Assembly (NCBI RefSeq): GCF_001591405.1
Contig: NZ_BCUV01000005.1
Span: 1-64,000, forward strand
Source: Janibacter terrae NBRC 107853
GTDB taxonomy: Bacteria; Actinomycetota; Actinomycetes; Actinomycetales; Dermatophilaceae
Reading direction: 5' to 3'
Length of the DNA stretch: 64,000 nt
In this document: piece after piece, positions 1 to 64,000 of the stretch
Layout: every line of letters begins with the position of its first letter
Position numbering within the stretch: position 1 is the first letter of the stretch
Notes under the pieces: model-generated
The model's database searches: none
Told to the model about the DNA's origin: nothing
The model's input: the letters and a program-made list of their open reading frames with translations, nothing else
Program-made: the position numbers and the translations under genes

Positions 1-40
1 TCCGCGCCCCCGCGCCCCGCGCCCCCGCGCCCCCGCGCCC
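1..40. repeat. GC-only low-complexity tandem tract
   Basis: The first 40 bases consist almost only of G and C, arranged as repeats of CGCGCCCC/CGCGCCCCC units. No open frame is supported. The tract abuts the hairpin element that follows serB. It may be a slippage-prone spacer or part of a larger repeat cut off by the window edge. Confidence 0.6.
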
Positions 41-80
41 CGCTCCCTGAGGAGGTCGCGAAGCGACCGTCTCGAAGGGC
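41..80 (-). repeat. 40-bp 3'-end hairpin element, copy 1
   Basis: On the minus strand this element begins two bases after the serB stop codon with GCCCTTCGAGACGG. It matches 37 of 40 bases of the element at 57645-57684. The core GGTCGC-GAA-GCGACC forms a 6-bp stem with a GAA triloop. The other copy has GGTTGC-GCA-GCAACC, a compensatory C-G to T-A change that keeps the stem. It sits in the same orientation relative to its upstream gene in both places, so a transcript 3'-end function (terminator or stabiliser) is likely. Confidence 0.75.
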
Positions 81-82
81 GC

Positions 83-781
83 TCAGGCGAGCGGGTGGCC
101 CCCTTCGTCGTCGGCCTGCGGAAGCGGGTCGATGCCGAGGACGTCGAGGACGAGACGTAGGTCCGGCTCGTCGATCGCGACGTCGGCCTGCTCGCGGACC
201 GCGGGCTTGGCGCAGAAGGCGATGCCGAGGTGCGCGGCCGCCATCATGTCCAGGTCGTTGGCGCCGTCCCCGACGGCCACGGTGCGGTCCATGTCGATGC
301 CGGCACTGGCGGCGAGGCGGATGACGAACTCGGCCTTGGCCGCGCGGTCCACGACGTCGCCGAGCACGCGGCCGGTGAGGTGCCCGTCGACGACCTCGAG
401 CTGGTTCGCACGGACCGACGGGATGCCGAGCTCACGGGCGAGGTCGTCGACGACCTCGGTGAATCCGCCCGAGACGATCCCGACCGTGTGACCGGCCTCG
501 GTGAGGGTCGTGACGAGCGTGCGTGCGCCCGGGGTGAGGCGCACGGCGCTGCGGACCCGGTCGAGCACCTCCACGGGCAGGCCCTCGAGGGTCGCGACCC
601 GCGCGTGCAGGCTCTGCGCGAAGTCCAGCTCGCCCCGCATCGCCGCCTCGGTGACGGCGGCGACCTCCTCGCGTGTCCCCGCGTGCTCCGCGAGGAGCTC
701 GATCACCTCGTCCCGGATGAGGGTGCTGTCGACGTCCATGACCAGGGCGAGCGGACCGTCGCCGGGGAGGGTGCGTGGCAT
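83..781 (-). CDS. serB: Phosphoserine phosphatase SerB
   Basis: This 232-residue HAD-superfamily enzyme should hydrolyse O-phosphoserine to serine, the last step of serine biosynthesis, in the cytoplasm. Motif I is DVDST at residues 16-20 (D16 nucleophile, D18 acid/base), motif II is SGG at 104-106, K149 is a candidate motif III lysine, and motif IV is GDGANDLDM at 171-179. It lacks the N-terminal ACT domain of some SerB proteins. The start at 781 is chosen because a TAGACT hexamer lies 7 nt upstream (leaderless geometry). It follows glgC on the same strand with a 10-nt gap and is followed by a hairpin element. Confidence 0.93.
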   Translation of the reverse strand: MPRTLPGDGPLALVMDVDSTLIRDEVIELLAEHAGTREEVAAVTEAAMRGELDFAQSLHARVATLEGLPVEVLDRVRSAVRLTPGARTLVTTLTEAGHTVGIVSGGFTEVVDDLARELGIPSVRANQLEVVDGHLTGRVLGDVVDRAAKAEFVIRLAASAGIDMDRTVAVGDGANDLDMMAAAHLGIAFCAKPAVREQADVAIDEPDLRLVLDVLGIDPLPQADDEGGHPLA

Positions 782-788
782 GCCCCGC

Positions 789-794
789 AGTCTA
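789..794 (-). promoter_or_regulatory. -10 hexamer TAGACT for serB, overlapping glgC stop
   Basis: On the minus strand TAGACT lies 7 nt before the serB ATG, so the transcript would be leaderless. Its TAG is also the stop codon of glgC (792-794). Confidence 0.6.
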
Positions 795-2042
795 GGAGTG
801 GTCGAAGACGTGGCCCTTGCCGACCACCGTGATCCCGGACTCGGTGACGAGCAGCCCTCGGGCGCGGTCCTCCTCGCGGTCGTGCCCGATCCGGATCCCC
901 TCGGGCAGGCGCACGCCCTTGTCGATGATGACGCGCCGCAGCTGGGCGTGGCGCCCCACGTCGACCCCGTCGAGCAGGACGCTGTCGAGGACCTGGCTGT
1001 AGCTGTGCACGAAGACCCCGGGGGAGAGGACGGAGTTGTCCACGTGCCCACCGGAGACGACCACCCCCGGGGAGACGAGTGAGTTCGTGGCCCCACCCGC
1101 CCGCTCGCCGTCACCGTGGACGAACTTCGCCGGGGGGTAGGTGCCGTGCAGGGTGTTGATCGGCCAGTCGTAGTTGTAGAGGTTGAAGACCGGATGGATC
1201 GAGGTCAGGTCGAGGTGGGCATCGAAGTAGCTGTCGAGCGTGCCCACGTCCCGCCAGTACCCCCGGTCGCGGTCGGTGGACCCGGGGACGACGTTGTCCG
1301 CGAAGTCGTAGGCGTAGGCGCGCTCCTGGGCGACGAAGGAGGGGATGATGTCCCCGCCCATGTCGTGCTTGCTGCCGCCGTGGTTGGAGTCCGAGGTCAC
1401 GGCGTCCATGAGCGCCTCGGTGCTGAAGACGTAGTTGCCCATCGACGCGAAGATCTCGTGCGGCGCGTCCGGCAGTCCCTGCGGGTCGGTCGGCTTCTCG
1501 CGGAAGGCGGTGATGCGGCGCCCGTCGGCGCCGACCTCCATCACGCCGAACTGGTCGGACATGGCGATCGGTTGGCGGATCGCCGCGACGGTGCACGCGG
1601 CATCCGTGTCCAGGTGCTGCTCGACCATGAGGGAGAAGTCCATGCGGTACACGTGGTCGGCGCCGACGACGACGACGAGATGGGGCCGCTCGTCGGTGAT
1701 GGCGTTGAGCGACTGGTAGATCGCGTCCGCGCTGCCGGTGTACCAGCTCTTGCCGCGACGTTGCTGCGCCGGGACCGCGGCCACGTAGTGACCGAGCGGC
1801 GAGGCGAGGTTCCAGGCCTGGCTCACGTGCCGGTCGAGGCTGTGCGACTTGTACTGGGTCAGGACGATGACCCTCGGGTACCCGGAGTTGACGACATTGC
1901 TCAGCGCGAAGTCGACGAGGCGGTAGATCCCCCCGAAGGGGACGGCCGGTTTCGCCCGGTCCGCGGTGAGGGGCATGAGGCGCTTGCCCTCGCCCCCGGC
2001 GAGGACGATCGCCAGGACCTTGGGCTGACCACGCTTGACCAT
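792..2042 (-). CDS. glgC: Glucose-1-phosphate adenylyltransferase GlgC
   Basis: This 416-residue ADP-glucose pyrophosphorylase makes ADP-glucose from glucose-1-phosphate and ATP for glycogen or related alpha-glucans. The nucleotide-binding signature [13 protein letters not shown] sits at residues 14-26, followed by the substrate-site [10 protein letters not shown]. The C-terminal third is the left-handed beta-helix regulatory domain. Length is normal for the family. The ATG at 2042 has a good Shine-Dalgarno (GAAGGGAG) nine bases upstream, so unlike many neighbours it is not leaderless. It is divergent from glgA with a 57-bp shared promoter region, the usual actinobacterial arrangement. Its stop codon lies inside the -10 of serB. 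Confidence 0.96.
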
Positions 2043-2087
2043 GCGGTGCTCCCTTCGCTCCACCGCCGAACCTAGTCCCTCCGGGCC

Positions 2088-2093
2088 TACGCT
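2088..2093 (+). promoter_or_regulatory. -10 hexamer TACGCT for glgA
   Basis: TACGCT ends 6 nt before the GTG start of glgA, in the leaderless geometry repeated through the window. It lies in the 57-bp divergent glgC/glgA spacer. Confidence 0.55.
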
Positions 2094-2099
2094 GGGCGG

Positions 2100-3296
2100 G
2101 TGCGCGTCGACATCTTGTCCAAGGAGTACCCCCCGGCGGTCTACGGCGGTGCCGGGGTCCACGTCGCGGAGCTGACCCGCGCCCTGCGTGAGCGGGGTGA
2201 CATCGACGTGCGCGTGCGCTGCTTCGGCGACCCCAGGGACGAAGGGGGGACGACCGGGTACGCCGACCCGCCCGGCCTCGTGGGGGCCAACCCCGCCCTG
2301 ACGACGATGGGCGTCGACCTGGCGATGGCGGCGGACTGCGGGGGAGCGGACCTCGTGCACAGCCACACCTGGTACGCCAACTTCGCCGGCCACACCGCCT
2401 CCCTGCTGCACGGCGTGCCGCACGTCGTCTCGGCGCACAGCCTCGAGCCGCTGCGCCCGTGGAAGGCCGAGCAGCTCGGCGGCGGCTATGCCCTCTCGTC
2501 GTGGGTGGAGCGCACCGCCTACGAGGCGGCAGCCGGGGTCATCGCCGTCAGCCACGGCATGCGGGCCGACATCCTGCGCAGCTACCCCTCGATCGACCCC
2601 GAGCGGGTCCACGTCGTGCACAACGGGATCGACGCGCAGCTGTGGCGGGCGCAGCCCGACGAGGAGGTCGTGCGACGCCACGGGGTCGACCCCGACCGTC
2701 CGTCGGTCGTCTTCGTCGGCCGGATCACCCGGCAGAAGGGCCTGCCCCACCTCCTGCGCGCGGCTCGCGAGCTGCCGCCCGAGGTCCAGCTCGTGCTGTG
2801 CGCGGGTGCGCCGGACACCCCCGAGATCCTCGCCGAGGTCGAGGCGCTGATGAGCGACCTGCGCGCGTCGCGCGACGGGGTCGTGTGGATCCGCGAGATG
2901 CTCCCCCGGGCCGAGGTCATCGCGCTGCTCACGGCCGGCGCGGTCTTCGCCTGCCCGTCCGTCTACGAGCCGCTCGGCATCGTCAACCTCGAGGCGATGG
3001 CGTGCGGGCTGCCCGTCGTCGCGACGGCCACGGGCGGGATCCCGGAGGTCGTCGTCGACGGGGGGACCGGGTGGCTGGTCCCGATCGAGCAGGTCCAGGA
3101 CGGGACCGGGGCGCCCGTCGACGCCGACCGCTTCGAGAGCGACCTCGCCGCCGCCCTCACGGACGCCCTCTCCGACCCGGCCCGTGCCGCCGAGCGGGGT
3201 CGCGCCGGCCGGCAGCGGGCGGTCGAGCACTTCTCGTGGGGCAGCATCGGCGAACGCACCCTCGAGGTCTACTCTGCCGTGCTCGGCCACTCCTGA
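2100..3296 (+). CDS. glgA: Glycogen synthase GlgA (actinobacterial GT4 type)
   Basis: This 398-residue GT-B glycosyltransferase is of the actinobacterial GlgA/GlgM type that uses ADP-glucose as donor. In mycobacteria this family mainly makes maltose-1-phosphate, so the product may be that rather than glycogen directly. The N-terminal KEYPP and GGAGVHV (residues 16-22) contact the acceptor/donor. [10 protein letters not shown] near residue 200 opens the second Rossmann domain, and the E-x7-E retaining motif EPLGIVNLE lies near residue 290. The start is GTG at 2100 behind a TACGCT hexamer. Its 3' end overlaps the convergent acetyltransferase gene by 28 nt. Confidence 0.94.
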
Positions 3297-3790
3297 CGGG
3301 TCATCTCGGCGACGACCTCGCCGAGCTCCGCGCCGGGCAGCGGGTCCGGCCAGTGACGGACCTCGACGCGCACCTCCCGCATCCCGAGGCGACGCATCAC
3401 GCCCCGTGACCCGGCGTTGACGTACATCGTCTCGGCACGCACGAGTCGCAGCGCGGGGTCGGCGAAGCCGTCGTCCAGCACGGCCCGGGAGCCCTCCACG
3501 GCCAGGCCCTGCCGCCACGCGCGCCGGGCGAGCCGGTAGCCGAGCTCGGCGGTCCCCCCTTCGCGCGGCCACAGGGCCCACCACCCCACGGGACGCCCAT
3601 CGACGTACCCGACCCACATCGGGCCGGGCAGCCGCGGGGCCCAGTACTCCCTGGCCTCCCGGGCGGTCCGCGCCCGACCGGTGAGGTGTCGCATGACCTC
3701 GGGGTCGGCGTCGAGCTCGACGAGGAAGGGGAGGTGCGCCGCGGTCGCCGGCACGAGCGTCATCCGGCCGGTCCGCAGCCGGCGGGTCAC
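3269..3790 (-). CDS. GNAT family N-acetyltransferase
   Basis: This 173-residue protein has the GNAT fold of the RimJ/RimL-like type. It shows an N-terminal [10 protein letters not shown] strand, the beta4 region ELGYRL, the acetyl-CoA pyrophosphate-binding loop region [10 protein letters not shown] and the C-terminal MRRLGMREV segment typical of this class. The substrate is unknown. The GTG start at 3788-3790 overlaps the stop of the upstream gene as GTGA, so the two are probably translationally coupled. The 3' end overlaps convergent glgA by 28 nt. Confidence 0.85.
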
Positions 3791-4542
3791 CGGCTCGGCA
3801 CCCACCCGGCCAGCTGGGCGCAGGCCGCGTTGGTCGCGTCGGCGAGCGTCCGCTCGCACTCCCGGGCCAGTCGGCGAAGGGCGGCGGAGCGCGCGTTGTC
3901 GTGCGCGGCCGTGACGGCCCCCGACGCCTGCAGCCCCAGCTCGGTCGCGACGGCGACGGTCCCGGCGAGGCCGATGACCCGGCGCGCCCGGTCCGGCAGG
4001 GCGTCCGGCAGGGCCCAGTCGGTGCCGAGGCGTTCGTCGACGAGGTCGCGGGAGAGGTCGTCGGACCACGGGGTGCCGCCGATCTCGTCGAGCTCGGTGA
4101 CCGACTCGAGCAGCTGGCGCCGCAGGTGGCGCTCCAGCTGGGACAGCTCGAGGGCCTCGACGCGGTGCGGCGGCACGGGGTCGGCGTCGTGGGCCATCCA
4201 GTCGATGCGCAGGCCCCGGGCGCCGGCCGAGCCGTAGGTCGAGACCGTCGGCACGAGCATCCCGCCGATGCCGGCGACGTAGAGCGCCTCGCCGGCCACG
4301 GTGGCGGCATCCGCGGCCACCGGTCCGCAGCGGGGGAGCCCGGCGAGGTCACCGGGGCCGGGGAGCGCGACGAGGAGCGCTCCCTCCCCGAGGTCGTGCC
4401 AGAGGCCGACCTGCTCGAGGAGCCCCTCGGTGTGGTCGACGTCGGGCAGGGCCCGCTCGACCGCGCGGGCAGGGCTCGAGCCGACGGACCACGCGTGCGT
4501 GACCCACAGGGCGACACGGACGGAGGCGGGCAGCTCGGGCAT
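3787..4542 (-). CDS. Conserved hypothetical protein, co-translated with a GNAT enzyme
   Basis: A 251-residue soluble protein of no family I recognise. It starts [18 protein letters not shown], has no signal peptide or membrane segment and is Ala/Leu/Arg-rich. The C-terminal half looks alpha-helical with an [13 protein letters not shown] segment, and the N-terminal half resembles a mixed alpha/beta domain. A TACCAT hexamer 7 nt upstream of the ATG supports the chosen start and a leaderless transcript. The GTGA overlap with the downstream acetyltransferase suggests a shared role, which cannot be named from sequence. Confidence 0.7.
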
Positions 4543-4549
4543 CTGTCAG

Positions 4550-4555
4550 ATGGTA
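4550..4555 (-). promoter_or_regulatory. -10 hexamer TACCAT for the 3787-4542 gene
   Basis: On the minus strand TACCAT lies 7 nt before the ATG at 4542. It shares a 37-bp divergent region with the ABC ATPase promoter. Confidence 0.5.
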
Positions 4556-4567
4556 GTTCGCGGCGGT

Positions 4568-4573
4568 TAGGGT
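4568..4573 (+). promoter_or_regulatory. -10 hexamer TAGGGT for the ABC ATPase gene
   Basis: TAGGGT ends 6 nt before the ATG at 4580, consistent with a leaderless transcript. Confidence 0.6.
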
Positions 4574-4579
4574 CGGAGC

Positions 4580-5368
4580 ATGAGTGACGTCCTCGCCCTG
4601 GCCGGAGCCACCGTCGTGCGCGGGGAGACGACCCTCCTCAGCGACATCGACTGGGAGGTCGAGGAGGGCCAGCGCTGGGTGGTCCTCGGCCCCAACGGTG
4701 CCGGCAAGACGACGCTGCTCCAGCTGGCCTCGGCCCGCATGCACCCGACCCGCGGCGTCGTCGGGATCCTCGGGGAGGTCCTGGGCGCCGTCGACGTCTT
4801 CGAGCTGCGTCCGCGCATCGGCCTGGCGTCCGCCTCGCTGGCCGAGCGCATCCCGGGCGACGAGCGCGTCGCGGACGTCGTCGTGACCGCCTCCTGGGGG
4901 GTCGTCGGCCGGTGGCGGGAGTCGTACGACGGCCTGGACCACGAGCGGGCCCGTGAGCTGCTCGACGCCCTCGGCGCCGGGCACCTCGTCGACCGGACCT
5001 ACGGCACCCTCTCGGAGGGAGAGCGCAAGCGCGTGCAGATCGCCCGCGCGCTCATGACCGACCCGGAGCTGATGCTCCTCGACGAGCCGGCCGCGGGTCT
5101 CGACCTCGGTGGTCGCGAGGACCTCGTGCACCGGCTGGGCGTCATCGCCGGCGACCTCGAGGCACCGGCACTCGTCATGGTCACGCACCACGTCGAGGAG
5201 ATCCCGCCGCACTTCACCGACGTGCTCCTGCTCCGCGAGGGCGAGGTCGTCGCGCAGGGACCGATCGAGATCACCCTGACGGAGGCCAACCTGTCGCAGA
5301 CCTTCGGGGTCGACCTCGTCCTGGAGCAGCACGGCAACAGGTGGTCCGCACGCGCCCGCACCCAGTGA
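4580..5368 (+). CDS. ABC transporter ATP-binding protein (orphan)
   Basis: This 262-residue ATPase has Walker A GPNGAGKT (37-44), signature LSEGE (144-148), Walker B LMLLDEP (165-171), D-loop region AAGLD (172-176) and H-loop His203 in VTHHVEE. It resembles the YlmA/ModF-like class of ATPases found without permeases in actinobacteria. No membrane partner gene is adjacent, so it may act with a distant permease or serve a non-transport role. The start is supported by TAGGGT 6 nt upstream. NfeD and SPFH genes follow 44 bp downstream on the same strand. Confidence 0.9.
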
Positions 5369-5412
5369 GCGACAGGGCATGATGAGGGCACGACGCGACG
5401 AAGGGGGATGAC

Positions 5413-5868
5413 GTGGACTTCCTGGGAGACAACCTCTGGCTGGTCTGGATGGGTCTGGCCCTCGTCCTCATCGCGATCGAGGCGGCCACGGTCGACTTCG
5501 TCTTCGTCATGCTCACCGGTGGTGCGCTCGTCGGTGCCCTGGCCGCCGCGCTCGGGGCGCCGCTCGCCGTGCAGATCGTCCTGGCCGTCGTCGTCGCGCT
5601 CCTCCTGATCGCCGTCGTGCGCCCGATCGTCCAACGTCAGTTCACCGACCCCGCGGCCTCCAAGGACATCGGCTCCCGCGCGCTCGCGGGGCGCACCGCC
5701 CGCGTCCTCGAGACGGTGACCGACACCGACGGACGCGTCCGTCTCGCCGGTGAGACCTGGAGCGCCCGGGTGCCCCCCGGGCAGGCGCCCTGCGAGCCCG
5801 GCGAGGAGGTCCGGGTCGTGTCCATCGACGGCGCGACCGCCATCGTCACCCGAGCACCCATCGCGTGA
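5413..5868 (+). CDS. NfeD-like membrane protein
   Basis: This 151-residue NfeD-family protein has two to three hydrophobic helices between residues about 8 and 75. A soluble beta-rich OB-fold domain follows (about 85-150, containing GRTARVLETV and EEVRVVSIDG), the hallmark of short NfeD proteins. NfeD partners of SPFH proteins are thought to organise membrane microdomains or modulate membrane proteases. The GTG start at 5413 has a strong GAAGGGGG Shine-Dalgarno; those bases are also a copy of the window-wide CGAAGGGGG nonamer. The SPFH gene follows 37 bp downstream, so they form an operon. Confidence 0.88.
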   Translation: MDFLGDNLWLVWMGLALVLIAIEAATVDFVFVMLTGGALVGALAAALGAPLAVQIVLAVVVALLLIAVVRPIVQRQFTDPAASKDIGSRALAGRTARVLETVTDTDGRVRLAGETWSARVPPGQAPCEPGEEVRVVSIDGATAIVTRAPIA

Positions 5869-5905
5869 AGGCACGCAGAGCGTCCCACCCGACGAAAGGA
5901 CCGAC

Positions 5906-7060
5906 ATGCCCAGCGGCATCCTGATCTTCCTGGCGGCGCTGCTCGTCTTCGCGCTCGTCATCCTCTTCAAGACGGTGCGCATCGTGCCGCAGCAGACCGC
6001 GCTCATCATCGAGCGGCTGGGCCGCTACAGCCGCACCCTCGAGGGCGGCATCCACATCCTCGTGCCCTTCGTCGACAAGGTGCGCGCAAGCATCGACCTG
6101 CGCGAGCAGGTCGTGAGCTTCCCGCCGCAGCCGGTCATCACCTCGGACAACCTCGTCGTCAACATCGACACGGTCATCTACTACACGGTGATCGACGCCA
6201 AGAGCGCCGTGTACGAGATCGCCAACTTCATCCAGGGCATCGAGCAGCTCACCGTCACGACGCTGCGCAATGTCATCGGCTCGCTCGACCTCGAGCAGAC
6301 GCTCACCAGCCGCGACCAGATCAACGGCCAGCTGCGCGGCGCGCTCGACGAGGCGACCGGTCGCTGGGGCATCCGCGTCAACCGCGTCGAGCTCAAGGCG
6401 ATCGACCCGCCGATGTCGATCCAGGAGTCGATGGAGAAGCAGATGAAGGCCGAGCGGGACCGGCGCGCGGCCATCCTCAACGCGGAGGGCTTCAAGCAGT
6501 CGCAGATCCTCACCGCGGAGGGGGAGAAGCAGGCGCAGATCCTGCGGGCCGAGGGCTCGGCCCAGGCGCGTGTCCTGGAGGCGCAGGGCCAGTCCCGGGC
6601 CATCAAGCAGGTCTTCGACGCCATCCACCGCGGCAAGCCGACGCAGAAGCTGCTCGCCTATCAGTACCTGCAGGTCCTCCCGCAGATCGCCCAGGGAGAC
6701 AGCAACAAGATGTGGATCATCCCGAGCGAGCTCACCGACGCCCTGCGGGGCATCGGGGGAGCGCTGGGCCAGTCCGACGGGGGCCCCGACGGCGGGCTCG
6801 ACGCGGAGGACTGGGTCGACCCGGGCCCGGAGGAGGGCAATGCCTTCGGGGAGACCACGCTCGAGGACCCTGCGCAGGCGCTCGCCGAGGCACGCGGCCA
6901 GGCCGGCCAGGCCAGCCGCGAGGCGACCGAGCACGCGACCCCGGCCTCACGGGTCCAGCCCGCCCAGGGCCCCGGCGTCCGGTTGCCCCAGGCGCCCGTC
7001 CCGCCGGAGTCCCCCGAGGACCCGACGGCACCGGTGGAGGGTCCCGACACCACGCGCTGA
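5906..7060 (+). CDS. SPFH/Band 7 (stomatin-like) protein
   Basis: This 384-residue stomatin/prohibitin-like protein has one N-terminal membrane helix (about residues 3-22). The SPFH domain covers about 25-180, beginning with the family motif VPQQTALIIERLGRY. A long coiled-coil with repeated AEGEKQAQI/AEGSAQARV heptads lies about residues 195-245. An Ala/Pro/Gly-rich, probably disordered C-terminal tail runs from about 300. It likely oligomerises at the inner membrane face with the NfeD protein encoded upstream. The start has an upstream GAAAGGA Shine-Dalgarno. Confidence 0.92.
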   Translation: MPSGILIFLAALLVFALVILFKTVRIVPQQTALIIERLGRYSRTLEGGIHILVPFVDKVRASIDLREQVVSFPPQPVITSDNLVVNIDTVIYYTVIDAKSAVYEIANFIQGIEQLTVTTLRNVIGSLDLEQTLTSRDQINGQLRGALDEATGRWGIRVNRVELKAIDPPMSIQESMEKQMKAERDRRAAILNAEGFKQSQILTAEGEKQAQILRAEGSAQARVLEAQGQSRAIKQVFDAIHRGKPTQKLLAYQYLQVLPQIAQGDSNKMWIIPSELTDALRGIGGALGQSDGGPDGGLDAEDWVDPGPEEGNAFGETTLEDPAQALAEARGQAGQASREATEHATPASRVQPAQGPGVRLPQAPVPPESPEDPTAPVEGPDTTR

Positions 7061-7104
7061 TCCGTGCTCCAGAACCCACCGCACGACGCCCTGCACCGCC
7101 CCTC

Positions 7105-7110
7105 TAGGGT
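7105..7110 (+). promoter_or_regulatory. -10 hexamer TAGGGT for the first TauE/SafE gene
   Basis: TAGGGT ends 6 nt before the GTG start at 7117. Confidence 0.6.
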
Positions 7111-7116
7111 GGCCGG

Positions 7117-7890
7117 GTGTCGTGGGTCGAGATGGGTGCCGTGGTCCTCGCGGGAGTGTGGGCCGGTGGGATCAACACCCTCGTCGGGTCGGGCACGCTC
7201 GTGACCTTCCCGGTGCTGCTCGCGCTCGGGACGCCCGCCGTGACGGCCAACGTCTCCAACTCCGTCGGCCTCGTCGCCGGCGGCGTGAGCGGGTCCATCG
7301 GGTACCTCCCCGAGCTGCGGGGGATGGGCAAGCGGGTCGCCCAGCTGGTGCCCATGTCCGTCCTCGGCGCGGTGCTGGGTGCCCTGCTGCTGCTGTGGCT
7401 GCCGCCCGAGGCCTTCGAGGCGATCGTCCCGGTGCTCATCGGGATCGGCATCGTCCTCGTCATCGCCGGACCGAGGCTGCAGGCCTGGTCCAAGCGGCAC
7501 CACCACGACGGTGGACGGATGCCGAGGGGTCACCTCGTCGCCCTCATGGCCGGCGTCCTCGTCGCCGGCGTCTACGGCGGCTACTTCGGCGCCGCCCAGG
7601 GGGTCATCCTCATCGGGCTGCTCTCGGCCCTGTCGACCGAGCCCCTCCAGACGCTCAACGGCCTCAAGAACGTGCTCGGGATGATCGTCAACGCCGTCGG
7701 CTCGCTCGTCTTCATCGTCACCGCGCCCGAGCTCGTCGACTGGCGGATCGCGGGCCTCGTCGGTACCGGCGCCCTCGTGGGTGGCGTGCTCGGCGCGCGG
7801 TACGGCCGGCGGCTGCCGCCCAACGCCCTGCGCGCGGTCATCGTCGTCGTCGGTGTCGCCGGCCTCGTGAAGTTCGTGTTCTTCCCGTGA
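7117..7890 (+). CDS. TauE/SafE family permease (first of a tandem pair)
   Basis: This 257-residue integral membrane protein of the TauE/SafE (sulfite exporter-like) family has about eight hydrophobic segments. It carries the N-terminal GGINTLVGSGTLVTFP motif and the internal repeat motif GVYGGYFGAAQGV near residues 150-162. The family moves small organic or inorganic anions, but the substrate cannot be told from sequence. A His-rich loop KRHHHDGG (about 127-134) lies between the two halves. It overlaps the next TauE/SafE gene by 4 nt (GTGA), so the two are co-translated. Confidence 0.88.
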   Translation: MSWVEMGAVVLAGVWAGGINTLVGSGTLVTFPVLLALGTPAVTANVSNSVGLVAGGVSGSIGYLPELRGMGKRVAQLVPMSVLGAVLGALLLLWLPPEAFEAIVPVLIGIGIVLVIAGPRLQAWSKRHHHDGGRMPRGHLVALMAGVLVAGVYGGYFGAAQGVILIGLLSALSTEPLQTLNGLKNVLGMIVNAVGSLVFIVTAPELVDWRIAGLVGTGALVGGVLGARYGRRLPPNALRAVIVVVGVAGLVKFVFFP

Positions 7891-8612
7891 CGGGCTGGCT
7901 CGACCCCACCGTCCTGGCCCTGGGCCTGGTCGTCCTCTGCGGCTCCTTCGTCCAGTCCTCCATCGGCTTCGGGGTCGCCGTCGTGTCGGCCCCCTTCGTC
8001 GTCGTCCTGCGACCGGAGCTCATGCCGGTCGCCCTGCTCGTGTGCACCTTCGTCCTGCCCGTCGTGCAGCTCGCGACCGGCCCGCGGGACATCGCGTGGC
8101 GGCCGCTCGGCTGGGCGGTGGTCGCCCGCGTGGTCGCGACCCCGATCGGCGTGCTCGTCGTGGCGTCGACCTCCCCGGACGCCATCGCCCTCGCCGTCGG
8201 CGTGCTCATCCTCGTCACCGTGGTCGCGTCCGTCGTCGCCATCGAGATCCGGCTGACGCGGGGGAGCGCGATGGCCGCGGGCGCCATCAGCGGCGTCTCC
8301 GGGACGGCCGCCTCGATCGGCGGGCCCTTCCTCGCGCTCGTCCTGCGTCACGAGCCGCCCGACCGGCTGCGCTCGACGCTGGCCGTCTTCTTCATCGCCG
8401 GTTCGACGATGGGGATCGGCGGGCTGGCCCTGGCCGGGCAGGTGACGTGGGAGCAGCTGCGCACCGGGCTGCTGTGGATCCCCTTCGTCGTCGTCGGCCA
8501 CCTCCTCGCGGGACCGCTGCGTCGCCGGATGCCGGCGGAGGCGGTGCGAAGGGGGGTCCTCGCCTTCTGCATCGTCGCGAGCGTGAGCGTCATCGCCCGG
8601 GCCCTGATCTAG
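7887..8612 (+). CDS. TauE/SafE family permease (second of a tandem pair)
   Basis: This 241-residue membrane protein of the same family is only distantly similar to its upstream neighbour. The N-terminal motif GSFVQSSIGFGVAVVSAP and the mid-protein GAISGVSGTAASIGGP are typical repeat motifs, with about eight membrane segments. The GTG start at 7887 shares bases with the upstream TGA stop. Its TAG stop is the start of the TAGCCT hexamer for the following methyltransferase gene. The tandem pair may work as a heteromer or carry different anions. Confidence 0.87.
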   Translation: MTGWLDPTVLALGLVVLCGSFVQSSIGFGVAVVSAPFVVVLRPELMPVALLVCTFVLPVVQLATGPRDIAWRPLGWAVVARVVATPIGVLVVASTSPDAIALAVGVLILVTVVASVVAIEIRLTRGSAMAAGAISGVSGTAASIGGPFLALVLRHEPPDRLRSTLAVFFIAGSTMGIGGLALAGQVTWEQLRTGLLWIPFVVVGHLLAGPLRRRMPAEAVRRGVLAFCIVASVSVIARALI

Positions 8613-8615
8613 CCT
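8610..8615 (+). promoter_or_regulatory. -10 hexamer TAGCCT for the RNA methyltransferase gene, made from a stop codon
   Basis: TAGCCT ends 6 nt before the GTG at 8622. Its first three bases are the stop codon of the preceding permease gene. Confidence 0.6.
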
Positions 8616-8621
8616 TCGCCT

Positions 8622-9431
8622 GTGGCGATCCTCATCACCGACCCGACCGACGAGCGACTGCGGGACTTCGCCGGGCTCACCGACGTCAAGCTGCGGCGCG
8701 TCCTCGAGCCCGAGGGCGGGCTCTACCTCGCCGAGAGCGAGAAGGTCATCCGTCGGGCCCTGGCCGCCGGCCACCGGCCGCGGGCGCTGCTCATGGGGGA
8801 GCGCTGGCTCACCGACCTCGCTGACGTCGTCGAGCAGGCCGAGGCGGACGGCGTGCCGGTCTACACCGGGACGGCCGAGGTCATCGAGGGCATCACCGGG
8901 TACAACCTGCACCGCGGGGCGCTGGCCTCGATGCACCGGCCGGAGCTCCCTTCGCTCGCCGAGGTCCTCGACGGGGCCCGCCGGGTGCTCGTCATCGAGG
9001 ACGTCGTCGACCACACCAACGTCGGCGCGATCTTCCGCTCCGCCGCCGCGCTCGGGACCGACGCGGTCCTCGTCACCCGCCGGTGCGCGGACCCGCTGTA
9101 CCGCAGGGCGATCCGGGTCTCGATGGGGACGGTCTTCCAGGTGCCGTGGACCCGCGTCGAGCCGTGGCCCGCGGGGATCGAGGACCTGCGTGCCGCCGGG
9201 TTCACGGTCGCGGCGCTGGCCCTGGCGGACGATGCCGTGGGGCTCGACGAGCTCGCCGCCGACGCTCCCGAGCGGCTCGCCCTCGTCCTCGGGACCGAGG
9301 GGGACGGGCTGGCCCGTCGCACTCTCGGCCGCGTGGACGTCACGGTCACCATCCCGATGGCCGGTGGGGTGGACTCGCTGAACGTCGCGGCGGCCGGTGC
9401 CGTCGCGGCGTGGGAGCTGCGGGTGCGCTGA
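8622..9431 (+). CDS. SpoU/TrmH family RNA 2'-O-methyltransferase
   Basis: This 269-residue SPOUT-class enzyme should methylate a ribose 2'-OH in rRNA or tRNA using SAM. The three conserved SpoU motifs are present: NVGAIFRSAAALG, LVLGTEGDGL and IPMAGGVDSLNVAAA, the last forming the C-terminal trefoil-knot cofactor site. An N-terminal substrate-binding domain of about 100 residues precedes the catalytic part, as in TsnR/RlmB-like proteins. The exact target nucleotide cannot be decided. The GTG start is supported by TAGCCT upstream. Only 6 bp separate it from the convergent PEBP gene. Confidence 0.92.
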   Translation: MAILITDPTDERLRDFAGLTDVKLRRVLEPEGGLYLAESEKVIRRALAAGHRPRALLMGERWLTDLADVVEQAEADGVPVYTGTAEVIEGITGYNLHRGALASMHRPELPSLAEVLDGARRVLVIEDVVDHTNVGAIFRSAAALGTDAVLVTRRCADPLYRRAIRVSMGTVFQVPWTRVEPWPAGIEDLRAAGFTVAALALADDAVGLDELAADAPERLALVLGTEGDGLARRTLGRVDVTVTIPMAGGVDSLNVAAAGAVAAWELRVR

Positions 9432-9437
9432 GGCCGG

Positions 9438-9983
9438 TCAGGCCGTGTAGAGCCCGGTCATCACCGCGCGGCCGAGCGTGTGCTGGAGGTAGGTGAAGGC
9501 CGCGACCGTGCAGCTGACCGAGTCGTCGATGCCGAGATCGTCGGTGTCGAGCGCGTGCACGGCGAAGACGTACCGGTGGGGGCCGTCGCCCTTCGGTGGA
9601 GCCGCGCCGCCGAAGGCCTTCGTTCCGTAGTCCGTGGCCGTCATGAAGGCGCCCTCGGGCAGCTGCGCCCCGCCCTCGGCGCCGGCGCCCTCGGGCAGGG
9701 ACGTGGTGTCGGCGGGGAGGCCGACGACCGTCCAGTGCCAGAACCCCGCGGGCGTCGGGGCGTCGGGGTCGAAGCAGGAGACGGCGAAGGACTTCGTGCC
9801 CTCGGGTGCGCCGCTCCAGCTGAGCTGGGGGCTGCGGTTGCCGCCGGAGAAGCCCCAGTCGTCGAAGACCTGGGCCTCGGCGAGCTCGCCGCCGTCGGTG
9901 AAGCTCTCGCTCGTCACCTCGAAGGGGGTCGTCTCCGGGAGCAGGTCGTAGGGGGCTGGTGCAGTGGGTCGGGTGAGGTCCAT
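9438..9983 (-). CDS. YbhB/YbcL family PEBP-like protein
   Basis: This 181-residue protein belongs to the phosphatidylethanolamine-binding/Raf kinase inhibitor-like family. It has DPDAP at 72-76, the HW pair at 83-84 (FWHWTVVGLP) and GDGPHRYVF lining the anion-binding pocket. No signal peptide is seen, so it is probably cytoplasmic. The bacterial role is poorly defined. The ATG at 9983 has TAGGGT 7 nt upstream. Confidence 0.9.
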   Translation of the reverse strand: MDLTRPTAPAPYDLLPETTPFEVTSESFTDGGELAEAQVFDDWGFSGGNRSPQLSWSGAPEGTKSFAVSCFDPDAPTPAGFWHWTVVGLPADTTSLPEGAGAEGGAQLPEGAFMTATDYGTKAFGGAAPPKGDGPHRYVFAVHALDTDDLGIDDSVSCTVAAFTYLQHTLGRAVMTGLYTA

Positions 9984-9990
9984 GACCCCG

Positions 9991-9996
9991 ACCCTA
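9991..9996 (-). promoter_or_regulatory. -10 hexamer TAGGGT for the PEBP-like gene
   Basis: On the minus strand TAGGGT lies 7 nt before the ATG at 9983. Confidence 0.55.
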
Positions 9997-10022
9997 GGAC
10001 GTGCGCGTCGTGCGTCAACCGC

Positions 10023-10403
10023 TCACCGCACGAGGCGGTCGAGGAGCCGCTGCACCTCCGCCGCCGGGTCGTCGGTGAGGCCGCTGTGCACCGGCCCCGC
10101 CCGCACGACCGTCGAGCGCGGGGCACTCAGCCAGCCGAACCGTCGCCCGTCGTCCCCGAGGCGTGGGCGTCCGCCCCCTTCGTGCCCTGCGGCGACGTCG
10201 CAGACGGTCCGCAGCGCGGCGTCCAGCTCGTCGAGGTCGAGGTCCGGGGCGAAGGCCCGCAGGCGGTCGGGGTCGACGGCGAAGGCCGCTTCGAGGTGCT
10301 CGCCGGCCTGGCTGTGCAGGACGATCCCGACGTTGATGAACTCCTCGCGCTCCGCGCGGGGCACGCAGCGGAGCACGACGTACTGGTAGGGCAGGCGGGT
10401 CAT
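10023..10403 (-). CDS. DUF3037 protein, partner of the HipA-like kinase
   Basis: This 126-residue protein starts MTRLPYQYVVLRCVPRAERE and carries EFINVGIVLHSQ, the signature of DUF3037. The family is commonly encoded directly after HipA-like kinase genes, as here. The ATG at 10403 is favoured because it has a perfect GGAGG Shine-Dalgarno and overlaps the upstream stop as ATGA. Function is unknown; the coupling suggests it acts on or with the kinase-like protein. Confidence 0.82.
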   Translation of the reverse strand: MTRLPYQYVVLRCVPRAEREEFINVGIVLHSQAGEHLEAAFAVDPDRLRAFAPDLDLDELDAALRTVCDVAAGHEGGGRPRLGDDGRRFGWLSAPRSTVVRAGPVHSGLTDDPAAEVQRLLDRLVR

Positions 10404-11167
10404 CGGGCACCTCCGGGGAGCCACGCAGCCGGCTGGTCACGTCGGGCGACCAGGTGCTCGAGATAGGCCCGGCGGGTGTCGGTCGGGGTCACGAGCTGCT
10501 CGGTGGTCTCGAGCCACTCGTCGGGGACGAGGTCGAGGACACCGGCGAGCGTGGAGTCGTCGAGCCGTGCGGCGAGGTCCTCGTGGGCTGGGCGCACGTC
10601 GTCGACGAGGTCGCCGAGGACGTGGTCCGAGGCGTCGAAGCGCTGCTCGGCGAAGCGCTGGGCATCAGGTGCCCGTCGCGCCCACGCGTGGTGGAAGTAC
10701 AGCGCGGCCCCGTGGTCGATGACCCACGGCCGGCCGCCCCACACCAGGAGATTGGGGTTGGCCCACGTCCGGTCGATGTTGGCGGTGAACGCATCGAGCC
10801 AGATGATCGGCGCCGCCTGCTCCGGGGTGGCCGGTCGGCTGCCGTCGTACCCGAAGGACCCGGGCAGGTAGTCGAGCCCGAGGTTGGTGCCGAGGGAGGC
10901 GGTGAGGAGGTCCTGGACCTCTTCGTCGGCCTCGTAGCGGGCGATGTCGCGCGGGAGGTCGACGACGGCGAGGCGGGGGACGGGGATGCCCAGCACGCGG
11001 GCGATCTCACCGACGACGACCTCGGCGACCAGGACCTTGACGCCCTGCCCGGCGCCGCGGAACTTGACGACGTACATGCCGAGGTCGTCGGCCTCGACGA
11101 GCCCTGGGAGGGAGCCCCCTTCGCGCAGCGGTACGGCGAATCGGGTCGCGGTGACGGTCTCGAGCAC
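10400..11167 (-). CDS. HipA-like kinase-fold protein
   Basis: This 255-residue protein resembles the stand-alone HipA-like (HipA_2) family. VVKF with Lys35 is the candidate ATP-binding lysine. IDRTWANPNLL (about 131-141) resembles a catalytic loop with Asp132 and Asn137/Asn139, and VIDHG with Asp151 fits the metal-binding aspartate. There is no HipB-like antitoxin nearby, so classical persister toxicity should not be assumed. The GTG start at 11167 is chosen because TACTGT lies exactly 6 nt upstream; a longer ATG form from 11227 is possible. It is coupled to the DUF3037 gene and divergent from a VOC gene. Confidence 0.8.
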   Translation of the reverse strand: MLETVTATRFAVPLREGGSLPGLVEADDLGMYVVKFRGAGQGVKVLVAEVVVGEIARVLGIPVPRLAVVDLPRDIARYEADEEVQDLLTASLGTNLGLDYLPGSFGYDGSRPATPEQAAPIIWLDAFTANIDRTWANPNLLVWGGRPWVIDHGAALYFHHAWARRAPDAQRFAEQRFDASDHVLGDLVDDVRPAHEDLAARLDDSTLAGVLDLVPDEWLETTEQLVTPTDTRRAYLEHLVARRDQPAAWLPGGAR

Positions 11168-11173
11168 GGGCCC

Positions 11174-11179
11174 ACAGTA
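11174..11179 (-). promoter_or_regulatory. -10 hexamer TACTGT for the HipA-like gene
   Basis: On the minus strand TACTGT lies 6 nt before the GTG at 11167 and decides that start over the upstream ATG. Confidence 0.5.
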
Positions 11180-11225
11180 GGCCCCCGACTGGCTTCTGAC
11201 GGTCGATTCGCGCAGTCTGGAGCGC

Positions 11226-11639
11226 ATGCTGCCCGGACGACGACCGCCTCACGACTACCTCGGCACCGTGCTCGGCACCCCCGACCCGAGGGGACTGGCG
11301 CGGTTCTACGCCGAGGTCCTCGGGTGGCGCATCCACTCCGACGAGGAGGACTGGGCGACCATCGCACCGGACCAGGGCAAGGTCTACCTCGGTTTCCAGC
11401 TCGAGCGTGAGCACACCCCGCCGGCCTGGCCGGCCCAGCCGGGGGAGCAGCAGATGCAGATGCACCTCGACATCGAGGTCTCCGATCTCGATGCCGCTGT
11501 GGCCGCCGCCCAGCGGCTCGGCGGGCAGGTCGCGGAGCACCAGCCCCAGCTCGGCGTGCGCGTCATCATCGACCCTTCGGGCCACCCATTCTGCCTCTAC
11601 GTCGGGGCCGCGGAGGAGGCAGCGCAGACACCCGGGTGA
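11226..11639 (+). CDS. VOC (glyoxalase/bleomycin-resistance fold) protein
   Basis: This 137-residue vicinal-oxygen-chelate protein has paired beta-alpha-beta-beta-beta modules. TPDPRGLARFYAEVLGW is the first helix and strand, MHLDIEVSDLDAAVAAA the start of the second module, and DPSGHPFCLYV the closing strand. It resembles the small actinobacterial VOC proteins of unknown substrate. Candidate metal ligands are the His in MHLDIEV and the acidic residue of the last strand; not all family members bind metal. It is divergent from the HipA-like gene. Confidence 0.85.
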   Translation: MLPGRRPPHDYLGTVLGTPDPRGLARFYAEVLGWRIHSDEEDWATIAPDQGKVYLGFQLEREHTPPAWPAQPGEQQMQMHLDIEVSDLDAAVAAAQRLGGQVAEHQPQLGVRVIIDPSGHPFCLYVGAAEEAAQTPG

Positions 11640-11702
11640 GCGGCGCACGAGGTCGCAGGAACTCGCCGCCCGACCGGATTTCGCACTCCGGTCATCCGCG
11701 TG

Positions 11703-11708
11703 TAAAGT
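11703..11708 (+). promoter_or_regulatory. Candidate -10 (TAAAGT) of the tRNA-Leu gene
   Basis: TAAAGT in a locally AT-richer stretch lies 48 nt upstream of the tRNA. A weak -35-like TTTCGC lies about 18 bp further upstream. No other convincing hexamer is seen between the VOC gene and the tRNA. Confidence 0.35.
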
Positions 11709-11755
11709 TTCACGTCGTTGCCCCGGTGGCCCCCAGCCACCGGAATGCACCACTC

Positions 11756-11841
11756 GTCCGGGTGGCGGAATTGGCAGACGCGCTAGCTTGAGGTGCTAGT
11801 GCCCGTATTAGGGCATGGGGGTTCAAGTCCCCCCTCGGACA
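11756..11841 (+). tRNA. tRNA-Leu (anticodon GAG)
   Basis: This 86-nt class II tRNA has the acceptor stem GTCCGGG paired with CTCGGAC and discriminator A. The D-arm is GGCGGAATTGGCAGACGCGC, the anticodon loop TTGAGGT reads GAG, and a long variable arm (TGCCCGTATTAGGGCA) is followed by a TPsiC arm with GTTCAAGTC. CCA is not encoded. It reads CUC/CUU leucine codons. Its 3' end is a candidate integration site for mobile DNA, but no repeated copy of that end was found in the window. Confidence 0.97.
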
Positions 11842-11876
11842 CAGATGAATCGTTTACGAAGTTGTGAGCGTGGGTT

Positions 11877-11919
11877 CACGAAACCTCGGTCGGATCAGGG
11901 ATCTGACCGAGGTTTCGTG
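11877..11919 (+). terminator. Long perfect hairpin after tRNA-Leu
   Basis: A perfect 15-bp inverted repeat (11877-11891 with 11905-11919, arms CACGAAACCTCGGTC and its complement) encloses a 13-nt loop. It lies 36 nt after the tRNA. There is no T-run, which is common for actinobacterial terminators. It most likely terminates the tRNA transcript; it could also be a remnant inverted repeat of a mobile element. Confidence 0.6.
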
Positions 11920-12229
11920 CTGTTCAGACGATGCTCCTGCGCTGTGGGCGTGCCGAGCGGGTCGATGGACGCGCCCAGGATCACCAGGGCGAGTACTCGC
12001 CGCTGACGGCCGCTGCGGCTGGCGTGACCCAGCAGCGCCGGTGGGTCCAGTCCCGGAGCGCCGGCGGTCAGCGCGCCAGGGCATCACGACCGAGGAACTG
12101 GCTGAGGTCACGGCGCTCAGGGCCGCGCAGGGGTTTCGTCGACACCATGGGAGCCGACAGCTCAGGACAAGCACCTCTGCGTCCACGTCGGGTGCTGCCG
12201 CCGCCCGTGGACGTGCACCGGCAGATCGT
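11920..12229. other. Gene-poor stretch between tRNA-Leu and the gamma-glutamyltransferase gene
   Basis: About 310 bp with no convincing gene. Several short open frames cross it on the plus strand, but none has a recognisable domain, a ribosome site or a -10 at the usual spacing. It lies between the hairpin after tRNA-Leu and the 3' end of the gamma-glutamyltransferase gene, so it may be decayed sequence at an island edge. Confidence 0.5.
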
Positions 12230-13870
12230 TCATCCGGACACCTCGACACCGGCGGATCGGCGTGTGTCCGCGACACCCGTGACCGTGCGCTTCGCCCAGT
12301 CCACCGCGAGGGCCTGGACCGAACCCCATGACGCGCGGTAGGACCGTGGCATCACCTGGGTTCGGTACCCCATCTCCTGGAGTGCGGGTTCATGCCTCCC
12401 CGACTCGAGCCGCAGGACCTGGCCATCGAGCTTGAATCGGGGTGCGGGGATGGCGATGTCGAGCGGCTCTCCGTGCAGTGCCCACCGCAGGACGACTGTC
12501 GCCGTGGTGTTGGGGATCTGGCTCCCGCCCGGGGCACCGATGACCAGCGCCGGTCGCCCCTGGCCGTCCAGGACCATCGACGGCGAGCTCCAGGTGACTG
12601 AGCGTCGTCCAGCCTGCGGCCGGTTGGCCCTGCCGTCACCGATGAGCGCGAACCGCCCGAGCTGGTCGTTGAGGAAGAACCCGCCAAGGTAGGTCCCTGA
12701 ACCCCAGTAGCTGGTGATCGTGTTGGTCATCGAGATCGCCATGCCGTCACCATCGATGACCGAGATGTGTGTCGTGTTCGGGTCTCCGCTGCTGCGTCGA
12801 GTGACACCGACCCTGGGTCGGCCACCGAGCCCCTTGGCGAGAGCGGTGTTGCGCTTGGGGTCGGTGAGCCGATCCAGGGGCACGTCGACGAAGTCCGGAT
12901 CCCCGAACCAGCGGTGCACGGAGCGCTCTGCCACCTGCCAGGCCCGGGACTGGATGTCGATGAACTCGGGCGAGTCGGCGTCCACCTCACCGATCCCCAG
13001 GGCCTCCGCGATCTGCGCCATCTGGATGATGGCGCCACCGGGCAGGGCCGGGGCGCCCGAGAGAAAGGTGTAGTCGCCCAGCGGCCCGGTGGCGGGCTCC
13101 CCGTGCTGGACCTCGTAGTCCCGGAGGGTGCGTGCGTCCAGCCCGGGCACCTGCGTCAGCTGCTGGGCGAGGTCACCGCGGTAGACCGTGTCAGCGCCTT
13201 CCTTCGCGATGCGTCTCATGGTGCTGGCGAGGTCCTTCTGCACCAGCATGTCGCCCCGTCGCAGCACGCCGCCGTCCTGACGGTGGAAGTGCTCGAGACC
13301 TTGCACCACCCGACGCCCACCAGGGCGGGCCAGGATGTCGGCCAGGTACCGCGACACGGGCCCCCCGTCCTCGGCAAGGGTGATCGCCGGGTCCAGGAGG
13401 CGGGCCCAGTCCACGGTGCCGTACCGATCGTGGAGGTCGGCCATGCCGGCGACGAAGCCGGGAACCCCTACGCCGCTGGCGGGCACCACCCCAGATGTCG
13501 GGACGACCTCGCGGTAGTCGTGGTTGGCGTTCGTGCCGTCCCGCGCGACGATGCTCACGCCACCGCCGCCGATCCCGGAGGAGGCCGGTTGCATCACGGC
13601 GTCGGCGAAAGCCGCCGCGATGGCTGCGTCGACGGCGTTGCCGCCGCCACGGAGCACGCCCATGGCCGCGTCGGTGGCGAGCGGGTGGCCGGTGCTGGCG
13701 CCGAAAGCTCCCAGCGCTGGGCGCTCGGACGTGGCAGAGCTCGAGGTCGCGCGGGGCGGTTGCGGGGTGGACGCGTCGGTGCACCCCGCGAGGAGAGTGA
13801 TCCCCACGGCGCCGGTGAGCACCTGACGACGTGTGGGGAGTGGTCGTGGGGCGGGCGAGGGAGTGGTCAT
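12230..13870 (-). CDS. ggt: Gamma-glutamyltransferase, Tat-exported lipoprotein
   Basis: This 546-residue Ntn-hydrolase precursor should cleave or transfer gamma-glutamyl groups of glutathione-like peptides on the outer face of the membrane. The N-terminus has a twin-arginine motif (TRRQVLTG, R14-R15) and a lipobox LLAGC ending at Cys30, so it is predicted to be a Tat-secreted lipoprotein. The autocleavage motif is TTHISV with Thr366 as nucleophile, which splits large and small subunits. The ATG at 13870 overlaps the upstream membrane-protein stop (ATGA). Codon use looks slightly less extreme in GC than in the surrounding genes (impression only). Confidence 0.92.
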   Translation of the reverse strand: MTTPSPAPRPLPTRRQVLTGAVGITLLAGCTDASTPQPPRATSSSATSERPALGAFGASTGHPLATDAAMGVLRGGGNAVDAAIAAAFADAVMQPASSGIGGGGVSIVARDGTNANHDYREVVPTSGVVPASGVGVPGFVAGMADLHDRYGTVDWARLLDPAITLAEDGGPVSRYLADILARPGGRRVVQGLEHFHRQDGGVLRRGDMLVQKDLASTMRRIAKEGADTVYRGDLAQQLTQVPGLDARTLRDYEVQHGEPATGPLGDYTFLSGAPALPGGAIIQMAQIAEALGIGEVDADSPEFIDIQSRAWQVAERSVHRWFGDPDFVDVPLDRLTDPKRNTALAKGLGGRPRVGVTRRSSGDPNTTHISVIDGDGMAISMTNTITSYWGSGTYLGGFFLNDQLGRFALIGDGRANRPQAGRRSVTWSSPSMVLDGQGRPALVIGAPGGSQIPNTTATVVLRWALHGEPLDIAIPAPRFKLDGQVLRLESGRHEPALQEMGYRTQVMPRSYRASWGSVQALAVDWAKRTVTGVADTRRSAGVEVSG

Positions 13871-14952
13871 GCTGCTCCTTTGACGATCTTGTCGAGCCAG
13901 CTGGCCCGGAGGGCTCTTTCCAAGGGGCCGATGCCCAGCCGACGCACCCACACCGTGGCGAAGATGCCGAAGACGAGAACCAGGCCCACCGTGATCGGCA
14001 CCCCGACGACGCGGACGTCGATGCGACCTCCCAGGGCGGCGATCACGAGGAAGTGAGCGACGTAGAAGGTGAAGGCCAGACGCCCGAGGTCGGCGAGCGG
14101 ACGAGCCGCTCGATGAAGCCTGGGCCAGGCCCACAGCAGGACTCCGAGGACGAAGACCGCACTGCCGACGCTCGAGATCAGCCACAGCGGCATCTGGCTG
14201 TGAGCCGTACCGGTGAGCAGGCGGGGCCAGCCCGACTCGAGCTCCGTGCCCAGGGCTGCGGTGGTGATCTGCCCCGCGACGAAGGCGAGCACAGCAGCTG
14301 TTGCCCCCCACCGGATCAGGCGGAGATGAAGTTCGCGTGATCGAAGATCCTGGCGTGCGAGGAGCATCCCCACGAGGAAGGGGACGACCCAGACCAAGAT
14401 CGGGTAGGCGCCCGACAGGAAGAGCGAGTGGAGCACATCTCCCGGGCTGTCGAGCAGAGACGGCATCCGGCTCTTGTGCTCTCCGGTGTTCTGGTGTCCC
14501 TGGACGATCACCGGGCCCAGCACGAGCATCGTCAACGCGACGCCGCCGAGGACCTTGGTCGAGAGGCGGTGCCACAAGAGTGCTCCGAGGAAGAGCACGC
14601 CGTATGTCGGGAGGATGACGCTCACAGCGGGCGTGAGGATCTGCAGGGACAGGCCACCGAGAAAGAAGATCGCGGCACGCCAACCCAGAAGCACAGCGCG
14701 CGACCTCTGCCCTTGCCGCGACCGGAGGAAGAGTGTCATCCCCAGCCCTGCGAGCAGGACGAAGAGGACTGATGCCCGGCCGAGTGGGATGGTCCAGAGC
14801 TTGTTGAACCAGCCGTCGGCGCGGACCGTCAGGATGTTGATCATCATCATCCCGACGAGTGCCACGCCCCGAGCTGCGTCGATCGCCCCCAGCCGAGGGG
14901 ACGAAGCAGTCGGGGGTGGGGCTGCGGACGCAGGCGTGATCGCCTCAGTCAT
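13867..14952 (-). CDS. DUF418-like / heparan-glucosaminide acetyltransferase-like membrane protein
   Basis: This 361-residue polytopic membrane protein has about ten hydrophobic helices. RLGAIDAARGVALVGMMMINI near residues 20-40 is the hallmark start of the DUF418/DUF1624 acyltransferase-like group. A C-terminal segment, RPLADLGRLAFTFYVAHFLV, resembles the DUF418 C-terminal domain. A role in acylating an extracellular substrate is possible but unproven. It is translationally coupled to the gamma-glutamyltransferase gene. A GGAG Shine-Dalgarno precedes the ATG at 14952. The 208 bp upstream (14953-15160) hold no gene. Confidence 0.8.
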   Translation of the reverse strand: MTEAITPASAAPPPTASSPRLGAIDAARGVALVGMMMINILTVRADGWFNKLWTIPLGRASVLFVLLAGLGMTLFLRSRQGQRSRAVLLGWRAAIFFLGGLSLQILTPAVSVILPTYGVLFLGALLWHRLSTKVLGGVALTMLVLGPVIVQGHQNTGEHKSRMPSLLDSPGDVLHSLFLSGAYPILVWVVPFLVGMLLARQDLRSRELHLRLIRWGATAAVLAFVAGQITTAALGTELESGWPRLLTGTAHSQMPLWLISSVGSAVFVLGVLLWAWPRLHRAARPLADLGRLAFTFYVAHFLVIAALGGRIDVRVVGVPITVGLVLVFGIFATVWVRRLGIGPLERALRASWLDKIVKGAA

Positions 14953-15160
14953 GGTGCTGCTCCAGATGAGAAGTGGTGTGCGAGTGCCTCCGAGACCGTC
15001 CCGGACCGGGAGGCTCGATGTGGCGTGGTGAATGAGCTGAAAGGGCTCACGGCCTAGGCCAGATGCGTCTTGGCCGCAGGCCGTGCCGCCGCCGCCGGTC
15101 GCCTGGACACAGCCCTTGCGACGGCAGCATCCCCGAGTCGTACGGGTCAGGCGCAGTCGT

Positions 15161-15532
15161 CTACGTCCTGCACACGCAGAGATCGAGGGGAGAACGAGCT
15201 CGAACGGGATTGCTCGCGACAGCACGCCTCAGAGCGGCGCGGTGAAGGCGCCGGGCGAACATGGTGACGAGGCCCCACGGAACAAGGAGCCGGCGCGGGG
15301 CGAGGACGCCGCCGGTCCGGTGGCCCTTCTTCCGGCGAGCGTGAGCGCGCCGCGCCTCGTCGGCCGCGTGGTGGCTGTGGCCCGCCGGACCGTGATGGTG
15401 CGACGCGTGGTGACCAACTGCCAGGGGACCGACGCTGGGTCCCGCGGCAAGGCCGAGTGCGACGACCATCGCGCACATGAGGGCCAGGAGCAGCCGCACG
15501 CCGCGGCCGGGCCTCATGTCGACGGTATCCAC
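15161..15532 (-). CDS. His-rich exported or membrane-anchored small protein
   Basis: This 123-residue protein is of no named family. A signal or anchor helix (RLLLALMCAMVVALGLA, about residues 13-29) is followed by the His-rich stretch HHASHHHGPAGHSHH (about 41-55), then Arg/Lys-rich and C-terminal segments ending CVCRT. The GTG at 15532 is supported by TAGACT 6 nt upstream. It is divergent from a zinc-type ArsR repressor and CDF exporter, with the -10 elements 62 bp apart. A role in binding zinc or a related metal outside the membrane is inferred from composition and position only. Confidence 0.6.
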   Translation of the reverse strand: MDTVDMRPGRGVRLLLALMCAMVVALGLAAGPSVGPLAVGHHASHHHGPAGHSHHAADEARRAHARRKKGHRTGGVLAPRRLLVPWGLVTMFARRLHRAALRRAVASNPVRARSPLDLCVCRT

Positions 15533-15538
15533 ACAGAC

Positions 15539-15544
15539 AGTCTA
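15539..15544 (-). promoter_or_regulatory. -10 hexamer TAGACT for the His-rich protein gene
   Basis: On the minus strand TAGACT lies 6 nt before the GTG at 15532, supporting a leaderless transcript. Confidence 0.5.
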
Positions 15545-15605
15545 GGTCGCAAGCCCTTTCCGGCCGGGCAGCCCTCGGTCGTGTCGCCCCACCCCACAAG
15601 AGGCG

Positions 15606-15611
15606 TACTCT
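15606..15611 (+). promoter_or_regulatory. -10 hexamer TACTCT for the ArsR-family repressor gene
   Basis: TACTCT ends 6 nt before the ATG at 15618 and favours that start over the GTG at 15612. An imperfect inverted repeat GCAT-N10-ATGC (15616-15633) covers the start and could be part of the operator. Confidence 0.5.
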
Positions 15612-15617
15612 GTGCGC

Positions 15618-15989
15618 ATGGACGCAGATATGCAGATGGACGATGATGTGGTGCTGGGGGCGGTCGAGGTCTTCCGGTTGCTGGCCGACGAGACCCGCGT
15701 CCGGATCCTCTGCCTGCTCCTCGACGCGGAGCTGACGGTGGGCGAGATGGCTGAGCGGCTCGACCGGCGCGCCCCGGGGGTCTCGCAGCATCTCGCTCGG
15801 CTGCGGCGCGGGCGCATCGTCTCGACCCGGCGCGACGGCACGCACATCCACTACCGGCTTGCCGACGACCACGCGGCGCAGATGGTGATCGACGCGCTGA
15901 GGCACGCCGAGCACGGCCAGAGCGACGTCCCACGCCACCACAGGGTCGCTGATGGCGCGTCGACCCGAGCACGAGAGTCCGTGCGATGA
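15618..15989 (+). CDS. ArsR/SmtB family zinc-type repressor
   Basis: This 123-residue winged-helix repressor has its core from VFRLLADETRVRILCLL (about 18-34) to the recognition helix APGVSQHLARLR (about 52-63) and wing RRDGTHIHYRL. The alpha-5 helix carries D83-x-H85-x10-H96-x2-H99, which matches the Zn/Co-sensing site of SmtB/CzrA-type proteins (D-x-H-x10-H-x2-H/E). It most likely senses zinc or cobalt and represses its own operon with the downstream CDF gene. No CxC arsenic site is present. Its stop overlaps the CDF start (ATGA). Confidence 0.88.
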   Translation: MDADMQMDDDVVLGAVEVFRLLADETRVRILCLLLDAELTVGEMAERLDRRAPGVSQHLARLRRGRIVSTRRDGTHIHYRLADDHAAQMVIDALRHAEHGQSDVPRHHRVADGASTRARESVR

Positions 15990-17020
15990 CCGACCAGCCA
16001 CGCCCTTGCACGCCTGGGCACGACAAGCACCCGCACCACCACGATCACGGTCACGGCGACCACAGCCACGACGACGGTCTGTGGGCCCGGGTCAAGCACG
16101 CGGTCGTCCCTCACGCGCACGACGCCAACGACGCCATCCAGTCAGCCGAGGAGTCCGCTCGCGAGGGCATCCGCACGGCGTGGATCGGGCTGGCGGGGAT
16201 GATGGCCACCGCAGTCGCTCAGATCATCATCGTCTGGCTCTCCGGTTCGATCGCCCTGCTCGCCGACACGATCCACAACATCGGCCATGCCGCCACGACG
16301 ATCCCGCTGATCCTCGCCTTCAAGCTCGGCCGACGCCCTCCCACCAGCAGGTACCCCTTCGGCTACCGGCGAGCGGAGGACCTCGTCGGCCTGCTCATCT
16401 CCGCCGTCATCGCCGCCTCGATCGTCCTCATCGTCTGGGAGTCCGTCGACGCACTGATGAACCCACGGGAGATGACCCACCTCGGCTGGGTGCTCGCAGC
16501 GGGCATCGTCGGCTTCATCGGCAACGAGACCGTGGCGGTGTACCGCATCCGTAGCGGTCGGCGGATCGGGTCGGCCGCCCTCATCGCGGAAGGCCAGCAC
16601 GCCCGGGCCGACGGCTGGACCTCCTTGGCCGTGGTCGCCGGCGCGGTCGGGGTCCTCCTCGGCTTCGAGCGCGCCGACGCCATCGCCGGTCTGCTCATCG
16701 CCGTCGCCATCACCGGGGTGCTCATCAGCTCACTTCGCGTGATCGTCCGCCGCCTCATGGACGGCATCGAGCCGACGATCATCGAGGAGATCCGCAGCGC
16801 AGCAGCAGCAATCCCCGGAGTCCGCGACGTCGAGCAGGTGCGCGCACGCTGGACAGGCCACCGCATGGAGGCCGACGCCGTCATCCATGTCGACCCCCAC
16901 CTCGATGTCATCCAAGCCCATCAGATCGCCGACGAGGTCGAGCACGCCATGCGCTCGACCTGCCACAACCTCGACAACGTCTCGGTGCACATCCATCCGG
17001 CCCTGGTCGTCCCGACGTGA
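15986..17020 (+). CDS. Cation diffusion facilitator (CDF) metal exporter
   Basis: This 344-residue CDF antiporter has a His-rich cytoplasmic N-terminus (HHHDHGHGDHSH, 18-29) and six predicted membrane helices. Intramembrane metal-site residues appear as LLADTIHNIGH (about 91-101) and QHARAD (HxxxD) further on. The C-terminal cytoplasmic ferredoxin-like domain contains VHIHP. It should export Zn2+ (possibly Co2+ or Cd2+) in exchange for protons. It is co-translated with the SmtB/CzrA-type repressor, which fits efflux under metal excess. Confidence 0.9.
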   Translation: MTDQPRPCTPGHDKHPHHHDHGHGDHSHDDGLWARVKHAVVPHAHDANDAIQSAEESAREGIRTAWIGLAGMMATAVAQIIIVWLSGSIALLADTIHNIGHAATTIPLILAFKLGRRPPTSRYPFGYRRAEDLVGLLISAVIAASIVLIVWESVDALMNPREMTHLGWVLAAGIVGFIGNETVAVYRIRSGRRIGSAALIAEGQHARADGWTSLAVVAGAVGVLLGFERADAIAGLLIAVAITGVLISSLRVIVRRLMDGIEPTIIEEIRSAAAAIPGVRDVEQVRARWTGHRMEADAVIHVDPHLDVIQAHQIADEVEHAMRSTCHNLDNVSVHIHPALVVPT

Positions 17021-17084
17021 CGTGGGTAGGTGTCCGGAGCGAAGGGGGGCTTGAGCGTGCCTGGGCACGCGGGCGTGCCTGTGG

Positions 17085-17104
17085 CCCGGCCCGTGGGGGC
17101 CGGG
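17085..17104 (+). terminator. Hairpin between the CDF exporter and the HNH gene
   Basis: CCCGGCCC and GGGCCGGG form an 8-bp all-GC stem around a GTGG loop in the convergent space between the CDF and DUF222-HNH genes. It can serve both strands. No T-run is present. Confidence 0.45.
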
Positions 17105-17119
17105 TGCGGGGCGCTACAG

Positions 17120-18496
17120 CTAGAGGTGCCAGGTGACGCCGTGGGGGGTGGTGGTGGCGGTGAGGTCGTGGTGGTGGACGTGGGTGTGGTGGCGTTCGCA
17201 CAGGAGGGCGGCGTTGGCCAGGTCGGTGGCTCCGCCGTGGGCCCAGTGGGTGATGTGGTGGGCGTCGGTCCATTGCGGGGGCATGGTGCAGCCGGGGTAG
17301 GTGCAGCCGCCGTCGCGCAGCCACAGGGCTTTGCGTTGGCCGGGGGTGAACAGTCGGGTGGCCCGGCCGAGCTCGAGGGGTTCGTGGTCGGTGCCCAGGA
17401 TCGCGGGGATGATCCCGGCGGTGCAGGCGAGCTTGCGCACGGTGGTGGGGGTCAGGACCTGCCCGGTGGCGGTCAGGCCACCGGCGTGGCCCCCGGTGGG
17501 CGGGTCGAACGCTGTCCCGCCGAACGCTTGGCCGGTGGCGCCGGGGGCGTGGCCGGGCAGGTCCTGCCCGCAGGCGGCGCAGCGGCCGTGCGCGGCGGAG
17601 AGGGCGTGGAGGCTGATGGTCACCAGGATCTGGGCCTTGTCGGCTCGCGGGACCCCCTCGGGGGCGGCGACGCCGCGGCTGATGATCGACAGCAGCGCGT
17701 CGGCGCGGCGCCGGGTGGGGGTGCGCTCGTCGGGTGCGCCGTCGGGTCCTTTGACCGGTGCGGACAACGCGGCCAGGGCGGCGTCGAGGATGGCGGCGCC
17801 CTCGGGGTCGAGGTCGACGCGGTAGCGGGTCATCCCGCACGGTCCGGGGGCCTTGGTCAGCGACCGGGCGGCCTTGGCTGCGGCGTCCTCGTCGTCCAGG
17901 TCCTGCTCCGGGCGCAGCAGCCGCCCGGTCTGGGTGATCGCGGCGGCCAGCTTCTTCTCGTCCAACCCACCGACCCGGTCGGTGACCCGCTCTCCCGGGC
18001 CGGTGGCGATGACCTCGTCACGGGCGGCCCTCAGCAGGATCCCCAGGTCCTCCTGCAGCAGGTCCGCATCGGCGACCCGGCGCACCGACTCGTGGAAACG
18101 CACCAGCTGGTCGGCCTTGCCCAACGGCAGGTCACCGGCCTCGAAGGCCTGAGTCACCTCACCCGTCGCCCCTGCAGCGCCCGCGACCCTCACCACCCGC
18201 GCGACGTGCTGGGCCGAGGGACGGGGCGCGCGGCGCCCTTCGCTGACCCCGACCCAGTCGTGCGCCGACCACGACCCCTGCGACGGCAGGCCCCGGGACA
18301 TCCCTTCACGCACCAGCGCGACCTCGGCCGACTCCAGCAGCTGACGCGCCTGCCCGATCGTCGACAACGCGTCCGTGATCTGCCCGTCAGCCGCCTGCCA
18401 GAGCGTGGACTCATCCGTGTACAGCAGCGCGCGCACCGCGTCCCCCAGGCCCGTCACGAGCCCCCGATCGCGGTACTGCACGTCCCCCACTGACAT
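17120..18496 (-). CDS. DUF222-HNH endonuclease domain protein (13E12 repeat type)
   Basis: This 458-residue protein has an N-terminal DUF222 domain (about 20-330) and a C-terminal HNH nuclease module, CTYPGCTMPPQWTDAHHITHW followed by LLCERHHTHVHH. The zinc-binding cysteines and HH...H...HH pattern are intact. These genes are multicopy in many actinobacteria and resemble the M. tuberculosis 13E12 repeats. The start at 18496 is chosen because TATGAT lies 6 nt upstream, inside an SOS-box-like palindrome, so the gene is predicted to be LexA-controlled and leaderless. The nuclease target is unknown. Confidence 0.88.
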   Translation of the reverse strand: MSVGDVQYRDRGLVTGLGDAVRALLYTDESTLWQAADGQITDALSTIGQARQLLESAEVALVREGMSRGLPSQGSWSAHDWVGVSEGRRAPRPSAQHVARVVRVAGAAGATGEVTQAFEAGDLPLGKADQLVRFHESVRRVADADLLQEDLGILLRAARDEVIATGPGERVTDRVGGLDEKKLAAAITQTGRLLRPEQDLDDEDAAAKAARSLTKAPGPCGMTRYRVDLDPEGAAILDAALAALSAPVKGPDGAPDERTPTRRRADALLSIISRGVAAPEGVPRADKAQILVTISLHALSAAHGRCAACGQDLPGHAPGATGQAFGGTAFDPPTGGHAGGLTATGQVLTPTTVRKLACTAGIIPAILGTDHEPLELGRATRLFTPGQRKALWLRDGGCTYPGCTMPPQWTDAHHITHWAHGGATDLANAALLCERHHTHVHHHDLTATTTPHGVTWHL

Positions 18497-18499
18497 GAC

Positions 18500-18515
18500 T
18501 CGATCATATGTTCGA
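18500..18515. promoter_or_regulatory. LexA-type SOS box overlapping the HNH gene -10
   Basis: TCGATCATATGTTCGA fits the mycobacterial/actinobacterial SOS box TCGAAC-N4-GTTCGA with a single mismatch. On the minus strand it contains the -10 hexamer TATGAT (18503-18508), which ends 6 nt before the HNH gene ATG. LexA binding here would block transcription directly. Confidence 0.75.
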
Positions 18516-18577
18516 TGAGTTGCATCACAGTGGAACGACACGCCGTCATTTCCCGGAAGCCGCGCGCGGACTGTCTC

Positions 18578-18799
18578 CTACTCGTCGTTGGCGGTCTCGT
18601 CGATCCAGTCGACGGCCTCGTCGGTCAGCTGGGTCTCCCCCTCGACGGAGTCCCCAGCCCACCAGCGCGGATCTCGCCGGCCCCCGGTGACAGCCAGGAT
18701 CTCACTCAAGATGTCGCCGGGAACCGGTTCGCCGTTGTGCTCGATGAGCCAGGTCTGGGTCGAGGTGGTGAGGCGCGGCCAGACCTGGGACATGTCCAT
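18578..18799 (-). CDS. Small conserved hypothetical protein
   Basis: A 73-residue acidic protein starting MDMSQVWPRLTTSTQTW, with no recognisable domain and no membrane segment. The C-terminus is rich in Asp/Glu (DEAVDWIDETANDE). An upstream ATG at 18847 would give 89 residues. The Trp-rich, regular composition and open frame in a short gap between two genes support a real gene, but no strong ribosome site is seen. Confidence 0.5.
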   Translation of the reverse strand: MDMSQVWPRLTTSTQTWLIEHNGEPVPGDILSEILAVTGGRRDPRWWAGDSVEGETQLTDEAVDWIDETANDE

Positions 18800-18900
18800 G
18801 CTGCTGATGTTCCCGGTGCGGGGTCGATGAGGCAACAGCGTGGTCATCCGCGGGCGAGCGACTCCGCGTATGCACGGCCACCGGTCACCGCCACGAGCAC

Positions 18901-18906
18901 TACCCT
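18901..18906 (+). promoter_or_regulatory. -10 hexamer TACCCT for the M20 peptidase gene
   Basis: TACCCT ends 6 nt before the ATG at 18913. Confidence 0.55.
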
Positions 18907-18912
18907 GCGGGC

Positions 18913-20238
18913 ATGAGCGAAGTCAGCGCGCCCGAGCAGGAGGTCGTGCGGATCTGCCGCGACCTGCTGCGCATCGACACGAGCAACCACGGGCCCGGCC
19001 AGGAGGGGCCGGGGGAGCGCGAGGCGGCCGACTACGTCGTCGCGCAGCTGCGCGAGGTGGGGCTGGAGCCGCAGGTCTTCGAGTCCGAGCCCGGCCGCAC
19101 CACCGTGAGCGTGCGCATCGCCGGCGCCGACCGCGACCGGGGCGCCCTGTGCATCCACGGGCACCTCGACGTCGTGCCCGCCAACGCCGAGGACTGGAGC
19201 GTCCCCCCCTTCGACGGCGTGGAACGCGACGGCTGCCTCTGGGGTCGCGGCGCGGTCGACATGAAGGACATGGTCGCGATGATGCTCGCGACCGTCCGCC
19301 ACCTCGCGCGGACGGGGACGGTCCCGCCGCGCGACCTCCTCTTCGTCTTCTTCGCCGACGAGGAGGCCGGAGGAGTCCTCGGCAGCCAGTTCATGGTGCG
19401 GGAGCACCCGGAGGTCTTCGAGGGCGTCACCGAGGCGATCAGCGAGGTCGGCGGGTACAGCGTCACCGTCGAGGACGCGAAGGGAGAGCCTCGCCGCGCC
19501 TACCTCCTCCAGACCGCGGAGAAGGGCATCGCCTGGCTCCACCTCGAGGCCAGGGGCACGGCCGGCCACGGCTCGGTCCCCACGTCCGACAACCCGATCG
19601 TCCATCTCGCCGAGGCCATCTCGCGGATCAACGCGCACAAGTGGCCCCGTGAGTTCATCGTCTCCGTGCGCGGCCTGCTCGACGGCCTCGCCGAGCTCAC
19701 CGGCGTCGGGTACAGCGACGAGGACGCCGAGGCGCTGCTCGAGCGCATCGGTCCCGCAGCGGGATTCGTCCGCGGTGCGCTCCAGGACACGGCCAACGTG
19801 ACGATGCTCGACGCCGGCTACAAGCACAACGTCGTCCCGCAGTCGGCGTCCGCCGCTCTCGACTGCCGCTTCCTGCCGGGCCACGAGGACGAGCTCATGC
19901 AGACCATCCGCGACCTGGCGGGGGAGCACGTCGAGGTCGTCGTCGACCACAAGGACATCTCCCTCGACGCGCCCTTCGAGGGCGAGCTGGTCGACCGGAT
20001 GCGCGCCGCCCTCCTCGCCGAGGACCCGGAGGCGACGGTCCTGCCGTACTGCCTCTCGGGCGGCACGGACAACAAGGCCCTGTCGACGATCGGGGTGACC
20101 GGCTACGGCTTCGCGCCCCTGCGCCTGCCCGCGGACCTCGACTTCGCACCGATGTTCCACGGGATCGACGAGCGGGTCCCGCTGGAGTCCCTCGAGTTCG
20201 GCGCCCGGGTGCTGTGGCGCCTCGTCGAGGACTGCTGA
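18913..20238 (+). CDS. M20 family zinc metallopeptidase
   Basis: This 441-residue protein of the ArgE/DapE/carboxypeptidase-G2-like M20 family has HGHLDVVP (His82, His84, Asp86), WGRGAVDMKDM and the catalytic ADEEAGG motif, plus a C-terminal metal-ligand His near the end (MFHGIDERVP). A lid/dimerisation domain lies between about residues 200 and 310. It probably removes N-acyl groups or terminal residues from small peptides; the substrate is unknown. Only one base separates its stop from the convergent DUF5703 stop. Confidence 0.92.
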   Translation: MSEVSAPEQEVVRICRDLLRIDTSNHGPGQEGPGEREAADYVVAQLREVGLEPQVFESEPGRTTVSVRIAGADRDRGALCIHGHLDVVPANAEDWSVPPFDGVERDGCLWGRGAVDMKDMVAMMLATVRHLARTGTVPPRDLLFVFFADEEAGGVLGSQFMVREHPEVFEGVTEAISEVGGYSVTVEDAKGEPRRAYLLQTAEKGIAWLHLEARGTAGHGSVPTSDNPIVHLAEAISRINAHKWPREFIVSVRGLLDGLAELTGVGYSDEDAEALLERIGPAAGFVRGALQDTANVTMLDAGYKHNVVPQSASAALDCRFLPGHEDELMQTIRDLAGEHVEVVVDHKDISLDAPFEGELVDRMRAALLAEDPEATVLPYCLSGGTDNKALSTIGVTGYGFAPLRLPADLDFAPMFHGIDERVPLESLEFGARVLWRLVEDC

Positions 20239-20239
20239 C

Positions 20240-20440
20240 TCAGCGGCTGGGCAGCGCCGGCGGACGCGGCACGCGGATGATCTTGCGGCGCAACCAGGCC
20301 TTCTGCATCCCGTCGAGGTAGACGACGGTGCGGTGCAGCTCCCAGTGGCCGTACTCGGCGTGATCGGTCAGCTCCTGACGGATCGCGGCACGCGCGGCAC
20401 CCCTCGGGAAGTGGATGGTGCGGAACTCGTACTCGGGCAT
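20240..20440 (-). CDS. DUF5703 small protein
   Basis: This 66-residue protein of the actinobacterial DUF5703 family starts MPEYEFRTIHFPRGAARA and contains HAEYGHWELHRTVVYLDG and the basic end WLRRKIIRVPRP. Function is unknown. An ATG nine bases upstream (20449) would add three residues; the 20440 start is preferred by similarity to the family's usual N-terminus. It is convergent with the M20 gene and divergent from the Asp-rich protein gene. Confidence 0.75.
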   Translation of the reverse strand: MPEYEFRTIHFPRGAARAAIRQELTDHAEYGHWELHRTVVYLDGMQKAWLRRKIIRVPRPPALPSR

Positions 20441-20463
20441 CGATGTCATTGTGACCCATGGGA

Positions 20464-20469
20464 TACCGT
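20464..20469 (+). promoter_or_regulatory. -10 hexamer TACCGT for the Asp-rich protein gene
   Basis: TACCGT ends 7 nt before the ATG at 20477 and favours this start over the ATG at 20471. Confidence 0.5.
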
Positions 20470-20476
20470 CATGCCC

Positions 20477-20824
20477 ATGAGCGACCCGCGCCCCGCACTG
20501 AACCAGCTGATCGCCGCCTTCGAGCGTCACCTCGAGGCCTCGGCCCAGCGCCGTGGCGAGGATGACCCCACCGTCGTCGCCGCCTACGAGGACCTCGCCG
20601 ACGCCTTCGAGGCCTACGACGACGCCCTCCACGACGCGACGGGGGAGATGACGCCCCTCGTGGTCGTCGACGAGCAGTTCATGGTCGACGAGGACGACGA
20701 GGACGACGAGGATGACGACTCGGACGACGACTCGTCGGATGACGACTACGACGACGACGAGGACGAGCAGTCCTACTCGGGCCTGGACGGCGAGGACTAC
20801 GACGCGGAGGACTCGCGCCGCTGA
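20477..20824 (+). CDS. Acidic Asp-rich protein, often annotated as primosomal protein in actinobacteria
   Basis: A 115-residue protein with a helical N-terminal domain of about 70 residues (MSDPRPALNQLIAAFERHLE... VVVDEQFMV). A C-terminal tail made almost entirely of Asp, Glu and Ser (about residues 72-115) follows. Orthologues are conserved in actinobacteria and are sometimes labelled primosomal protein without functional proof. The acidic tail could mimic nucleic acid or bind cations. Confidence 0.7.
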   Translation: MSDPRPALNQLIAAFERHLEASAQRRGEDDPTVVAAYEDLADAFEAYDDALHDATGEMTPLVVVDEQFMVDEDDEDDEDDDSDDDSSDDDYDDDEDEQSYSGLDGEDYDAEDSRR

Positions 20825-20846
20825 GCGGAGCCGCGCCGCGGCCGGG

Positions 20847-21875
20847 TCAGAGCCAGCCGGAGCGGCGGAAGAGCCGGTACAGCCCGACGCACACGAGCAC
20901 CATGACCAGCACGGCGATCGGGTAGCCGTAGTGGATCTCCCGGCCGCCGATGAGCGCGGTCGCCGAGAGCTCGGGCATGCCCTCGAAGTTCATGCCGTAC
21001 ACGCCGGCGATCATCGTGGGGAAGGCGAGCATCGCAGCCCACGCGGAGATCTTGCGCATGTCCTGGTTCTGCTGCACGCCGACCTGCGCCAGGTGGGCGC
21101 TCAGCACGTCCGACAGCAGCCGGTCCTGGGACTCGGTGTTGTCGATGACGAGCGACAGGTGGTCGTTGACGTCACGGAAACGCAGCCGCAGCTCCTCGGT
21201 GGGCAGGGGCGTGGTGGCGCCGACGAGGTGCGAAAGGGGTCGCGCCAGGGGCAGGGCCGCCCGCTTGAACTCGAGCACCTCGCGCTTGAGCCCGTAGATC
21301 TCCTCCGTCGACACCCGGCCGTCGTCGGGTGAGAAGACCCCCGTCTCGATGTCGTCGAGGTCGGTCTGGATCTCGTCCTCGATCTCGAGGTACTGGTCGA
21401 CGACGAAGTCGATGATCGCGTGGAAGACGCCCCACGGGCCGTGCCGCAAGGACTCCCGGTCGTGCTGCTCGAGACGGGTGCGCAGCCCGGCGAGGGGGCT
21501 GGCCTCGCCGCGTCGGATCGTCACGATGTAGTCGGGCCCGATGAAGACCATGATCTCCCCGGACTCGACGTCGGAGGTCTCCTCGATGTATCGCAGGGGC
21601 CGCAGCACGACGAAGTGCCCGTCGCCGTAGCGCTCGACCTTGGGCCGCTGGTCGCCCGTCACCGAGTCCTCGATGGCGAGCGGGTGGAGGCCGAGCTCCT
21701 CGGAGACCCGCGCGAAGCTCTCGCTCGAGGGGTCCCGCATGCCGATCCACAGGAAGTCCTCGTCCTCGCCGGCCACGAGGCCGCCCCGACGGGAGCGGAT
21801 CTCGGCGAGGGTGTCGCTGATGTCCTCGCAGGGCAGGCGCTGCCCGTCGCGGTACCGGGCCTGGTCGACGATCAC
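20847..21875 (-). CDS. corA: CorA-type magnesium/cobalt transporter
   Basis: This 342-residue CorA-family channel has a large cytoplasmic N-terminal alpha/beta domain and long stalk helix. Two C-terminal membrane helices are joined by the diagnostic YGMNFEGMPEL loop (GMN motif). It should carry Mg2+ (or Co2+/Ni2+) into the cell as a pentamer. The start is GTG at 21875; CAAGAT sits 6 nt upstream. It is divergent from the phosphatase operon. Confidence 0.92.
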   Translation of the reverse strand: MIVDQARYRDGQRLPCEDISDTLAEIRSRRGGLVAGEDEDFLWIGMRDPSSESFARVSEELGLHPLAIEDSVTGDQRPKVERYGDGHFVVLRPLRYIEETSDVESGEIMVFIGPDYIVTIRRGEASPLAGLRTRLEQHDRESLRHGPWGVFHAIIDFVVDQYLEIEDEIQTDLDDIETGVFSPDDGRVSTEEIYGLKREVLEFKRAALPLARPLSHLVGATTPLPTEELRLRFRDVNDHLSLVIDNTESQDRLLSDVLSAHLAQVGVQQNQDMRKISAWAAMLAFPTMIAGVYGMNFEGMPELSATALIGGREIHYGYPIAVLVMVLVCVGLYRLFRRSGWL

Positions 21876-21899
21876 CGCAGCATCTTGTCAGGCGAGGCC

Positions 21900-21905
21900 T
21901 AGGGT
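21900..21905 (+). promoter_or_regulatory. -10 hexamer TAGGGT for the histidine phosphatase gene
   Basis: TAGGGT ends 7 nt before the GTG at 21913. Confidence 0.55.
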
Positions 21906-21912
21906 GGGGGCC

Positions 21913-22629
21913 GTGGCGTACTGCATCCTCATCCGGCACGGGCGCTCGACCGCCAACACCCAGGGGGTCCTCGCGGGGTGGACCGAGGGCGTCGCCCTCG
22001 ACGAGACGGGCCGGGAGCAGGCCGAGCGGCTGGTGACGCGCTTGGGGGAGACCCCCGTCGTCCACTTGGCGACCAGCCCGCTGCAACGCTGCCGCGAGAC
22101 CGCGGACCCGCTGCTCGCCGCCCACGGACTCACCGCGCAGGTCCACGAGGGCCTCGGCGAGTGCCGGTACGGCTCGTGGACCGGCCGCGCGCTCAAGGAC
22201 CTCGTGGTCGAGCCGCTGTGGCGGGTCGTGCAGGACCGCCCGAGCGAGGCCACCTTCCCCGACGGCGAGACCCACGCCGGCGAGTCGATCGCTGCGATGG
22301 CCGCACGCGCGGTCGCGGCGGTGCGGGAGATCGACGCGGCGGTGACGGCCGAGCACGGCGAGCACGCCGTGTGGGCCGCGGTGAGCCACGGTGACGTCAT
22401 CAAGGCGATCCTCGCCGAGGCCGTCGCGACTCCCCTCGACGACTTCCAGCGCCTGCACGTCGACCCGGCGTCCATCTCCGTCGTCCGGTACACGTCGACG
22501 CGGCCGATGCTGCTGCGCAGCAACGACACCGGCAGCTCCGTACTGACCCCGCCGCGGCCGAAGGGGGACACCCCGGCGAGCGGGGACGCGGCGGTCGGGG
22601 GCGGAGCGGGACTAGGGTCGACGTCATGA
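21913..22629 (+). CDS. Histidine phosphatase (MSMEG_4193-type phosphoglycerate mutase-like)
   Basis: This 238-residue histidine phosphatase has the N-terminal RHGRSTAN motif (His9 nucleophile), Arg in LQRCRETADPL and the second His in WAAVSHGDVIKA. It is the first gene of a conserved actinobacterial cluster with DUF3090, SCO1664-like and mshC. The substrate is unknown. The C-terminal tail (from about 205) is Pro/Gly-rich and probably disordered. It overlaps the next gene by ATGA. Confidence 0.88.
   Translation: MAYCILIRHGRSTANTQGVLAGWTEGVALDETGREQAERLVTRLGETPVVHLATSPLQRCRETADPLLAAHGLTAQVHEGLGECRYGSWTGRALKDLVVEPLWRVVQDRPSEATFPDGETHAGESIAAMAARAVAAVREIDAAVTAEHGEHAVWAAVSHGDVIKAILAEAVATPLDDFQRLHVDPASISVVRYTSTRPMLLRSNDTGSSVLTPPRPKGDTPASGDAAVGGGAGLGSTS
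22613..22618 (+). promoter_or_regulatory. Internal -10 hexamer TAGGGT for the DUF3090 gene
   Basis: TAGGGT lies inside the 3' end of the phosphatase gene and ends 7 nt before the ATG at 22626. DUF3090/SCO1664 may therefore be transcribed independently as well as by readthrough. Confidence 0.5.
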
Positions 22630-23153
22630 CCGTCGTCGACTTCGACCCCCCGGAGCGCTTCGTGCTGGGCACCGTGGGCCCGCCCGGGCAGCGCGCCTTC
22701 TTCCTCCAGGCCAGCGACAGCACGCGCCGTCTGCAGATCTCCCTCGAGAAGCTGCACGCGCAGATCCTCGCCGAGCGCATCGGAGAGCTGCTCGATCAGG
22801 TCGCGGGTCTCGAGGCCACGGTCGCGGCCGCCGCGGAGGCGGCGGACAACGCCCCCCTGGACACCCCGATCTCGGAGGACTTCCGGGTGAGCGCGTTGGC
22901 GCTGTCCTGGGACGAGGAGCGTCACGTCGTCGTCATCGAGGCGCACGACCACGATCCCGACGAGCCGGAGGACGAGGGCCCGACGGGGGAGCGGAAGTCG
23001 ATGCGCGTCTCCCTCCCGCCGGCGCAGGCACGGGCCTTCGCCCGTCGCTGCGAGACGATCGTGCGGGCCGGCCGCCCCTCCTGCCCCTTCTGCGGCGGTC
23101 CGCTCGACCCGGACGGCCACATCTGCCCCCGAGCCAATGGCTACAAGCGCTGA
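22626..23153 (+). CDS. DUF3090 family protein
   Basis: This 175-residue DUF3090 protein starts MTVVDFDPPERFVLGTVG. It has a long helix with SLEKLHAQILAERI and a C-terminal CPFCGGPLDPDGHIC zinc-ribbon-like motif. Function is unknown. The family is nearly always next to SCO1664-like and MSMEG_4193-like genes in actinobacteria. It overlaps the SCO1664-like gene by 17 nt, implying translational coupling. Confidence 0.88.
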   Translation: MTVVDFDPPERFVLGTVGPPGQRAFFLQASDSTRRLQISLEKLHAQILAERIGELLDQVAGLEATVAAAAEAADNAPLDTPISEDFRVSALALSWDEERHVVVIEAHDHDPDEPEDEGPTGERKSMRVSLPPAQARAFARRCETIVRAGRPSCPFCGGPLDPDGHICPRANGYKR

Positions 23154-23946
23154 CGAGGTGACGTCGCCCCCTTCGCTCGGTGACGGGGAGCTCGTCGTCC
23201 TCGGTCGGCACCCGCTGGCCAGCAATGTCGTGCTCGTCGCCGAGGTCCGTGCCCCCGGCGTCGCCCCGGTCACCGTCGCCTACAAACCCGTCGACGGCGA
23301 GCGCGAGCTGTGGGACTTCCCCGACGGCACCCTGGCCGCCCGCGAGGTGGCGGCCTGGCACATCGACGACCTCGGTGGTTTCGGGCTCGTGCCGGAGACG
23401 GTCTGGCGGGACGGGCCCGTCGGGCCGGGCTCGGTGCAGCGGTGGATCGGCGAGGCGAGCAGCCTGTGCCCGAGCCCCGTCACGGTCACGCCACCTGATG
23501 ACGTCCCCGCCGGGCACCTCGTGGTCGTGGAGGGCGAGGACGCAGGGGGAGCCCCCCTCGTGCTCTCCCACCCCGACGACCCCCGGCTGCGGTCCATGGC
23601 CGTGCTCGACGCCGTGCTCAACAACTCCGACCGCAAGGGCGGCCACATCCTCGAGCACGACGGACGGCTGTGGGGCATCGACCACGGCGTCGGGCTGCAC
23701 GCCGACCCCAAGCTGCGGACCGTGCTGTGGGGCTGGGCCGGCGAGCCCATCCCGGCGGCGGACGTCGAGCGGCTGCACCGGCTGACGGAGGCCCTCGACG
23801 AGCCGGAGGTGAGGGCCGAGCTCGGCCTGCTGCTCACCCCGCTCGAGGTGGACGCCCTGCGCGAGCGGGTCGAGGACCTGCTCGCCACCGGCACCCACCC
23901 GGGGCCGACCCACGGCTGGCCCTCGATCCCGTGGCCGCCGCTGTGA
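23137..23946 (+). CDS. SCO1664 family kinase-fold-like protein
   Basis: This 269-residue protein of the SCO1664 family has VAYKPVDGE (candidate ATP-lysine), LNNSDRKGGHIL (catalytic-loop-like Asp and His) and WGIDHGVGLH (metal Asp). The layout is that of PI3/4-kinase or HipA-related folds. The substrate is unknown. It is the third gene of the cluster and precedes mshC by 23 bp. A second HipA-like protein occurs at 10400-11167 in this window. Confidence 0.85.
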   Translation: MATSADEVTSPPSLGDGELVVLGRHPLASNVVLVAEVRAPGVAPVTVAYKPVDGERELWDFPDGTLAAREVAAWHIDDLGGFGLVPETVWRDGPVGPGSVQRWIGEASSLCPSPVTVTPPDDVPAGHLVVVEGEDAGGAPLVLSHPDDPRLRSMAVLDAVLNNSDRKGGHILEHDGRLWGIDHGVGLHADPKLRTVLWGWAGEPIPAADVERLHRLTEALDEPEVRAELGLLLTPLEVDALRERVEDLLATGTHPGPTHGWPSIPWPPL

Positions 23947-23957
23947 CGGGCACCTCG

Positions 23958-23963
23958 TAGGCT
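23958..23963 (+). promoter_or_regulatory. -10 hexamer TAGGCT for mshC
   Basis: TAGGCT ends 6 nt before the GTG at 23970. Confidence 0.55.
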
Positions 23964-23969
23964 GTCCGC

Positions 23970-25211
23970 GTGAGAGCCTGGCCGACCCCTTCCCTGCCCG
24001 TTGTCCCCGGTGAGCCCATCGCCCTTCGTCTGTACGACGTCGCCAGGGAGGCCGTGGCACCGGTCGAGCCCGAGGGTCCCGCGCGGGTCTACGTCTGCGG
24101 TGTCACCCCGTACGACACGACGCACATGGGCCACGCCGCGACCTACGTGACCTTCGACCTCGTCGGGCGCGCGCTGCGTGACGGTGGCCGCGAGGTGGTC
24201 TACGTGCAGAACGTCACGGACGTCGACGACCCGCTCTTCGAGCGCGCGGCCCGCGACGGCCTCGACTGGCGCGAGCTCGGGCAGGCGCAGATCGCGCTCT
24301 TCCTCGAGGACATGACCGCGCTCGGGGTCATCCCGCCGGACCACTTCATGGGTGTCATGGAGTCGATGCCGACGATCATCGCCTCGGTGCAGGCCCTCGT
24401 GGAGCGCGGCGTGACCTACGAGGTCGTCGAGGACGGGGCGCGTGACACCTACCTCGACCTCGCGGCGGCCGGTGGGCTCGGCGAGCTCAGCCACCTCGAC
24501 CGCGACACGATGCTCGCCTACTCGGCCGAGCGCGGGGGCGACCCCCAGCGGCCCGGCAAGCGCGACCCCCTCGACCCCTTGCTGTGGCGCGGGGAGCGCG
24601 ACGGCGAGCCGGCCTGGGAGGCAGGCGGTCTCGGCCGCGGACGCCCGGGCTGGCACATCGAGTGCACGGCCATCGCCATGGAGCACCTCGGTGACCACTT
24701 GGACGTGCAGGGTGGGGGCACTGACCTCGTCTTCCCTCACCACGAGATGTCCGTGGTGCAGGCCGAGGCGCTCACGGGGGAGCGGCCCTTCGCCCGGCAC
24801 ACCGCGCACCAGGCGATGGTCGCCTACGACGGCGAGAAGATGAGCAAGTCCAAGGGCAACCTCGTGCGCGTCTCGACGCTGCGCACCGAGGGCGTCGACC
24901 CGATGGCGATCCGGCTCGTCCTGCTCGACCACCACTACCGCGGCGAGTGGGAGTGGACCGACGAGGTGCTGACGGCCGGCCAGGAGCGGCTCGACCTGTG
25001 GCGCTCGGGGATGTCCACCGACGGTGGGCCCGACGCGGACGCGACGATCGCCGCCGTGCGTGCGGCCCTGGCCGACGACCTCGACGCGCCCACCGCGCTG
25101 CGGGCCGTCGACGCGTGGTGCCGCGAGTCCCTGGCCGCCGAGGGCACGGTGCGCGCGGCCCCCGGCGAGCTCGCGCGTGCGGTCGACGCGCTCCTGGGCA
25201 TCCGGCTGTAG
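23970..25211 (+). CDS. mshC: Mycothiol ligase MshC (cysteine:GlcN-Ins ligase)
   Basis: This 413-residue class I aminoacyl-tRNA-synthetase-like enzyme joins cysteine to 1-D-myo-inosityl-2-amino-2-deoxy-glucopyranoside in mycothiol synthesis. The zinc-ligand Cys43 is in YVCGVTPYDTTHMGHA, which also contains the HxGH motif. GWHIECTAIAMEHLG holds the second zinc-site residues, and KMSKSKGN the adenylate-site lysines. It lacks the C-terminal tRNA-binding part of CysRS, as expected for MshC. The GTG start is supported by TAGGCT. A strong hairpin follows the gene. Confidence 0.95.
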   Translation: MRAWPTPSLPVVPGEPIALRLYDVAREAVAPVEPEGPARVYVCGVTPYDTTHMGHAATYVTFDLVGRALRDGGREVVYVQNVTDVDDPLFERAARDGLDWRELGQAQIALFLEDMTALGVIPPDHFMGVMESMPTIIASVQALVERGVTYEVVEDGARDTYLDLAAAGGLGELSHLDRDTMLAYSAERGGDPQRPGKRDPLDPLLWRGERDGEPAWEAGGLGRGRPGWHIECTAIAMEHLGDHLDVQGGGTDLVFPHHEMSVVQAEALTGERPFARHTAHQAMVAYDGEKMSKSKGNLVRVSTLRTEGVDPMAIRLVLLDHHYRGEWEWTDEVLTAGQERLDLWRSGMSTDGGPDADATIAAVRAALADDLDAPTALRAVDAWCRESLAAEGTVRAAPGELARAVDALLGIRL

Positions 25212-25216
25212 CCGGC

Positions 25217-25258
25217 TCGAGGTGGTACCGACCGTCTACCCGGTCGGTACCACCTCGA
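25217..25258. terminator. Bidirectional terminator hairpin between mshC and the PAC2 gene
   Basis: A perfect 17-bp inverted repeat (25217-25233 with 25242-25258, arm TCGAGGTGGTACCGACC) with an 8-nt loop lies between two convergent genes. It has no T-run. It can terminate both transcripts. Confidence 0.75.
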
Positions 25259-25273
25259 CCCGAGCGAAGGGGG

Positions 25274-26131
25274 TCAGCTCGGCCCGTTGGTCTCGTCGCC
25301 GCGGCGGCGCAGGTAGCGCTCGAACTCCTTGGCGATCGCGTCCCCGCTCGCCTCCGGCAGCTCGCTGGTGTCCTGGGCGCTCTCGAGCGCGGAGACGTAC
25401 TCGGCGACCTCCTCGTCGGTGCTCGCCAGCTCGTCGACCCCGCGCTCCCACGCGCGGGACTCCTCCTCGAGGTCGCCGTGCTCGATGACGGTGTCGAGCA
25501 GGTCCTCGAGCTGGATGAGCAGCGCGAGCGAGGCCTTGGGGCAGGGCACCTGGGCGGCGTAGTGCGGCACCGCCGCCCAGACGGCGACGGAGACCATCTC
25601 GGCCTGGGTCGCGCCGTCGGCCACGACGCCGGTGATGCCGGTCGGCCCCTCGTAGCGCGAGGGCTCGAGCTCGTAGGTGTAGGCGGTGGCCTCGTCGTCC
25701 GTCGAGCACGTGATGGGGATGGGGCGGGTGTGGGCGACGTCCGCGAGGAGGGCACCGAGCGTGATGACCGTGCCCACGCCGTTGGCCGCGGCGAGGTCGA
25801 GGATCTCGGTGGTGAAGGCCCGCCAGCGGAAGGAGGGCTCGATGCCGGTGACGAGCAGGACGTCGCGGCCGAGGCTGTCGGGGGAGGCGAGCAGGATCCG
25901 CGTGGTGTTCCAGTGGATGCCTCGGCCCATGCCCTGGTTGGTCACGCGCGGGCGCGTGACCTGGAAGTCGTAGTAGTCCTCCGGGTCGATGGCCGCGACC
26001 GTCTCGGCGTCCCAGATGTCCGCGAGGTGCTCGATGACACGGGAGGCGGCCTCGCCCGCGTCGTTCCAGCCCTCGAAGGCACAGATCATCACCGGGTCGT
26101 GCAGCTCGGGCAGGTCCTCGATCTCGATCAC
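25274..26131 (-). CDS. PAC2 family protein (proteasome-assembly-chaperone-like)
   Basis: This 285-residue PAC2-superfamily protein has the N-terminal MICAFEGWNDAGEAAS motif, then LLVTGIEPSFRW, TVITLGALLADVAHTRP and GPTGITGVVAD. The C-terminal 60 residues are acidic and helical. PAC2 proteins of this kind are conserved in actinobacteria; a link to the proteasome is suggested by homology to eukaryotic assembly chaperones but is not established. The start GTG at 26131 is supported by TAGGCT 7 nt upstream. Confidence 0.88.
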   Translation of the reverse strand: MIEIEDLPELHDPVMICAFEGWNDAGEAASRVIEHLADIWDAETVAAIDPEDYYDFQVTRPRVTNQGMGRGIHWNTTRILLASPDSLGRDVLLVTGIEPSFRWRAFTTEILDLAAANGVGTVITLGALLADVAHTRPIPITCSTDDEATAYTYELEPSRYEGPTGITGVVADGATQAEMVSVAVWAAVPHYAAQVPCPKASLALLIQLEDLLDTVIEHGDLEEESRAWERGVDELASTDEEVAEYVSALESAQDTSELPEASGDAIAKEFERYLRRRGDETNGPS

Positions 26132-26138
26132 ATCGGTC

Positions 26139-26144
26139 AGCCTA
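26139..26144 (-). promoter_or_regulatory. -10 hexamer TAGGCT for the PAC2 gene
   Basis: On the minus strand TAGGCT lies 7 nt before the GTG at 26131. Confidence 0.5.
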
Positions 26145-26193
26145 CGTCGGCCCCAGCGAGGGCTGGTGGGCACCGAGGCGAAGGGGGAGCGCC

Positions 26194-27087
26194 TCACCCC
26201 GCGGTCCTCGCCTGCTCCCGGATCCAGTCGCTGGCCGAGCGCGGCGTGATGCCCCGCTCGCGGAGCGGGCCGTCGTCCCACGTCACCGGCAGGAGGTCCT
26301 GCATCAACCCGGTGCCGAGGATCGTCGCCATCGCGGGGCTGGGACGGTCCAGCAGTCGCATGCCGAGGCGTGCCACGGCGCGCGGCATCCGCTGGACCTT
26401 CATCTTCTTCCCGGTCGCCTGCTCGGCGATGGCGATCGCCTCGTTGCGGCTGATCGCCTCGGGCCCTCCGAAGGTGATGGTGTCCGGCGGATCCACCTCC
26501 ACGGCGACGGCCGCCACGAGGGCTGCGACGTCGTCCGTGGCGACCCACCGGCGTTTGGTGTCACCCTTCCCGAACACGGACACCTTGCCGTCATGGATGT
26601 CGAAGCGCCCGATGGGCGCAAGGTGGATGTCCTGGAATGCATCCGGCCTCACGACGACCCGCCGTATCGGGGAGCGGGCGAGCCGCCTCTCGGTGGCGGT
26701 CTTCGCGCGCTCCAGAGGCGTGCCCAGGTCCGCGTCCGCACCGGCGTACGAGACGTAGACGAACCTCTCGACGCCAGCGTTCTCTGCGGCCTCGACCAGC
26801 GACGCCATCCCGAGCTCGTCCGCTTCGTGGATGCTGGGATGCTTGCTGCCCGCGAGCACCCTGGCGATGGCGGTGGCCGACGCCACCACGGTGTGCACCC
26901 CCTCGCACGCCACCGCGAGGCTCGCGGGATCGGCGAGGTCCCCGCGGACGACGTCGGCGCCCCACTCACGAAGTCGCGGCGCCTCGGTGCCCGGACGGAC
27001 CAGGCACCGGACCGGATGGTCACCCTCACGCAGCCGCTGGACGACGCGGCTCCCCAGCTCTCCTGACGCACCAACCACGAGGATCAT
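26194..27087 (-). CDS. NmrA-like NAD(P)-binding protein
   Basis: This 297-residue atypical short-chain dehydrogenase has the N-terminal dinucleotide motif VVGASGELGSRV (4-15), then RPGTEAPRL and GDLADPASL. FVYVSYAGAD replaces the usual YxxxK active site, so it may be a redox sensor or isomerase rather than a classical reductase. The C-terminus has the GGPEAISRNE substrate-binding segment common in NmrA/HSCARG-like proteins. A GAAGGGAG Shine-Dalgarno precedes the ATG at 27087. Confidence 0.85.
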   Translation of the reverse strand: MILVVGASGELGSRVVQRLREGDHPVRCLVRPGTEAPRLREWGADVVRGDLADPASLAVACEGVHTVVASATAIARVLAGSKHPSIHEADELGMASLVEAAENAGVERFVYVSYAGADADLGTPLERAKTATERRLARSPIRRVVVRPDAFQDIHLAPIGRFDIHDGKVSVFGKGDTKRRWVATDDVAALVAAVAVEVDPPDTITFGGPEAISRNEAIAIAEQATGKKMKVQRMPRAVARLGMRLLDRPSPAMATILGTGLMQDLLPVTWDDGPLRERGITPRSASDWIREQARTAG

Positions 27088-27248
27088 CGCCGAACTCCCT
27101 TCGAGCCGGGCACCGGGTAGAGGTCCGACCTTCCATCATCCTCGGGCACCCGCCGGAGGGCAACGGTGGCAGGTCAGGCAGGCACGAACCGGCCACCGCA
27201 TACTGGGTGCGGATGGTCGCAAGCCGCTGTGAGGAGAACATCCTGAAC

Positions 27249-27970
27249 ATGTCCGATTCGACACTCCCGTCAGGCCAGCAGGCCGGCGGCCCGCCACGCA
27301 CCCCGACGGCCGTCCTGTGGGACATGGACGGCACCCTCGTCGACACCGAGCCCTACTGGATGCTCGCCGAGCACGAGCTCGTCGAGGAGTTCGGCGGGAC
27401 GTGGACCCACGAGCTGGGGCTGCAGCTCGTCGGCAACCCGCTGCTCGTGTCCGCGCAGTTCATCCTCGACAACTCGCCGGTCGACCTGCCGGCCGAGGAG
27501 GTCGTGCTGCGCCTGCAGTCGCGCGTCGTCGACCAGATCGCGGCGGCGGTGCCGTGGCGACCCGGCGCGCGAGAGCTGCTCGCCGCCTGTCGTGCGGAGG
27601 GCGTGCCCTGCGCCCTGGTGACGATGTCCTGGACCGACCTCGCGCGAGCCGTCGTCGACGCGACCGAGCCGGGGTCCTTCGCGGTGGTGGTGACGGGCGA
27701 CCTGGTGACGCACGGCAAGCCGCACCCGGAGCCCTACGAGAGGGCCCTGCGCGAGCTCGGGGTCGAGGCCGCCGGCTGCGTGGCCCTCGAGGACTCGCCG
27801 ACCGGCGTCCGCTCGGCGGTCGCCGCCGGCGTCTCCACGCTCGCCATCCCGCACCACGTCGAGATCCCCGAGATCCCGGGGGCCGTGCCGGTGCCGGGAC
27901 TGGCCGGGGTCACCCCCTTCGACCTGCTGCCGCTCGCGCGCCTCGCGACGCCGGCCGAACCCGCATTCCC

Positions 27971-27974
<4 letters not shown>
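27249..27974 (+). CDS. HAD family hydrolase (beta-phosphoglucomutase/GS1-like phosphatase)
   Basis: This 241-residue HAD hydrolase has motif I WDMDGTLVDTE (about 24-34), motif II VTMSW, motif III KPHPEPY and motif IV LEDSPTGVRSA, with a helical cap of about 70 residues between I and II. It probably dephosphorylates sugar phosphates or related small metabolites. A GAGGAG ribosome site lies upstream of the ATG at 27249. Its last codons (PAFP-stop) are written by the palindrome GCATTCCCCTAGGGCAATGC, which also ends the convergent nuclease gene. Confidence 0.88.
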
Positions 27975-34728
<6,754 letters not shown>

Positions 34729-34772
34729 GCCGGAAGGGGGAGACTGGGGGAGAGCCGAAGGGAGCACTGCCG

Positions 34773-36434
34773 ATGACCACCGAACCCAGCCCCCAGGATG
34801 CACGCGCCCTGCAAAACAAGCTGACCCAGCAGAAGTCGCAGATGGCGAGCGTCGCCTCGCAGAACGAGCGCCTCGTGCGCACCCTCAAGGACGCGCGCCA
34901 GCAGATCGTCACGCTCCGTGAGGAGATCGAGCGCCTGGCCCAGCCCCCTTCGTCGTACGCGGTGATCGTCGACGTCCACGCGGAGGACAGCACGGTCGAC
35001 GTGCTCTCCGGCGGCCGCAAGATGCACGTCGCCGTCTCCCCGGCGGTCGAGGCGGCCGAGCTCGGTGTCGGCCGCGAGGTGCGCCTCAACGAGGCGATGA
35101 ACGTCGTGTCCGTGCACGCGGAGGACGTCGCCGGCGAGGTGGTCGTCGTCAAGGAGGTCCTCGACGAGGACCGGCTGCTCGTGCTCATGCGCCAGGACGA
35201 GGAGCGCGTCGTGCGTCGCGGCTCGCGGGTGACCGGCAAGCAGGTGCGCGTCGGTGACGCCGTGCTCGTCGACCAGCGCAGCAACATCGCGGTCGAGCGG
35301 ATCCCGCGGGCCGAGGTCGCCGACCTCGTGCTCGAGGAGGTCCCGGACCTCGGCTACGACGACATCGGGGGCCTCAGCGCGCAGATCGAGGCGATCCGCG
35401 ACAGCGTCGAGCTGCCCTACCTGCACGCGGAGCTCTACGAGCGCCACAAGCTCAAGGCGCCGAAGGGGGTCCTGCTCTACGGCCCTCCCGGCAACGGCAA
35501 GACGATGATCGCCAAGGCGGTCGCGGCGTCGTTGGCGCGCAAGGTCGCCGAGCGCACCGGTCAGGAGAGTGCCACCGCGTACTTCCTCAACATCAAGGGA
35601 CCGGAGCTGCTCAACAAGTACGTCGGCGAGACCGAGCGGCACATCCGGCTGATCTTCCACCGCGCCCGCGAGAAGTCGAGCGACGGCACGCCGGTCGTCG
35701 TCTTCTTCGACGAGATGGACAGCCTCTTCCGCACCCGCGGCTCGGGCGTCTCCTCCGACGTGGAGACGACGATCGTGCCTCAGCTGCTTGCGGAGATCGA
35801 CGGCGTCGAGGGCCTGGACAACGTCATCGTCATCGGGGCGACCAACCGTGAGGACATGATCGACCCGGCCATCCTGCGCCCCGGACGCCTCGACGTGAAG
35901 ATCAAGATCGAGCGCCCCGACGCCGAGGGTGCGCGCGACATCTTCAGCAAGTACCTGACGCCCGACCTGCCGCTGCACCCCGAGGACCTCGAGGAGCACG
36001 ACGGTGACGCGCAGGCCACCGTCGACGGCATGATCGAGGCCGTCGTCGAGCGGATGTACGCGGAGTCGGCGGAGAACCAGTTCCTCGAGGTCACCTACCA
36101 GGGTGGCGACAAGGAGGTCCTCTACTTCAAGGACTTCAACTCCGGGGCGATGATCCAGAACATCGTCGACCGGGCGAAGAAGGCGGCGATCAAGGACTTC
36201 CTCGGCACGCAGGTCGAGGGCCTGCGCGTCGGGCATCTCCTCGACGCATGCATCGCCGAGTTCAAGGAGAACGAGGACCTGCCCAACACGACCAACCCGG
36301 ACGACTGGGCGAAGATCTCGGGCAAGAAGGGCGAGCGGATCGTCTACATCCGCACGCTCATCGGCGGCAAGACCGGCGCTGCCGAGCCGGGGCGCTCGAT
36401 CGACACGGGCTCGCGGACCGGCCAGTATCTCTGA
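34773..36434 (+). CDS. mpa: Proteasome-associated AAA ATPase Mpa/ARC
   Basis: This 553-residue hexameric unfoldase recognises Pup-tagged proteins and feeds them to the 20S core. It has an N-terminal coiled coil (about 10-55) and two OB folds (about 60-195). The AAA module has Walker A GPPGNGKT (237-244), Walker B VVFFDEMD (about 308-315) and an arginine-finger region near LRPGRLD. The C-terminal QYL end is the proteasome-docking motif, here complete. A GAAGGGAG Shine-Dalgarno precedes the ATG. The gene is separated from dop by three minus-strand genes. Confidence 0.97.
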
Positions 36435-36472
36435 GCCGAGCGGGCCGCAGGTCGCTCACCCGATGAGGTGGC

Positions 36473-37081
36473 TCAGTCGCCCTCGGGGGAGCGTGGCTGC
36501 CGGATGCCGAGCTCGTCGACGACACGGTCCCGCTCGGACGGCGGCACGACGCCACGGCCGTGGGTCTCGTCGCGCGGGCCGCTCAGCCGCTCCAGGTCGA
36601 GCGGGTCGCCGACGCGGGTGTGCTCGACCGGGACCCGTCCTCGCCCCCCGGAGCGGCGCAGGGGCCGGGGACCGGGGTCGGGACGACGGCGGTCGATCGC
36701 CCACAGCACCGCCCGCCAGCCGAGCAGGGTCACGCCGAGGAAGAGCGTCGCCACGACGACGAAGGGCAGGGCCGTGCCCTGACCCGCCATGTCCCGCAGG
36801 GCCATGCCCCCGAAGACCGTCGAGACCCACACCGGGAGCCCGTGCCAGAGCCGCGTCGGCCATGCGCGGCTCGTGAGCAGCACGACGGTCCAGCCAATCG
36901 CGAGGCCCCCTAGGAAGGGCCAGGCCGTGTCCCACCAACCCGCCGGTTCCAGCGGCTCGTCGTGAGTGCGCCGCCCGACGAGGGTGAAGACGGCGACGAC
37001 GAGCAGGTCGAGCCCGGCGGCGAGGGCGGCGCGCCGGCCGGGTTCGCCCAGGGGCTCGTCGCGGTCACGCACCCAAGGCAC
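36473..37081 (-). CDS. DUF3054 family membrane protein
   Basis: A 202-residue protein with four hydrophobic helices in the first 130 residues (AAGLDLLVVAVFTLVG, WPFLGGLAIGWTVVLL, STVFGGMALRDMAGQG, PFVVVATLFLGVTLLGW), matching DUF3054. A charged C-terminal cytoplasmic tail follows. GTG at 37081 is used; a GTG at 37072 is possible. It overlaps the upstream hydrolase gene by 17 nt. Function is unknown. Confidence 0.75.
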   Translation of the reverse strand: MPWVRDRDEPLGEPGRRAALAAGLDLLVVAVFTLVGRRTHDEPLEPAGWWDTAWPFLGGLAIGWTVVLLTSRAWPTRLWHGLPVWVSTVFGGMALRDMAGQGTALPFVVVATLFLGVTLLGWRAVLWAIDRRRPDPGPRPLRRSGGRGRVPVEHTRVGDPLDLERLSGPRDETHGRGVVPPSERDRVVDELGIRQPRSPEGD

Positions 37082-38069
37082 CCCCCACGAGGTGCCGACG
37101 GATCTCGGTGACCAGCTCGTGCCGGCTCTGAGCGCCCGCCCGGGCCACCCCGGGGAAGCTCGCGAAGCCGTGCGGCAGACCTAGGTAGTTGGTCAGCCGC
37201 ACCTCCACGCCTGCCTCGCGCAGGGCCTGCGCGTAGCGCAGCCCGTCGTCACGGATCGGGTCGAGGTCCGCGGTCTGCACGAGTGCCGGCGCGACCCCGC
37301 TGACGTCACCGAAGAGCGGCGAGACGACCGGGTCCTGGTGCCCCACGGCGTCGTCCGCGTCCCCGATGTAGTGGGCGCGGAAGGCGAGGACCTTGGCCTC
37401 GGTGAGGATCGCGCCCTCCGAGTGCTCCCGGATCGACGGGGAGGCCATCGTCAGGTCCGTGGCCGGGTAGATCAGTGCCTGGTGGCGGATCACCGGCTCG
37501 CCGTCGGCGGTGCGCAGGTCGCGCAGCTCCTGCGCGACGACCGCGCTGAGGTTGCCCCCGGCGGAGTCGCCGCACAGCCCGATCCGGTCGCGGTCGATGC
37601 CGTGATCACCCACCTCGTGGAGCCAGCGGACGACGTCGATCGCGTCGTGCGCGGCGACCGGCGCGCGGTGCTCGGGCGCCATCCGGTAGTCGACGCTCAC
37701 GACGACGATCCCGAGCTCGGCGGCCAGGTGCGTGCACAGCGGGTCGTACATCCTCGTCGAGCCCTGGACCCACCCGCCACCGTGGAGGAAGACGAGGACG
37801 GGGGAGGCCCCCTTCGTCCCCGCGGGTGTGTACCAGCGAAGGGGGATGCTCGCCCCGTCGCGGACCGGCGCGCTGCCGTCGTCGACGGCGACGGACGGGT
37901 CGACGCGACCGGTGATCCAGGAGAACGGCGGCCGCGTGGGGTACACCTTGGCGCGGGCCGCCTCGATGTCCGCCTGGGAGGCGTCGACGATCGAGACCCG
38001 GGCGACGTTGTCGAGGAAGGTCGTCAGGGCCGCGACGAGCGGCGGGAGGCCGGGGTAGGGGCGCTTCAC
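37065..38069 (-). CDS. Alpha/beta hydrolase of the hormone-sensitive lipase family (first paralogue)
   Basis: This 334-residue esterase/lipase-type hydrolase has the oxyanion motif HGGGW (about 95-99), nucleophile GDSAGG (about 168-173), a likely catalytic Asp in TADLDPIRD and His in LPHGFASFP. It probably hydrolyses small acyl esters. The ATG overlaps the stop of a related hydrolase gene (ATGA), and the two proteins share the HSL layout throughout, so this is a tandem duplication. Confidence 0.9.
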   Translation of the reverse strand: MKRPYPGLPPLVAALTTFLDNVARVSIVDASQADIEAARAKVYPTRPPFSWITGRVDPSVAVDDGSAPVRDGASIPLRWYTPAGTKGASPVLVFLHGGGWVQGSTRMYDPLCTHLAAELGIVVVSVDYRMAPEHRAPVAAHDAIDVVRWLHEVGDHGIDRDRIGLCGDSAGGNLSAVVAQELRDLRTADGEPVIRHQALIYPATDLTMASPSIREHSEGAILTEAKVLAFRAHYIGDADDAVGHQDPVVSPLFGDVSGVAPALVQTADLDPIRDDGLRYAQALREAGVEVRLTNYLGLPHGFASFPGVARAGAQSRHELVTEIRRHLVGGALGA

Positions 38070-39037
38070 GGGGTCTCCTCGTGCAGGTGGTGGCGGATCT
38101 CGGCGACCAGCTCCTCGAGCGCCGGGTGGGCGGCGGGCGCGAACCCCGGGAAGGTGATGAACCCGTGCGGCGCACCGCGGTAGGTCGTGTGGCGCACCTC
38201 GACGCCGGCGGCGGCGAGCGCCTGCGCGTACGCCGCACCGTCGGGACGAAGGGGGTCGTGCTCGGCCGTCTGGACGAGCGCCGGGGGCAAGCCGGCCAGG
38301 TCGCCGAGGGCGGGGGAGATGAGCGGGTCGCGGTCGTCGCCCTCCTCGCCGAGGTAGAGCCCGCGGAAGGAGCGCGCCATCGCGGGCGTCAGCAGGACGT
38401 AGCGCCGGTCCAGCTCCTGGAGCGCCTCCTCCTCTCGGTCGGTGAGGTCGGGTGCGGGGTAGACCAGGGCCTGGTGGCGCAGGCCGGTGACGCCCTCGTC
38501 CCGCAGCTGCTGGGCGACGGCCGCGGCGAGGTTGCCGCCGGCGGAGTCCCCGGTGACGCCGACCGCGTCGCGGCGGGCGCCGATCTCGGCCGCGTGGTCG
38601 AGGGCCCAGTGGGTCGCGTCGAGGCAGTCGTGGATCGCGAGCGGCGCCCGGTGCTCGGGTGCCATGCGGTAGGCCACCGTGACGACCACGACGCGGGCGC
38701 GGTCAGCGACCGCCGTGCACCACGGGTCGTAGACCCCGATGTTGCCCAGGACGAACCCGCCGCCGTGGAAGTGCAGGAGCAGCGGCAGCGGGCCGTCCGC
38801 GTCGTCGGGCCGGTGGACCCGGATCTCCAGCTCGTACCCGTCGCGCGCGGTGATCCGGCGGGACGTCGACGTCACCCCGGGGGTGGGCCGGCCGAGCACC
38901 CACGTGTAGGGCGCGCGCATCGGCACGCTGGCGCGCATCCGGGCCAGGTGGGCCGGTGTCATCTGGTCGGCGGTCACGGCGGAGCGGGTCAGCCGGTCGA
39001 GGAACCGCGTCCGCCAAGGCATCCACGTCTTCGTCAC
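38066..39037 (-). CDS. Alpha/beta hydrolase of the hormone-sensitive lipase family (second paralogue)
   Basis: This 323-residue HSL-type hydrolase is paralogous to its downstream neighbour. It has HGGGF, the APEHRAP segment, nucleophile GDSAGG, a likely catalytic Asp in TAEHDPLRPD and His in APHGFITFP. No signal peptide is seen. The GTG start at 39037 lies only 35 bp from the divergent dop gene. The pair interrupts the proteasome locus between mpa and dop. Confidence 0.9.
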   Translation of the reverse strand: MTKTWMPWRTRFLDRLTRSAVTADQMTPAHLARMRASVPMRAPYTWVLGRPTPGVTSTSRRITARDGYELEIRVHRPDDADGPLPLLLHFHGGGFVLGNIGVYDPWCTAVADRARVVVVTVAYRMAPEHRAPLAIHDCLDATHWALDHAAEIGARRDAVGVTGDSAGGNLAAAVAQQLRDEGVTGLRHQALVYPAPDLTDREEEALQELDRRYVLLTPAMARSFRGLYLGEEGDDRDPLISPALGDLAGLPPALVQTAEHDPLRPDGAAYAQALAAAGVEVRHTTYRGAPHGFITFPGFAPAAHPALEELVAEIRHHLHEETP

Positions 39038-39060
39038 GAGGCCATTCCAGCACGTCGGCC

Positions 39061-39066
39061 TAGGGT
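39061..39066 (+). promoter_or_regulatory. -10 hexamer TAGGGT for dop
   Basis: TAGGGT ends 6 nt before the ATG at 39073. Confidence 0.6.
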
Positions 39067-39072
39067 GAGGTC

Positions 39073-40569
39073 ATGAGCGTGCGGCGGGTCATGGGTATCG
39101 AGACGGAGTACGGGATCGCGGTGCCCGGGCAGCCGTGGGCCAACCCGATGGCGGCATCCGGGGACGTGGTGACGACCTACGCGCGGGCGCACGGCCTGCG
39201 CGCCGGGCACGGGGCGTGGGACTACAGCGACGAGCACCCGCTCGTGGACGCGCGCGGCTTCGAGATGCCGCGCGCCCGCGCCGACATCTCCCAGCTCACC
39301 GACGCCGAGGACCCGACCCTGGCCAACGTCGTCCTCGTCAACGGCGCGCGCCTGTACGTCGACCACGCCCACCCGGAGTACTCCTCTCCCGAGGTGACCT
39401 CCCCGCGCGACGCGCTCGTGTGGGACCGGGCCGGCGAGCTCGTCATGTGCGAGGTCGTCGAGCGGCTGGCCGACCGCGAGCCGGGGATCAACCTCTACAA
39501 GAACAACACCGACGGCAAGGGCGCCTCCTACGGCACCCACGAGAACTACCTCGTGGCGCGCGCGACCCCCTTCGACCGGATCGTCTCGGGGCTCACCCCC
39601 TTCTTCGTGGCGCGACAGGTGATGTGCGGCGCCGGCCGCGTCGGCATCGGCCAGGAGAGCGAGCGGTCGGGCTACCAGATCGCCTCCCGCAGCGACTTCT
39701 TCGAGGCCGCGGTGGGTCTCGAGACGACCTTCAAGCGACCGATCATCAACACCCGCGACGAGCCGCACGCCGACCCCGACACGTGGCGCCGGCTGCACGT
39801 GATCATCGGCGACGCCAACCAGGCCGACGTCGCGGGCCTCGTCAAGCTCGGGTCCACCTCGCTCGTGCTGCGCCTCATCGAGGCCGGCGAGATCGGGGGT
39901 GACCTCGAGGTCCTCCACCCCGTCGAGTCCCTCAAGGTGATCTCCCACGACCCGACCTGCCGGGCGACGGTGCGGCTGCGCGACGGGCGCGAGCTGACCG
40001 CCGTGCAGATCCTCGGCGAGTACCTCGAGCGGGCCAGGGGATTCGTCGAGCGCGAAGGGAGCGACCCTTCCACCGACGAGGTCCTCGCGCACTGGGAGCG
40101 ACTCCTCGGGCTGCTCGGCGGCGACCCGATGGACGCCGCGGCCGACATCGACTGGGTCGCCAAGCTCGCTCTCCTGCAGCGCTACCGGGACCGCGACGGG
40201 CTCGCGTGGGACGACCACCGGCTGCGGGCCATCGACATCCAGTGGTCCGACGTGCGCCCGGCCAAGGGCCTGCACCACCGGCTCGAGGCCGCCGGCCGGA
40301 TCACCCGGCTGACGACGGACGCGGAGGTCGCGGCGGCGGTGACCACGCCGCCGGCCGACACGCGGGCCTGGCTGCGCGGCCGGGTCGTCGAGGAGTTCGG
40401 CGACCGGGTCGTCTCGGCGTCGTGGGACTCGCTCGTCGTGCGCCTGCCGCGGGCCGGGCGGGTCGCCCGGATCTCCCTCCTCGACCCGCTGGCCCACGGC
40501 CGCGGCGACACGGAGTCGCTCGTCTCCGCCGGCGACATCGACGACCTCGTGGCCGCCCTCGGGGCATAG
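39073..40569 (+). CDS. dop: Pup deamidase/depupylase Dop
   Basis: This 498-residue glutamine-synthetase-like enzyme converts the C-terminal Gln of Pup to Glu and removes Pup from substrates. MGIETEYG (Glu10 and Glu12 region) forms the metal site. The Dop-specific loop lies about 40-82, and LYVDHAHPEYSS contains the catalytic Asp97. [10 protein letters not shown] is shared with PafA. Deamidase activity is needed because the Pup encoded next ends in GGQ. Its TAG stop forms the start of the TAGGCT hexamer upstream of pup. Confidence 0.97.
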   Translation: MSVRRVMGIETEYGIAVPGQPWANPMAASGDVVTTYARAHGLRAGHGAWDYSDEHPLVDARGFEMPRARADISQLTDAEDPTLANVVLVNGARLYVDHAHPEYSSPEVTSPRDALVWDRAGELVMCEVVERLADREPGINLYKNNTDGKGASYGTHENYLVARATPFDRIVSGLTPFFVARQVMCGAGRVGIGQESERSGYQIASRSDFFEAAVGLETTFKRPIINTRDEPHADPDTWRRLHVIIGDANQADVAGLVKLGSTSLVLRLIEAGEIGGDLEVLHPVESLKVISHDPTCRATVRLRDGRELTAVQILGEYLERARGFVEREGSDPSTDEVLAHWERLLGLLGGDPMDAAADIDWVAKLALLQRYRDRDGLAWDDHRLRAIDIQWSDVRPAKGLHHRLEAAGRITRLTTDAEVAAAVTTPPADTRAWLRGRVVEEFGDRVVSASWDSLVVRLPRAGRVARISLLDPLAHGRGDTESLVSAGDIDDLVAALGA

Positions 40570-40572
40570 GCT
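40567..40572 (+). promoter_or_regulatory. -10 hexamer TAGGCT upstream of pup-prcB-prcA, made from the dop stop codon
   Basis: TAGGCT starts with the dop stop codon. It would give a 5' leader of about 25 nt that includes the pup Shine-Dalgarno AAGGAG. Confidence 0.45.
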
Positions 40573-40603
40573 CGGGACACGACCCGTCAGCGAAGGAGCA
40601 ACG

Positions 40604-40801
40604 ATGGCCCAGGAGCAGATCCGACCCCAGTCCACCGGTGGCGGCGATGGCGCCGAGCCCGAGGACGGCTTCGGCCAGGTGGGCGCGACCAACGCCGCGC
40701 GTGACGAGGACATCGACTCGGTGCTCGACGAGATCGACGGGGTGCTCGAGACCAACGCCGAGGAGTTCGTCAAGGGCTTCGTGCAGAAGGGCGGCCAGTG
40801 A
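40604..40801 (+). CDS. pup: Prokaryotic ubiquitin-like protein Pup
   Basis: This 65-residue intrinsically disordered modifier is attached to lysines of target proteins. The C-terminal half, [20 protein letters not shown] to KGG, is the Mpa-binding helix region. The protein ends GGQ, so it must be deamidated by Dop before PafA can ligate it. A strong AAGGAG ribosome site lies eight bases before the ATG. The stop overlaps the prcB GTG (GTGA). Confidence 0.97.
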
Positions 40802-41610
40802 GCCGCGAGTCGTCCGACGGGCGGCTGCCCGCGGCCTTCCTGGCCGCGGGCGGCTCGTCCTTCACCGACTTCGTGGCGCAGCACGACCCGCACCTGCTGC
40901 CCGGTCGTCGGCCGCTCCACCCCGGCGCCGTCGAGGCGCCCCACGCCACGACGATCGTGACGCTCACCTGGTCGGGCGGGCTCGTCATGGCGGGGGACCG
41001 GCGGGCGACCCTCGGCAGCCTCATCGCCAACCGTGACATGCACAAGGTCTTCGCCGCCGACGAGTACTCGCTCGTCGGCATCGCCGGCACGGCGGGCGTG
41101 GCCATCGAGATGGTCCGTCTCTTCCAGGTCGAGCTCGAGCACTACGAAAAGGTCGAGGGCGTCGTCATGTCGCTCGAGGGCAAGGCCAACCGGCTCGCCG
41201 CCATGCTGCGCGGCAACCTCGGGCTGGCCATGCAGGGCCTGGCCGTCGTGCCCTCCTTCGGTGGCTACGACCTCGCGGTCGGCCGCGGCCGGATCTTCTC
41301 CTTCGACGTGACCGGCGGGTGCTACGAGGAGCAGGAGCACCACAGCGTGGGCTCCGGCTCGCTCTTCGCGCGCGGCGCGCTCAAGAAGCTCTGGAGCCCG
41401 GGTCTCGACCGGTCGGCGGCCGTGCGCGTCGCGGTCGAGGCCCTGTACGACGCCGCCGACGACGACTCGGCGACCGGCGGGCCCGACGTGCATCGGCGCA
41501 TCTGGCCGATGGTCGGCGTCGTCGACGACAACGGCGTCCGCTTCGTCGAGGACGCCGAGTGCGCCGGCGTCGTCGCGGCGATCCTCACGGATCGTGGAGG
41601 TGCTCGATGA
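40798..41610 (+). CDS. prcB: Proteasome 20S core beta subunit PrcB
   Basis: This 270-residue N-terminal nucleophile hydrolase has a propeptide of about 50 residues ending HA before TTIVTLTW, giving mature Thr51 as the catalytic residue. Catalytic-site Asp in [10 protein letters not shown] and Lys in ...[10 protein letters not shown] follow the family pattern. It assembles with PrcA as the 20S core. The GTG start at 40798 is translationally coupled to pup, and the stop overlaps the prcA ATG. Confidence 0.97.
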
Positions 41611-42293
41611 CCCAACCACCCTTCTACGTCTCGCCCGAGCAGGTCATGGCCGACCGGGCCGACTTCGCCCGCGCGGGCATCGCCCGGGGGCGCTCGGTGG
41701 TCGTCCTCGCCTACGACGAGGGGATCCTCTTCGTCGCCGACAACCCGAGCAACCGCTCGCTGCACAAGGTGGGTGAGGTCTACGACCGCATCGGCTTCGC
41801 CGCGGTCGGCAAGTACAACGAGTTCGAGAACCTCCGGGTGGCCGGCATCCGCTACGCCGACCTGCGCGGCTACTCCTACGACCGCTCCGACGTGACCGCC
41901 CGGGCGCTGGCCAACGCCTATGCCCAGACGCTCGGCACGGTCTTCACCCAGGACCAGAAGCCCTACGAGGTCGAGATCGTCGTCGCCGAGGTCGGGCACG
42001 ACGCGGCGGAGGACCGCATCTACCGGCTCACCTACGACGGGTCCGTCACCGACGAGCGCGGTCACGTCGTGATCGGCGGCGCGAGCGAGCGGCTCAACGC
42101 GCGGCTCGACGAGGGATGGCGGCCGGGGATGGCGCTCGCGGAGGCCTTCCGGCTGGCGGTCGACGTCCTGGCCGATGCCGACGAAGGGGAGGACACCCCC
42201 TTCGACGTCCACGCGGACGCGCTCGAGATCGCCGTGCTCGAGCGTTCCCGCCCGCGCCGGTGCTTCCGGCGGATCACCGCACCCGACGGATAG
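41607..42293 (+). CDS. prcA: Proteasome 20S core alpha subunit PrcA
   Basis: This 228-residue non-catalytic alpha subunit starts [20 protein letters not shown], where the gating N-terminal segment and H0 helix lie. [27 protein letters not shown] and the alpha/beta sandwich follow. The C-terminal tail is basic. It is coupled to prcB by an ATGA overlap. Its TAG stop begins the TAGCCT hexamer of pafA, so pafA may be transcribed separately. Confidence 0.96.
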
Positions 42294-42296
42294 CCT
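42291..42296 (+). promoter_or_regulatory. -10 hexamer TAGCCT for pafA, made from the prcA stop codon
   Basis: TAGCCT ends 6 nt before the GTG at 42303. Its TAG is the stop codon of prcA. Confidence 0.6.
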
Positions 42297-42302
42297 CGGA
42301 CC

Positions 42303-43691
42303 GTGGAGCGACGCATCTTCGGGATCGAGACCGAGTTCGGCATCACCGCCGTGTCCGGTGGCCAGCGACGGCTGACGCCGGACGAGGTGGCGCGCTACCT
42401 CTTCCGCAAGGTCGTGACCTGGGGCCGCTCGAGCAATGTCTTCCTGCCCAACGGTTCTCGTCTCTACCTCGACGTCGGGAGCCACCCGGAGTACGCGACC
42501 GCGGAGTGCGACGACCTGCTGACGCTCATCGCGCACGACCGGGCGGGGGAGCGGATCGTGCAGGACCTCGTCGTCGACGCCCAGGAGCGGCTGCGCGAGG
42601 ACGGGGTGGCCGGCGAGATCTACGTCTTCAAGAACAACGTCGACTCGGCGGGCAACTCCTACGGCTGCCACGAGAACTTCCTCGTGGCGCGGACCTCGAA
42701 CTTCGCCGCGGTGACCGACGGTCTGCTGCCCTTCCTCATCACCCGGCAGCTCATCGCCGGTACCGGCAAGATCATGGCCTCCACGCGCGGCGCGCAGTTC
42801 TCCGTCAGCCAGCGCGCGGACCACATCTGGGAGGGCGTCTCGTCCGCGACGACCCGCTCCCGGCCGATCATCAACACCCGGGACGAGCCGCACGCCGACG
42901 CCGAGTACTACCGGCGGATGCACGTCATCGTCGGTGACTCGACGATGACGGAGACGACGACGCTGCTCAAGGTCGGCGCGGCCCACCTCGTGCTGCGCAT
43001 GCTCGAGGACGGCGTGGCGCTGCCCGACCTGGCCCTCGACAACCCGATCCGCGCGATCCGCGACATCAGCCTGGACATGACCGGGCGCACGCTGGTCAAG
43101 CTCGCCGACGGCCGTCGGATGAGCGGCCTGGAGATCCAGCGCGAGTACCTCGAGCGGGCGGTGGCCCACGCCGACCGCGAGGGGATCGACGATGCGGTGA
43201 GCACGCGCGTGCTCGACCTCTGGGAGCGCACGCTCACCGCGATCGAGACCGACGACCTCGCCTCGGTCGGCACCGAGATCGACTGGATCATCAAGTACCG
43301 CCTGCTCGACGCCTACGCGGCCAGGCACGGGCTGTCGCTGGGGGACCCGCGCCTGGCCCAGCTCGACCTCGCCTACCACGACATCAACCCCGACCGGGGC
43401 GTCCACCACCTGCTGCAGCGCTCCGGCAAGGTGGCGCGGGTCGTCACCGACGAGGACATCGCGGCGGCCGTGGACACCCCACCCCAGACGACGCGCGCGA
43501 AGCTGCGCGGCGACTTCGTGCGCACGGCCCGGGCCCACTCGCGGGACGTGACGGTCGACTGGGTGCACCTGAAGATCAACGACGAGGCGCAGCGCACCGT
43601 GCTGTGCAAGGACCCCTTCCGCGCGGTGGACGAGCGGGTCGACAAGCTCATCGAGGTCCTCTCCTCGCGCCCGACGCCGACCGGACCCTGA
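42303..43691 (+). CDS. pafA: Pup ligase PafA
   Basis: This 462-residue glutamine-synthetase-like ligase couples the deamidated C-terminal Glu of Pup to substrate lysines using ATP. GIETEFG (Glu9, Glu11) builds the metal site, [12 protein letters not shown] contains catalytic Asp57, and [10 protein letters not shown] is shared with Dop. It lacks the Dop loop insertion. It is the single Pup ligase in the window. The GTG start is supported by TAGCCT upstream. Confidence 0.97.
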
Positions 43692-43735
43692 GCCACCCCC
43701 GCCGGTCGAGTCAGGCATCGTCCAGACTCGGTGGT

Positions 43736-43741
43736 TAGGCT
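43736..43741 (+). promoter_or_regulatory. -10 hexamer TAGGCT for the FKBP lipoprotein gene
   Basis: TAGGCT lies 37 nt before the GTG at 43779, which has its own GAGG ribosome site. This transcript would have a leader of about 30 nt. Confidence 0.4.
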
Positions 43742-43778
43742 GCCCGGGAACGTTTTCCCCGAGCATCGAGGTTGATCC

Positions 43779-44798
43779 GTGCCGAAGGCCGCCCGCCTGA
43801 CCACTGCCATCGCGACGTCCACCGCGGCCCTGCTGGCCCTGAGCGCCTGTGGTGGGGACTCCGGCGGGGACGCGACGAGCGACTCCTCGACGTCCGCGTC
43901 GGCCTCGGAGACCGCCGCCGCGCCCAGCCCCGAGGACCTCAAGAAGGTCGACGACATCGCGGTCACCGCGGCGAAGGGCAAGAAGGGCCCGTCGATCGAG
44001 CTCGAGAAGAAGCCGCTGTCGGTCAGCGAGACGACGTCGAAGGTCATCAAGGAGGGCTCCGGCGACACGCTCGCCGACGACGCCTTCGTCGAGGTGGACC
44101 TCGCGATGTTCTCCGGCAAGACCGGCAAGATGATCGAGGGCTCGGAGACCTACACGAGCGACCCGATCGTGCTCGACCTCGGCAACAAGGGCGCCCTGCC
44201 GGGTCTCGTGAAGTCGATCAAGGGCCAGAAGATCGGTACCCACGGCGTCTCCGTCATGCCGCCCAAGGACCTCTTCGGCGACGAGGGGATGCCGCAGTAC
44301 GGCGTCGACGGCAAGGACAACCTCGTCCTCGTCTACGACGTGCGCGACGAGATGCCGACGAAGGCGGAGGGCAAGGAGGTCGAGCCGCAGGCCGGCCTGC
44401 CCACCGTGAAGTGGAAGGCCGACGCCCCGGCCGACATCAGCATCCCGAAGGACGCGAAGAAGCCGACCAAGCTCGTCACCGAGAAGCTCGTCGAGGGCAC
44501 GGGCGAGACGGTGAAGAAGGGCGACACCGTCTACGTCAGCTACACCGGCGTCACCTGGGATGACGGCAAGGTCTTCGACAGCTCGATGAAGGACGGCCGC
44601 GGGCCCTTCTCCTTCCCGGTCGGCCAGCAGGCCGTCATCCCCGGCTGGGACAAGGCCGTCGAGGGCGCCAAGGTCGGAGACCGCCTCCTCGTCGTCGTCC
44701 CGCCGAAGGAGGGCTACGGCAAGCAGGGCACGCCCGACGGCTCCATCAAGCCCGACGCCACCCTGGTCTTCACCGTCGACATCCTCGGCGCCCCCTGA
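43779..44798 (+). CDS. FKBP-type peptidyl-prolyl isomerase lipoprotein
   Basis: A 339-residue exported lipoprotein. It has a signal peptide with lipobox LSAC ending at Cys24, a Ser/Thr-rich linker (about 25-50) and an N-terminal degenerate FKBP-like domain (about 60-195). A C-terminal canonical FKBP domain (about 240-339) carries GDTVYVSYTGVTWDDGKVFD, VIPGWDKAVEGAKVGD and GYGKQG. It should catalyse prolyl isomerisation of exported proteins outside the membrane. It is encoded next to a second FKBP, with a 40-bp gap. The start is GTG. Confidence 0.9.
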   Translation: MPKAARLTTAIATSTAALLALSACGGDSGGDATSDSSTSASASETAAAPSPEDLKKVDDIAVTAAKGKKGPSIELEKKPLSVSETTSKVIKEGSGDTLADDAFVEVDLAMFSGKTGKMIEGSETYTSDPIVLDLGNKGALPGLVKSIKGQKIGTHGVSVMPPKDLFGDEGMPQYGVDGKDNLVLVYDVRDEMPTKAEGKEVEPQAGLPTVKWKADAPADISIPKDAKKPTKLVTEKLVEGTGETVKKGDTVYVSYTGVTWDDGKVFDSSMKDGRGPFSFPVGQQAVIPGWDKAVEGAKVGDRLLVVVPPKEGYGKQGTPDGSIKPDATLVFTVDILGAP

Positions 44799-44838
44799 TC
44801 CACCGACCCGTACGCCACCCCCACCCAAGGAGACGCAC

Positions 44839-45225
44839 ATGCCGTTCGACCCCAGCACCACCAAGCCCGAGATCGACTTCCCGGAGGGCGCCGCGCCCAC
44901 CGAGCTGGTCGTCGAGGACATCACCGTCGGTGACGGCGCCGAGGTGACCGCCGGGTCGCCCATCCAGGCCCACTACGTCGGTGTCGCCCACTCCACCGGC
45001 GAGGAGTTCGACGCCTCGTGGAACCGTGGCGCCCCGCTCGCGTTCACCGCGGGCATCGGCCAGGTCATCCAGGGCTGGGACCAGGGCCTGCTCGGCATGA
45101 AGGAGGGTGGTCGTCGCAAGATCACCATCCCGCCGCACCTCGGCTACGGCGACCGTGGCGCCGGCGCGGCCATCAAGGGCGGCGAGACCCTGATCTTCGT
45201 CGTCGACCTCGTCCAGGTCGGCTGA
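44839..45225 (+). CDS. FKBP-type peptidyl-prolyl isomerase, short form
   Basis: This 128-residue single-domain FKBP has all expected pocket elements: HYVGVAHSTGEEFDASWNRG, VIQGWDQGLLGMKEGGRRK and LGYGDRGAG. There is no signal peptide, so it is cytoplasmic. A strong AAGGAG ribosome site precedes the ATG. It is followed by a 42-bp hairpin containing the CCCTAGGG palindrome. Confidence 0.93.
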   Translation: MPFDPSTTKPEIDFPEGAAPTELVVEDITVGDGAEVTAGSPIQAHYVGVAHSTGEEFDASWNRGAPLAFTAGIGQVIQGWDQGLLGMKEGGRRKITIPPHLGYGDRGAGAAIKGGETLIFVVDLVQVG

Positions 45226-45244
45226 CCTCCCCTTCGCCCGTACG

Positions 45245-45286
45245 CACCTGAAGCCGCATTGCCCTAGGGGAATGCGGCTTCAGGTG
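45245..45286. terminator. Hairpin containing palindrome copy 2, after the short FKBP gene
   Basis: Arms CACCTGAAGCCGCATT and AATGCGGCTTCAGGTG flank the core GCCCTAGGGG, so the 20-bp palindrome (45256-45275) is extended to a 42-bp hairpin with one mismatched pair. It lies between two convergent genes and probably terminates both transcripts. Confidence 0.75.
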
Positions 45287-45287
45287 T

Positions 45288-45307
45288 GCATTGCCCTAGG
45301 GCAATGC
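45288..45307. repeat. CCCTAGGG palindrome, copy 3, carrying the DUF3866 stop codon
   Basis: GCATTGCCCTAGGGCAATGC is a perfect 20-bp palindrome, 12 bp after copy 2. On the minus strand its centre supplies the TAG stop of the DUF3866 gene (45296-45298), and the gene ends ALP-stop, just as the RecB-like gene does at copy 1. Confidence 0.85.
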
Positions 45308-46399
45308 AGCGAGGTGGGCCGCATGGCGGCCGGCCAGAGCTGCGGTGAGGAAGGGCGTCACGTCCTCCGCCGCGGCCCTGCCCATGCTCACCAGCGGCAC
45401 GGGGGAGACCACGAGGTCCTCGGCGACACCGGTGGTCGGGAGCGTGATGACACGCGGGGAGCCCGCGGCCGTCGCGACGGCGGCGTCGACCTGCTCGCGC
45501 ACCTGCGGCCAGGGCGTCTCGGTGGACTCGGGCAGGACGACGTCGGCCGCCCCGAGGAGCGCGCGCGAGAGGACCGTCGCCGTGTGGTGCGACAGCCCCC
45601 GGTGCCGCGCCCGTGGGTCGCTGCCGGAGACGCGCGGTACCGCGATGCCGTGCCCGCGCAGGACGTGGACGGCGTTGAGCACGTCACCGGAGGACAGCCC
45701 GGACCAGCCCCACGTCGTCGACGACCCGGCATTGCCCGGACCCTGCGCCACGACGGCCACGTCGCAGCCGAGCACGTGGCGGGCGGCGAGCAGCGCGGAG
45801 TGCACGGTGATCGCCTCGTGCTCGGCGCCGAAGGCCTGACCCGCCGAGATCGTCGTGGCGAGCCAGCCGGCGTCGACGAGCCGGGCGACGCTGTCGGACA
45901 GGGCGAAGGGGAGGGCCGCCGAGTCGGTCATGACGTATGCGACGCGCGCCCCCGGCGCCGCGGCCCGGATCCCGGCGAGCACCGCGGGGAGGGCGGAGTG
46001 CAGCTCGGCGACGACCACCGGCATCCCCTGCAGGTCGCCGTCGGCGATCGCCGGGTGGTCGCGCATCGCCTCGTGGTGCGGCGACTCCTGCTCCTCGAGC
46101 GCGAGGACCATGTCCTGCAGCGGCGTGTAGCGGGCCTTGACGATGTGCCCGGGCGCGTCGTCGGGATCGGCGGGCGGGCGGGTGGCGTCGGCGACGACGA
46201 GGGCGAGACCGCCGGTGCCGAGGCCGCGGCGCAGGGCCGACACGTTGAGCAGGACCGTGTCGCCGACCTCGGGGGTCCCGACGAGCCCGGTGAGGGCGAG
46301 CGCGGGGGTGTCGCTCCCGTCGACCTCCACGCGCAGGCCGGCCGCCCCGGGGCGGGAGCCGGTGACCTCGCGGACGGTGCCGCTGCGCCAGTGGATCAT
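45296..46399 (-). CDS. DUF3866 family protein
   Basis: A 367-residue protein of the actinobacterial DUF3866 family starts MIHWRSGTVREVTG. A small beta-barrel-like N-terminal domain is followed by an alpha/beta domain with SALPAVLAGI, YVMTDSAALPFALSD and VAQGPGNAGSSTTWGWSG. No catalytic motif is recognised. The gene lies between the FKBP and pafBC genes, a conserved neighbourhood. The ATG at 46399 has TAACCT 7 nt upstream. The stop codon is inside palindrome copy 3. Confidence 0.85.
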   Translation of the reverse strand: MIHWRSGTVREVTGSRPGAAGLRVEVDGSDTPALALTGLVGTPEVGDTVLLNVSALRRGLGTGGLALVVADATRPPADPDDAPGHIVKARYTPLQDMVLALEEQESPHHEAMRDHPAIADGDLQGMPVVVAELHSALPAVLAGIRAAAPGARVAYVMTDSAALPFALSDSVARLVDAGWLATTISAGQAFGAEHEAITVHSALLAARHVLGCDVAVVAQGPGNAGSSTTWGWSGLSSGDVLNAVHVLRGHGIAVPRVSGSDPRARHRGLSHHTATVLSRALLGAADVVLPESTETPWPQVREQVDAAVATAAGSPRVITLPTTGVAEDLVVSPVPLVSMGRAAAEDVTPFLTAALAGRHAAHLAALP

Positions 46400-46406
46400 G
46401 TGCGGC

Positions 46407-46412
46407 AGGTTA
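46407..46412 (-). promoter_or_regulatory. -10 hexamer TAACCT for the DUF3866 gene
   Basis: On the minus strand TAACCT lies 7 nt before the ATG at 46399. Confidence 0.5.
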
Positions 46413-46437
46413 GCCTCAGCGTGACGAAGGGAGCGAT

Positions 46438-47427
46438 GTGGCAGCACCCAACACCCCCGCCGCGAAGACCGAGCGGTTGCTCAACTTGACGATGAGCCTG
46501 CTCTCCGCGCGGATCCCCGTGCCCAAGCAGCGGATCCGCACGATGGTCGAGGCCTACCACCTGGTCGAATCGGACGAGGCCTTCGACCGGATGTTCGAGC
46601 GCGACAAGGAGGACCTGCGCGCCATGGGCATCCCCCTCGTCACCGAGGACATCGGGATCTTCGAGGACGAGCAGGGCTACCGCATCGACCAGCGCGAGTA
46701 CGCGCTGCCGCCCGTCGAGCTCGCCGCCGACGAGCGCGCCGTCGTCGGGCTCGCCAGCCGTGCGTGGGCGCACGCCGCGATGGCCGGCACCGCCGCGACC
46801 GCCTGGCGCAAGGTCGCCGCGGACGACGAGGTGGGGGAGGACCCCTTCGCCGGTCTGGAACCACGCCTGGGCGGCGCCGAGCCCGCCTTCGAGCCGCTGA
46901 AGGACGCCGTGCTCGCCTCCGTGCGGGTGCGCTTCGACTATGCCCGACCCGGCGCCGACGGCGCGCAGACCCGCCACGTCGAGCCCTGGTACCTCACGGC
47001 CTGGCACGGTCGCTGGTACCTCGTCGGCCACGACCTGGACCGCGAGGCGCCGCGCGTCTTCCGCCTCTCCCGGATCGCGTCGGCGGTCACGACGACCCGC
47101 GAGGCCGTCACCGGTGAGATCCCCGAGGACGTCGACCCGGTCCGCATGATCGCCGCCGTCGACGGTGACGCGCCGCAGCCGAGCGAGTCCGTGCTCCGCG
47201 TCCGCGTCGATGCCGGCCACGGGCTGCGGCGACGGGCCACGTCGGTCGAGTCGATCGACGAGCAGTGGGACCGCGTGGTCGTCGACCACGGGGGCACCGG
47301 CGCCTTCGCCGGCGAGATCGCCAGCCACGGCGCCGACGTCGTCGTCGAGGGTCCGGCGGAGCTGCGGGAGGCGGTCGTCGCCCGGCTGCGGTCGGTGCTC
47401 GAGACGCACGAAGGGAGTCCCCGATGA
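46438..47427 (+). CDS. pafB: WYL-domain transcriptional regulator PafB
   Basis: This 329-residue regulator has an N-terminal winged helix (about 10-80, with FERDKEDLRAMGIPL) and a WYL domain (about 150-230, with VEPWYLTAWHGRWYLVGHD). A C-terminal WCX domain follows. With PafC it forms the activator of LexA-independent DNA-damage genes in actinobacteria. The GTG start at 46438 has a GAAGGGAG Shine-Dalgarno. It overlaps pafC by ATGA. Its position directly after the proteasome genes is conserved. Confidence 0.94.
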   Translation: MAAPNTPAAKTERLLNLTMSLLSARIPVPKQRIRTMVEAYHLVESDEAFDRMFERDKEDLRAMGIPLVTEDIGIFEDEQGYRIDQREYALPPVELAADERAVVGLASRAWAHAAMAGTAATAWRKVAADDEVGEDPFAGLEPRLGGAEPAFEPLKDAVLASVRVRFDYARPGADGAQTRHVEPWYLTAWHGRWYLVGHDLDREAPRVFRLSRIASAVTTTREAVTGEIPEDVDPVRMIAAVDGDAPQPSESVLRVRVDAGHGLRRRATSVESIDEQWDRVVVDHGGTGAFAGEIASHGADVVVEGPAELREAVVARLRSVLETHEGSPR

Positions 47428-48386
47428 GTCGTCCCACCGTCGAGTCCGCGACGAGTCGGGTGCAGCGCCTGCTGACGATGGTCCCGTGGCTCGTGGGCCG
47501 TCAGGGCATCGAGATCGACGAGGCCGCTGCCGGGCTCGGGATCACCGAGCAGCAGCTCGTCGCCGACCTGGAGCTGCTCTTCGTCTGCGGCTACGGGCAG
47601 ATGCCCGACGAGCTGATCGAGGTCAGCTACGAGGGCGGCCGGGTCTTCGTCACCAACGCGGACGCGATCGCGCGCCCCCTGCGGCTGACCGTCGACGAGG
47701 CCATCGCCCTCACCGTCGGCCTGCGCTCGCTCGCCGCGAGCGGGGCGGGGGAGAGCAGCGCCGTGGAGCGCGCCCTCGCCAAGCTCGAGGGCGCGACCGG
47801 GACGATCCCCGGCGTCGAGCGCGTGGTGGTCGTCGAGGACGACACCGACACCGGGCGGACGACGGCCGCGCTGCGCGACGCCCTGTCCTCCGGGCGCCGG
47901 GTGCACCTGACCTACCACGTGCCGAGCCGCGACGAGCGCACCGAGCGTGATGTCGACCCGATGCGCCTGGCCCACGTCGAGGGCCACTGGTACCTCGAGG
48001 GCTGGTGCCACCGGGCGCAGGACGTGCGCCTCTTCCGCGTGGACCGCATCGAGGCGGTCGACGTGCTCGACGAGGCCGCCGAGCCACCGGACGGCGTGGC
48101 CGCCCGTGACCTCAGCGCGGGTGCGTACCAGCGCAGCGAGGACGACGTCCCGGTGAGGCTGCGGCTGCGCCCGTCCGCCCACTGGATCGCGGAGTACTAC
48201 CCGGTGACATCTCGGCAAACGGCCGGCGAAGACCTGGTCGTCACCCTGCCGACCGGCGACGAGGGATTCCTGCGCCGTCTCGTGCTGCGGCAGGGCGCCG
48301 ACGTCGAGATCCTCGAGCCGGCGGCCCAACGCGCCGATGTCGCGGGTGCCGCGGCGGCTGCGCTCACCGCCTACGGTGCTGCCTGA
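47424..48386 (+). CDS. pafC: WYL-domain transcriptional regulator PafC
   Basis: This 320-residue partner of PafB has an N-terminal winged helix (about 10-75), a WYL domain with MRLAHVEGHWYLEGWCHR (about 173-190) and a C-terminal WCX domain. The two are paralogues that work as one heteromer. It is co-translated with pafB. A 65-bp gap separates it from tatA. Confidence 0.94.
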   Translation: MSRPTVESATSRVQRLLTMVPWLVGRQGIEIDEAAAGLGITEQQLVADLELLFVCGYGQMPDELIEVSYEGGRVFVTNADAIARPLRLTVDEAIALTVGLRSLAASGAGESSAVERALAKLEGATGTIPGVERVVVVEDDTDTGRTTAALRDALSSGRRVHLTYHVPSRDERTERDVDPMRLAHVEGHWYLEGWCHRAQDVRLFRVDRIEAVDVLDEAAEPPDGVAARDLSAGAYQRSEDDVPVRLRLRPSAHWIAEYYPVTSRQTAGEDLVVTLPTGDEGFLRRLVLRQGADVEILEPAAQRADVAGAAAAALTAYGAA

Positions 48387-48451
48387 AGACGACCGGCGCA
48401 CCCAGCACCGGGTCGTACACTGACGACGTACACGCGACGAAAGGCACTGCC

Positions 48452-48721
48452 ATGCCCAGCCTGGGTCCCATGGAAATCATCCTCATCCTGCTCGTCATCC
48501 TCCTGCTCTTCGGGTTCAAGAAGCTGCCGGACGCCGCGCGCAGCGTCGGCAAGTCCGCCCGCGTCTTCAAGGCCGAGGTCAACGAGATGAAGGAAGAGGA
48601 CCGGCAGCGCGAAGAGGCCAAGAAGTCGCGGCCGGCTGACACCACGCCCACCGCCGACGGCAACGCCGTCATCGACGAGGCCAAGCCGCGGACGGACAAC
48701 CAGTCCGGCCCGGTCGCCTGA
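48452..48721 (+). CDS. tatA: Twin-arginine translocase subunit TatA
   Basis: This 89-residue protein has an N-terminal membrane helix (GPMEIILILLVILLLFG) followed by the FGFKKLPD hinge and an amphipathic helix (ARSVGKSARVFKAEV), then a charged tail. It forms the pore of the Tat system with TatC next door. A GAAAGG ribosome site precedes the ATG. The gamma-glutamyltransferase at 12230 is a likely substrate. Confidence 0.95.
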   Translation: MPSLGPMEIILILLVILLLFGFKKLPDAARSVGKSARVFKAEVNEMKEEDRQREEAKKSRPADTTPTADGNAVIDEAKPRTDNQSGPVA

Positions 48722-48747
48722 GTCACACCCCCTTCGCCCCCTCACGC

Positions 48748-49605
48748 ATGGCCCGTCGCCCCCACACGCCCAAGGATCCCGAAGGGCGGATGCCGCTCAA
48801 GGAGCACCTGCTCGAGTTCCGCAACCGGCTGATGATCGCCGCTGCCGCGATCGTCGTCGGCGCGATCGTCGGCTGGATCATCTACAACCCGGTGCACATC
48901 GGGGCGTGGACGTACGGGGGCATCTACAAGCAGCTGACCTACCCCTTCGACGAGTACAAGGCCTCGAACCCCGACAGCGTCGTCACGCTGAACTTCGGCA
49001 ACGCGACCTCGGCCTTCACGACGCAGCTCGGCCTGTCGATCTTCACCGGCGTGCTCATCTCGAGCCCCGTGTGGGTCTGGCAGATCTGGGCCTTCATCCT
49101 GCCCGGCCTGACCCGGCGCGAGCGCCGCATGTCGATCGGCATCTTCGCCACGGCGCTGCCGCTCTTCCTCGCGGGCTGCTTCTTCGCCTACCAGACGCTG
49201 CCCAAGGCGCTGCTCATCCTCTTCGGGTTCACGCCCGACGACAACAAGTCGAGCAACATCCAGCAGGCGAGCGACTACTTCACCTTCATCACCCGCTTCA
49301 TCCTCGCCTTCGGCCTGGCGTGGCTGCTCCCGGTCTTCCTCGTCGGGCTGTGCGCGCTCGGCGTGCTGTCGGGCAGGACCCTGAAGAAGTCGTGGCGGAT
49401 GGCGATCCTGCTGATCTTCATCGCGTCCGCGGTCATCACGCCGACACCCGACCCGTTCACGATGTTCCTGCTCGCCGGCCCGCTCTGCGCGCTGTACTTC
49501 ATCGCCCTCGCGATCTGCCTGGTCATCGACCGTCGCCGGGTCGCGGCGGGCGAGGAGCCCGACTGGTCCGACCTCCCGGACGACCAGGCCTCGCCGCTCA
49601 CCTAG
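48748..49605 (+). CDS. tatC: Twin-arginine translocase subunit TatC
   Basis: This 285-residue receptor subunit has six membrane helices. It starts with PLKEHLLEFRNRL, the signal-recognition glutamate region. PVWVWQIWAFILPGLTRRERR, SDYFTFITRFILAFGLAW and TPTPDPFTMFLLAGPL are family signatures. It binds twin-arginine signal peptides. Its TAG stop starts the TAGTCT hexamer of the next gene. Confidence 0.96.
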   Translation: MARRPHTPKDPEGRMPLKEHLLEFRNRLMIAAAAIVVGAIVGWIIYNPVHIGAWTYGGIYKQLTYPFDEYKASNPDSVVTLNFGNATSAFTTQLGLSIFTGVLISSPVWVWQIWAFILPGLTRRERRMSIGIFATALPLFLAGCFFAYQTLPKALLILFGFTPDDNKSSNIQQASDYFTFITRFILAFGLAWLLPVFLVGLCALGVLSGRTLKKSWRMAILLIFIASAVITPTPDPFTMFLLAGPLCALYFIALAICLVIDRRRVAAGEEPDWSDLPDDQASPLT

Positions 49606-49608
49606 TCT
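49603..49608 (+). promoter_or_regulatory. -10 hexamer TAGTCT for the lipid kinase gene, made from the tatC stop codon
   Basis: TAGTCT ends 6 nt before the ATG at 49615. Its TAG is the stop codon of tatC. Confidence 0.6.
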
Positions 49609-49614
49609 CGACGC

Positions 49615-50520
49615 ATGCACCGCGTCACCGCCGACCGCATCGGCCTGCTCGTCAACCCCACGGCGGGACGGCACCGGGGCCAGCAGGTCGGCACACGCGT
49701 GGCCGACCTCCTCGAGGCCGCCGGCCGTGAGGTCATCGACCTGACCGGTCTGGACGCCGCCCGGGCGGAGGCCAAGGCCCGCGCGGCCATCGAGGGCGGG
49801 GACATCGACCTGCTCGTCGTCGCCGGCGGCGACGGGGCCGCGGGCCTCGGGGCCAACCTCTGCGCCGACACCGACGTCCCCCTCGGCGTGGTCGCCGTGG
49901 GGACCGGCAACGACAACGCCCGCGAGCTCGGTCTGCCGGTCCACGACGTCGCGGCCTCCGTCGAGCGCATCCTCACCGGCGGCACCCGCCGCATCGACCT
50001 CGGCCGCGTCACCACCACCGGCGGCGAGCACGTGCGCGACTTCCTCGGCGTCCTCTCCTGCGGGTTCGACGCGGTGGTCAACGAGCGCGCCAACCGGATG
50101 GTCTGGCCCAGGGGACCGCAGCGCTACAACCTGGCGATCCTGCGCGAGCTGCCCGTCTTCGGGCCGATCCACTACGAGCTGACGATCGACGGCCGGGAGC
50201 GCGAGATCGACGGGATGCTCGTGTGCATCGCCAACGGCCGGGCCTTCGGGGGCGGCATGAAGGTCGCGCCCGGTGCCGACGTCGAGGACGACCTGCTCGA
50301 CGTCGTCATCGTCCACGACCTCCCGATGCACACCTTCCTGTCGGTCTTCCCCAAGGTCTTCAAGGGGACCCACACCTCCCACCCCGCGGTCGAGACCATC
50401 CGCGGCGCGCGCGTGACGCTCGCCACCGACCGCATCGTCACCTACGCCGACGGCGAGCGGGTGGCGCCGCTGCCGCTCACCGTCGAGGCGGCACCCGGCG
50501 CGCTGTCGATCGTGCGCTGA
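49615..50520 (+). CDS. Diacylglycerol kinase family lipid kinase
   Basis: This 301-residue DagK/YegS-type lipid kinase has an N-terminal Rossmann-like domain with LLVNPTAGRHRG and the nucleotide loop VVAGGDGAAG. GTGNDNAREL and the C-terminal beta-sandwich domain with ANGRAFGGGMKVAPGADVEDD follow. The usual GGDGT threonine is Ala here, which may affect phosphate binding. It probably phosphorylates diacylglycerol or a related lipid at the inner membrane face. Confidence 0.9.
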   Translation: MHRVTADRIGLLVNPTAGRHRGQQVGTRVADLLEAAGREVIDLTGLDAARAEAKARAAIEGGDIDLLVVAGGDGAAGLGANLCADTDVPLGVVAVGTGNDNARELGLPVHDVAASVERILTGGTRRIDLGRVTTTGGEHVRDFLGVLSCGFDAVVNERANRMVWPRGPQRYNLAILRELPVFGPIHYELTIDGREREIDGMLVCIANGRAFGGGMKVAPGADVEDDLLDVVIVHDLPMHTFLSVFPKVFKGTHTSHPAVETIRGARVTLATDRIVTYADGERVAPLPLTVEAAPGALSIVR

Positions 50521-50530
50521 GCCGCTGGCA

Positions 50531-50536
50531 TAGCGT
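50531..50536 (+). promoter_or_regulatory. -10 hexamer TAGCGT for the helicase gene
   Basis: TAGCGT ends 6 nt before the ATG at 50543. Confidence 0.55.
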
Positions 50537-50542
50537 GGGCAC

Positions 50543-53308
50543 ATGTCCACGCCCGCTCCCGAGCTCACCGCCTTCACCGCCTCGCAGGACTTCGACCTCG
50601 ACCCCTTCCAGATCGAGGCCTGCGCCGCGGTCGAGGCCGGGCACGGGGTCCTCGTCGCGGCGCCGACCGGTGCCGGCAAGACGATCGTGGGCGAGTTCGC
50701 CGTGCACCTGGCCCTGCAACGCTGCCAGAAGGCCTTCTACACCACCCCGATCAAGGCCCTGAGCAACCAGAAGTACCACGAGCTCGTCGCCACCCACGGC
50801 GCCGACGACGTCGGTCTGCTGACGGGCGACATCTCCGTCAACGGCGAGGCGCCGGTCGTCGTCATGACGACCGAGGTCCTGCGCAACATGATCTACGCGG
50901 GCTCCTCGACGCTCGACACCCTCGCCTTCGTCGTCATGGACGAGGTGCACTACCTCGCGGACCGGTTCCGCGGAGCGGTGTGGGAGGAGGTCATCATCCA
51001 CCTGCCGCGCTCGGTCCAGGTCGTCTCGCTCTCGGCGACCGTGAGCAACGCCGAGGAGTTCGGTGCCTGGTTGGCCGAGGTGCGCGGCGGGACCGAGGTG
51101 ATCGTCTCGGAGGTCCGCCCCGTGCCGCTGTGGCAGCACATGCAGGTCGGCCGCGATGTCCACGACCTCTTCGTCGACGACGGCCGGCACGACGACTCGC
51201 CGGCCAAGGTCAACCCGCAGCTGCTCGACGCCATCCGGGCGCGCACCCGCGGCCTCGGGGACGAAGGGGACTTCCGCGGCGGTGGTCGAGGGGGCCGGGA
51301 CCGCCGTGGTCGTGGCCGACCCGGTCCGCGCGGAGGAGGCGGTCAGGGGTCACGCGGCGGGGGATCCCGCTTCGGCGGCGCGGCCTCGCGCACCGAGGTC
51401 ATCCAGGGGCTCGACCGCGACGGTCTGCTCCCGGCGATCACCTTCATCTTCAGCCGCGCGGGGTGCGACGGCGCCGTCGGCCAGATGCTCGCCGGCGGGG
51501 TGCGACTCATCCCCGAGCGCGACGGCGAGCGCAACCGCCGCACGGTCGAGGAGCGCGCCGCGGTGCTCGAGGGCGAGGACCTGGACGTGCTGGGGTACCA
51601 CCAGTTCGTCGAGGGCATCTCCCGCGGCTTCGCGGCCCACCACGCGGGCATGCTCCCGCTCTTCCGCGAGATCGTGGAGGAGCTGTTCACCACCGGGCGC
51701 ATCCGCGCGGTCTTCGCGACGGAGACGCTCGCGCTGGGCATCAACATGCCCGCGCGCACCGTCGTGCTCGAGAAGCTGGTGAAGTTCAACGGCGAGTCCC
51801 ACGTGGAGATCACCCCCGCGGAGTACACCCAGCTCACCGGTCGCGCCGGCCGGCGCGGCATCGACGTCGAGGGCCACGCGCTCGTCGTGTGGTCGCGCGG
51901 GATGGACCCGATGGCGGTGGCGGGCCTGGCGCAGACCCGGACCTACCCCCTTCGCTCCAGCTTCCGGCCCACGTACAACATGGCGGTCAACCTCGTCGCC
52001 CAGGTCGGGCGCCAGACGGCACGCGAGGTGCTCGAGACCTCCTTCGCGCAGTTCCAGGCCGACCGCTCGGTCGTCGGGCTCGCCGCGCAGGTGCGTGAGC
52101 AGCAGGAGTCGCTCGAGGCCTACGCCGAGGCGATGCATTGCCACGTCGGGGACTTCCGTGAGTACGCGGCGATCCGCCGGCGCATCACCGACCTCGAGAA
52201 GGAGGGCGCCCGCGCGCGCGGCGCCAACCGGCGCGCCGAGATCGCAGTCTCCCTCGAGGCCCTCAAGGTCGGTGACATCGTGCGCATCGGCGGTCGCAAG
52301 TCCGGCATCGCGCTCGTCATCGCCCCGCCGCGCTCGCACAAGGGGGAGCAGTCGGCGCCCACCGTGCTCACCGAGCACAAGCAGGTGCGGCGGCTCACCG
52401 TCGCCGACCTCGACCGGGTGGTGACCCCCTTCGGTCGGCTGGCGGTGCCCAAGAGCTTCAACCCGAGGTCCGCCAAGCAGCGCGCCGACCTCGCGGCGAC
52501 GCTGCGCATCAAGGCGCCGCACGAGGACGCGCCGAGCGTGCAGCGGCACGCGGCCGAGAGCGCCCGGAGCGAGGACGAGCGCCTCACCGAGCTGCGCCGT
52601 GAGCTCAAGGCCCACCCGTGCCACCAGTGCCCGGAGCGCGAGGACCATGCCCGCTGGGCCGCCCGGTGGTGGAAGCTCAAGCGGGAGAGCTCCGCCCTGC
52701 AGCGCAAGGTCGAGCAGCGGACCAACTCGGTGGCGCAGACCTTCGAGCGGATCTGCGCGGTGCTCGTCCAGCTGGGCTACCTCGGCGAGGACGGCGAGAG
52801 CGTGACCGACCTCGGCAGCCGGCTGCGGCGCCTCTACACGGAGAAGGACCTGCTCGCCGCCGAGTGCCTGCGCGGCGGCGCGTGGAAGCGCCTCGACCCC
52901 GCCGAGCTCGCCGCGGTCGTCTCGATGCTCGTCCACGAGCCCCGGCGCGACGAGCACGACCCGTTCCCGCGGATGCCCACGGACAACGTCTCGGACGCAT
53001 GGCAGGACATGGTCCGCCGGTGGAGCGAGCTGGAGGACCTCGAGGGCGCGAACGCGCTGCAGCAGACCGGCGAGCCCGACGGGGGACTGGCCTGGGCCGT
53101 GCACCGCTGGGCGAGCGGTCGGCGCCTCGACGAGGTGCTCTCGGGTTCGGACCTCACCGCCGGCGACTTCGTGCGCCGGTGCAAGCAGGTCGTCGACCTG
53201 CTCGACCAGGTCGGTGACGCCGCCCCCGAGCCGCACCTGCGCGGCGTCGCCCGCACCGCGGTCGACAAGGTGATGCGGGGCGTCGTCGCGGCCGACCGGC
53301 TGGACTGA
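50543..53308 (+). CDS. helY: Ski2-like superfamily 2 RNA/DNA helicase (HelY type)
   Basis: This 921-residue DEAD/DEAH helicase resembles actinobacterial HelY and eukaryotic Mtr4/Ski2. Motif I APTGAGKT is at 40-47, motif II DEVH near 133-136 and motif III SATVSN. The second RecA domain holds QLTGRAGRRGID (motif VI). An RGG-rich insertion (about 240-275, with RGGGRGGRDRRGRGRPGPRG) sits between the two RecA domains. The C-terminal part (from about 590) matches the DSHCT-type helical domain. Its role is presumably RNA processing. A tandem CCCTAGGG element follows the gene. Confidence 0.93.
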   Translation: MSTPAPELTAFTASQDFDLDPFQIEACAAVEAGHGVLVAAPTGAGKTIVGEFAVHLALQRCQKAFYTTPIKALSNQKYHELVATHGADDVGLLTGDISVNGEAPVVVMTTEVLRNMIYAGSSTLDTLAFVVMDEVHYLADRFRGAVWEEVIIHLPRSVQVVSLSATVSNAEEFGAWLAEVRGGTEVIVSEVRPVPLWQHMQVGRDVHDLFVDDGRHDDSPAKVNPQLLDAIRARTRGLGDEGDFRGGGRGGRDRRGRGRPGPRGGGGQGSRGGGSRFGGAASRTEVIQGLDRDGLLPAITFIFSRAGCDGAVGQMLAGGVRLIPERDGERNRRTVEERAAVLEGEDLDVLGYHQFVEGISRGFAAHHAGMLPLFREIVEELFTTGRIRAVFATETLALGINMPARTVVLEKLVKFNGESHVEITPAEYTQLTGRAGRRGIDVEGHALVVWSRGMDPMAVAGLAQTRTYPLRSSFRPTYNMAVNLVAQVGRQTAREVLETSFAQFQADRSVVGLAAQVREQQESLEAYAEAMHCHVGDFREYAAIRRRITDLEKEGARARGANRRAEIAVSLEALKVGDIVRIGGRKSGIALVIAPPRSHKGEQSAPTVLTEHKQVRRLTVADLDRVVTPFGRLAVPKSFNPRSAKQRADLAATLRIKAPHEDAPSVQRHAAESARSEDERLTELRRELKAHPCHQCPEREDHARWAARWWKLKRESSALQRKVEQRTNSVAQTFERICAVLVQLGYLGEDGESVTDLGSRLRRLYTEKDLLAAECLRGGAWKRLDPAELAAVVSMLVHEPRRDEHDPFPRMPTDNVSDAWQDMVRRWSELEDLEGANALQQTGEPDGGLAWAVHRWASGRRLDEVLSGSDLTAGDFVRRCKQVVDLLDQVGDAAPEPHLRGVARTAVDKVMRGVVAADRLD

Positions 53309-53323
53309 CCCCCCCTTCGCCCA

Positions 53324-53387
53324 ACCTGAACCCGCATTGCCCTAGGGGAATGCAGACCTGAACCCGCATTGCCCTAGGGGAATGCAG
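53324..53387. repeat. Tandem 32-bp repeat with CCCTAGGG palindrome, copies 4 and 5
   Basis: Two identical 32-bp units (53324-53355 and 53356-53387) lie head to tail. Each holds GCATTGCCCTAGGGGAATGC, at 53334-53353 and 53366-53385, flanked by ACCTGAACCC and AG. The block lies in the convergent space between the helicase and exonuclease genes. It may be a double terminator created by a tandem duplication. Confidence 0.85.
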
Positions 53388-53402
53388 AGTCAGGGGCTCG
53401 GG

Positions 53403-54347
53403 TCAGGGGGCGACGGAGCGAAGGGCGGTGCCCACCCGGTCGAAGGGTCCGGTGAGGTCGTGCTCGATGGCCATCCGGCTCATCGCGACCGGGTCGACGA
53501 TGTCCGGCGGCAGGTGCAGGTCGAGGTCCCCGACCGGCACGTCGTGCGCGACCCGGACGACGAGCGGGGCCACGTCGAGGTAGGCGGTGGCCTCCTCGAG
53601 GCGGGCGCGGCGGGCGCCCTTGATCCCGGGGTGGCCCGAGTCGACCGCGGCGCGGATGCCGGCGAGCGAGCCGTACTCCGCGATGAGTGCGGCGGCGGTC
53701 TTCTCACCGATGCCCTTGACGCCCGGCAGTCCGTCGCTGGTGTCGCCGCGCAGCGCCGCCATGTCGACGTACGCGTCGCCGCTGTCGACCCCGTACCTGG
53801 CGGCGAGGAAGGCCTGGTCGACGACATCGGGGTCGCGCACGCCACCGCGCGCCGTGTACAGGACCCGGGTGGAGGAGGCGTCGTCGACGAGCTGGAAGAG
53901 GTCCCGGTCGCCGGTGACGACGTCGACCGGCATGACCCCCCGGTGCGCCATGGCCAGGGTCCCGATGACGTCGTCGGCCTCGTAGTGGGCCGCCCCGATG
54001 CGCGGGATGCCGATGGCGGCGAGCGCCTCGACGATGAGCGGCACCTGGGGGAGCAGCTCGTCGGGCACGTCCTCGCCCTCGGTCGGGTCCTCGGCGACAC
54101 GGTGGGCCTTGTACGTCGGGATCGCGTCCACCCGCCACTGCGGGCGCCAGTCGTCGTCCCAGCAGGCGACGAGGTGGGTCGGCCGGTACCGCGTGACGAG
54201 CGTGGCGAGCATGTCGAGGAAGCCCGCGACGGCATTGGTGGGCAGCCCGGATGGACCACCGCTGCGGGCCGGCACCCCGTAGAAGGCACGGAAGTACAGC
54301 GAGGCGCTGTCGAGCAGCAGGAGCCGGGAGGACGCCGAGTCGGACAT
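53403..54347 (-). CDS. 5'-3' exonuclease (DNA polymerase I exonuclease domain-like)
   Basis: This 314-residue stand-alone FEN/Pol I-type 5' nuclease has the N-terminal LLLLDSASLYFRAFYG, then ACWDDDWRPQWR. The catalytic acids lie in YEADDVIGTLA and VTGDRDLFQLV, and the H3TH motif is GLPGVKGIGEKTAAALI. It probably removes RNA primers or flap DNA. The start at 54347 is chosen because TAAGGT lies 7 nt upstream. It is divergent from the Lrp-type gene. Confidence 0.93.
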   Translation of the reverse strand: MSDSASSRLLLLDSASLYFRAFYGVPARSGGPSGLPTNAVAGFLDMLATLVTRYRPTHLVACWDDDWRPQWRVDAIPTYKAHRVAEDPTEGEDVPDELLPQVPLIVEALAAIGIPRIGAAHYEADDVIGTLAMAHRGVMPVDVVTGDRDLFQLVDDASSTRVLYTARGGVRDPDVVDQAFLAARYGVDSGDAYVDMAALRGDTSDGLPGVKGIGEKTAAALIAEYGSLAGIRAAVDSGHPGIKGARRARLEEATAYLDVAPLVVRVAHDVPVGDLDLHLPPDIVDPVAMSRMAIEHDLTGPFDRVGTALRSVAP

Positions 54348-54354
54348 GGGCCCG

Positions 54355-54360
54355 ACCTTA
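54355..54360 (-). promoter_or_regulatory. -10 hexamer TAAGGT for the 5'-3' exonuclease gene
   Basis: On the minus strand TAAGGT lies 7 nt before the ATG at 54347. Confidence 0.5.
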
Positions 54361-54373
54361 CGGGTCGCTCGCC

Positions 54374-54379
54374 TATGGT
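54374..54379 (+). promoter_or_regulatory. -10 hexamer TATGGT for the Lrp/AsnC gene
   Basis: TATGGT ends 6 nt before the ATG at 54386. Confidence 0.55.
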
Positions 54380-54385
54380 TCACCC

Positions 54386-54808
54386 ATGGAACCGGCGGAC
54401 CGACGGATCATCGACCTCCTGCGCGCCGACGGTCGCATGAGCTACACGGACCTGGGCAAGGCCATCGGCCTGTCCACCTCGGCGGTGCACCAGCGGGTGC
54501 GACGGCTCGAGGAGCGCGGGATCATCACCGGCTACGCCGCCGTCGTCGACACCTCCGCGCTCGGGACCCCGCTCACGGCCTTCGTCGCGGTGGCACCGCT
54601 CGACCCGCGCGACCCGGACGACATCCCTGAGCGCCTGCGCGACATCGAGGAGATCGACGCGTGCTACTCGGTCGCGGGGGACACCAACTACCTCCTGCGC
54701 GTGCGCGTCGGGACCCCGCAGGACCTCGAGGAGCTGCTCGCCCGGGTGCGCACCCGGGCCGGTGTCTCCACGCGCACGACGATCGTCCTCACCACCCCGT
54801 GGGAGTGA
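54386..54808 (+). CDS. Lrp/AsnC family transcriptional regulator
   Basis: This 140-residue regulator has an N-terminal winged HTH (DRRIIDLLRADGRMSYTDLG then STSAVHQRVRRLEERGII) and a C-terminal RAM ligand-binding domain (from about 60, with CYSVAGDTNYLLRV). It likely binds an amino acid and controls nearby or distant genes. Its stop overlaps the start of lnt (GTGA), an unusual coupling of a regulator to an envelope enzyme. Confidence 0.92.
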   Translation: MEPADRRIIDLLRADGRMSYTDLGKAIGLSTSAVHQRVRRLEERGIITGYAAVVDTSALGTPLTAFVAVAPLDPRDPDDIPERLRDIEEIDACYSVAGDTNYLLRVRVGTPQDLEELLARVRTRAGVSTRTTIVLTTPWE

Positions 54809-56370
54809 CGGTGCAGCTCGTCGGGCGTCTGGTGCTGGCGCTCCTCGGTGGCCTGGCCCTCTGGCTCGCCTTCCCCGACCACGACCTCGCCCACCTCGCG
54901 ATCGTCGGCGTGGCCCTCGTCGGCATCGCGATGTGGGACGTGCGTCCCCGGGTCGGCTTCCTGCTCGGGCTCGTCGCCGGTCTGGCCTGCTTCGTGCCGA
55001 CGCTCAGCTGGTCGGGGATCTTCGTCGGTCGGTTCCCGTGGTTCGCGCTCGCGACCTTCGAGGCGCTCTACGTCGCCGTCATGGGTGCCCTCCTCGTCGC
55101 GCTCCAGCGACCACTCCTGCGCGCCGGCCACCCGTTGCCCGCCGCCCTGCTCATCCCCGTCATGTGGGTCCTGCAGGAGTGGACCCGCGGGAGCCTGCCG
55201 TACGGCGGCTTCCCGTGGGCCCGCATCGCCTTCACCCAGGCGGAGACCCCCTTCGCCCGCTGGGCCGCGGTCGGTGGGGCGCCACTCATCACCCTCGCCG
55301 TCGCCGTCGTCGCGGTCCCGCTCGTGCTGGTCGTCGTGACGCGGCGCCCCCCCGTCGTCGCCCTCGCCCTGGCGGTGGTCGCGGTCGTCGGCACCGCGCT
55401 CGTCCCCGTGCCGACGAGCGGTGACTCGACGGCCCGGGTCGGCCTCGTGCAGGGCAACGTGCCGCGCGCCGGCCTCGACTTCAACGCGGAGCGGCGCCAG
55501 GTGCTCGACAACCACGTCGCGGGGACCGAGCGCCTGGCGAGCCGCGAGGGCGACCTCGACCTGGTCGTCTGGCCGGAGAACTCCTCCGACATCGACCCTC
55601 TGCGCAACACCGACGCCCGTCGCCAGGTGCAGCGCGCCCTCGACGCCGTCGACACCCCGATCATCGTCGGAGCGATCCTCGACGAGCCCGCCCCGGCCGT
55701 CTCCAACGCCTCGCTGTACTACCGGCCCGGCGGCGGAGAGCCCGAGCGCTACGTCAAGCAGCACCCCGTGCCCTTCGCCGAGTACGTGCCGCACCGCGAC
55801 TTCTACCGCCTCTTCAGCGACAAGGTCGACCTCGTGCGCGTCGGCTTCGCCAAGGGCGAGCACAATGCCGCCTTCTCCGTGGAGGGCGGGGACGGGACCT
55901 TCTCCGCCGTCCCGACGATCTGCTTCGAGGTGGCCTACGACGGCCTGATGCGCTCGGCCGTCAAGGACGCGGAGGCGAAGGGGGACCCCAGCCTGCTCGT
56001 CGTGCAGACCAACAACGCGACCTTCGGCTACACGGCCGAGTCGACGCAGCAGTACGCGATCTCGCGGATCCGGGCCATCGAGCACGGGCGCAGCGTCGCG
56101 CACGTCTCGACCGTGGGCGTCTCGGGGTTCATCAACCCCGACGGCTCCAGCAGCCCGGTCACCGGGCTCTTCACCGCCGCCCAGCCCGTCGAGGACGTCG
56201 TCCTGCGCAGCGGGCTGACGCTCTCCGACCGTCTCGGGCCGTGGGTCGAGATCGGCTGCGCGCTCGTCCTCCTCCTCGCCGTGGGCTGGCGGGTCCGCCG
56301 AGGGGCGACGGGTAGGGTCGGAGGCCAGCCCACGTCCCACCCGACCGAGGAAGTCACCACAGGTGCCTGA
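54805..56370 (+). CDS. lnt: Apolipoprotein N-acyltransferase Lnt
   Basis: This 521-residue enzyme adds the third acyl chain to lipoproteins. Six to seven N-terminal membrane helices (about 5-200) precede a nitrilase-like domain with VVWPENSS (catalytic Glu), VKQHPVPFAEYVP (catalytic Lys region) and TICFEVAYD (catalytic Cys). All three catalytic residues are present. The GTG at 54805 overlaps the Lrp stop. It overlaps ppm1 by 8 nt; in M. tuberculosis the two activities are fused in one protein. Confidence 0.94.
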   Translation: MTVQLVGRLVLALLGGLALWLAFPDHDLAHLAIVGVALVGIAMWDVRPRVGFLLGLVAGLACFVPTLSWSGIFVGRFPWFALATFEALYVAVMGALLVALQRPLLRAGHPLPAALLIPVMWVLQEWTRGSLPYGGFPWARIAFTQAETPFARWAAVGGAPLITLAVAVVAVPLVLVVVTRRPPVVALALAVVAVVGTALVPVPTSGDSTARVGLVQGNVPRAGLDFNAERRQVLDNHVAGTERLASREGDLDLVVWPENSSDIDPLRNTDARRQVQRALDAVDTPIIVGAILDEPAPAVSNASLYYRPGGGEPERYVKQHPVPFAEYVPHRDFYRLFSDKVDLVRVGFAKGEHNAAFSVEGGDGTFSAVPTICFEVAYDGLMRSAVKDAEAKGDPSLLVVQTNNATFGYTAESTQQYAISRIRAIEHGRSVAHVSTVGVSGFINPDGSSSPVTGLFTAAQPVEDVVLRSGLTLSDRLGPWVEIGCALVLLLAVGWRVRRGATGRVGGQPTSHPTEEVTTGA

Positions 56371-57151
56371 GACCAGCAGCGCCCAGCGCCCGCCCATCGA
56401 GCGGGTCGCCGTGCTCATCCCCACCTACAACGAGCGGGAGAACCTCCCGCCCATCGTCGCGCGCGTGCGGGCCAGCGTCCCGGGCGCCGACGTCGTCGTC
56501 CTCGACGACAACTCGCCCGACGGCACCGGGCAGGTCGCCGACGAGCTGGCCGCCCACGACGACCACGTCACGGTCCTGCACCGTGAGGGCAAGGAGGGTC
56601 TCGGCGCCGCCTACCTCGCCGGGTTCTCGTGGGCACTCGCCCAGGGTTACGACGCCGTCGTCGAGATGGACGCCGACGGCTCGCACCGGCCGGAGCACCT
56701 GCCCACGATGCTCGAGGCCGCTGCCGATGCCGACCTCGTCATCGGGTCGCGCTACGTGCGCGGCGGCAAGATCGTCAACTGGCCGGTGGACCGCAAGGCG
56801 ATCAGCATGGCCGGCAACCTCTACATCAAGGCCATCCTCGGCATGCCGGTCAACGACGCGACCGCGGGCTACCGGGTCTACCGCGCGGAGACGCTGCGCA
56901 CCATCGGGCTCGACCAGGTGCAGAGCGCCGGCTACGTCTTCCAGACCGACCTGACCGTGCGCACCGTGCGCGCCGGACTGAAGGTCGTCGAGGTGCCGAT
57001 CACCTTCGTCGAGCGCGAGATCGGCGAGTCCAAGATGGACGGTGACGTCGTGCGCGAGTCGATGCTGCGGATCAGCCGCTGGGGCCTGGCGCACCGCAGG
57101 TCCCAGGTGCGCGGCCTCCTCGACCGAGAGCCCACGTGGCACCGCCTCTGA
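56363..57151 (+). CDS. ppm1: Polyprenol monophosphomannose synthase Ppm1
   Basis: This 262-residue GT2 glycosyltransferase makes polyprenyl-phosphomannose from GDP-mannose for cell-envelope mannan and glycoprotein synthesis. VLIPTYNERENLPPIV opens the nucleotide-sugar domain, DADGSHRPEHLP is the DxD metal motif, and the C-terminal YVFQTDLTVRTV/EVPITFVERE segment is typical of Dpm1-like enzymes. There are no extra membrane helices. The GTG start overlaps the end of lnt. Confidence 0.92.
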   Translation: MPETSSAQRPPIERVAVLIPTYNERENLPPIVARVRASVPGADVVVLDDNSPDGTGQVADELAAHDDHVTVLHREGKEGLGAAYLAGFSWALAQGYDAVVEMDADGSHRPEHLPTMLEAAADADLVIGSRYVRGGKIVNWPVDRKAISMAGNLYIKAILGMPVNDATAGYRVYRAETLRTIGLDQVQSAGYVFQTDLTVRTVRAGLKVVEVPITFVEREIGESKMDGDVVRESMLRISRWGLAHRRSQVRGLLDREPTWHRL

Positions 57152-57645
57152 GTCCCGGTCGCACCCCGCGACGCCGCCGGCGCGTCGCGCTGGTCCCGCT
57201 CGCGCTCGTGCTCTGGCTGGTCCTCGAGGTGGTCGTGCTCGCCCTCGTCGCCCGCTGGGTCGGCGTCCTGTGGACCGTGCTCGCCGTCGTCGGGCTGTCC
57301 GCGCTCGGCGCCTGGCTGCTGCGGCGCGAGGGTCGGCGCACGTGGACCGCGCTGCGCTCGGCGCTGCGCACCGGTCAGATGCCCAGCCGCGAGATCGCCG
57401 ACACGATCCTCGTCTGGGTCGGGGGAGCGTTGCTCACCCTGCCCGGCTTCGTCTCTGGCGTCATCGGACTGGTCTTCGTCCTGCCCTTCACGCGACCGGT
57501 AGCGCGTATCGGCCTCGAGACGATCGTGGCCCGCCGGCTGCTCGCCGCTGGCCTGTCGGTCGCTCCCGGCGAGGCCCGGGTGCGGCGCACCCGCGACCGC
57601 GACGTCGAGGGCGACGTCGTCGAGGGCGAGATCGTCGACGAGTAG
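57136..57645 (+). CDS. FxsA family membrane protein
   Basis: A 169-residue FxsA-type protein. It has a basic N-terminal segment, then three membrane helices (about 18-40, 43-62 and 90-118), with WVGGALLTLPGFVSGVIGL containing the family signature. The acidic C-terminal tail (from about 145) ends EGEIVDE. E. coli FxsA relieves phage exclusion, but the cellular role is unclear. The GTG start at 57136 overlaps the end of ppm1 by 16 nt. A 40-bp hairpin element starts at its stop codon. Confidence 0.85.
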   Translation: MAPPLSPGRTPRRRRRVALVPLALVLWLVLEVVVLALVARWVGVLWTVLAVVGLSALGAWLLRREGRRTWTALRSALRTGQMPSREIADTILVWVGGALLTLPGFVSGVIGLVFVLPFTRPVARIGLETIVARRLLAAGLSVAPGEARVRRTRDRDVEGDVVEGEIVDE

Positions 57646-57684
57646 CCCTTCGAGACGGTTGCTGCGCAACCTCCTCAGGGAGCG
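57645..57684 (+). repeat. 40-bp 3'-end hairpin element, copy 2
   Basis: It starts at the last base of the FxsA stop codon and reads GCCCTTCGAGACGGTTGC onward in the plus direction. It matches 37 of 40 bases of the element after serB (41-80). The core stem is GGTTGC-GCA-GCAACC. It differs from copy 1 by a compensatory pair change and one loop base. Confidence 0.75.
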
Positions 57685-57772
57685 GAACTCACGTAGCGGA
57701 ACTCACCGACGGAACTCACCGGGCGGACTCACCGACGGAACTCACCGGGCGGACTCACCGGCGGAGCTCAGG
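57682..57772. repeat. Degenerate tandem repeats of a 12-14-bp ACTCACCG unit
   Basis: About seven head-to-tail units of CGGAACTCACCG(A/GG) and shortened CGGACTCACCG fill the space between the hairpin element and the following terminator. No open frame is supported. They could be a slippage-expanded spacer or a multi-site binding array. Confidence 0.75.
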
Positions 57773-57783
57773 GAGCGGGCATG

Positions 57784-57826
57784 ACGAAGGGGGGCGCCCA
57801 CCGGATCGGTGGGCGCCCCCCTTCGT
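57784..57826. terminator. Strong bidirectional terminator between fxsA and rbpA
   Basis: A perfect 19-bp inverted repeat (57784-57802 with 57808-57826) encloses a GGATC loop in the convergent space. The arms end in ACGAAGGGGGG and CCCCCCTTCGT, so both copies of the CGAAGGGGG nonamer are built into the stem. Confidence 0.85.
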
Positions 57827-57836
57827 ACGTGCTGGG

Positions 57837-58193
57837 TCAGGCGCTGCGCTTGCGCGGCTTCTCGCCACGCTTGGCGCGCAGGAGCGCCAGACGCTCCTCG
57901 AGGAGCTCCTCGAGCTCGGGGATCGAGCGGCGCTCGAGCAGCATGTCCCAGTGGGTGCGGACGTGCTTGACGGGCTTGAGCTCCGGCTCGGGACCGTCGA
58001 GGAGCTTGCCCAGCTTGCCGCAGCGGCACTCCCAGGTGCCCGGGATGTCGGCCTCGACGGAGAAGGGCAGCTCGGTGCGGTGGCCGTCGTCACACACGTA
58101 GGTGGTGATCTGACGGTCGCTCGGGACGACGTTGTCCGTCGTCTCCATGCTGAAGCTGACCATGCGCGTTCCGCGCAGCGTGCGCTCTGCCAT
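57837..58193 (-). CDS. rbpA: RNA polymerase-binding protein RbpA
   Basis: This 118-residue actinobacterial transcription factor stabilises open complexes with sigma A/B. The zinc-binding core YVCDDGHRTELPF to WECRCGKLG has its Cys/His ligands in place. The sigma-interacting segment THWDMLLERRSIPELEELL lies at about 78-96, followed by a basic tail. An AGGAG ribosome site precedes the ATG at 58193, so this transcript has a leader. The 257 bp upstream (58194-58450) hold its promoter region and no further gene. Confidence 0.96.
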   Translation of the reverse strand: MAERTLRGTRMVSFSMETTDNVVPSDRQITTYVCDDGHRTELPFSVEADIPGTWECRCGKLGKLLDGPEPELKPVKHVRTHWDMLLERRSIPELEELLEERLALLRAKRGEKPRKRSA

Positions 58194-58438
58194 GTTGCGA
58201 GTCTCCTGGTGTCCGTCGGTGCCACGCCCCTGCGCGTGGTCCCGTCTGCGTGCTTCAACGCACGGCGTGCGTTGGATGTTCCTCGACCCTGCTGCTCACT
58301 CCGTTGCGGAGCAGGGGGCCCGCCGGCCAGCACCCGTCGAAGGGCCAGCTCCCTCCGCCCTCGCGGGGCGGGATGTGGGGCGACCCCACAGGATAGCGCG
58401 GTCGGCCGTGTCGCGCACATCGGCGGGGGATCGCCAGA

Positions 58439-58444
58439 TAGCCT
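58439..58444 (+). promoter_or_regulatory. -10 hexamer TAGCCT for the MFS transporter gene
   Basis: TAGCCT ends 6 nt before the GTG at 58451. Confidence 0.55.
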
Positions 58445-58450
58445 CGCCTC

Positions 58451-59809
58451 GTGACCGACGCGATGACGCCCCCGGCCGAGCCGACGACCGCCCTGCGCGC
58501 CGAACCCGCGGGCGGTGTCGGTCGGATCGTCGGGTGGGCGATGTGGGACTGGGGGGCCCAGCCGTTCAACACGGTGATCACCACCTTCGTCTTCGCCGTC
58601 TACCTGACGAGCGAGAGCTTCGGCTCGACCAACACGACCTCCACCGCGCTGGCCATCTCGACGGCCGTCTCCGGGCTGCTCGTGGCGCTGCTGGCGCCGG
58701 TCCTCGGGCAGAACTCCGACCGCTCCGGGCGCGGCGTGCGCAACCTGCGCCTGTTGACGTGGATCCTCGCGGCCCTGTCGGCATCGCTCTTCCTCGTGCG
58801 GCCCGAGCCGGCCTACCTCGTCCTCGGCCTGGTCCTGCTGGGCGCCGGCTCGATCGTCTCCGAGATCGCGAGCGTCAACTACAACGCGTCCATCGAGCAG
58901 GTGGCCTCGCCCAGCAACATCGGGCGGGTGTCCGGCTTCGGGTGGGGGATGGGCTACCTCGGCGGCATCCTCGTGCTGCTCCTGCTCTTCTTCGTCTTCA
59001 TCGACCCGGAGGTGGGGCTCTTCGGCGTCACGGGCGAGGACGCGCTCGACATCCGGGTCTCGATGATCGTCTGCGGCCTGTGGATCCTGCTCTTCACCGT
59101 GCCGACCTTCCTCGTGCTCAAGGACGCGCCCCGGGACAAGGCACCGCGCGTCGGGATCATCGACTCATACAAGCTCGTCGGTGACTCCCTTCGCCGGCTG
59201 TGGGGGCAGTCCCGTCACACGGTCTACTTCCTGGGCGCCTCGGCCCTCTTCCGCGACGGGCTCGCCGGCGTGTTCGCCTTCGGCGCCGTCCTCGCGGCGG
59301 GGACCTTCGGCATGTCGGCGGGGGAGGTCATCATCTTCGGTGCGGTGGCCAACATCGTGGCCGGCATCGCGACGATGCTCTTCGGGCTTCTCGACGACGT
59401 GCTCGGCCCGAAGCGGGTCATCGTCATCTCGCTCGTCGCCCTGGTCGGGCTCGGCCTGGCGATCTTCCTCCTGCACGACGGCGGCACGATGGTCTTCTGG
59501 ACGCTGGGACTCGCGATGACCGCCTTCGTCGGTCCCGCCCAGGCGGCCTCGCGCAGCTTCCTCGCGCGGGTCATCCCCGAGGGGCAGGGTGGCGAGATCT
59601 TCGGCCTGTACGCCACGACCGGACGCGTCGTGTCCTTCGTGTCACCCGCGGCCTTCGGCGTCGCGATCGCCATCGGCGCGGCGGTCACCGGCGACGACAA
59701 CACCCAGTACTGGGGCATCCTCGGGATCGGTGTGGTGCTGCTCGCGGGTCTGCTCGTGCTGCTGCCGGTCAAGACCCCGCAGGAGCAGGTGGGCACGCAG
59801 GCCGGCTGA
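58451..59809 (+). CDS. MFS transporter, UMF1-like family
   Basis: This 452-residue, twelve-helix permease has the N-terminal WAMWDWGAQPFNTVITTFVF characteristic of UMF1/Atg22-like MFS proteins. GQNSDRSGRGVRNL (loop 2-3 motif) and LDDVLGPKRVIV in the second half are further marks. The substrate is unknown; members have been linked to nutrient or amino-acid efflux. Its stop directly abuts the convergent M15 peptidase stop (TGATCA). Confidence 0.9.
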   Translation: MTDAMTPPAEPTTALRAEPAGGVGRIVGWAMWDWGAQPFNTVITTFVFAVYLTSESFGSTNTTSTALAISTAVSGLLVALLAPVLGQNSDRSGRGVRNLRLLTWILAALSASLFLVRPEPAYLVLGLVLLGAGSIVSEIASVNYNASIEQVASPSNIGRVSGFGWGMGYLGGILVLLLLFFVFIDPEVGLFGVTGEDALDIRVSMIVCGLWILLFTVPTFLVLKDAPRDKAPRVGIIDSYKLVGDSLRRLWGQSRHTVYFLGASALFRDGLAGVFAFGAVLAAGTFGMSAGEVIIFGAVANIVAGIATMLFGLLDDVLGPKRVIVISLVALVGLGLAIFLLHDGGTMVFWTLGLAMTAFVGPAQAASRSFLARVIPEGQGGEIFGLYATTGRVVSFVSPAAFGVAIAIGAAVTGDDNTQYWGILGIGVVLLAGLLVLLPVKTPQEQVGTQAG

Positions 59810-61138
59810 TCAGCCCGCGTACTCCCAGTGCCACGGCTCGGGGAGCGTGCCACCGGCAGCGGCCCAGGACGGGTGGAACCAGCCGTGGAGCGGGGCGTTC
59901 TGCTGCATCCACAGGTGGGCCGGGTGACCGAAGCTGTTGACCCCGCCGCACAGGTCGAGCGCCTTGCCGAGCCCGTGGTTGCTGCGGCCCGGTGTCGCCG
60001 CCCACCCACCGCGCTGCTGCTTGGTGACGACCTGCTCGGCGTACGAGCGGTAGCTGTCGGTGACGCACAGCAGGTGGCCGGTGTCGCGCTGGTAGGCCTT
60101 GCTCATCGAGTTGAAGGCGGCCGCGGCGTCCGGGCGCAGCGACTCGCCGGGAGCCCCGAGCAGGGGGCACAGCGCGCTCGGCGGGATCTGCCCGTTGGGG
60201 TAGCTGCCCGTGTTGGTCGAGCAGGGCCGGGCATCTTCGAACTGGCTGACGTCCTGGCCGAGCTCCTCGAGCGCGCTGGTGAGCCGGTCGCTCGCGCCCT
60301 GGGCCTCGTCGTCGGGGATGCCGATGAGCGCGTTGACGACGGGGCCGGACCTGCGCAGCTCCTTCGCGTGCTTGCGCCGCAGGTCGGACAGGGCGGTCTT
60401 TCGCTCCTCGAGGACGGCGTCGGCACGTTCCTTGGCCCGGTCGGCACGGCGCTTGGCCGACGCCGCCTTCTTCAGGGCCCTGCTCTTCTTCTTCGTCAGG
60501 GAGGCCTTGGTGACCGTGTCCTTGCGGACGAGGTCGACGGTGCGGATGCGCTCGTCGGTGAGGTAGCTGAGGTCCCCGGCGGAGCTGCCTGAGGTCCCGG
60601 ACTCGTCGGTGAGGGTGCCGACCATCGACATCGTGTCGCTGTAGCCGCCGGCCTGCGTGTAGGTGTCGAAGGCCCAGCTGCGCAGGTCCTTGCGCCCCTT
60701 GGCCAGCCGGTTGCGGTAGGTGTCGAGCTCGCGCTGCGCGGCGTCGGCCTCGTCCTTGGCCGCGTCGTACTCGTCGCGCGCCTTCGCCTTCTTCTGCAGC
60801 AGCGAGTTGGCCTTGGTCGAGTAGGACTTCAGCGACCGCACGGCCGCCGCGATGTCCTTGTCGTCCTTGACGAGGTCGGCGGTCAGCCGGTCGGCCTCCG
60901 CGACCTGCGCGTCGAGGTCAGCCCCCTCGAGCGGTGCGTCCCCGGCCGGCGGGGCTGTGGTGTCGGCGCTCCAGGCCGTGCTCGGGTCCGTGACGGCGCT
61001 GGTCGAGTTCGCCGGAGACGTCGGTGTCGGGTCGGTCGGCTCGGCCCCGGCGGAGGGGGCGAGCACGACGGCCGTGGCCAGCGAGAGCGCGAGAGCGGTC
61101 CGGACGGTGCCGTCCGGTCGGCGAGGGCCACGAAGCAT
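59810..61138 (-). CDS. M15 family D-Ala-D-Ala carboxypeptidase with coiled-coil N-terminus
   Basis: A 442-residue exported protein. The signal peptide (about 1-32) is followed by an Ala/Pro/Thr-rich linker and a long coiled coil (about 75-265, rich in K, R, A, D). A short Cys-containing spacer then leads to a C-terminal M15B peptidase domain with RSNHGLGKALDL (SxHxxGxAxD zinc motif) and EPWHWEY. The coiled coil resembles those of RipA/NlpC-P60 cell-wall hydrolases and may hold the enzyme inactive or anchor it. An AGGAG ribosome site lies before the ATG. Confidence 0.88.
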   Translation of the reverse strand: MLRGPRRPDGTVRTALALSLATAVVLAPSAGAEPTDPTPTSPANSTSAVTDPSTAWSADTTAPPAGDAPLEGADLDAQVAEADRLTADLVKDDKDIAAAVRSLKSYSTKANSLLQKKAKARDEYDAAKDEADAAQRELDTYRNRLAKGRKDLRSWAFDTYTQAGGYSDTMSMVGTLTDESGTSGSSAGDLSYLTDERIRTVDLVRKDTVTKASLTKKKSRALKKAASAKRRADRAKERADAVLEERKTALSDLRRKHAKELRRSGPVVNALIGIPDDEAQGASDRLTSALEELGQDVSQFEDARPCSTNTGSYPNGQIPPSALCPLLGAPGESLRPDAAAAFNSMSKAYQRDTGHLLCVTDSYRSYAEQVVTKQQRGGWAATPGRSNHGLGKALDLCGGVNSFGHPAHLWMQQNAPLHGWFHPSWAAAGGTLPEPWHWEYAG

Positions 61139-61240
61139 GAAGGGGAACTCCTGGGAAGAGGCAGACCGGCGTCATCGTAGTCGCGATCGTCCCGGGGTTA
61201 CATGGCCCGTGTGGACGACGCCCGGCGAAGGGCGAGCGCC

Positions 61241-62071
61241 TCAGGACCTCTTGGCGCTCGCCTTCTTCGCCGCGGTCTTCGTCGTCGCGGTCTTCGTCGT
61301 GGTCGACCCCACCGCCTTGGCAGCGGGGGTGCGCTGCTTGGTGCGCAGCCGCACCTGGCGGCGGGAGCCCTCCGCGCGGGTCTCGAGATAGGGCTGCTCG
61401 TCGACGAGGCTCGAGAGCTTCTGGTGGCCGAAGGTGCGCGGGTCGAAGTCGGCGTGCGCCCGGCTCAGGTGCTGGCCGACGAGCCCGAGGGCGCTCCACC
61501 CGTCGTCACCGGACGTCGCGTTGATCGCCCTGGTGAGGGCCGACTGGAGGTTGATCGTCGGCTCGGCGACGTCCTCGGCAGGCGCGGCGGAACCCCCTTC
61601 GTCCGGCTCGTCCTCACGCGACTGCTCCTGGAGCAGCTCGAGGAAGATGAACTGGTCGACCGCACGACGCAGGGACTCGGGGGTCTTGCGCGCGCCGAGC
61701 CCGTACACGCGCTTGCCGGACTCGCGCAGGCGGGTGGCGAGACGGGTGAAGTCGGAGTCGGAGGAGACGAGCGCGAAGGCCTCGACGTTGCCCTGCCACA
61801 GCAGGTCCATCGCGTCGATGATCAGCGCCGAGTCGGTGGAGTTCTTGCCGACTGTGTACGCGAACTGCTGCACCGGCTGGATGGCGTTGCGCTGCAGCTC
61901 CGACTTCCAGCCACCGAGCTGGGTGGTCGTCCAGTCGCCGTAGGCGCGCTTGATCGTCGGGGTGCCGTACTTCGCCAGCTCCTCGAGCACGGCCGCGGTG
62001 TGCTTGGCGGACACGTTGTCGCAGTCGATGAGGACCGCGATGCGGGCAGAGCTGCTGTGGTCGTCGTCCAT
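61241..62071 (-). CDS. NYN-domain nuclease with OST-HTH/LOTUS domain
   Basis: A 276-residue protein. The N-terminal NYN/PIN-like domain (about 10-150) has the acidic residues of VLIDCDNVSAKH, STDSALIIDAMD and LVSSDSDFTRLA that bind metal in the LabA/MARF1 nuclease fold. A C-terminal winged OST-HTH/LOTUS domain (about 170-240, with ALTRAINATSGDDGW, YLETRAEGSRRQVRLR) probably binds RNA. An Ala/Lys/Thr tail ends it. The ATG at 62071 has TAGGTT 6 nt upstream. Confidence 0.88.
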   Translation of the reverse strand: MDDDHSSSARIAVLIDCDNVSAKHTAAVLEELAKYGTPTIKRAYGDWTTTQLGGWKSELQRNAIQPVQQFAYTVGKNSTDSALIIDAMDLLWQGNVEAFALVSSDSDFTRLATRLRESGKRVYGLGARKTPESLRRAVDQFIFLELLQEQSREDEPDEGGSAAPAEDVAEPTINLQSALTRAINATSGDDGWSALGLVGQHLSRAHADFDPRTFGHQKLSSLVDEQPYLETRAEGSRRQVRLRTKQRTPAAKAVGSTTTKTATTKTAAKKASAKRS

Positions 62072-62077
62072 GCCCGC

Positions 62078-62083
62078 AACCTA
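62078..62083 (-). promoter_or_regulatory. -10 hexamer TAGGTT for the NYN-LOTUS gene
   Basis: On the minus strand TAGGTT lies 6 nt before the ATG at 62071. Confidence 0.5.
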
Positions 62084-62090
62084 CCTGCGC

Positions 62091-62834
62091 TCAGACGCGC
62101 GGCGTGGCCAGCCACTCGTCGTACGTGCGCGCGCCGATGCGGCTGTCGCGCTCGGCGAGGAGCAGCTCGCTGCGCATCCCGCGGCCCAGCGCACCCGGCA
62201 TGGGCCACTCCACGACCCGCGTGCCCTCACCCCGGACCTCGAGGTAGCGCCGAGCCATCTCGGCCACCCGGATCTCCTGCGGACCGGCGATCGAGGGGCC
62301 ATGCCCCAGCGGCGGTCCGGCGGCCACCTCGAGGAGCAGCTCGGCGACGTCAGTGGTCGACACCGGTTGCGAGCGGATCCGGGGGACGAGGGCCACCGGG
62401 CCGAGCGTCGTCCGCTCGAGCGTCTGCCGGCCGAAGTCGTGGAACTGCGCGGCCCGGACGAAGGTCCCCGTCGGCTGCTTGGCGACGAGGTCCTCCTGCA
62501 GCGCCTTGCCCGCGTGGTAGCCAGCGTCGATCGCGGCCGCGCCCAGGATCGACAGGGCGACGTGGTGGCCGACCCCGGCTCGGGCACCCGCGACGAGCAG
62601 GGAGCCGGTCACCCGCCGGAAGAAGTCGCGCGAGGCCCGCGCGGACATCGTCTGGATCGAGGTCACGTCGATCACCGCGTCGACGCCCTCCAGGTGCTCG
62701 GCCAGGCCGTCGGCGGAGGTGACGTCGACCCCCTTCGACCGGGCGAGGACGACCACCTCGTGACCCTGCCGGCCGGCCACCTCGCTCACGACACGACCCA
62801 CGACGCCGGTCCCGCCGGCAACAGCGACCTTCAT
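62091..62834 (-). CDS. NAD(P)-binding SDR-like protein
   Basis: This 247-residue atypical SDR/NmrA-like protein has the N-terminal VAVAGGTGVVGRVV dinucleotide motif (3-16). GVDAVIDVTSIQT, HHVALSILGAA and a C-terminal part with GPSIAGPQEIRVAEMA follow. The YxxxK pair is replaced by YHAGK. The likely function is a redox sensor or reductase; the substrate is unknown. An ATG four codons upstream (62846) is possible. Confidence 0.85.
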   Translation of the reverse strand: MKVAVAGGTGVVGRVVSEVAGRQGHEVVVLARSKGVDVTSADGLAEHLEGVDAVIDVTSIQTMSARASRDFFRRVTGSLLVAGARAGVGHHVALSILGAAAIDAGYHAGKALQEDLVAKQPTGTFVRAAQFHDFGRQTLERTTLGPVALVPRIRSQPVSTTDVAELLLEVAAGPPLGHGPSIAGPQEIRVAEMARRYLEVRGEGTRVVEWPMPGALGRGMRSELLLAERDSRIGARTYDEWLATPRV

Positions 62835-62895
62835 GACCCACAGCATGGCCGATGGACAACTGGTGCTGCTGCGCTTTTGGCGCCATGATCCAGCC

Positions 62896-63477
62896 ATGCC
62901 CATCTCGCGCCGCACCGCCGTCATCGCCCTCGCCTCCACCGCCGCCCTCGTCGGGGCCGCCGGAGCCGTCTCCGCCGCCACGAGCAGCACCCCGCCCCAG
63001 CTGGCCACCGTCACCCACGTCGGCATCTACGAGGGCGCCTTCACCGGCTTCCCGGGCAACACCCACCGGGTCTCCATGCTCATGAAGCGTGGGAACACCT
63101 CGACCTTCGGCAAGAACCAGCAGAACTACGTCCTCGTCGAGTCCTACCGCTGCGCTCCCGGCGCGACCGTCCCGCTCGCCGGGGCCGCCGGCGCGGACTG
63201 CCCGCTGGCCACGAAGACGTCCATGCGCAACACCGGCTCGGGTGCCTACGTCTCGTCCACGGGGCGCTCGGCCACGATGACCGGCAACCTCACCTCCCGC
63301 TCGGGCAAGTACCGCAAGATCGAGTCCACGCTGCGCTTCTACCAGCAGAACCCGAGCGGTGAGCACTCCTTCGGGTACGACATGACCGTGCGCAACAACG
63401 CGGGCCGGACGACGGGCCTGCTCGGCGGGAAGAAGCCGGTGAACTCCTCGGTGCTCCTCGTCTCCTTCGGCGAGTAG
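62896..63477 (+). CDS. Secreted protein of unknown function
   Basis: A 193-residue exported protein with an RR-containing signal peptide (MPISRRTAVIALASTAALVG), possibly Tat-dependent, cleaved near AVSAA. The mature part is beta-rich and basic, with two Cys (in YRCAPG and ADCPLA) that could form a disulfide. GNLTSRSGKYRKIESTLRFY and a Gly/Lys-rich C-terminal region follow. I do not recognise a family. CATGAT lies 6 nt before the ATG, so it may be leaderless too. Confidence 0.7.
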   Translation: MPISRRTAVIALASTAALVGAAGAVSAATSSTPPQLATVTHVGIYEGAFTGFPGNTHRVSMLMKRGNTSTFGKNQQNYVLVESYRCAPGATVPLAGAAGADCPLATKTSMRNTGSGAYVSSTGRSATMTGNLTSRSGKYRKIESTLRFYQQNPSGEHSFGYDMTVRNNAGRTTGLLGGKKPVNSSVLLVSFGE

Positions 63478-63620
63478 CGGGTCAGCCCTTCCCTCGTCGT
63501 CGCTGGCGGGGGAGGGGCCGCACCACGAGCACCGGGCACGGCGCCGAGGCCGCGGCCACCACGGATCCCGACCGGGCTCAACCGCAGGCGCGAACAGGTG
63601 CCGGGACCGCCCTTCGCCGC

Positions 63621-64000
63621 TCAGTCGTCCCGGTCCGGGCGTGAGCGCCGCCGCTTGATCTCGCTGCGCCGGGTCTTGGCGTCGAGCCGACGACGCTGGG
63701 CGCCCCGGGTGCGCTTCGTGGCGCGGCGCGAAGGGGGAGGGGGCGCCAGTGCCTGGCGCAGGAGCGCGGCGACCCGCTCCCGTGCGGCCGCCCGGTTGCG
63801 GTGCTGCGACCGGTGCTCCGTGGCGTCGACGGTGAGGACGGTCCCGACGAGCCGTGGGGCGAGCCGGTCGAGGGCCCGCTGCCGTTGGTGCTCGGTGAGG
63901 GCGGTCGTCGTCGCGAGGTCGAGCGAGAGCTGCACGCGCGAGTCCGTGGTGTTGACGCCCTGGCCGCCGGGTCCGCTCGCGCGGCTGAACTGCTCCGTGA
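63621..64000 (-). CDS. arfB: ArfB/YaeJ-type peptidyl-tRNA hydrolase (5' end cut by the window edge)
   Basis: The visible 126 codons encode the release-factor-like domain with FSRASGPGGQGVNTTDSRV, containing the catalytic GGQ (codons at 63960-63968). The C-terminal basic extension (RRATKRTRGAQRRRLDAKTR) binds the ribosome mRNA channel in ArfB. It rescues stalled ribosomes without a stop codon. The N-terminus lies beyond position 64000. The 143 bp between this gene and the secreted-protein gene hold nothing recognisable. Confidence 0.92.
   Translation of the reverse strand, partial: TEQFSRASGPGGQGVNTTDSRVQLSLDLATTTALTEHQRQRALDRLAPRLVGTVLTVDATEHRSQHRNRAAARERVAALLRQALAPPPPSRRATKRTRGAQRRRLDAKTRRSEIKRRRSRPDRDD

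Follow-up and report, generated by a model that had tools for sequence, protein, structure and literature searches.

A dispersed, probably REP-like palindrome family behind genes of Janibacter, with cores that differ between species

REPs adjoin the 3' ends of convergent or co-directional ORFs, their termini give TAG codons to ORFs, and intragenic REPs occur (excerpts of Di Nocera et al. 2013, PMC3733652). The same excerpts mention the CGTC REPs as a superfamily without a dedicated transposase, along with untagged REP-like repeats; neither a spacing rule nor a turnover of sequence at shared junctions is described in them. As judged by title, the papers listed included none on Janibacter palindromes, on extragenic palindromes of Micrococcales or on a helical spacing of REPs or BIMEs.

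ParB/Noc-type sites are also tens of near-identical palindromes dispersed on one chromosome, the Noc site being ATTTCCCGGGAAAT. The palindromes described here were met in a stretch of 64,000 nucleotides (the window) of a Janibacter genome of 3.58 Mb (G000). They form three clusters in the window, as follows.

27213-27974, plus strand: HAD-family hydrolase gene, ending GCA TTC CCC TAG (AFP-stop) within the palindrome
27963-27982, no strand assigned: single palindrome GCATTCCCCTAGGGCAATGC, its central CTAG being the stop codons of both convergent genes
27971-28792, minus strand: PD-(D/E)XK (RecB-like) nuclease gene, ending GCA TTG CCC TAG (ALP-stop) within the palindrome
45256-45275, plus strand: palindrome GCATTGCCCTAGGGGAATGC with complementary arms of 11 bp, first of a doublet with a spacing of 32 bp
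45288-45307, no strand assigned: palindrome GCATTGCCCTAGGGCAATGC, providing the TAG of the minus-strand DUF3866 gene (45296-46399)
53334-53353, plus strand: palindrome GCATTGCCCTAGGGGAATGC, in a doublet with the copy at 53366 (32 bp), no stop-codon use
53366-53385, plus strand: second palindrome of that doublet, no stop-codon use

The sequence-only reading had described the palindrome at 27963-27982 as the stop codons of two convergent genes (HAD and RecB-like), with proteins ending in ALP or AFP where the element is entered, and had listed the four further copies. Its coordinates and the central CTAG were verified: each of the two genes enters the palindrome in the frame GCA TTS CCC TAG, and the common CTAG is read as TAG from both sides. 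The palindrome at 45288 is entered by the minus gene alone, whose stop lies at 45296, and those at 53334 and 53366, with a DSHCT helicase gene on one side and a 5'-3' exonuclease gene on the other, are entered by neither flanking gene. All five window palindromes match GCATTSCCCTAGGGSAATGC with 0 mismatches; this degenerate 20-mer is expected 0.01 ± 0.10 times per window (largest number 1 in 100 shuffles), which excludes chance as their origin.

Throughout G000 the exact palindrome was found 84 times (reversed-pattern control, 0), and tolerating up to three mismatches raised the number to 94, i.e. ten beyond the exact copies. The two halves of the exact cores are unlike in 68 of 84 cases, so that their hairpins are mismatched (G.G or C.C), while 13 cores have two G-type halves and 3 (by subtraction) two C-type halves. 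Mapping covered 83 of the 84 exact copies, which make up 55 clusters. The gene calls, made with a codon-usage caller of our own, lacked at least one gene (at L040), and the neighbours include low-scoring ORFs at L044, L054 and L067 and an IS transposase as one neighbouring gene at L048, L052 and L072. With these calls, 32 clusters lie between convergent genes, 22 lie between co-directional genes behind a stop codon, one lies within selB and none is divergent, so that the many intragenic or divergent copies that would speak against a 3'-end element are absent. Indeed, 54 of the 55 clusters are extragenic and 3' of genes, although the examined DNA is 91% coding. The earlier statement that the palindromes always stand between convergent genes holds for all three window clusters but, genome-wide, only for the 32 of 55. 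Twenty of the 22 co-directional clusters (L040 included, after its missed gene was found) are closer to the upstream stop than to the downstream start, L083 and L086 being the exceptions. The orientation of the nearest copy relative to the facing gene has a weak bias (42 minus, 26 plus, 15 and 3 symmetric). The proposal of a 3'-end module with its own stop codon was thus retained in part: the element is recurrent, dispersed and able to bring a TAG, but this TAG is used by only 10 of the 86 facing gene ends.

Another repeat of the same window, CGAAGGGGG, is present in 38 copies in the 64 kb, as against 0 for the reversed control and 0-5 in same-composition shuffles; the copies at 57785 and 57818, for example, form an inverted pair. 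Genome-wide it numbers 905+892 copies (about 1,800) as compared with 14+8 (22) for the reversed control, and each of 16 Janibacter genomes has 797-1860 copies, as against 13-67 in 23 other genomes of the family or order. It is strand-neutral and mostly genic (149/204), with a sharp drop-off upon single-base changes and a preference for G at -2. It resembles a sequence of the DNA-uptake type, here in an actinobacterium; no paper on a DNA uptake sequence of this kind in Actinobacteria was found by title.

The cores are regularly spaced wherever they are clustered. In six genomes, 106 of 110 distances between neighbouring cores were 30-32, 41-43, 62-64 or 84 bp, the first two classes being close to three or four turns of DNA, and the other four were 45, 46, 55 and 93 bp; spacings within one array are mutually dependent, those of G014 and G001 come from among the matches listed, and those of G012 from a syntenic stretch. 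The mean resultant was 0.91 at a period of 10.5 bp, with a phase near zero, and nearly as high at 10 bp (0.86) and 11 bp (0.88), so the period is not sharply fixed. One 21-bp copy of G012, which the pattern does not match, lies 35 bp from its neighbour. Doublets are mostly inverted in G006, where 23 of 42 neighbours are arranged +-, 2 are -+ and 17 point the same way. An eight-fold tandem array of GCATCTCCTTRAGGTCGTGC was seen in G012, with exact 32-bp steps and directly after a stop codon.

L118-L121 (G012), 8932-9175 of the joined, reversed stretch: GCATCTCCTTRAGGTCGTGC array

With the patterns used, the family was seen in Janibacter only, and the exact 20-mer was found in 35 stretches, 33 of Janibacter and two single loci in unrelated metagenome bins. 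Congeners bear similar 20-bp palindromes of other sequence, some of them at the same junctions. Both flanks of the HAD/RecB junction were recovered from 13 genomes; the palindromes between them are clear in 11 and degenerate in G004, and G001 has a plain hairpin only. In 10 of the 13 (not in G006, G011 and G001) the HAD gene stops at mid-palindrome, the centre being read as TAG, TAA or TGA, and the sequences of these ten palindromes, one of them degenerate, differ. The cores at this junction are CCCTAGGG in G000 and G010, CTTAAG arrays in G012 and G015, GCCTAGGC in G013 and G007, CCCCGGG mixtures in G011 and CTACGG in G006, with others besides. As for the window junctions in general, G012 has arrays of the CTTAAG/CTTGAG type at all three. 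At w53/w54 no palindromes are present in G008, G013 or G007, but they occur at two junctions in G008 and at the first in G013 and G007; in G001, from which two junctions were recovered, neither has a palindrome of this kind. We also compared ten pairs of loci between G000 and G010, three of which were dropped as not alignable at the junction. At the seven common junctions the arms, spacers and copy number differ, and the cores are alike save for the S position or, in further copies, single bases; part of this likeness follows from the choice of the loci by the exact core.

In 11 of 16 Janibacter genomes a generic core, GCANNNSCYYRRGSNNNTGC, outnumbered its reversed control by a factor of at least 2.5 (e.g. 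243 vs 29 and 223 vs 32). In a twelfth, G006, a CTAC variant is present in 100 copies, and the remaining four (G002, G003, G005 and G009) have no excess over the control. Generic-core matches never exceeded 25 in 114 other genomes of the family, and in only 7 of these were forward matches above the control, in relative terms at most 16 vs 6.

The one cluster within a gene is a pair of palindromes in selB, whose product has GTP_EFTU and SelB-wing domains; the pair is in frame, so that HSPRAMQ is encoded twice.

L082, 1527-3359, minus strand: selB with an in-frame pair of palindromes in a variable loop

This variable and apparently tolerant loop contains palindromic units, one to three long, in 9 of the 14 genomes shown (G000 included) and none evident in the other 5. 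In G000, G010 and G001 the selB unit represents a type that is common among the matches listed from that genome. Among the loci and matches listed, the units of G012 and G006 are unlike the commonest type of these genomes, and that of G012 is common to G009, so the units of one genome are not fully uniform. Comparison with L082 2474-2541, a doublet some 67 bp long whose two palindromes lie 42 bp apart with GACCGTTCGTCT in the spacer, gave dispersed matches in G000, G010 and G006 and one match each in G011, G012 and G002.

These palindromes probably constitute an untagged REP/REPIN-like dispersed family rather than a purpose-built stop-and-terminate cassette. The unit is a 20-bp core, GCA-NNN-SCYYRRGS-NNN-TGC or near it, often within a longer imperfect palindrome, and present singly or in doublets and arrays with cores at about integral numbers of DNA turns. 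The phased, regular spacing and the small number of near-miss copies suggest a protein that reads the double-stranded core sequence-specifically, and within one genome the cores would be kept alike by copying or replacement; the units would also be mobile. They may have survived mainly after stop codons, where they would be least harmful. Any ORF that enters the core in frame 1 (GCA NNN SCY TAR) takes it as its stop codon, and stop-codon supply is best read as a by-product. It is not new in kind, as REP termini already give TAG codons to ORFs in the excerpts of PMC3733652. In the broad sense the family is REP-like by its short palindrome in high copy, mostly extragenic, at 3' ends and never divergent, and its doublets with regular, often inverted spacing are as in REPINs and BIMEs. 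Arm pairing (see below), the bluntness of the phase test, the mutual dependence of array spacings, the G012 copy at 35 bp, the incomplete uniformity, the ascertainment by core and the four genomes without excess speak against the REP-like reading.

Alternatively, the palindromes could be operator sites of a sequence-specific DNA-binding protein, e.g. a ParB/Noc-like organiser or a transcription road-block, every site being selected and the specificities of site and protein co-evolving between species. We hold this to be unlikely, though it deserves some weight: near-integral-turn spacing in six genomes with different cores, the scarcity of near-misses and positions that are shared while cores change are all in its favour, and the ATTTCCC-type cores of G011 and G004 resemble the Noc site. 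Such operators are harder to reconcile with counts that range from background to more than 200 within one genus, with selB copies that vary in number and type, and with a simultaneous change of all sites, which is difficult without copying. A more specific proposal, and a doubtful one, is that 3'-end sites are shared while the palindrome is rewritten in each lineage along with a fast-changing, putative DNA-binding protein that sits on helically phased doublets. If this were true, it would be a bacterial counterpart of co-evolving site-and-reader systems, and perhaps a protein road-block that stops transcription both ways.

The sequence-only reading had favoured a bidirectional terminator module with its own stop codon, selected at the 3' ends of convergent genes, and the location of 54 of the 55 clusters agrees with it. 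So does folding: 44-mers around the cores have a mean MFE of -20.5 as compared with -15.2 at 229 other 3' ends, and the flanking arms in G000 pair within elements more than between shuffled ones (458 vs 401 ± 17 of 996; reached in 0 of 2000 permutations), which indicates that the folding of a strand matters too. In contrast, no terminator-like site with a U-tract was found at the elements in 27000-29000 or 45000-54000, i.e. at the three window clusters, and the 20 nt after the core contain a mean of 3.1 T (83 cores). Eleven sample cores folded as RNA with -14.2 to -1.5 kcal/mol, the typical cores of G012, G013 and G014 being weak (-1.5 to -5.0 kcal/mol). The lack of a U-tract site in the window and the variable folding of cores speak against selection for intrinsic termination, as do core mismatches in the 68 copies and in several congeners, the in-frame pair in selB, the small use of the TAG and the congeners without excess. 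We therefore find a selected terminator improbable; termination may be a side-effect in those copies that have long paired arms. No known RNA family accounts for the palindromes, as the window yielded only a tRNA at the gathering threshold.

A classical GTAG-tagged REP/REPIN mobilised by a RAYT (Y1 tyrosine transposase) would fit the often inverted doublets of G006, and 3' location, TAG supply and intragenic copies are REP habits in the excerpts of PMC3733652; it is nonetheless very unlikely. The Y1/RAYT transposase (PF01797) was detected in 0 of 16 Janibacter genomes and in 5 of 14 control genomes, which disfavours such mobilisation, and the tag is missing: none of 83 copies had GTAG or CTAC within 5 bp of its core, and 19 had CGTC there.

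An IS481-like element, with a 345-aa transposase containing LZ_Tnp_IS481 and rve domains, was found at the centre of palindromes in 3 of 48 fetched G000 loci, with CCTAGG on both sides.

L048, 2555-3707: IS481-like copy
L052, 2536-3688: IS481-like copy
L072, 1296-2448: IS481-like copy

The transposases of the three copies are identical, and their ORF takes its TAG from the target CCTAGG/CTAG; the excerpts of literature on IS481 and CTAG held nothing on an IS481 target site. That the palindromes are landing pads or scars of this element inserting at their centre is suggested by these copies and flanks and is hardly credible, given that only 3 of the 48 loci bear it, that the window has none and that several congener cores lack CTAG (CTTAAG, CCCGGG, CTAC), which disfavours the element as their source; we read it as a guest of the palindromes. 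A viral or plasmid origin was set aside in view of 0 exact 20-mers in viral contigs and of a 101-base selB stretch without a match in plasmids or phages.

Repeat families are usually viewed as coming and going by insertion, whereas here some positions stay and the sequence changes. This contrast is seen over 16 comparable genomes, without a detectable copy of the known REP-moving transposase. It makes testable the likeness of dispersed short palindromes within a genome and a putative protein that would read one face of the helix, and it cautions that a C-terminus beside a repeat of this sort can be encoded by the repeat itself.

Compared with known systems, the Janibacter palindromes share with intrinsic bidirectional terminators a hairpin potential between convergent genes, and differ from them by window copies without a U-tract, mismatched cores, a coding copy and a repeated core. 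They resemble ParB/Noc-type sites in size, near-identity and number (tens per chromosome), and are unlike them in their 3'-end location and doublets, the reader protein being putative. With the Rickettsia palindromic elements (RPE), as excerpts of PMC3733652 present them, they have in common in-frame palindromes in protein genes, here in the SelB loop, but 54 of the 55 clusters lie outside genes and the core measures 20 bp. The likeness to REP, BIME and REPIN, again as excerpted from PMC3733652, extends to a size of 20-40 bp, high copy number, the species-specificity of some families, dimers, 3' location, TAG supply to flanking ORFs and some intragenic copies. Unlike REPs, the Janibacter family has no Y1 gene detected in its genus, no GTAG and CGTC at only 19 of 83 copies, and it combines a near-integral helical spacing with different palindromes, according to species, at one and the same junction.
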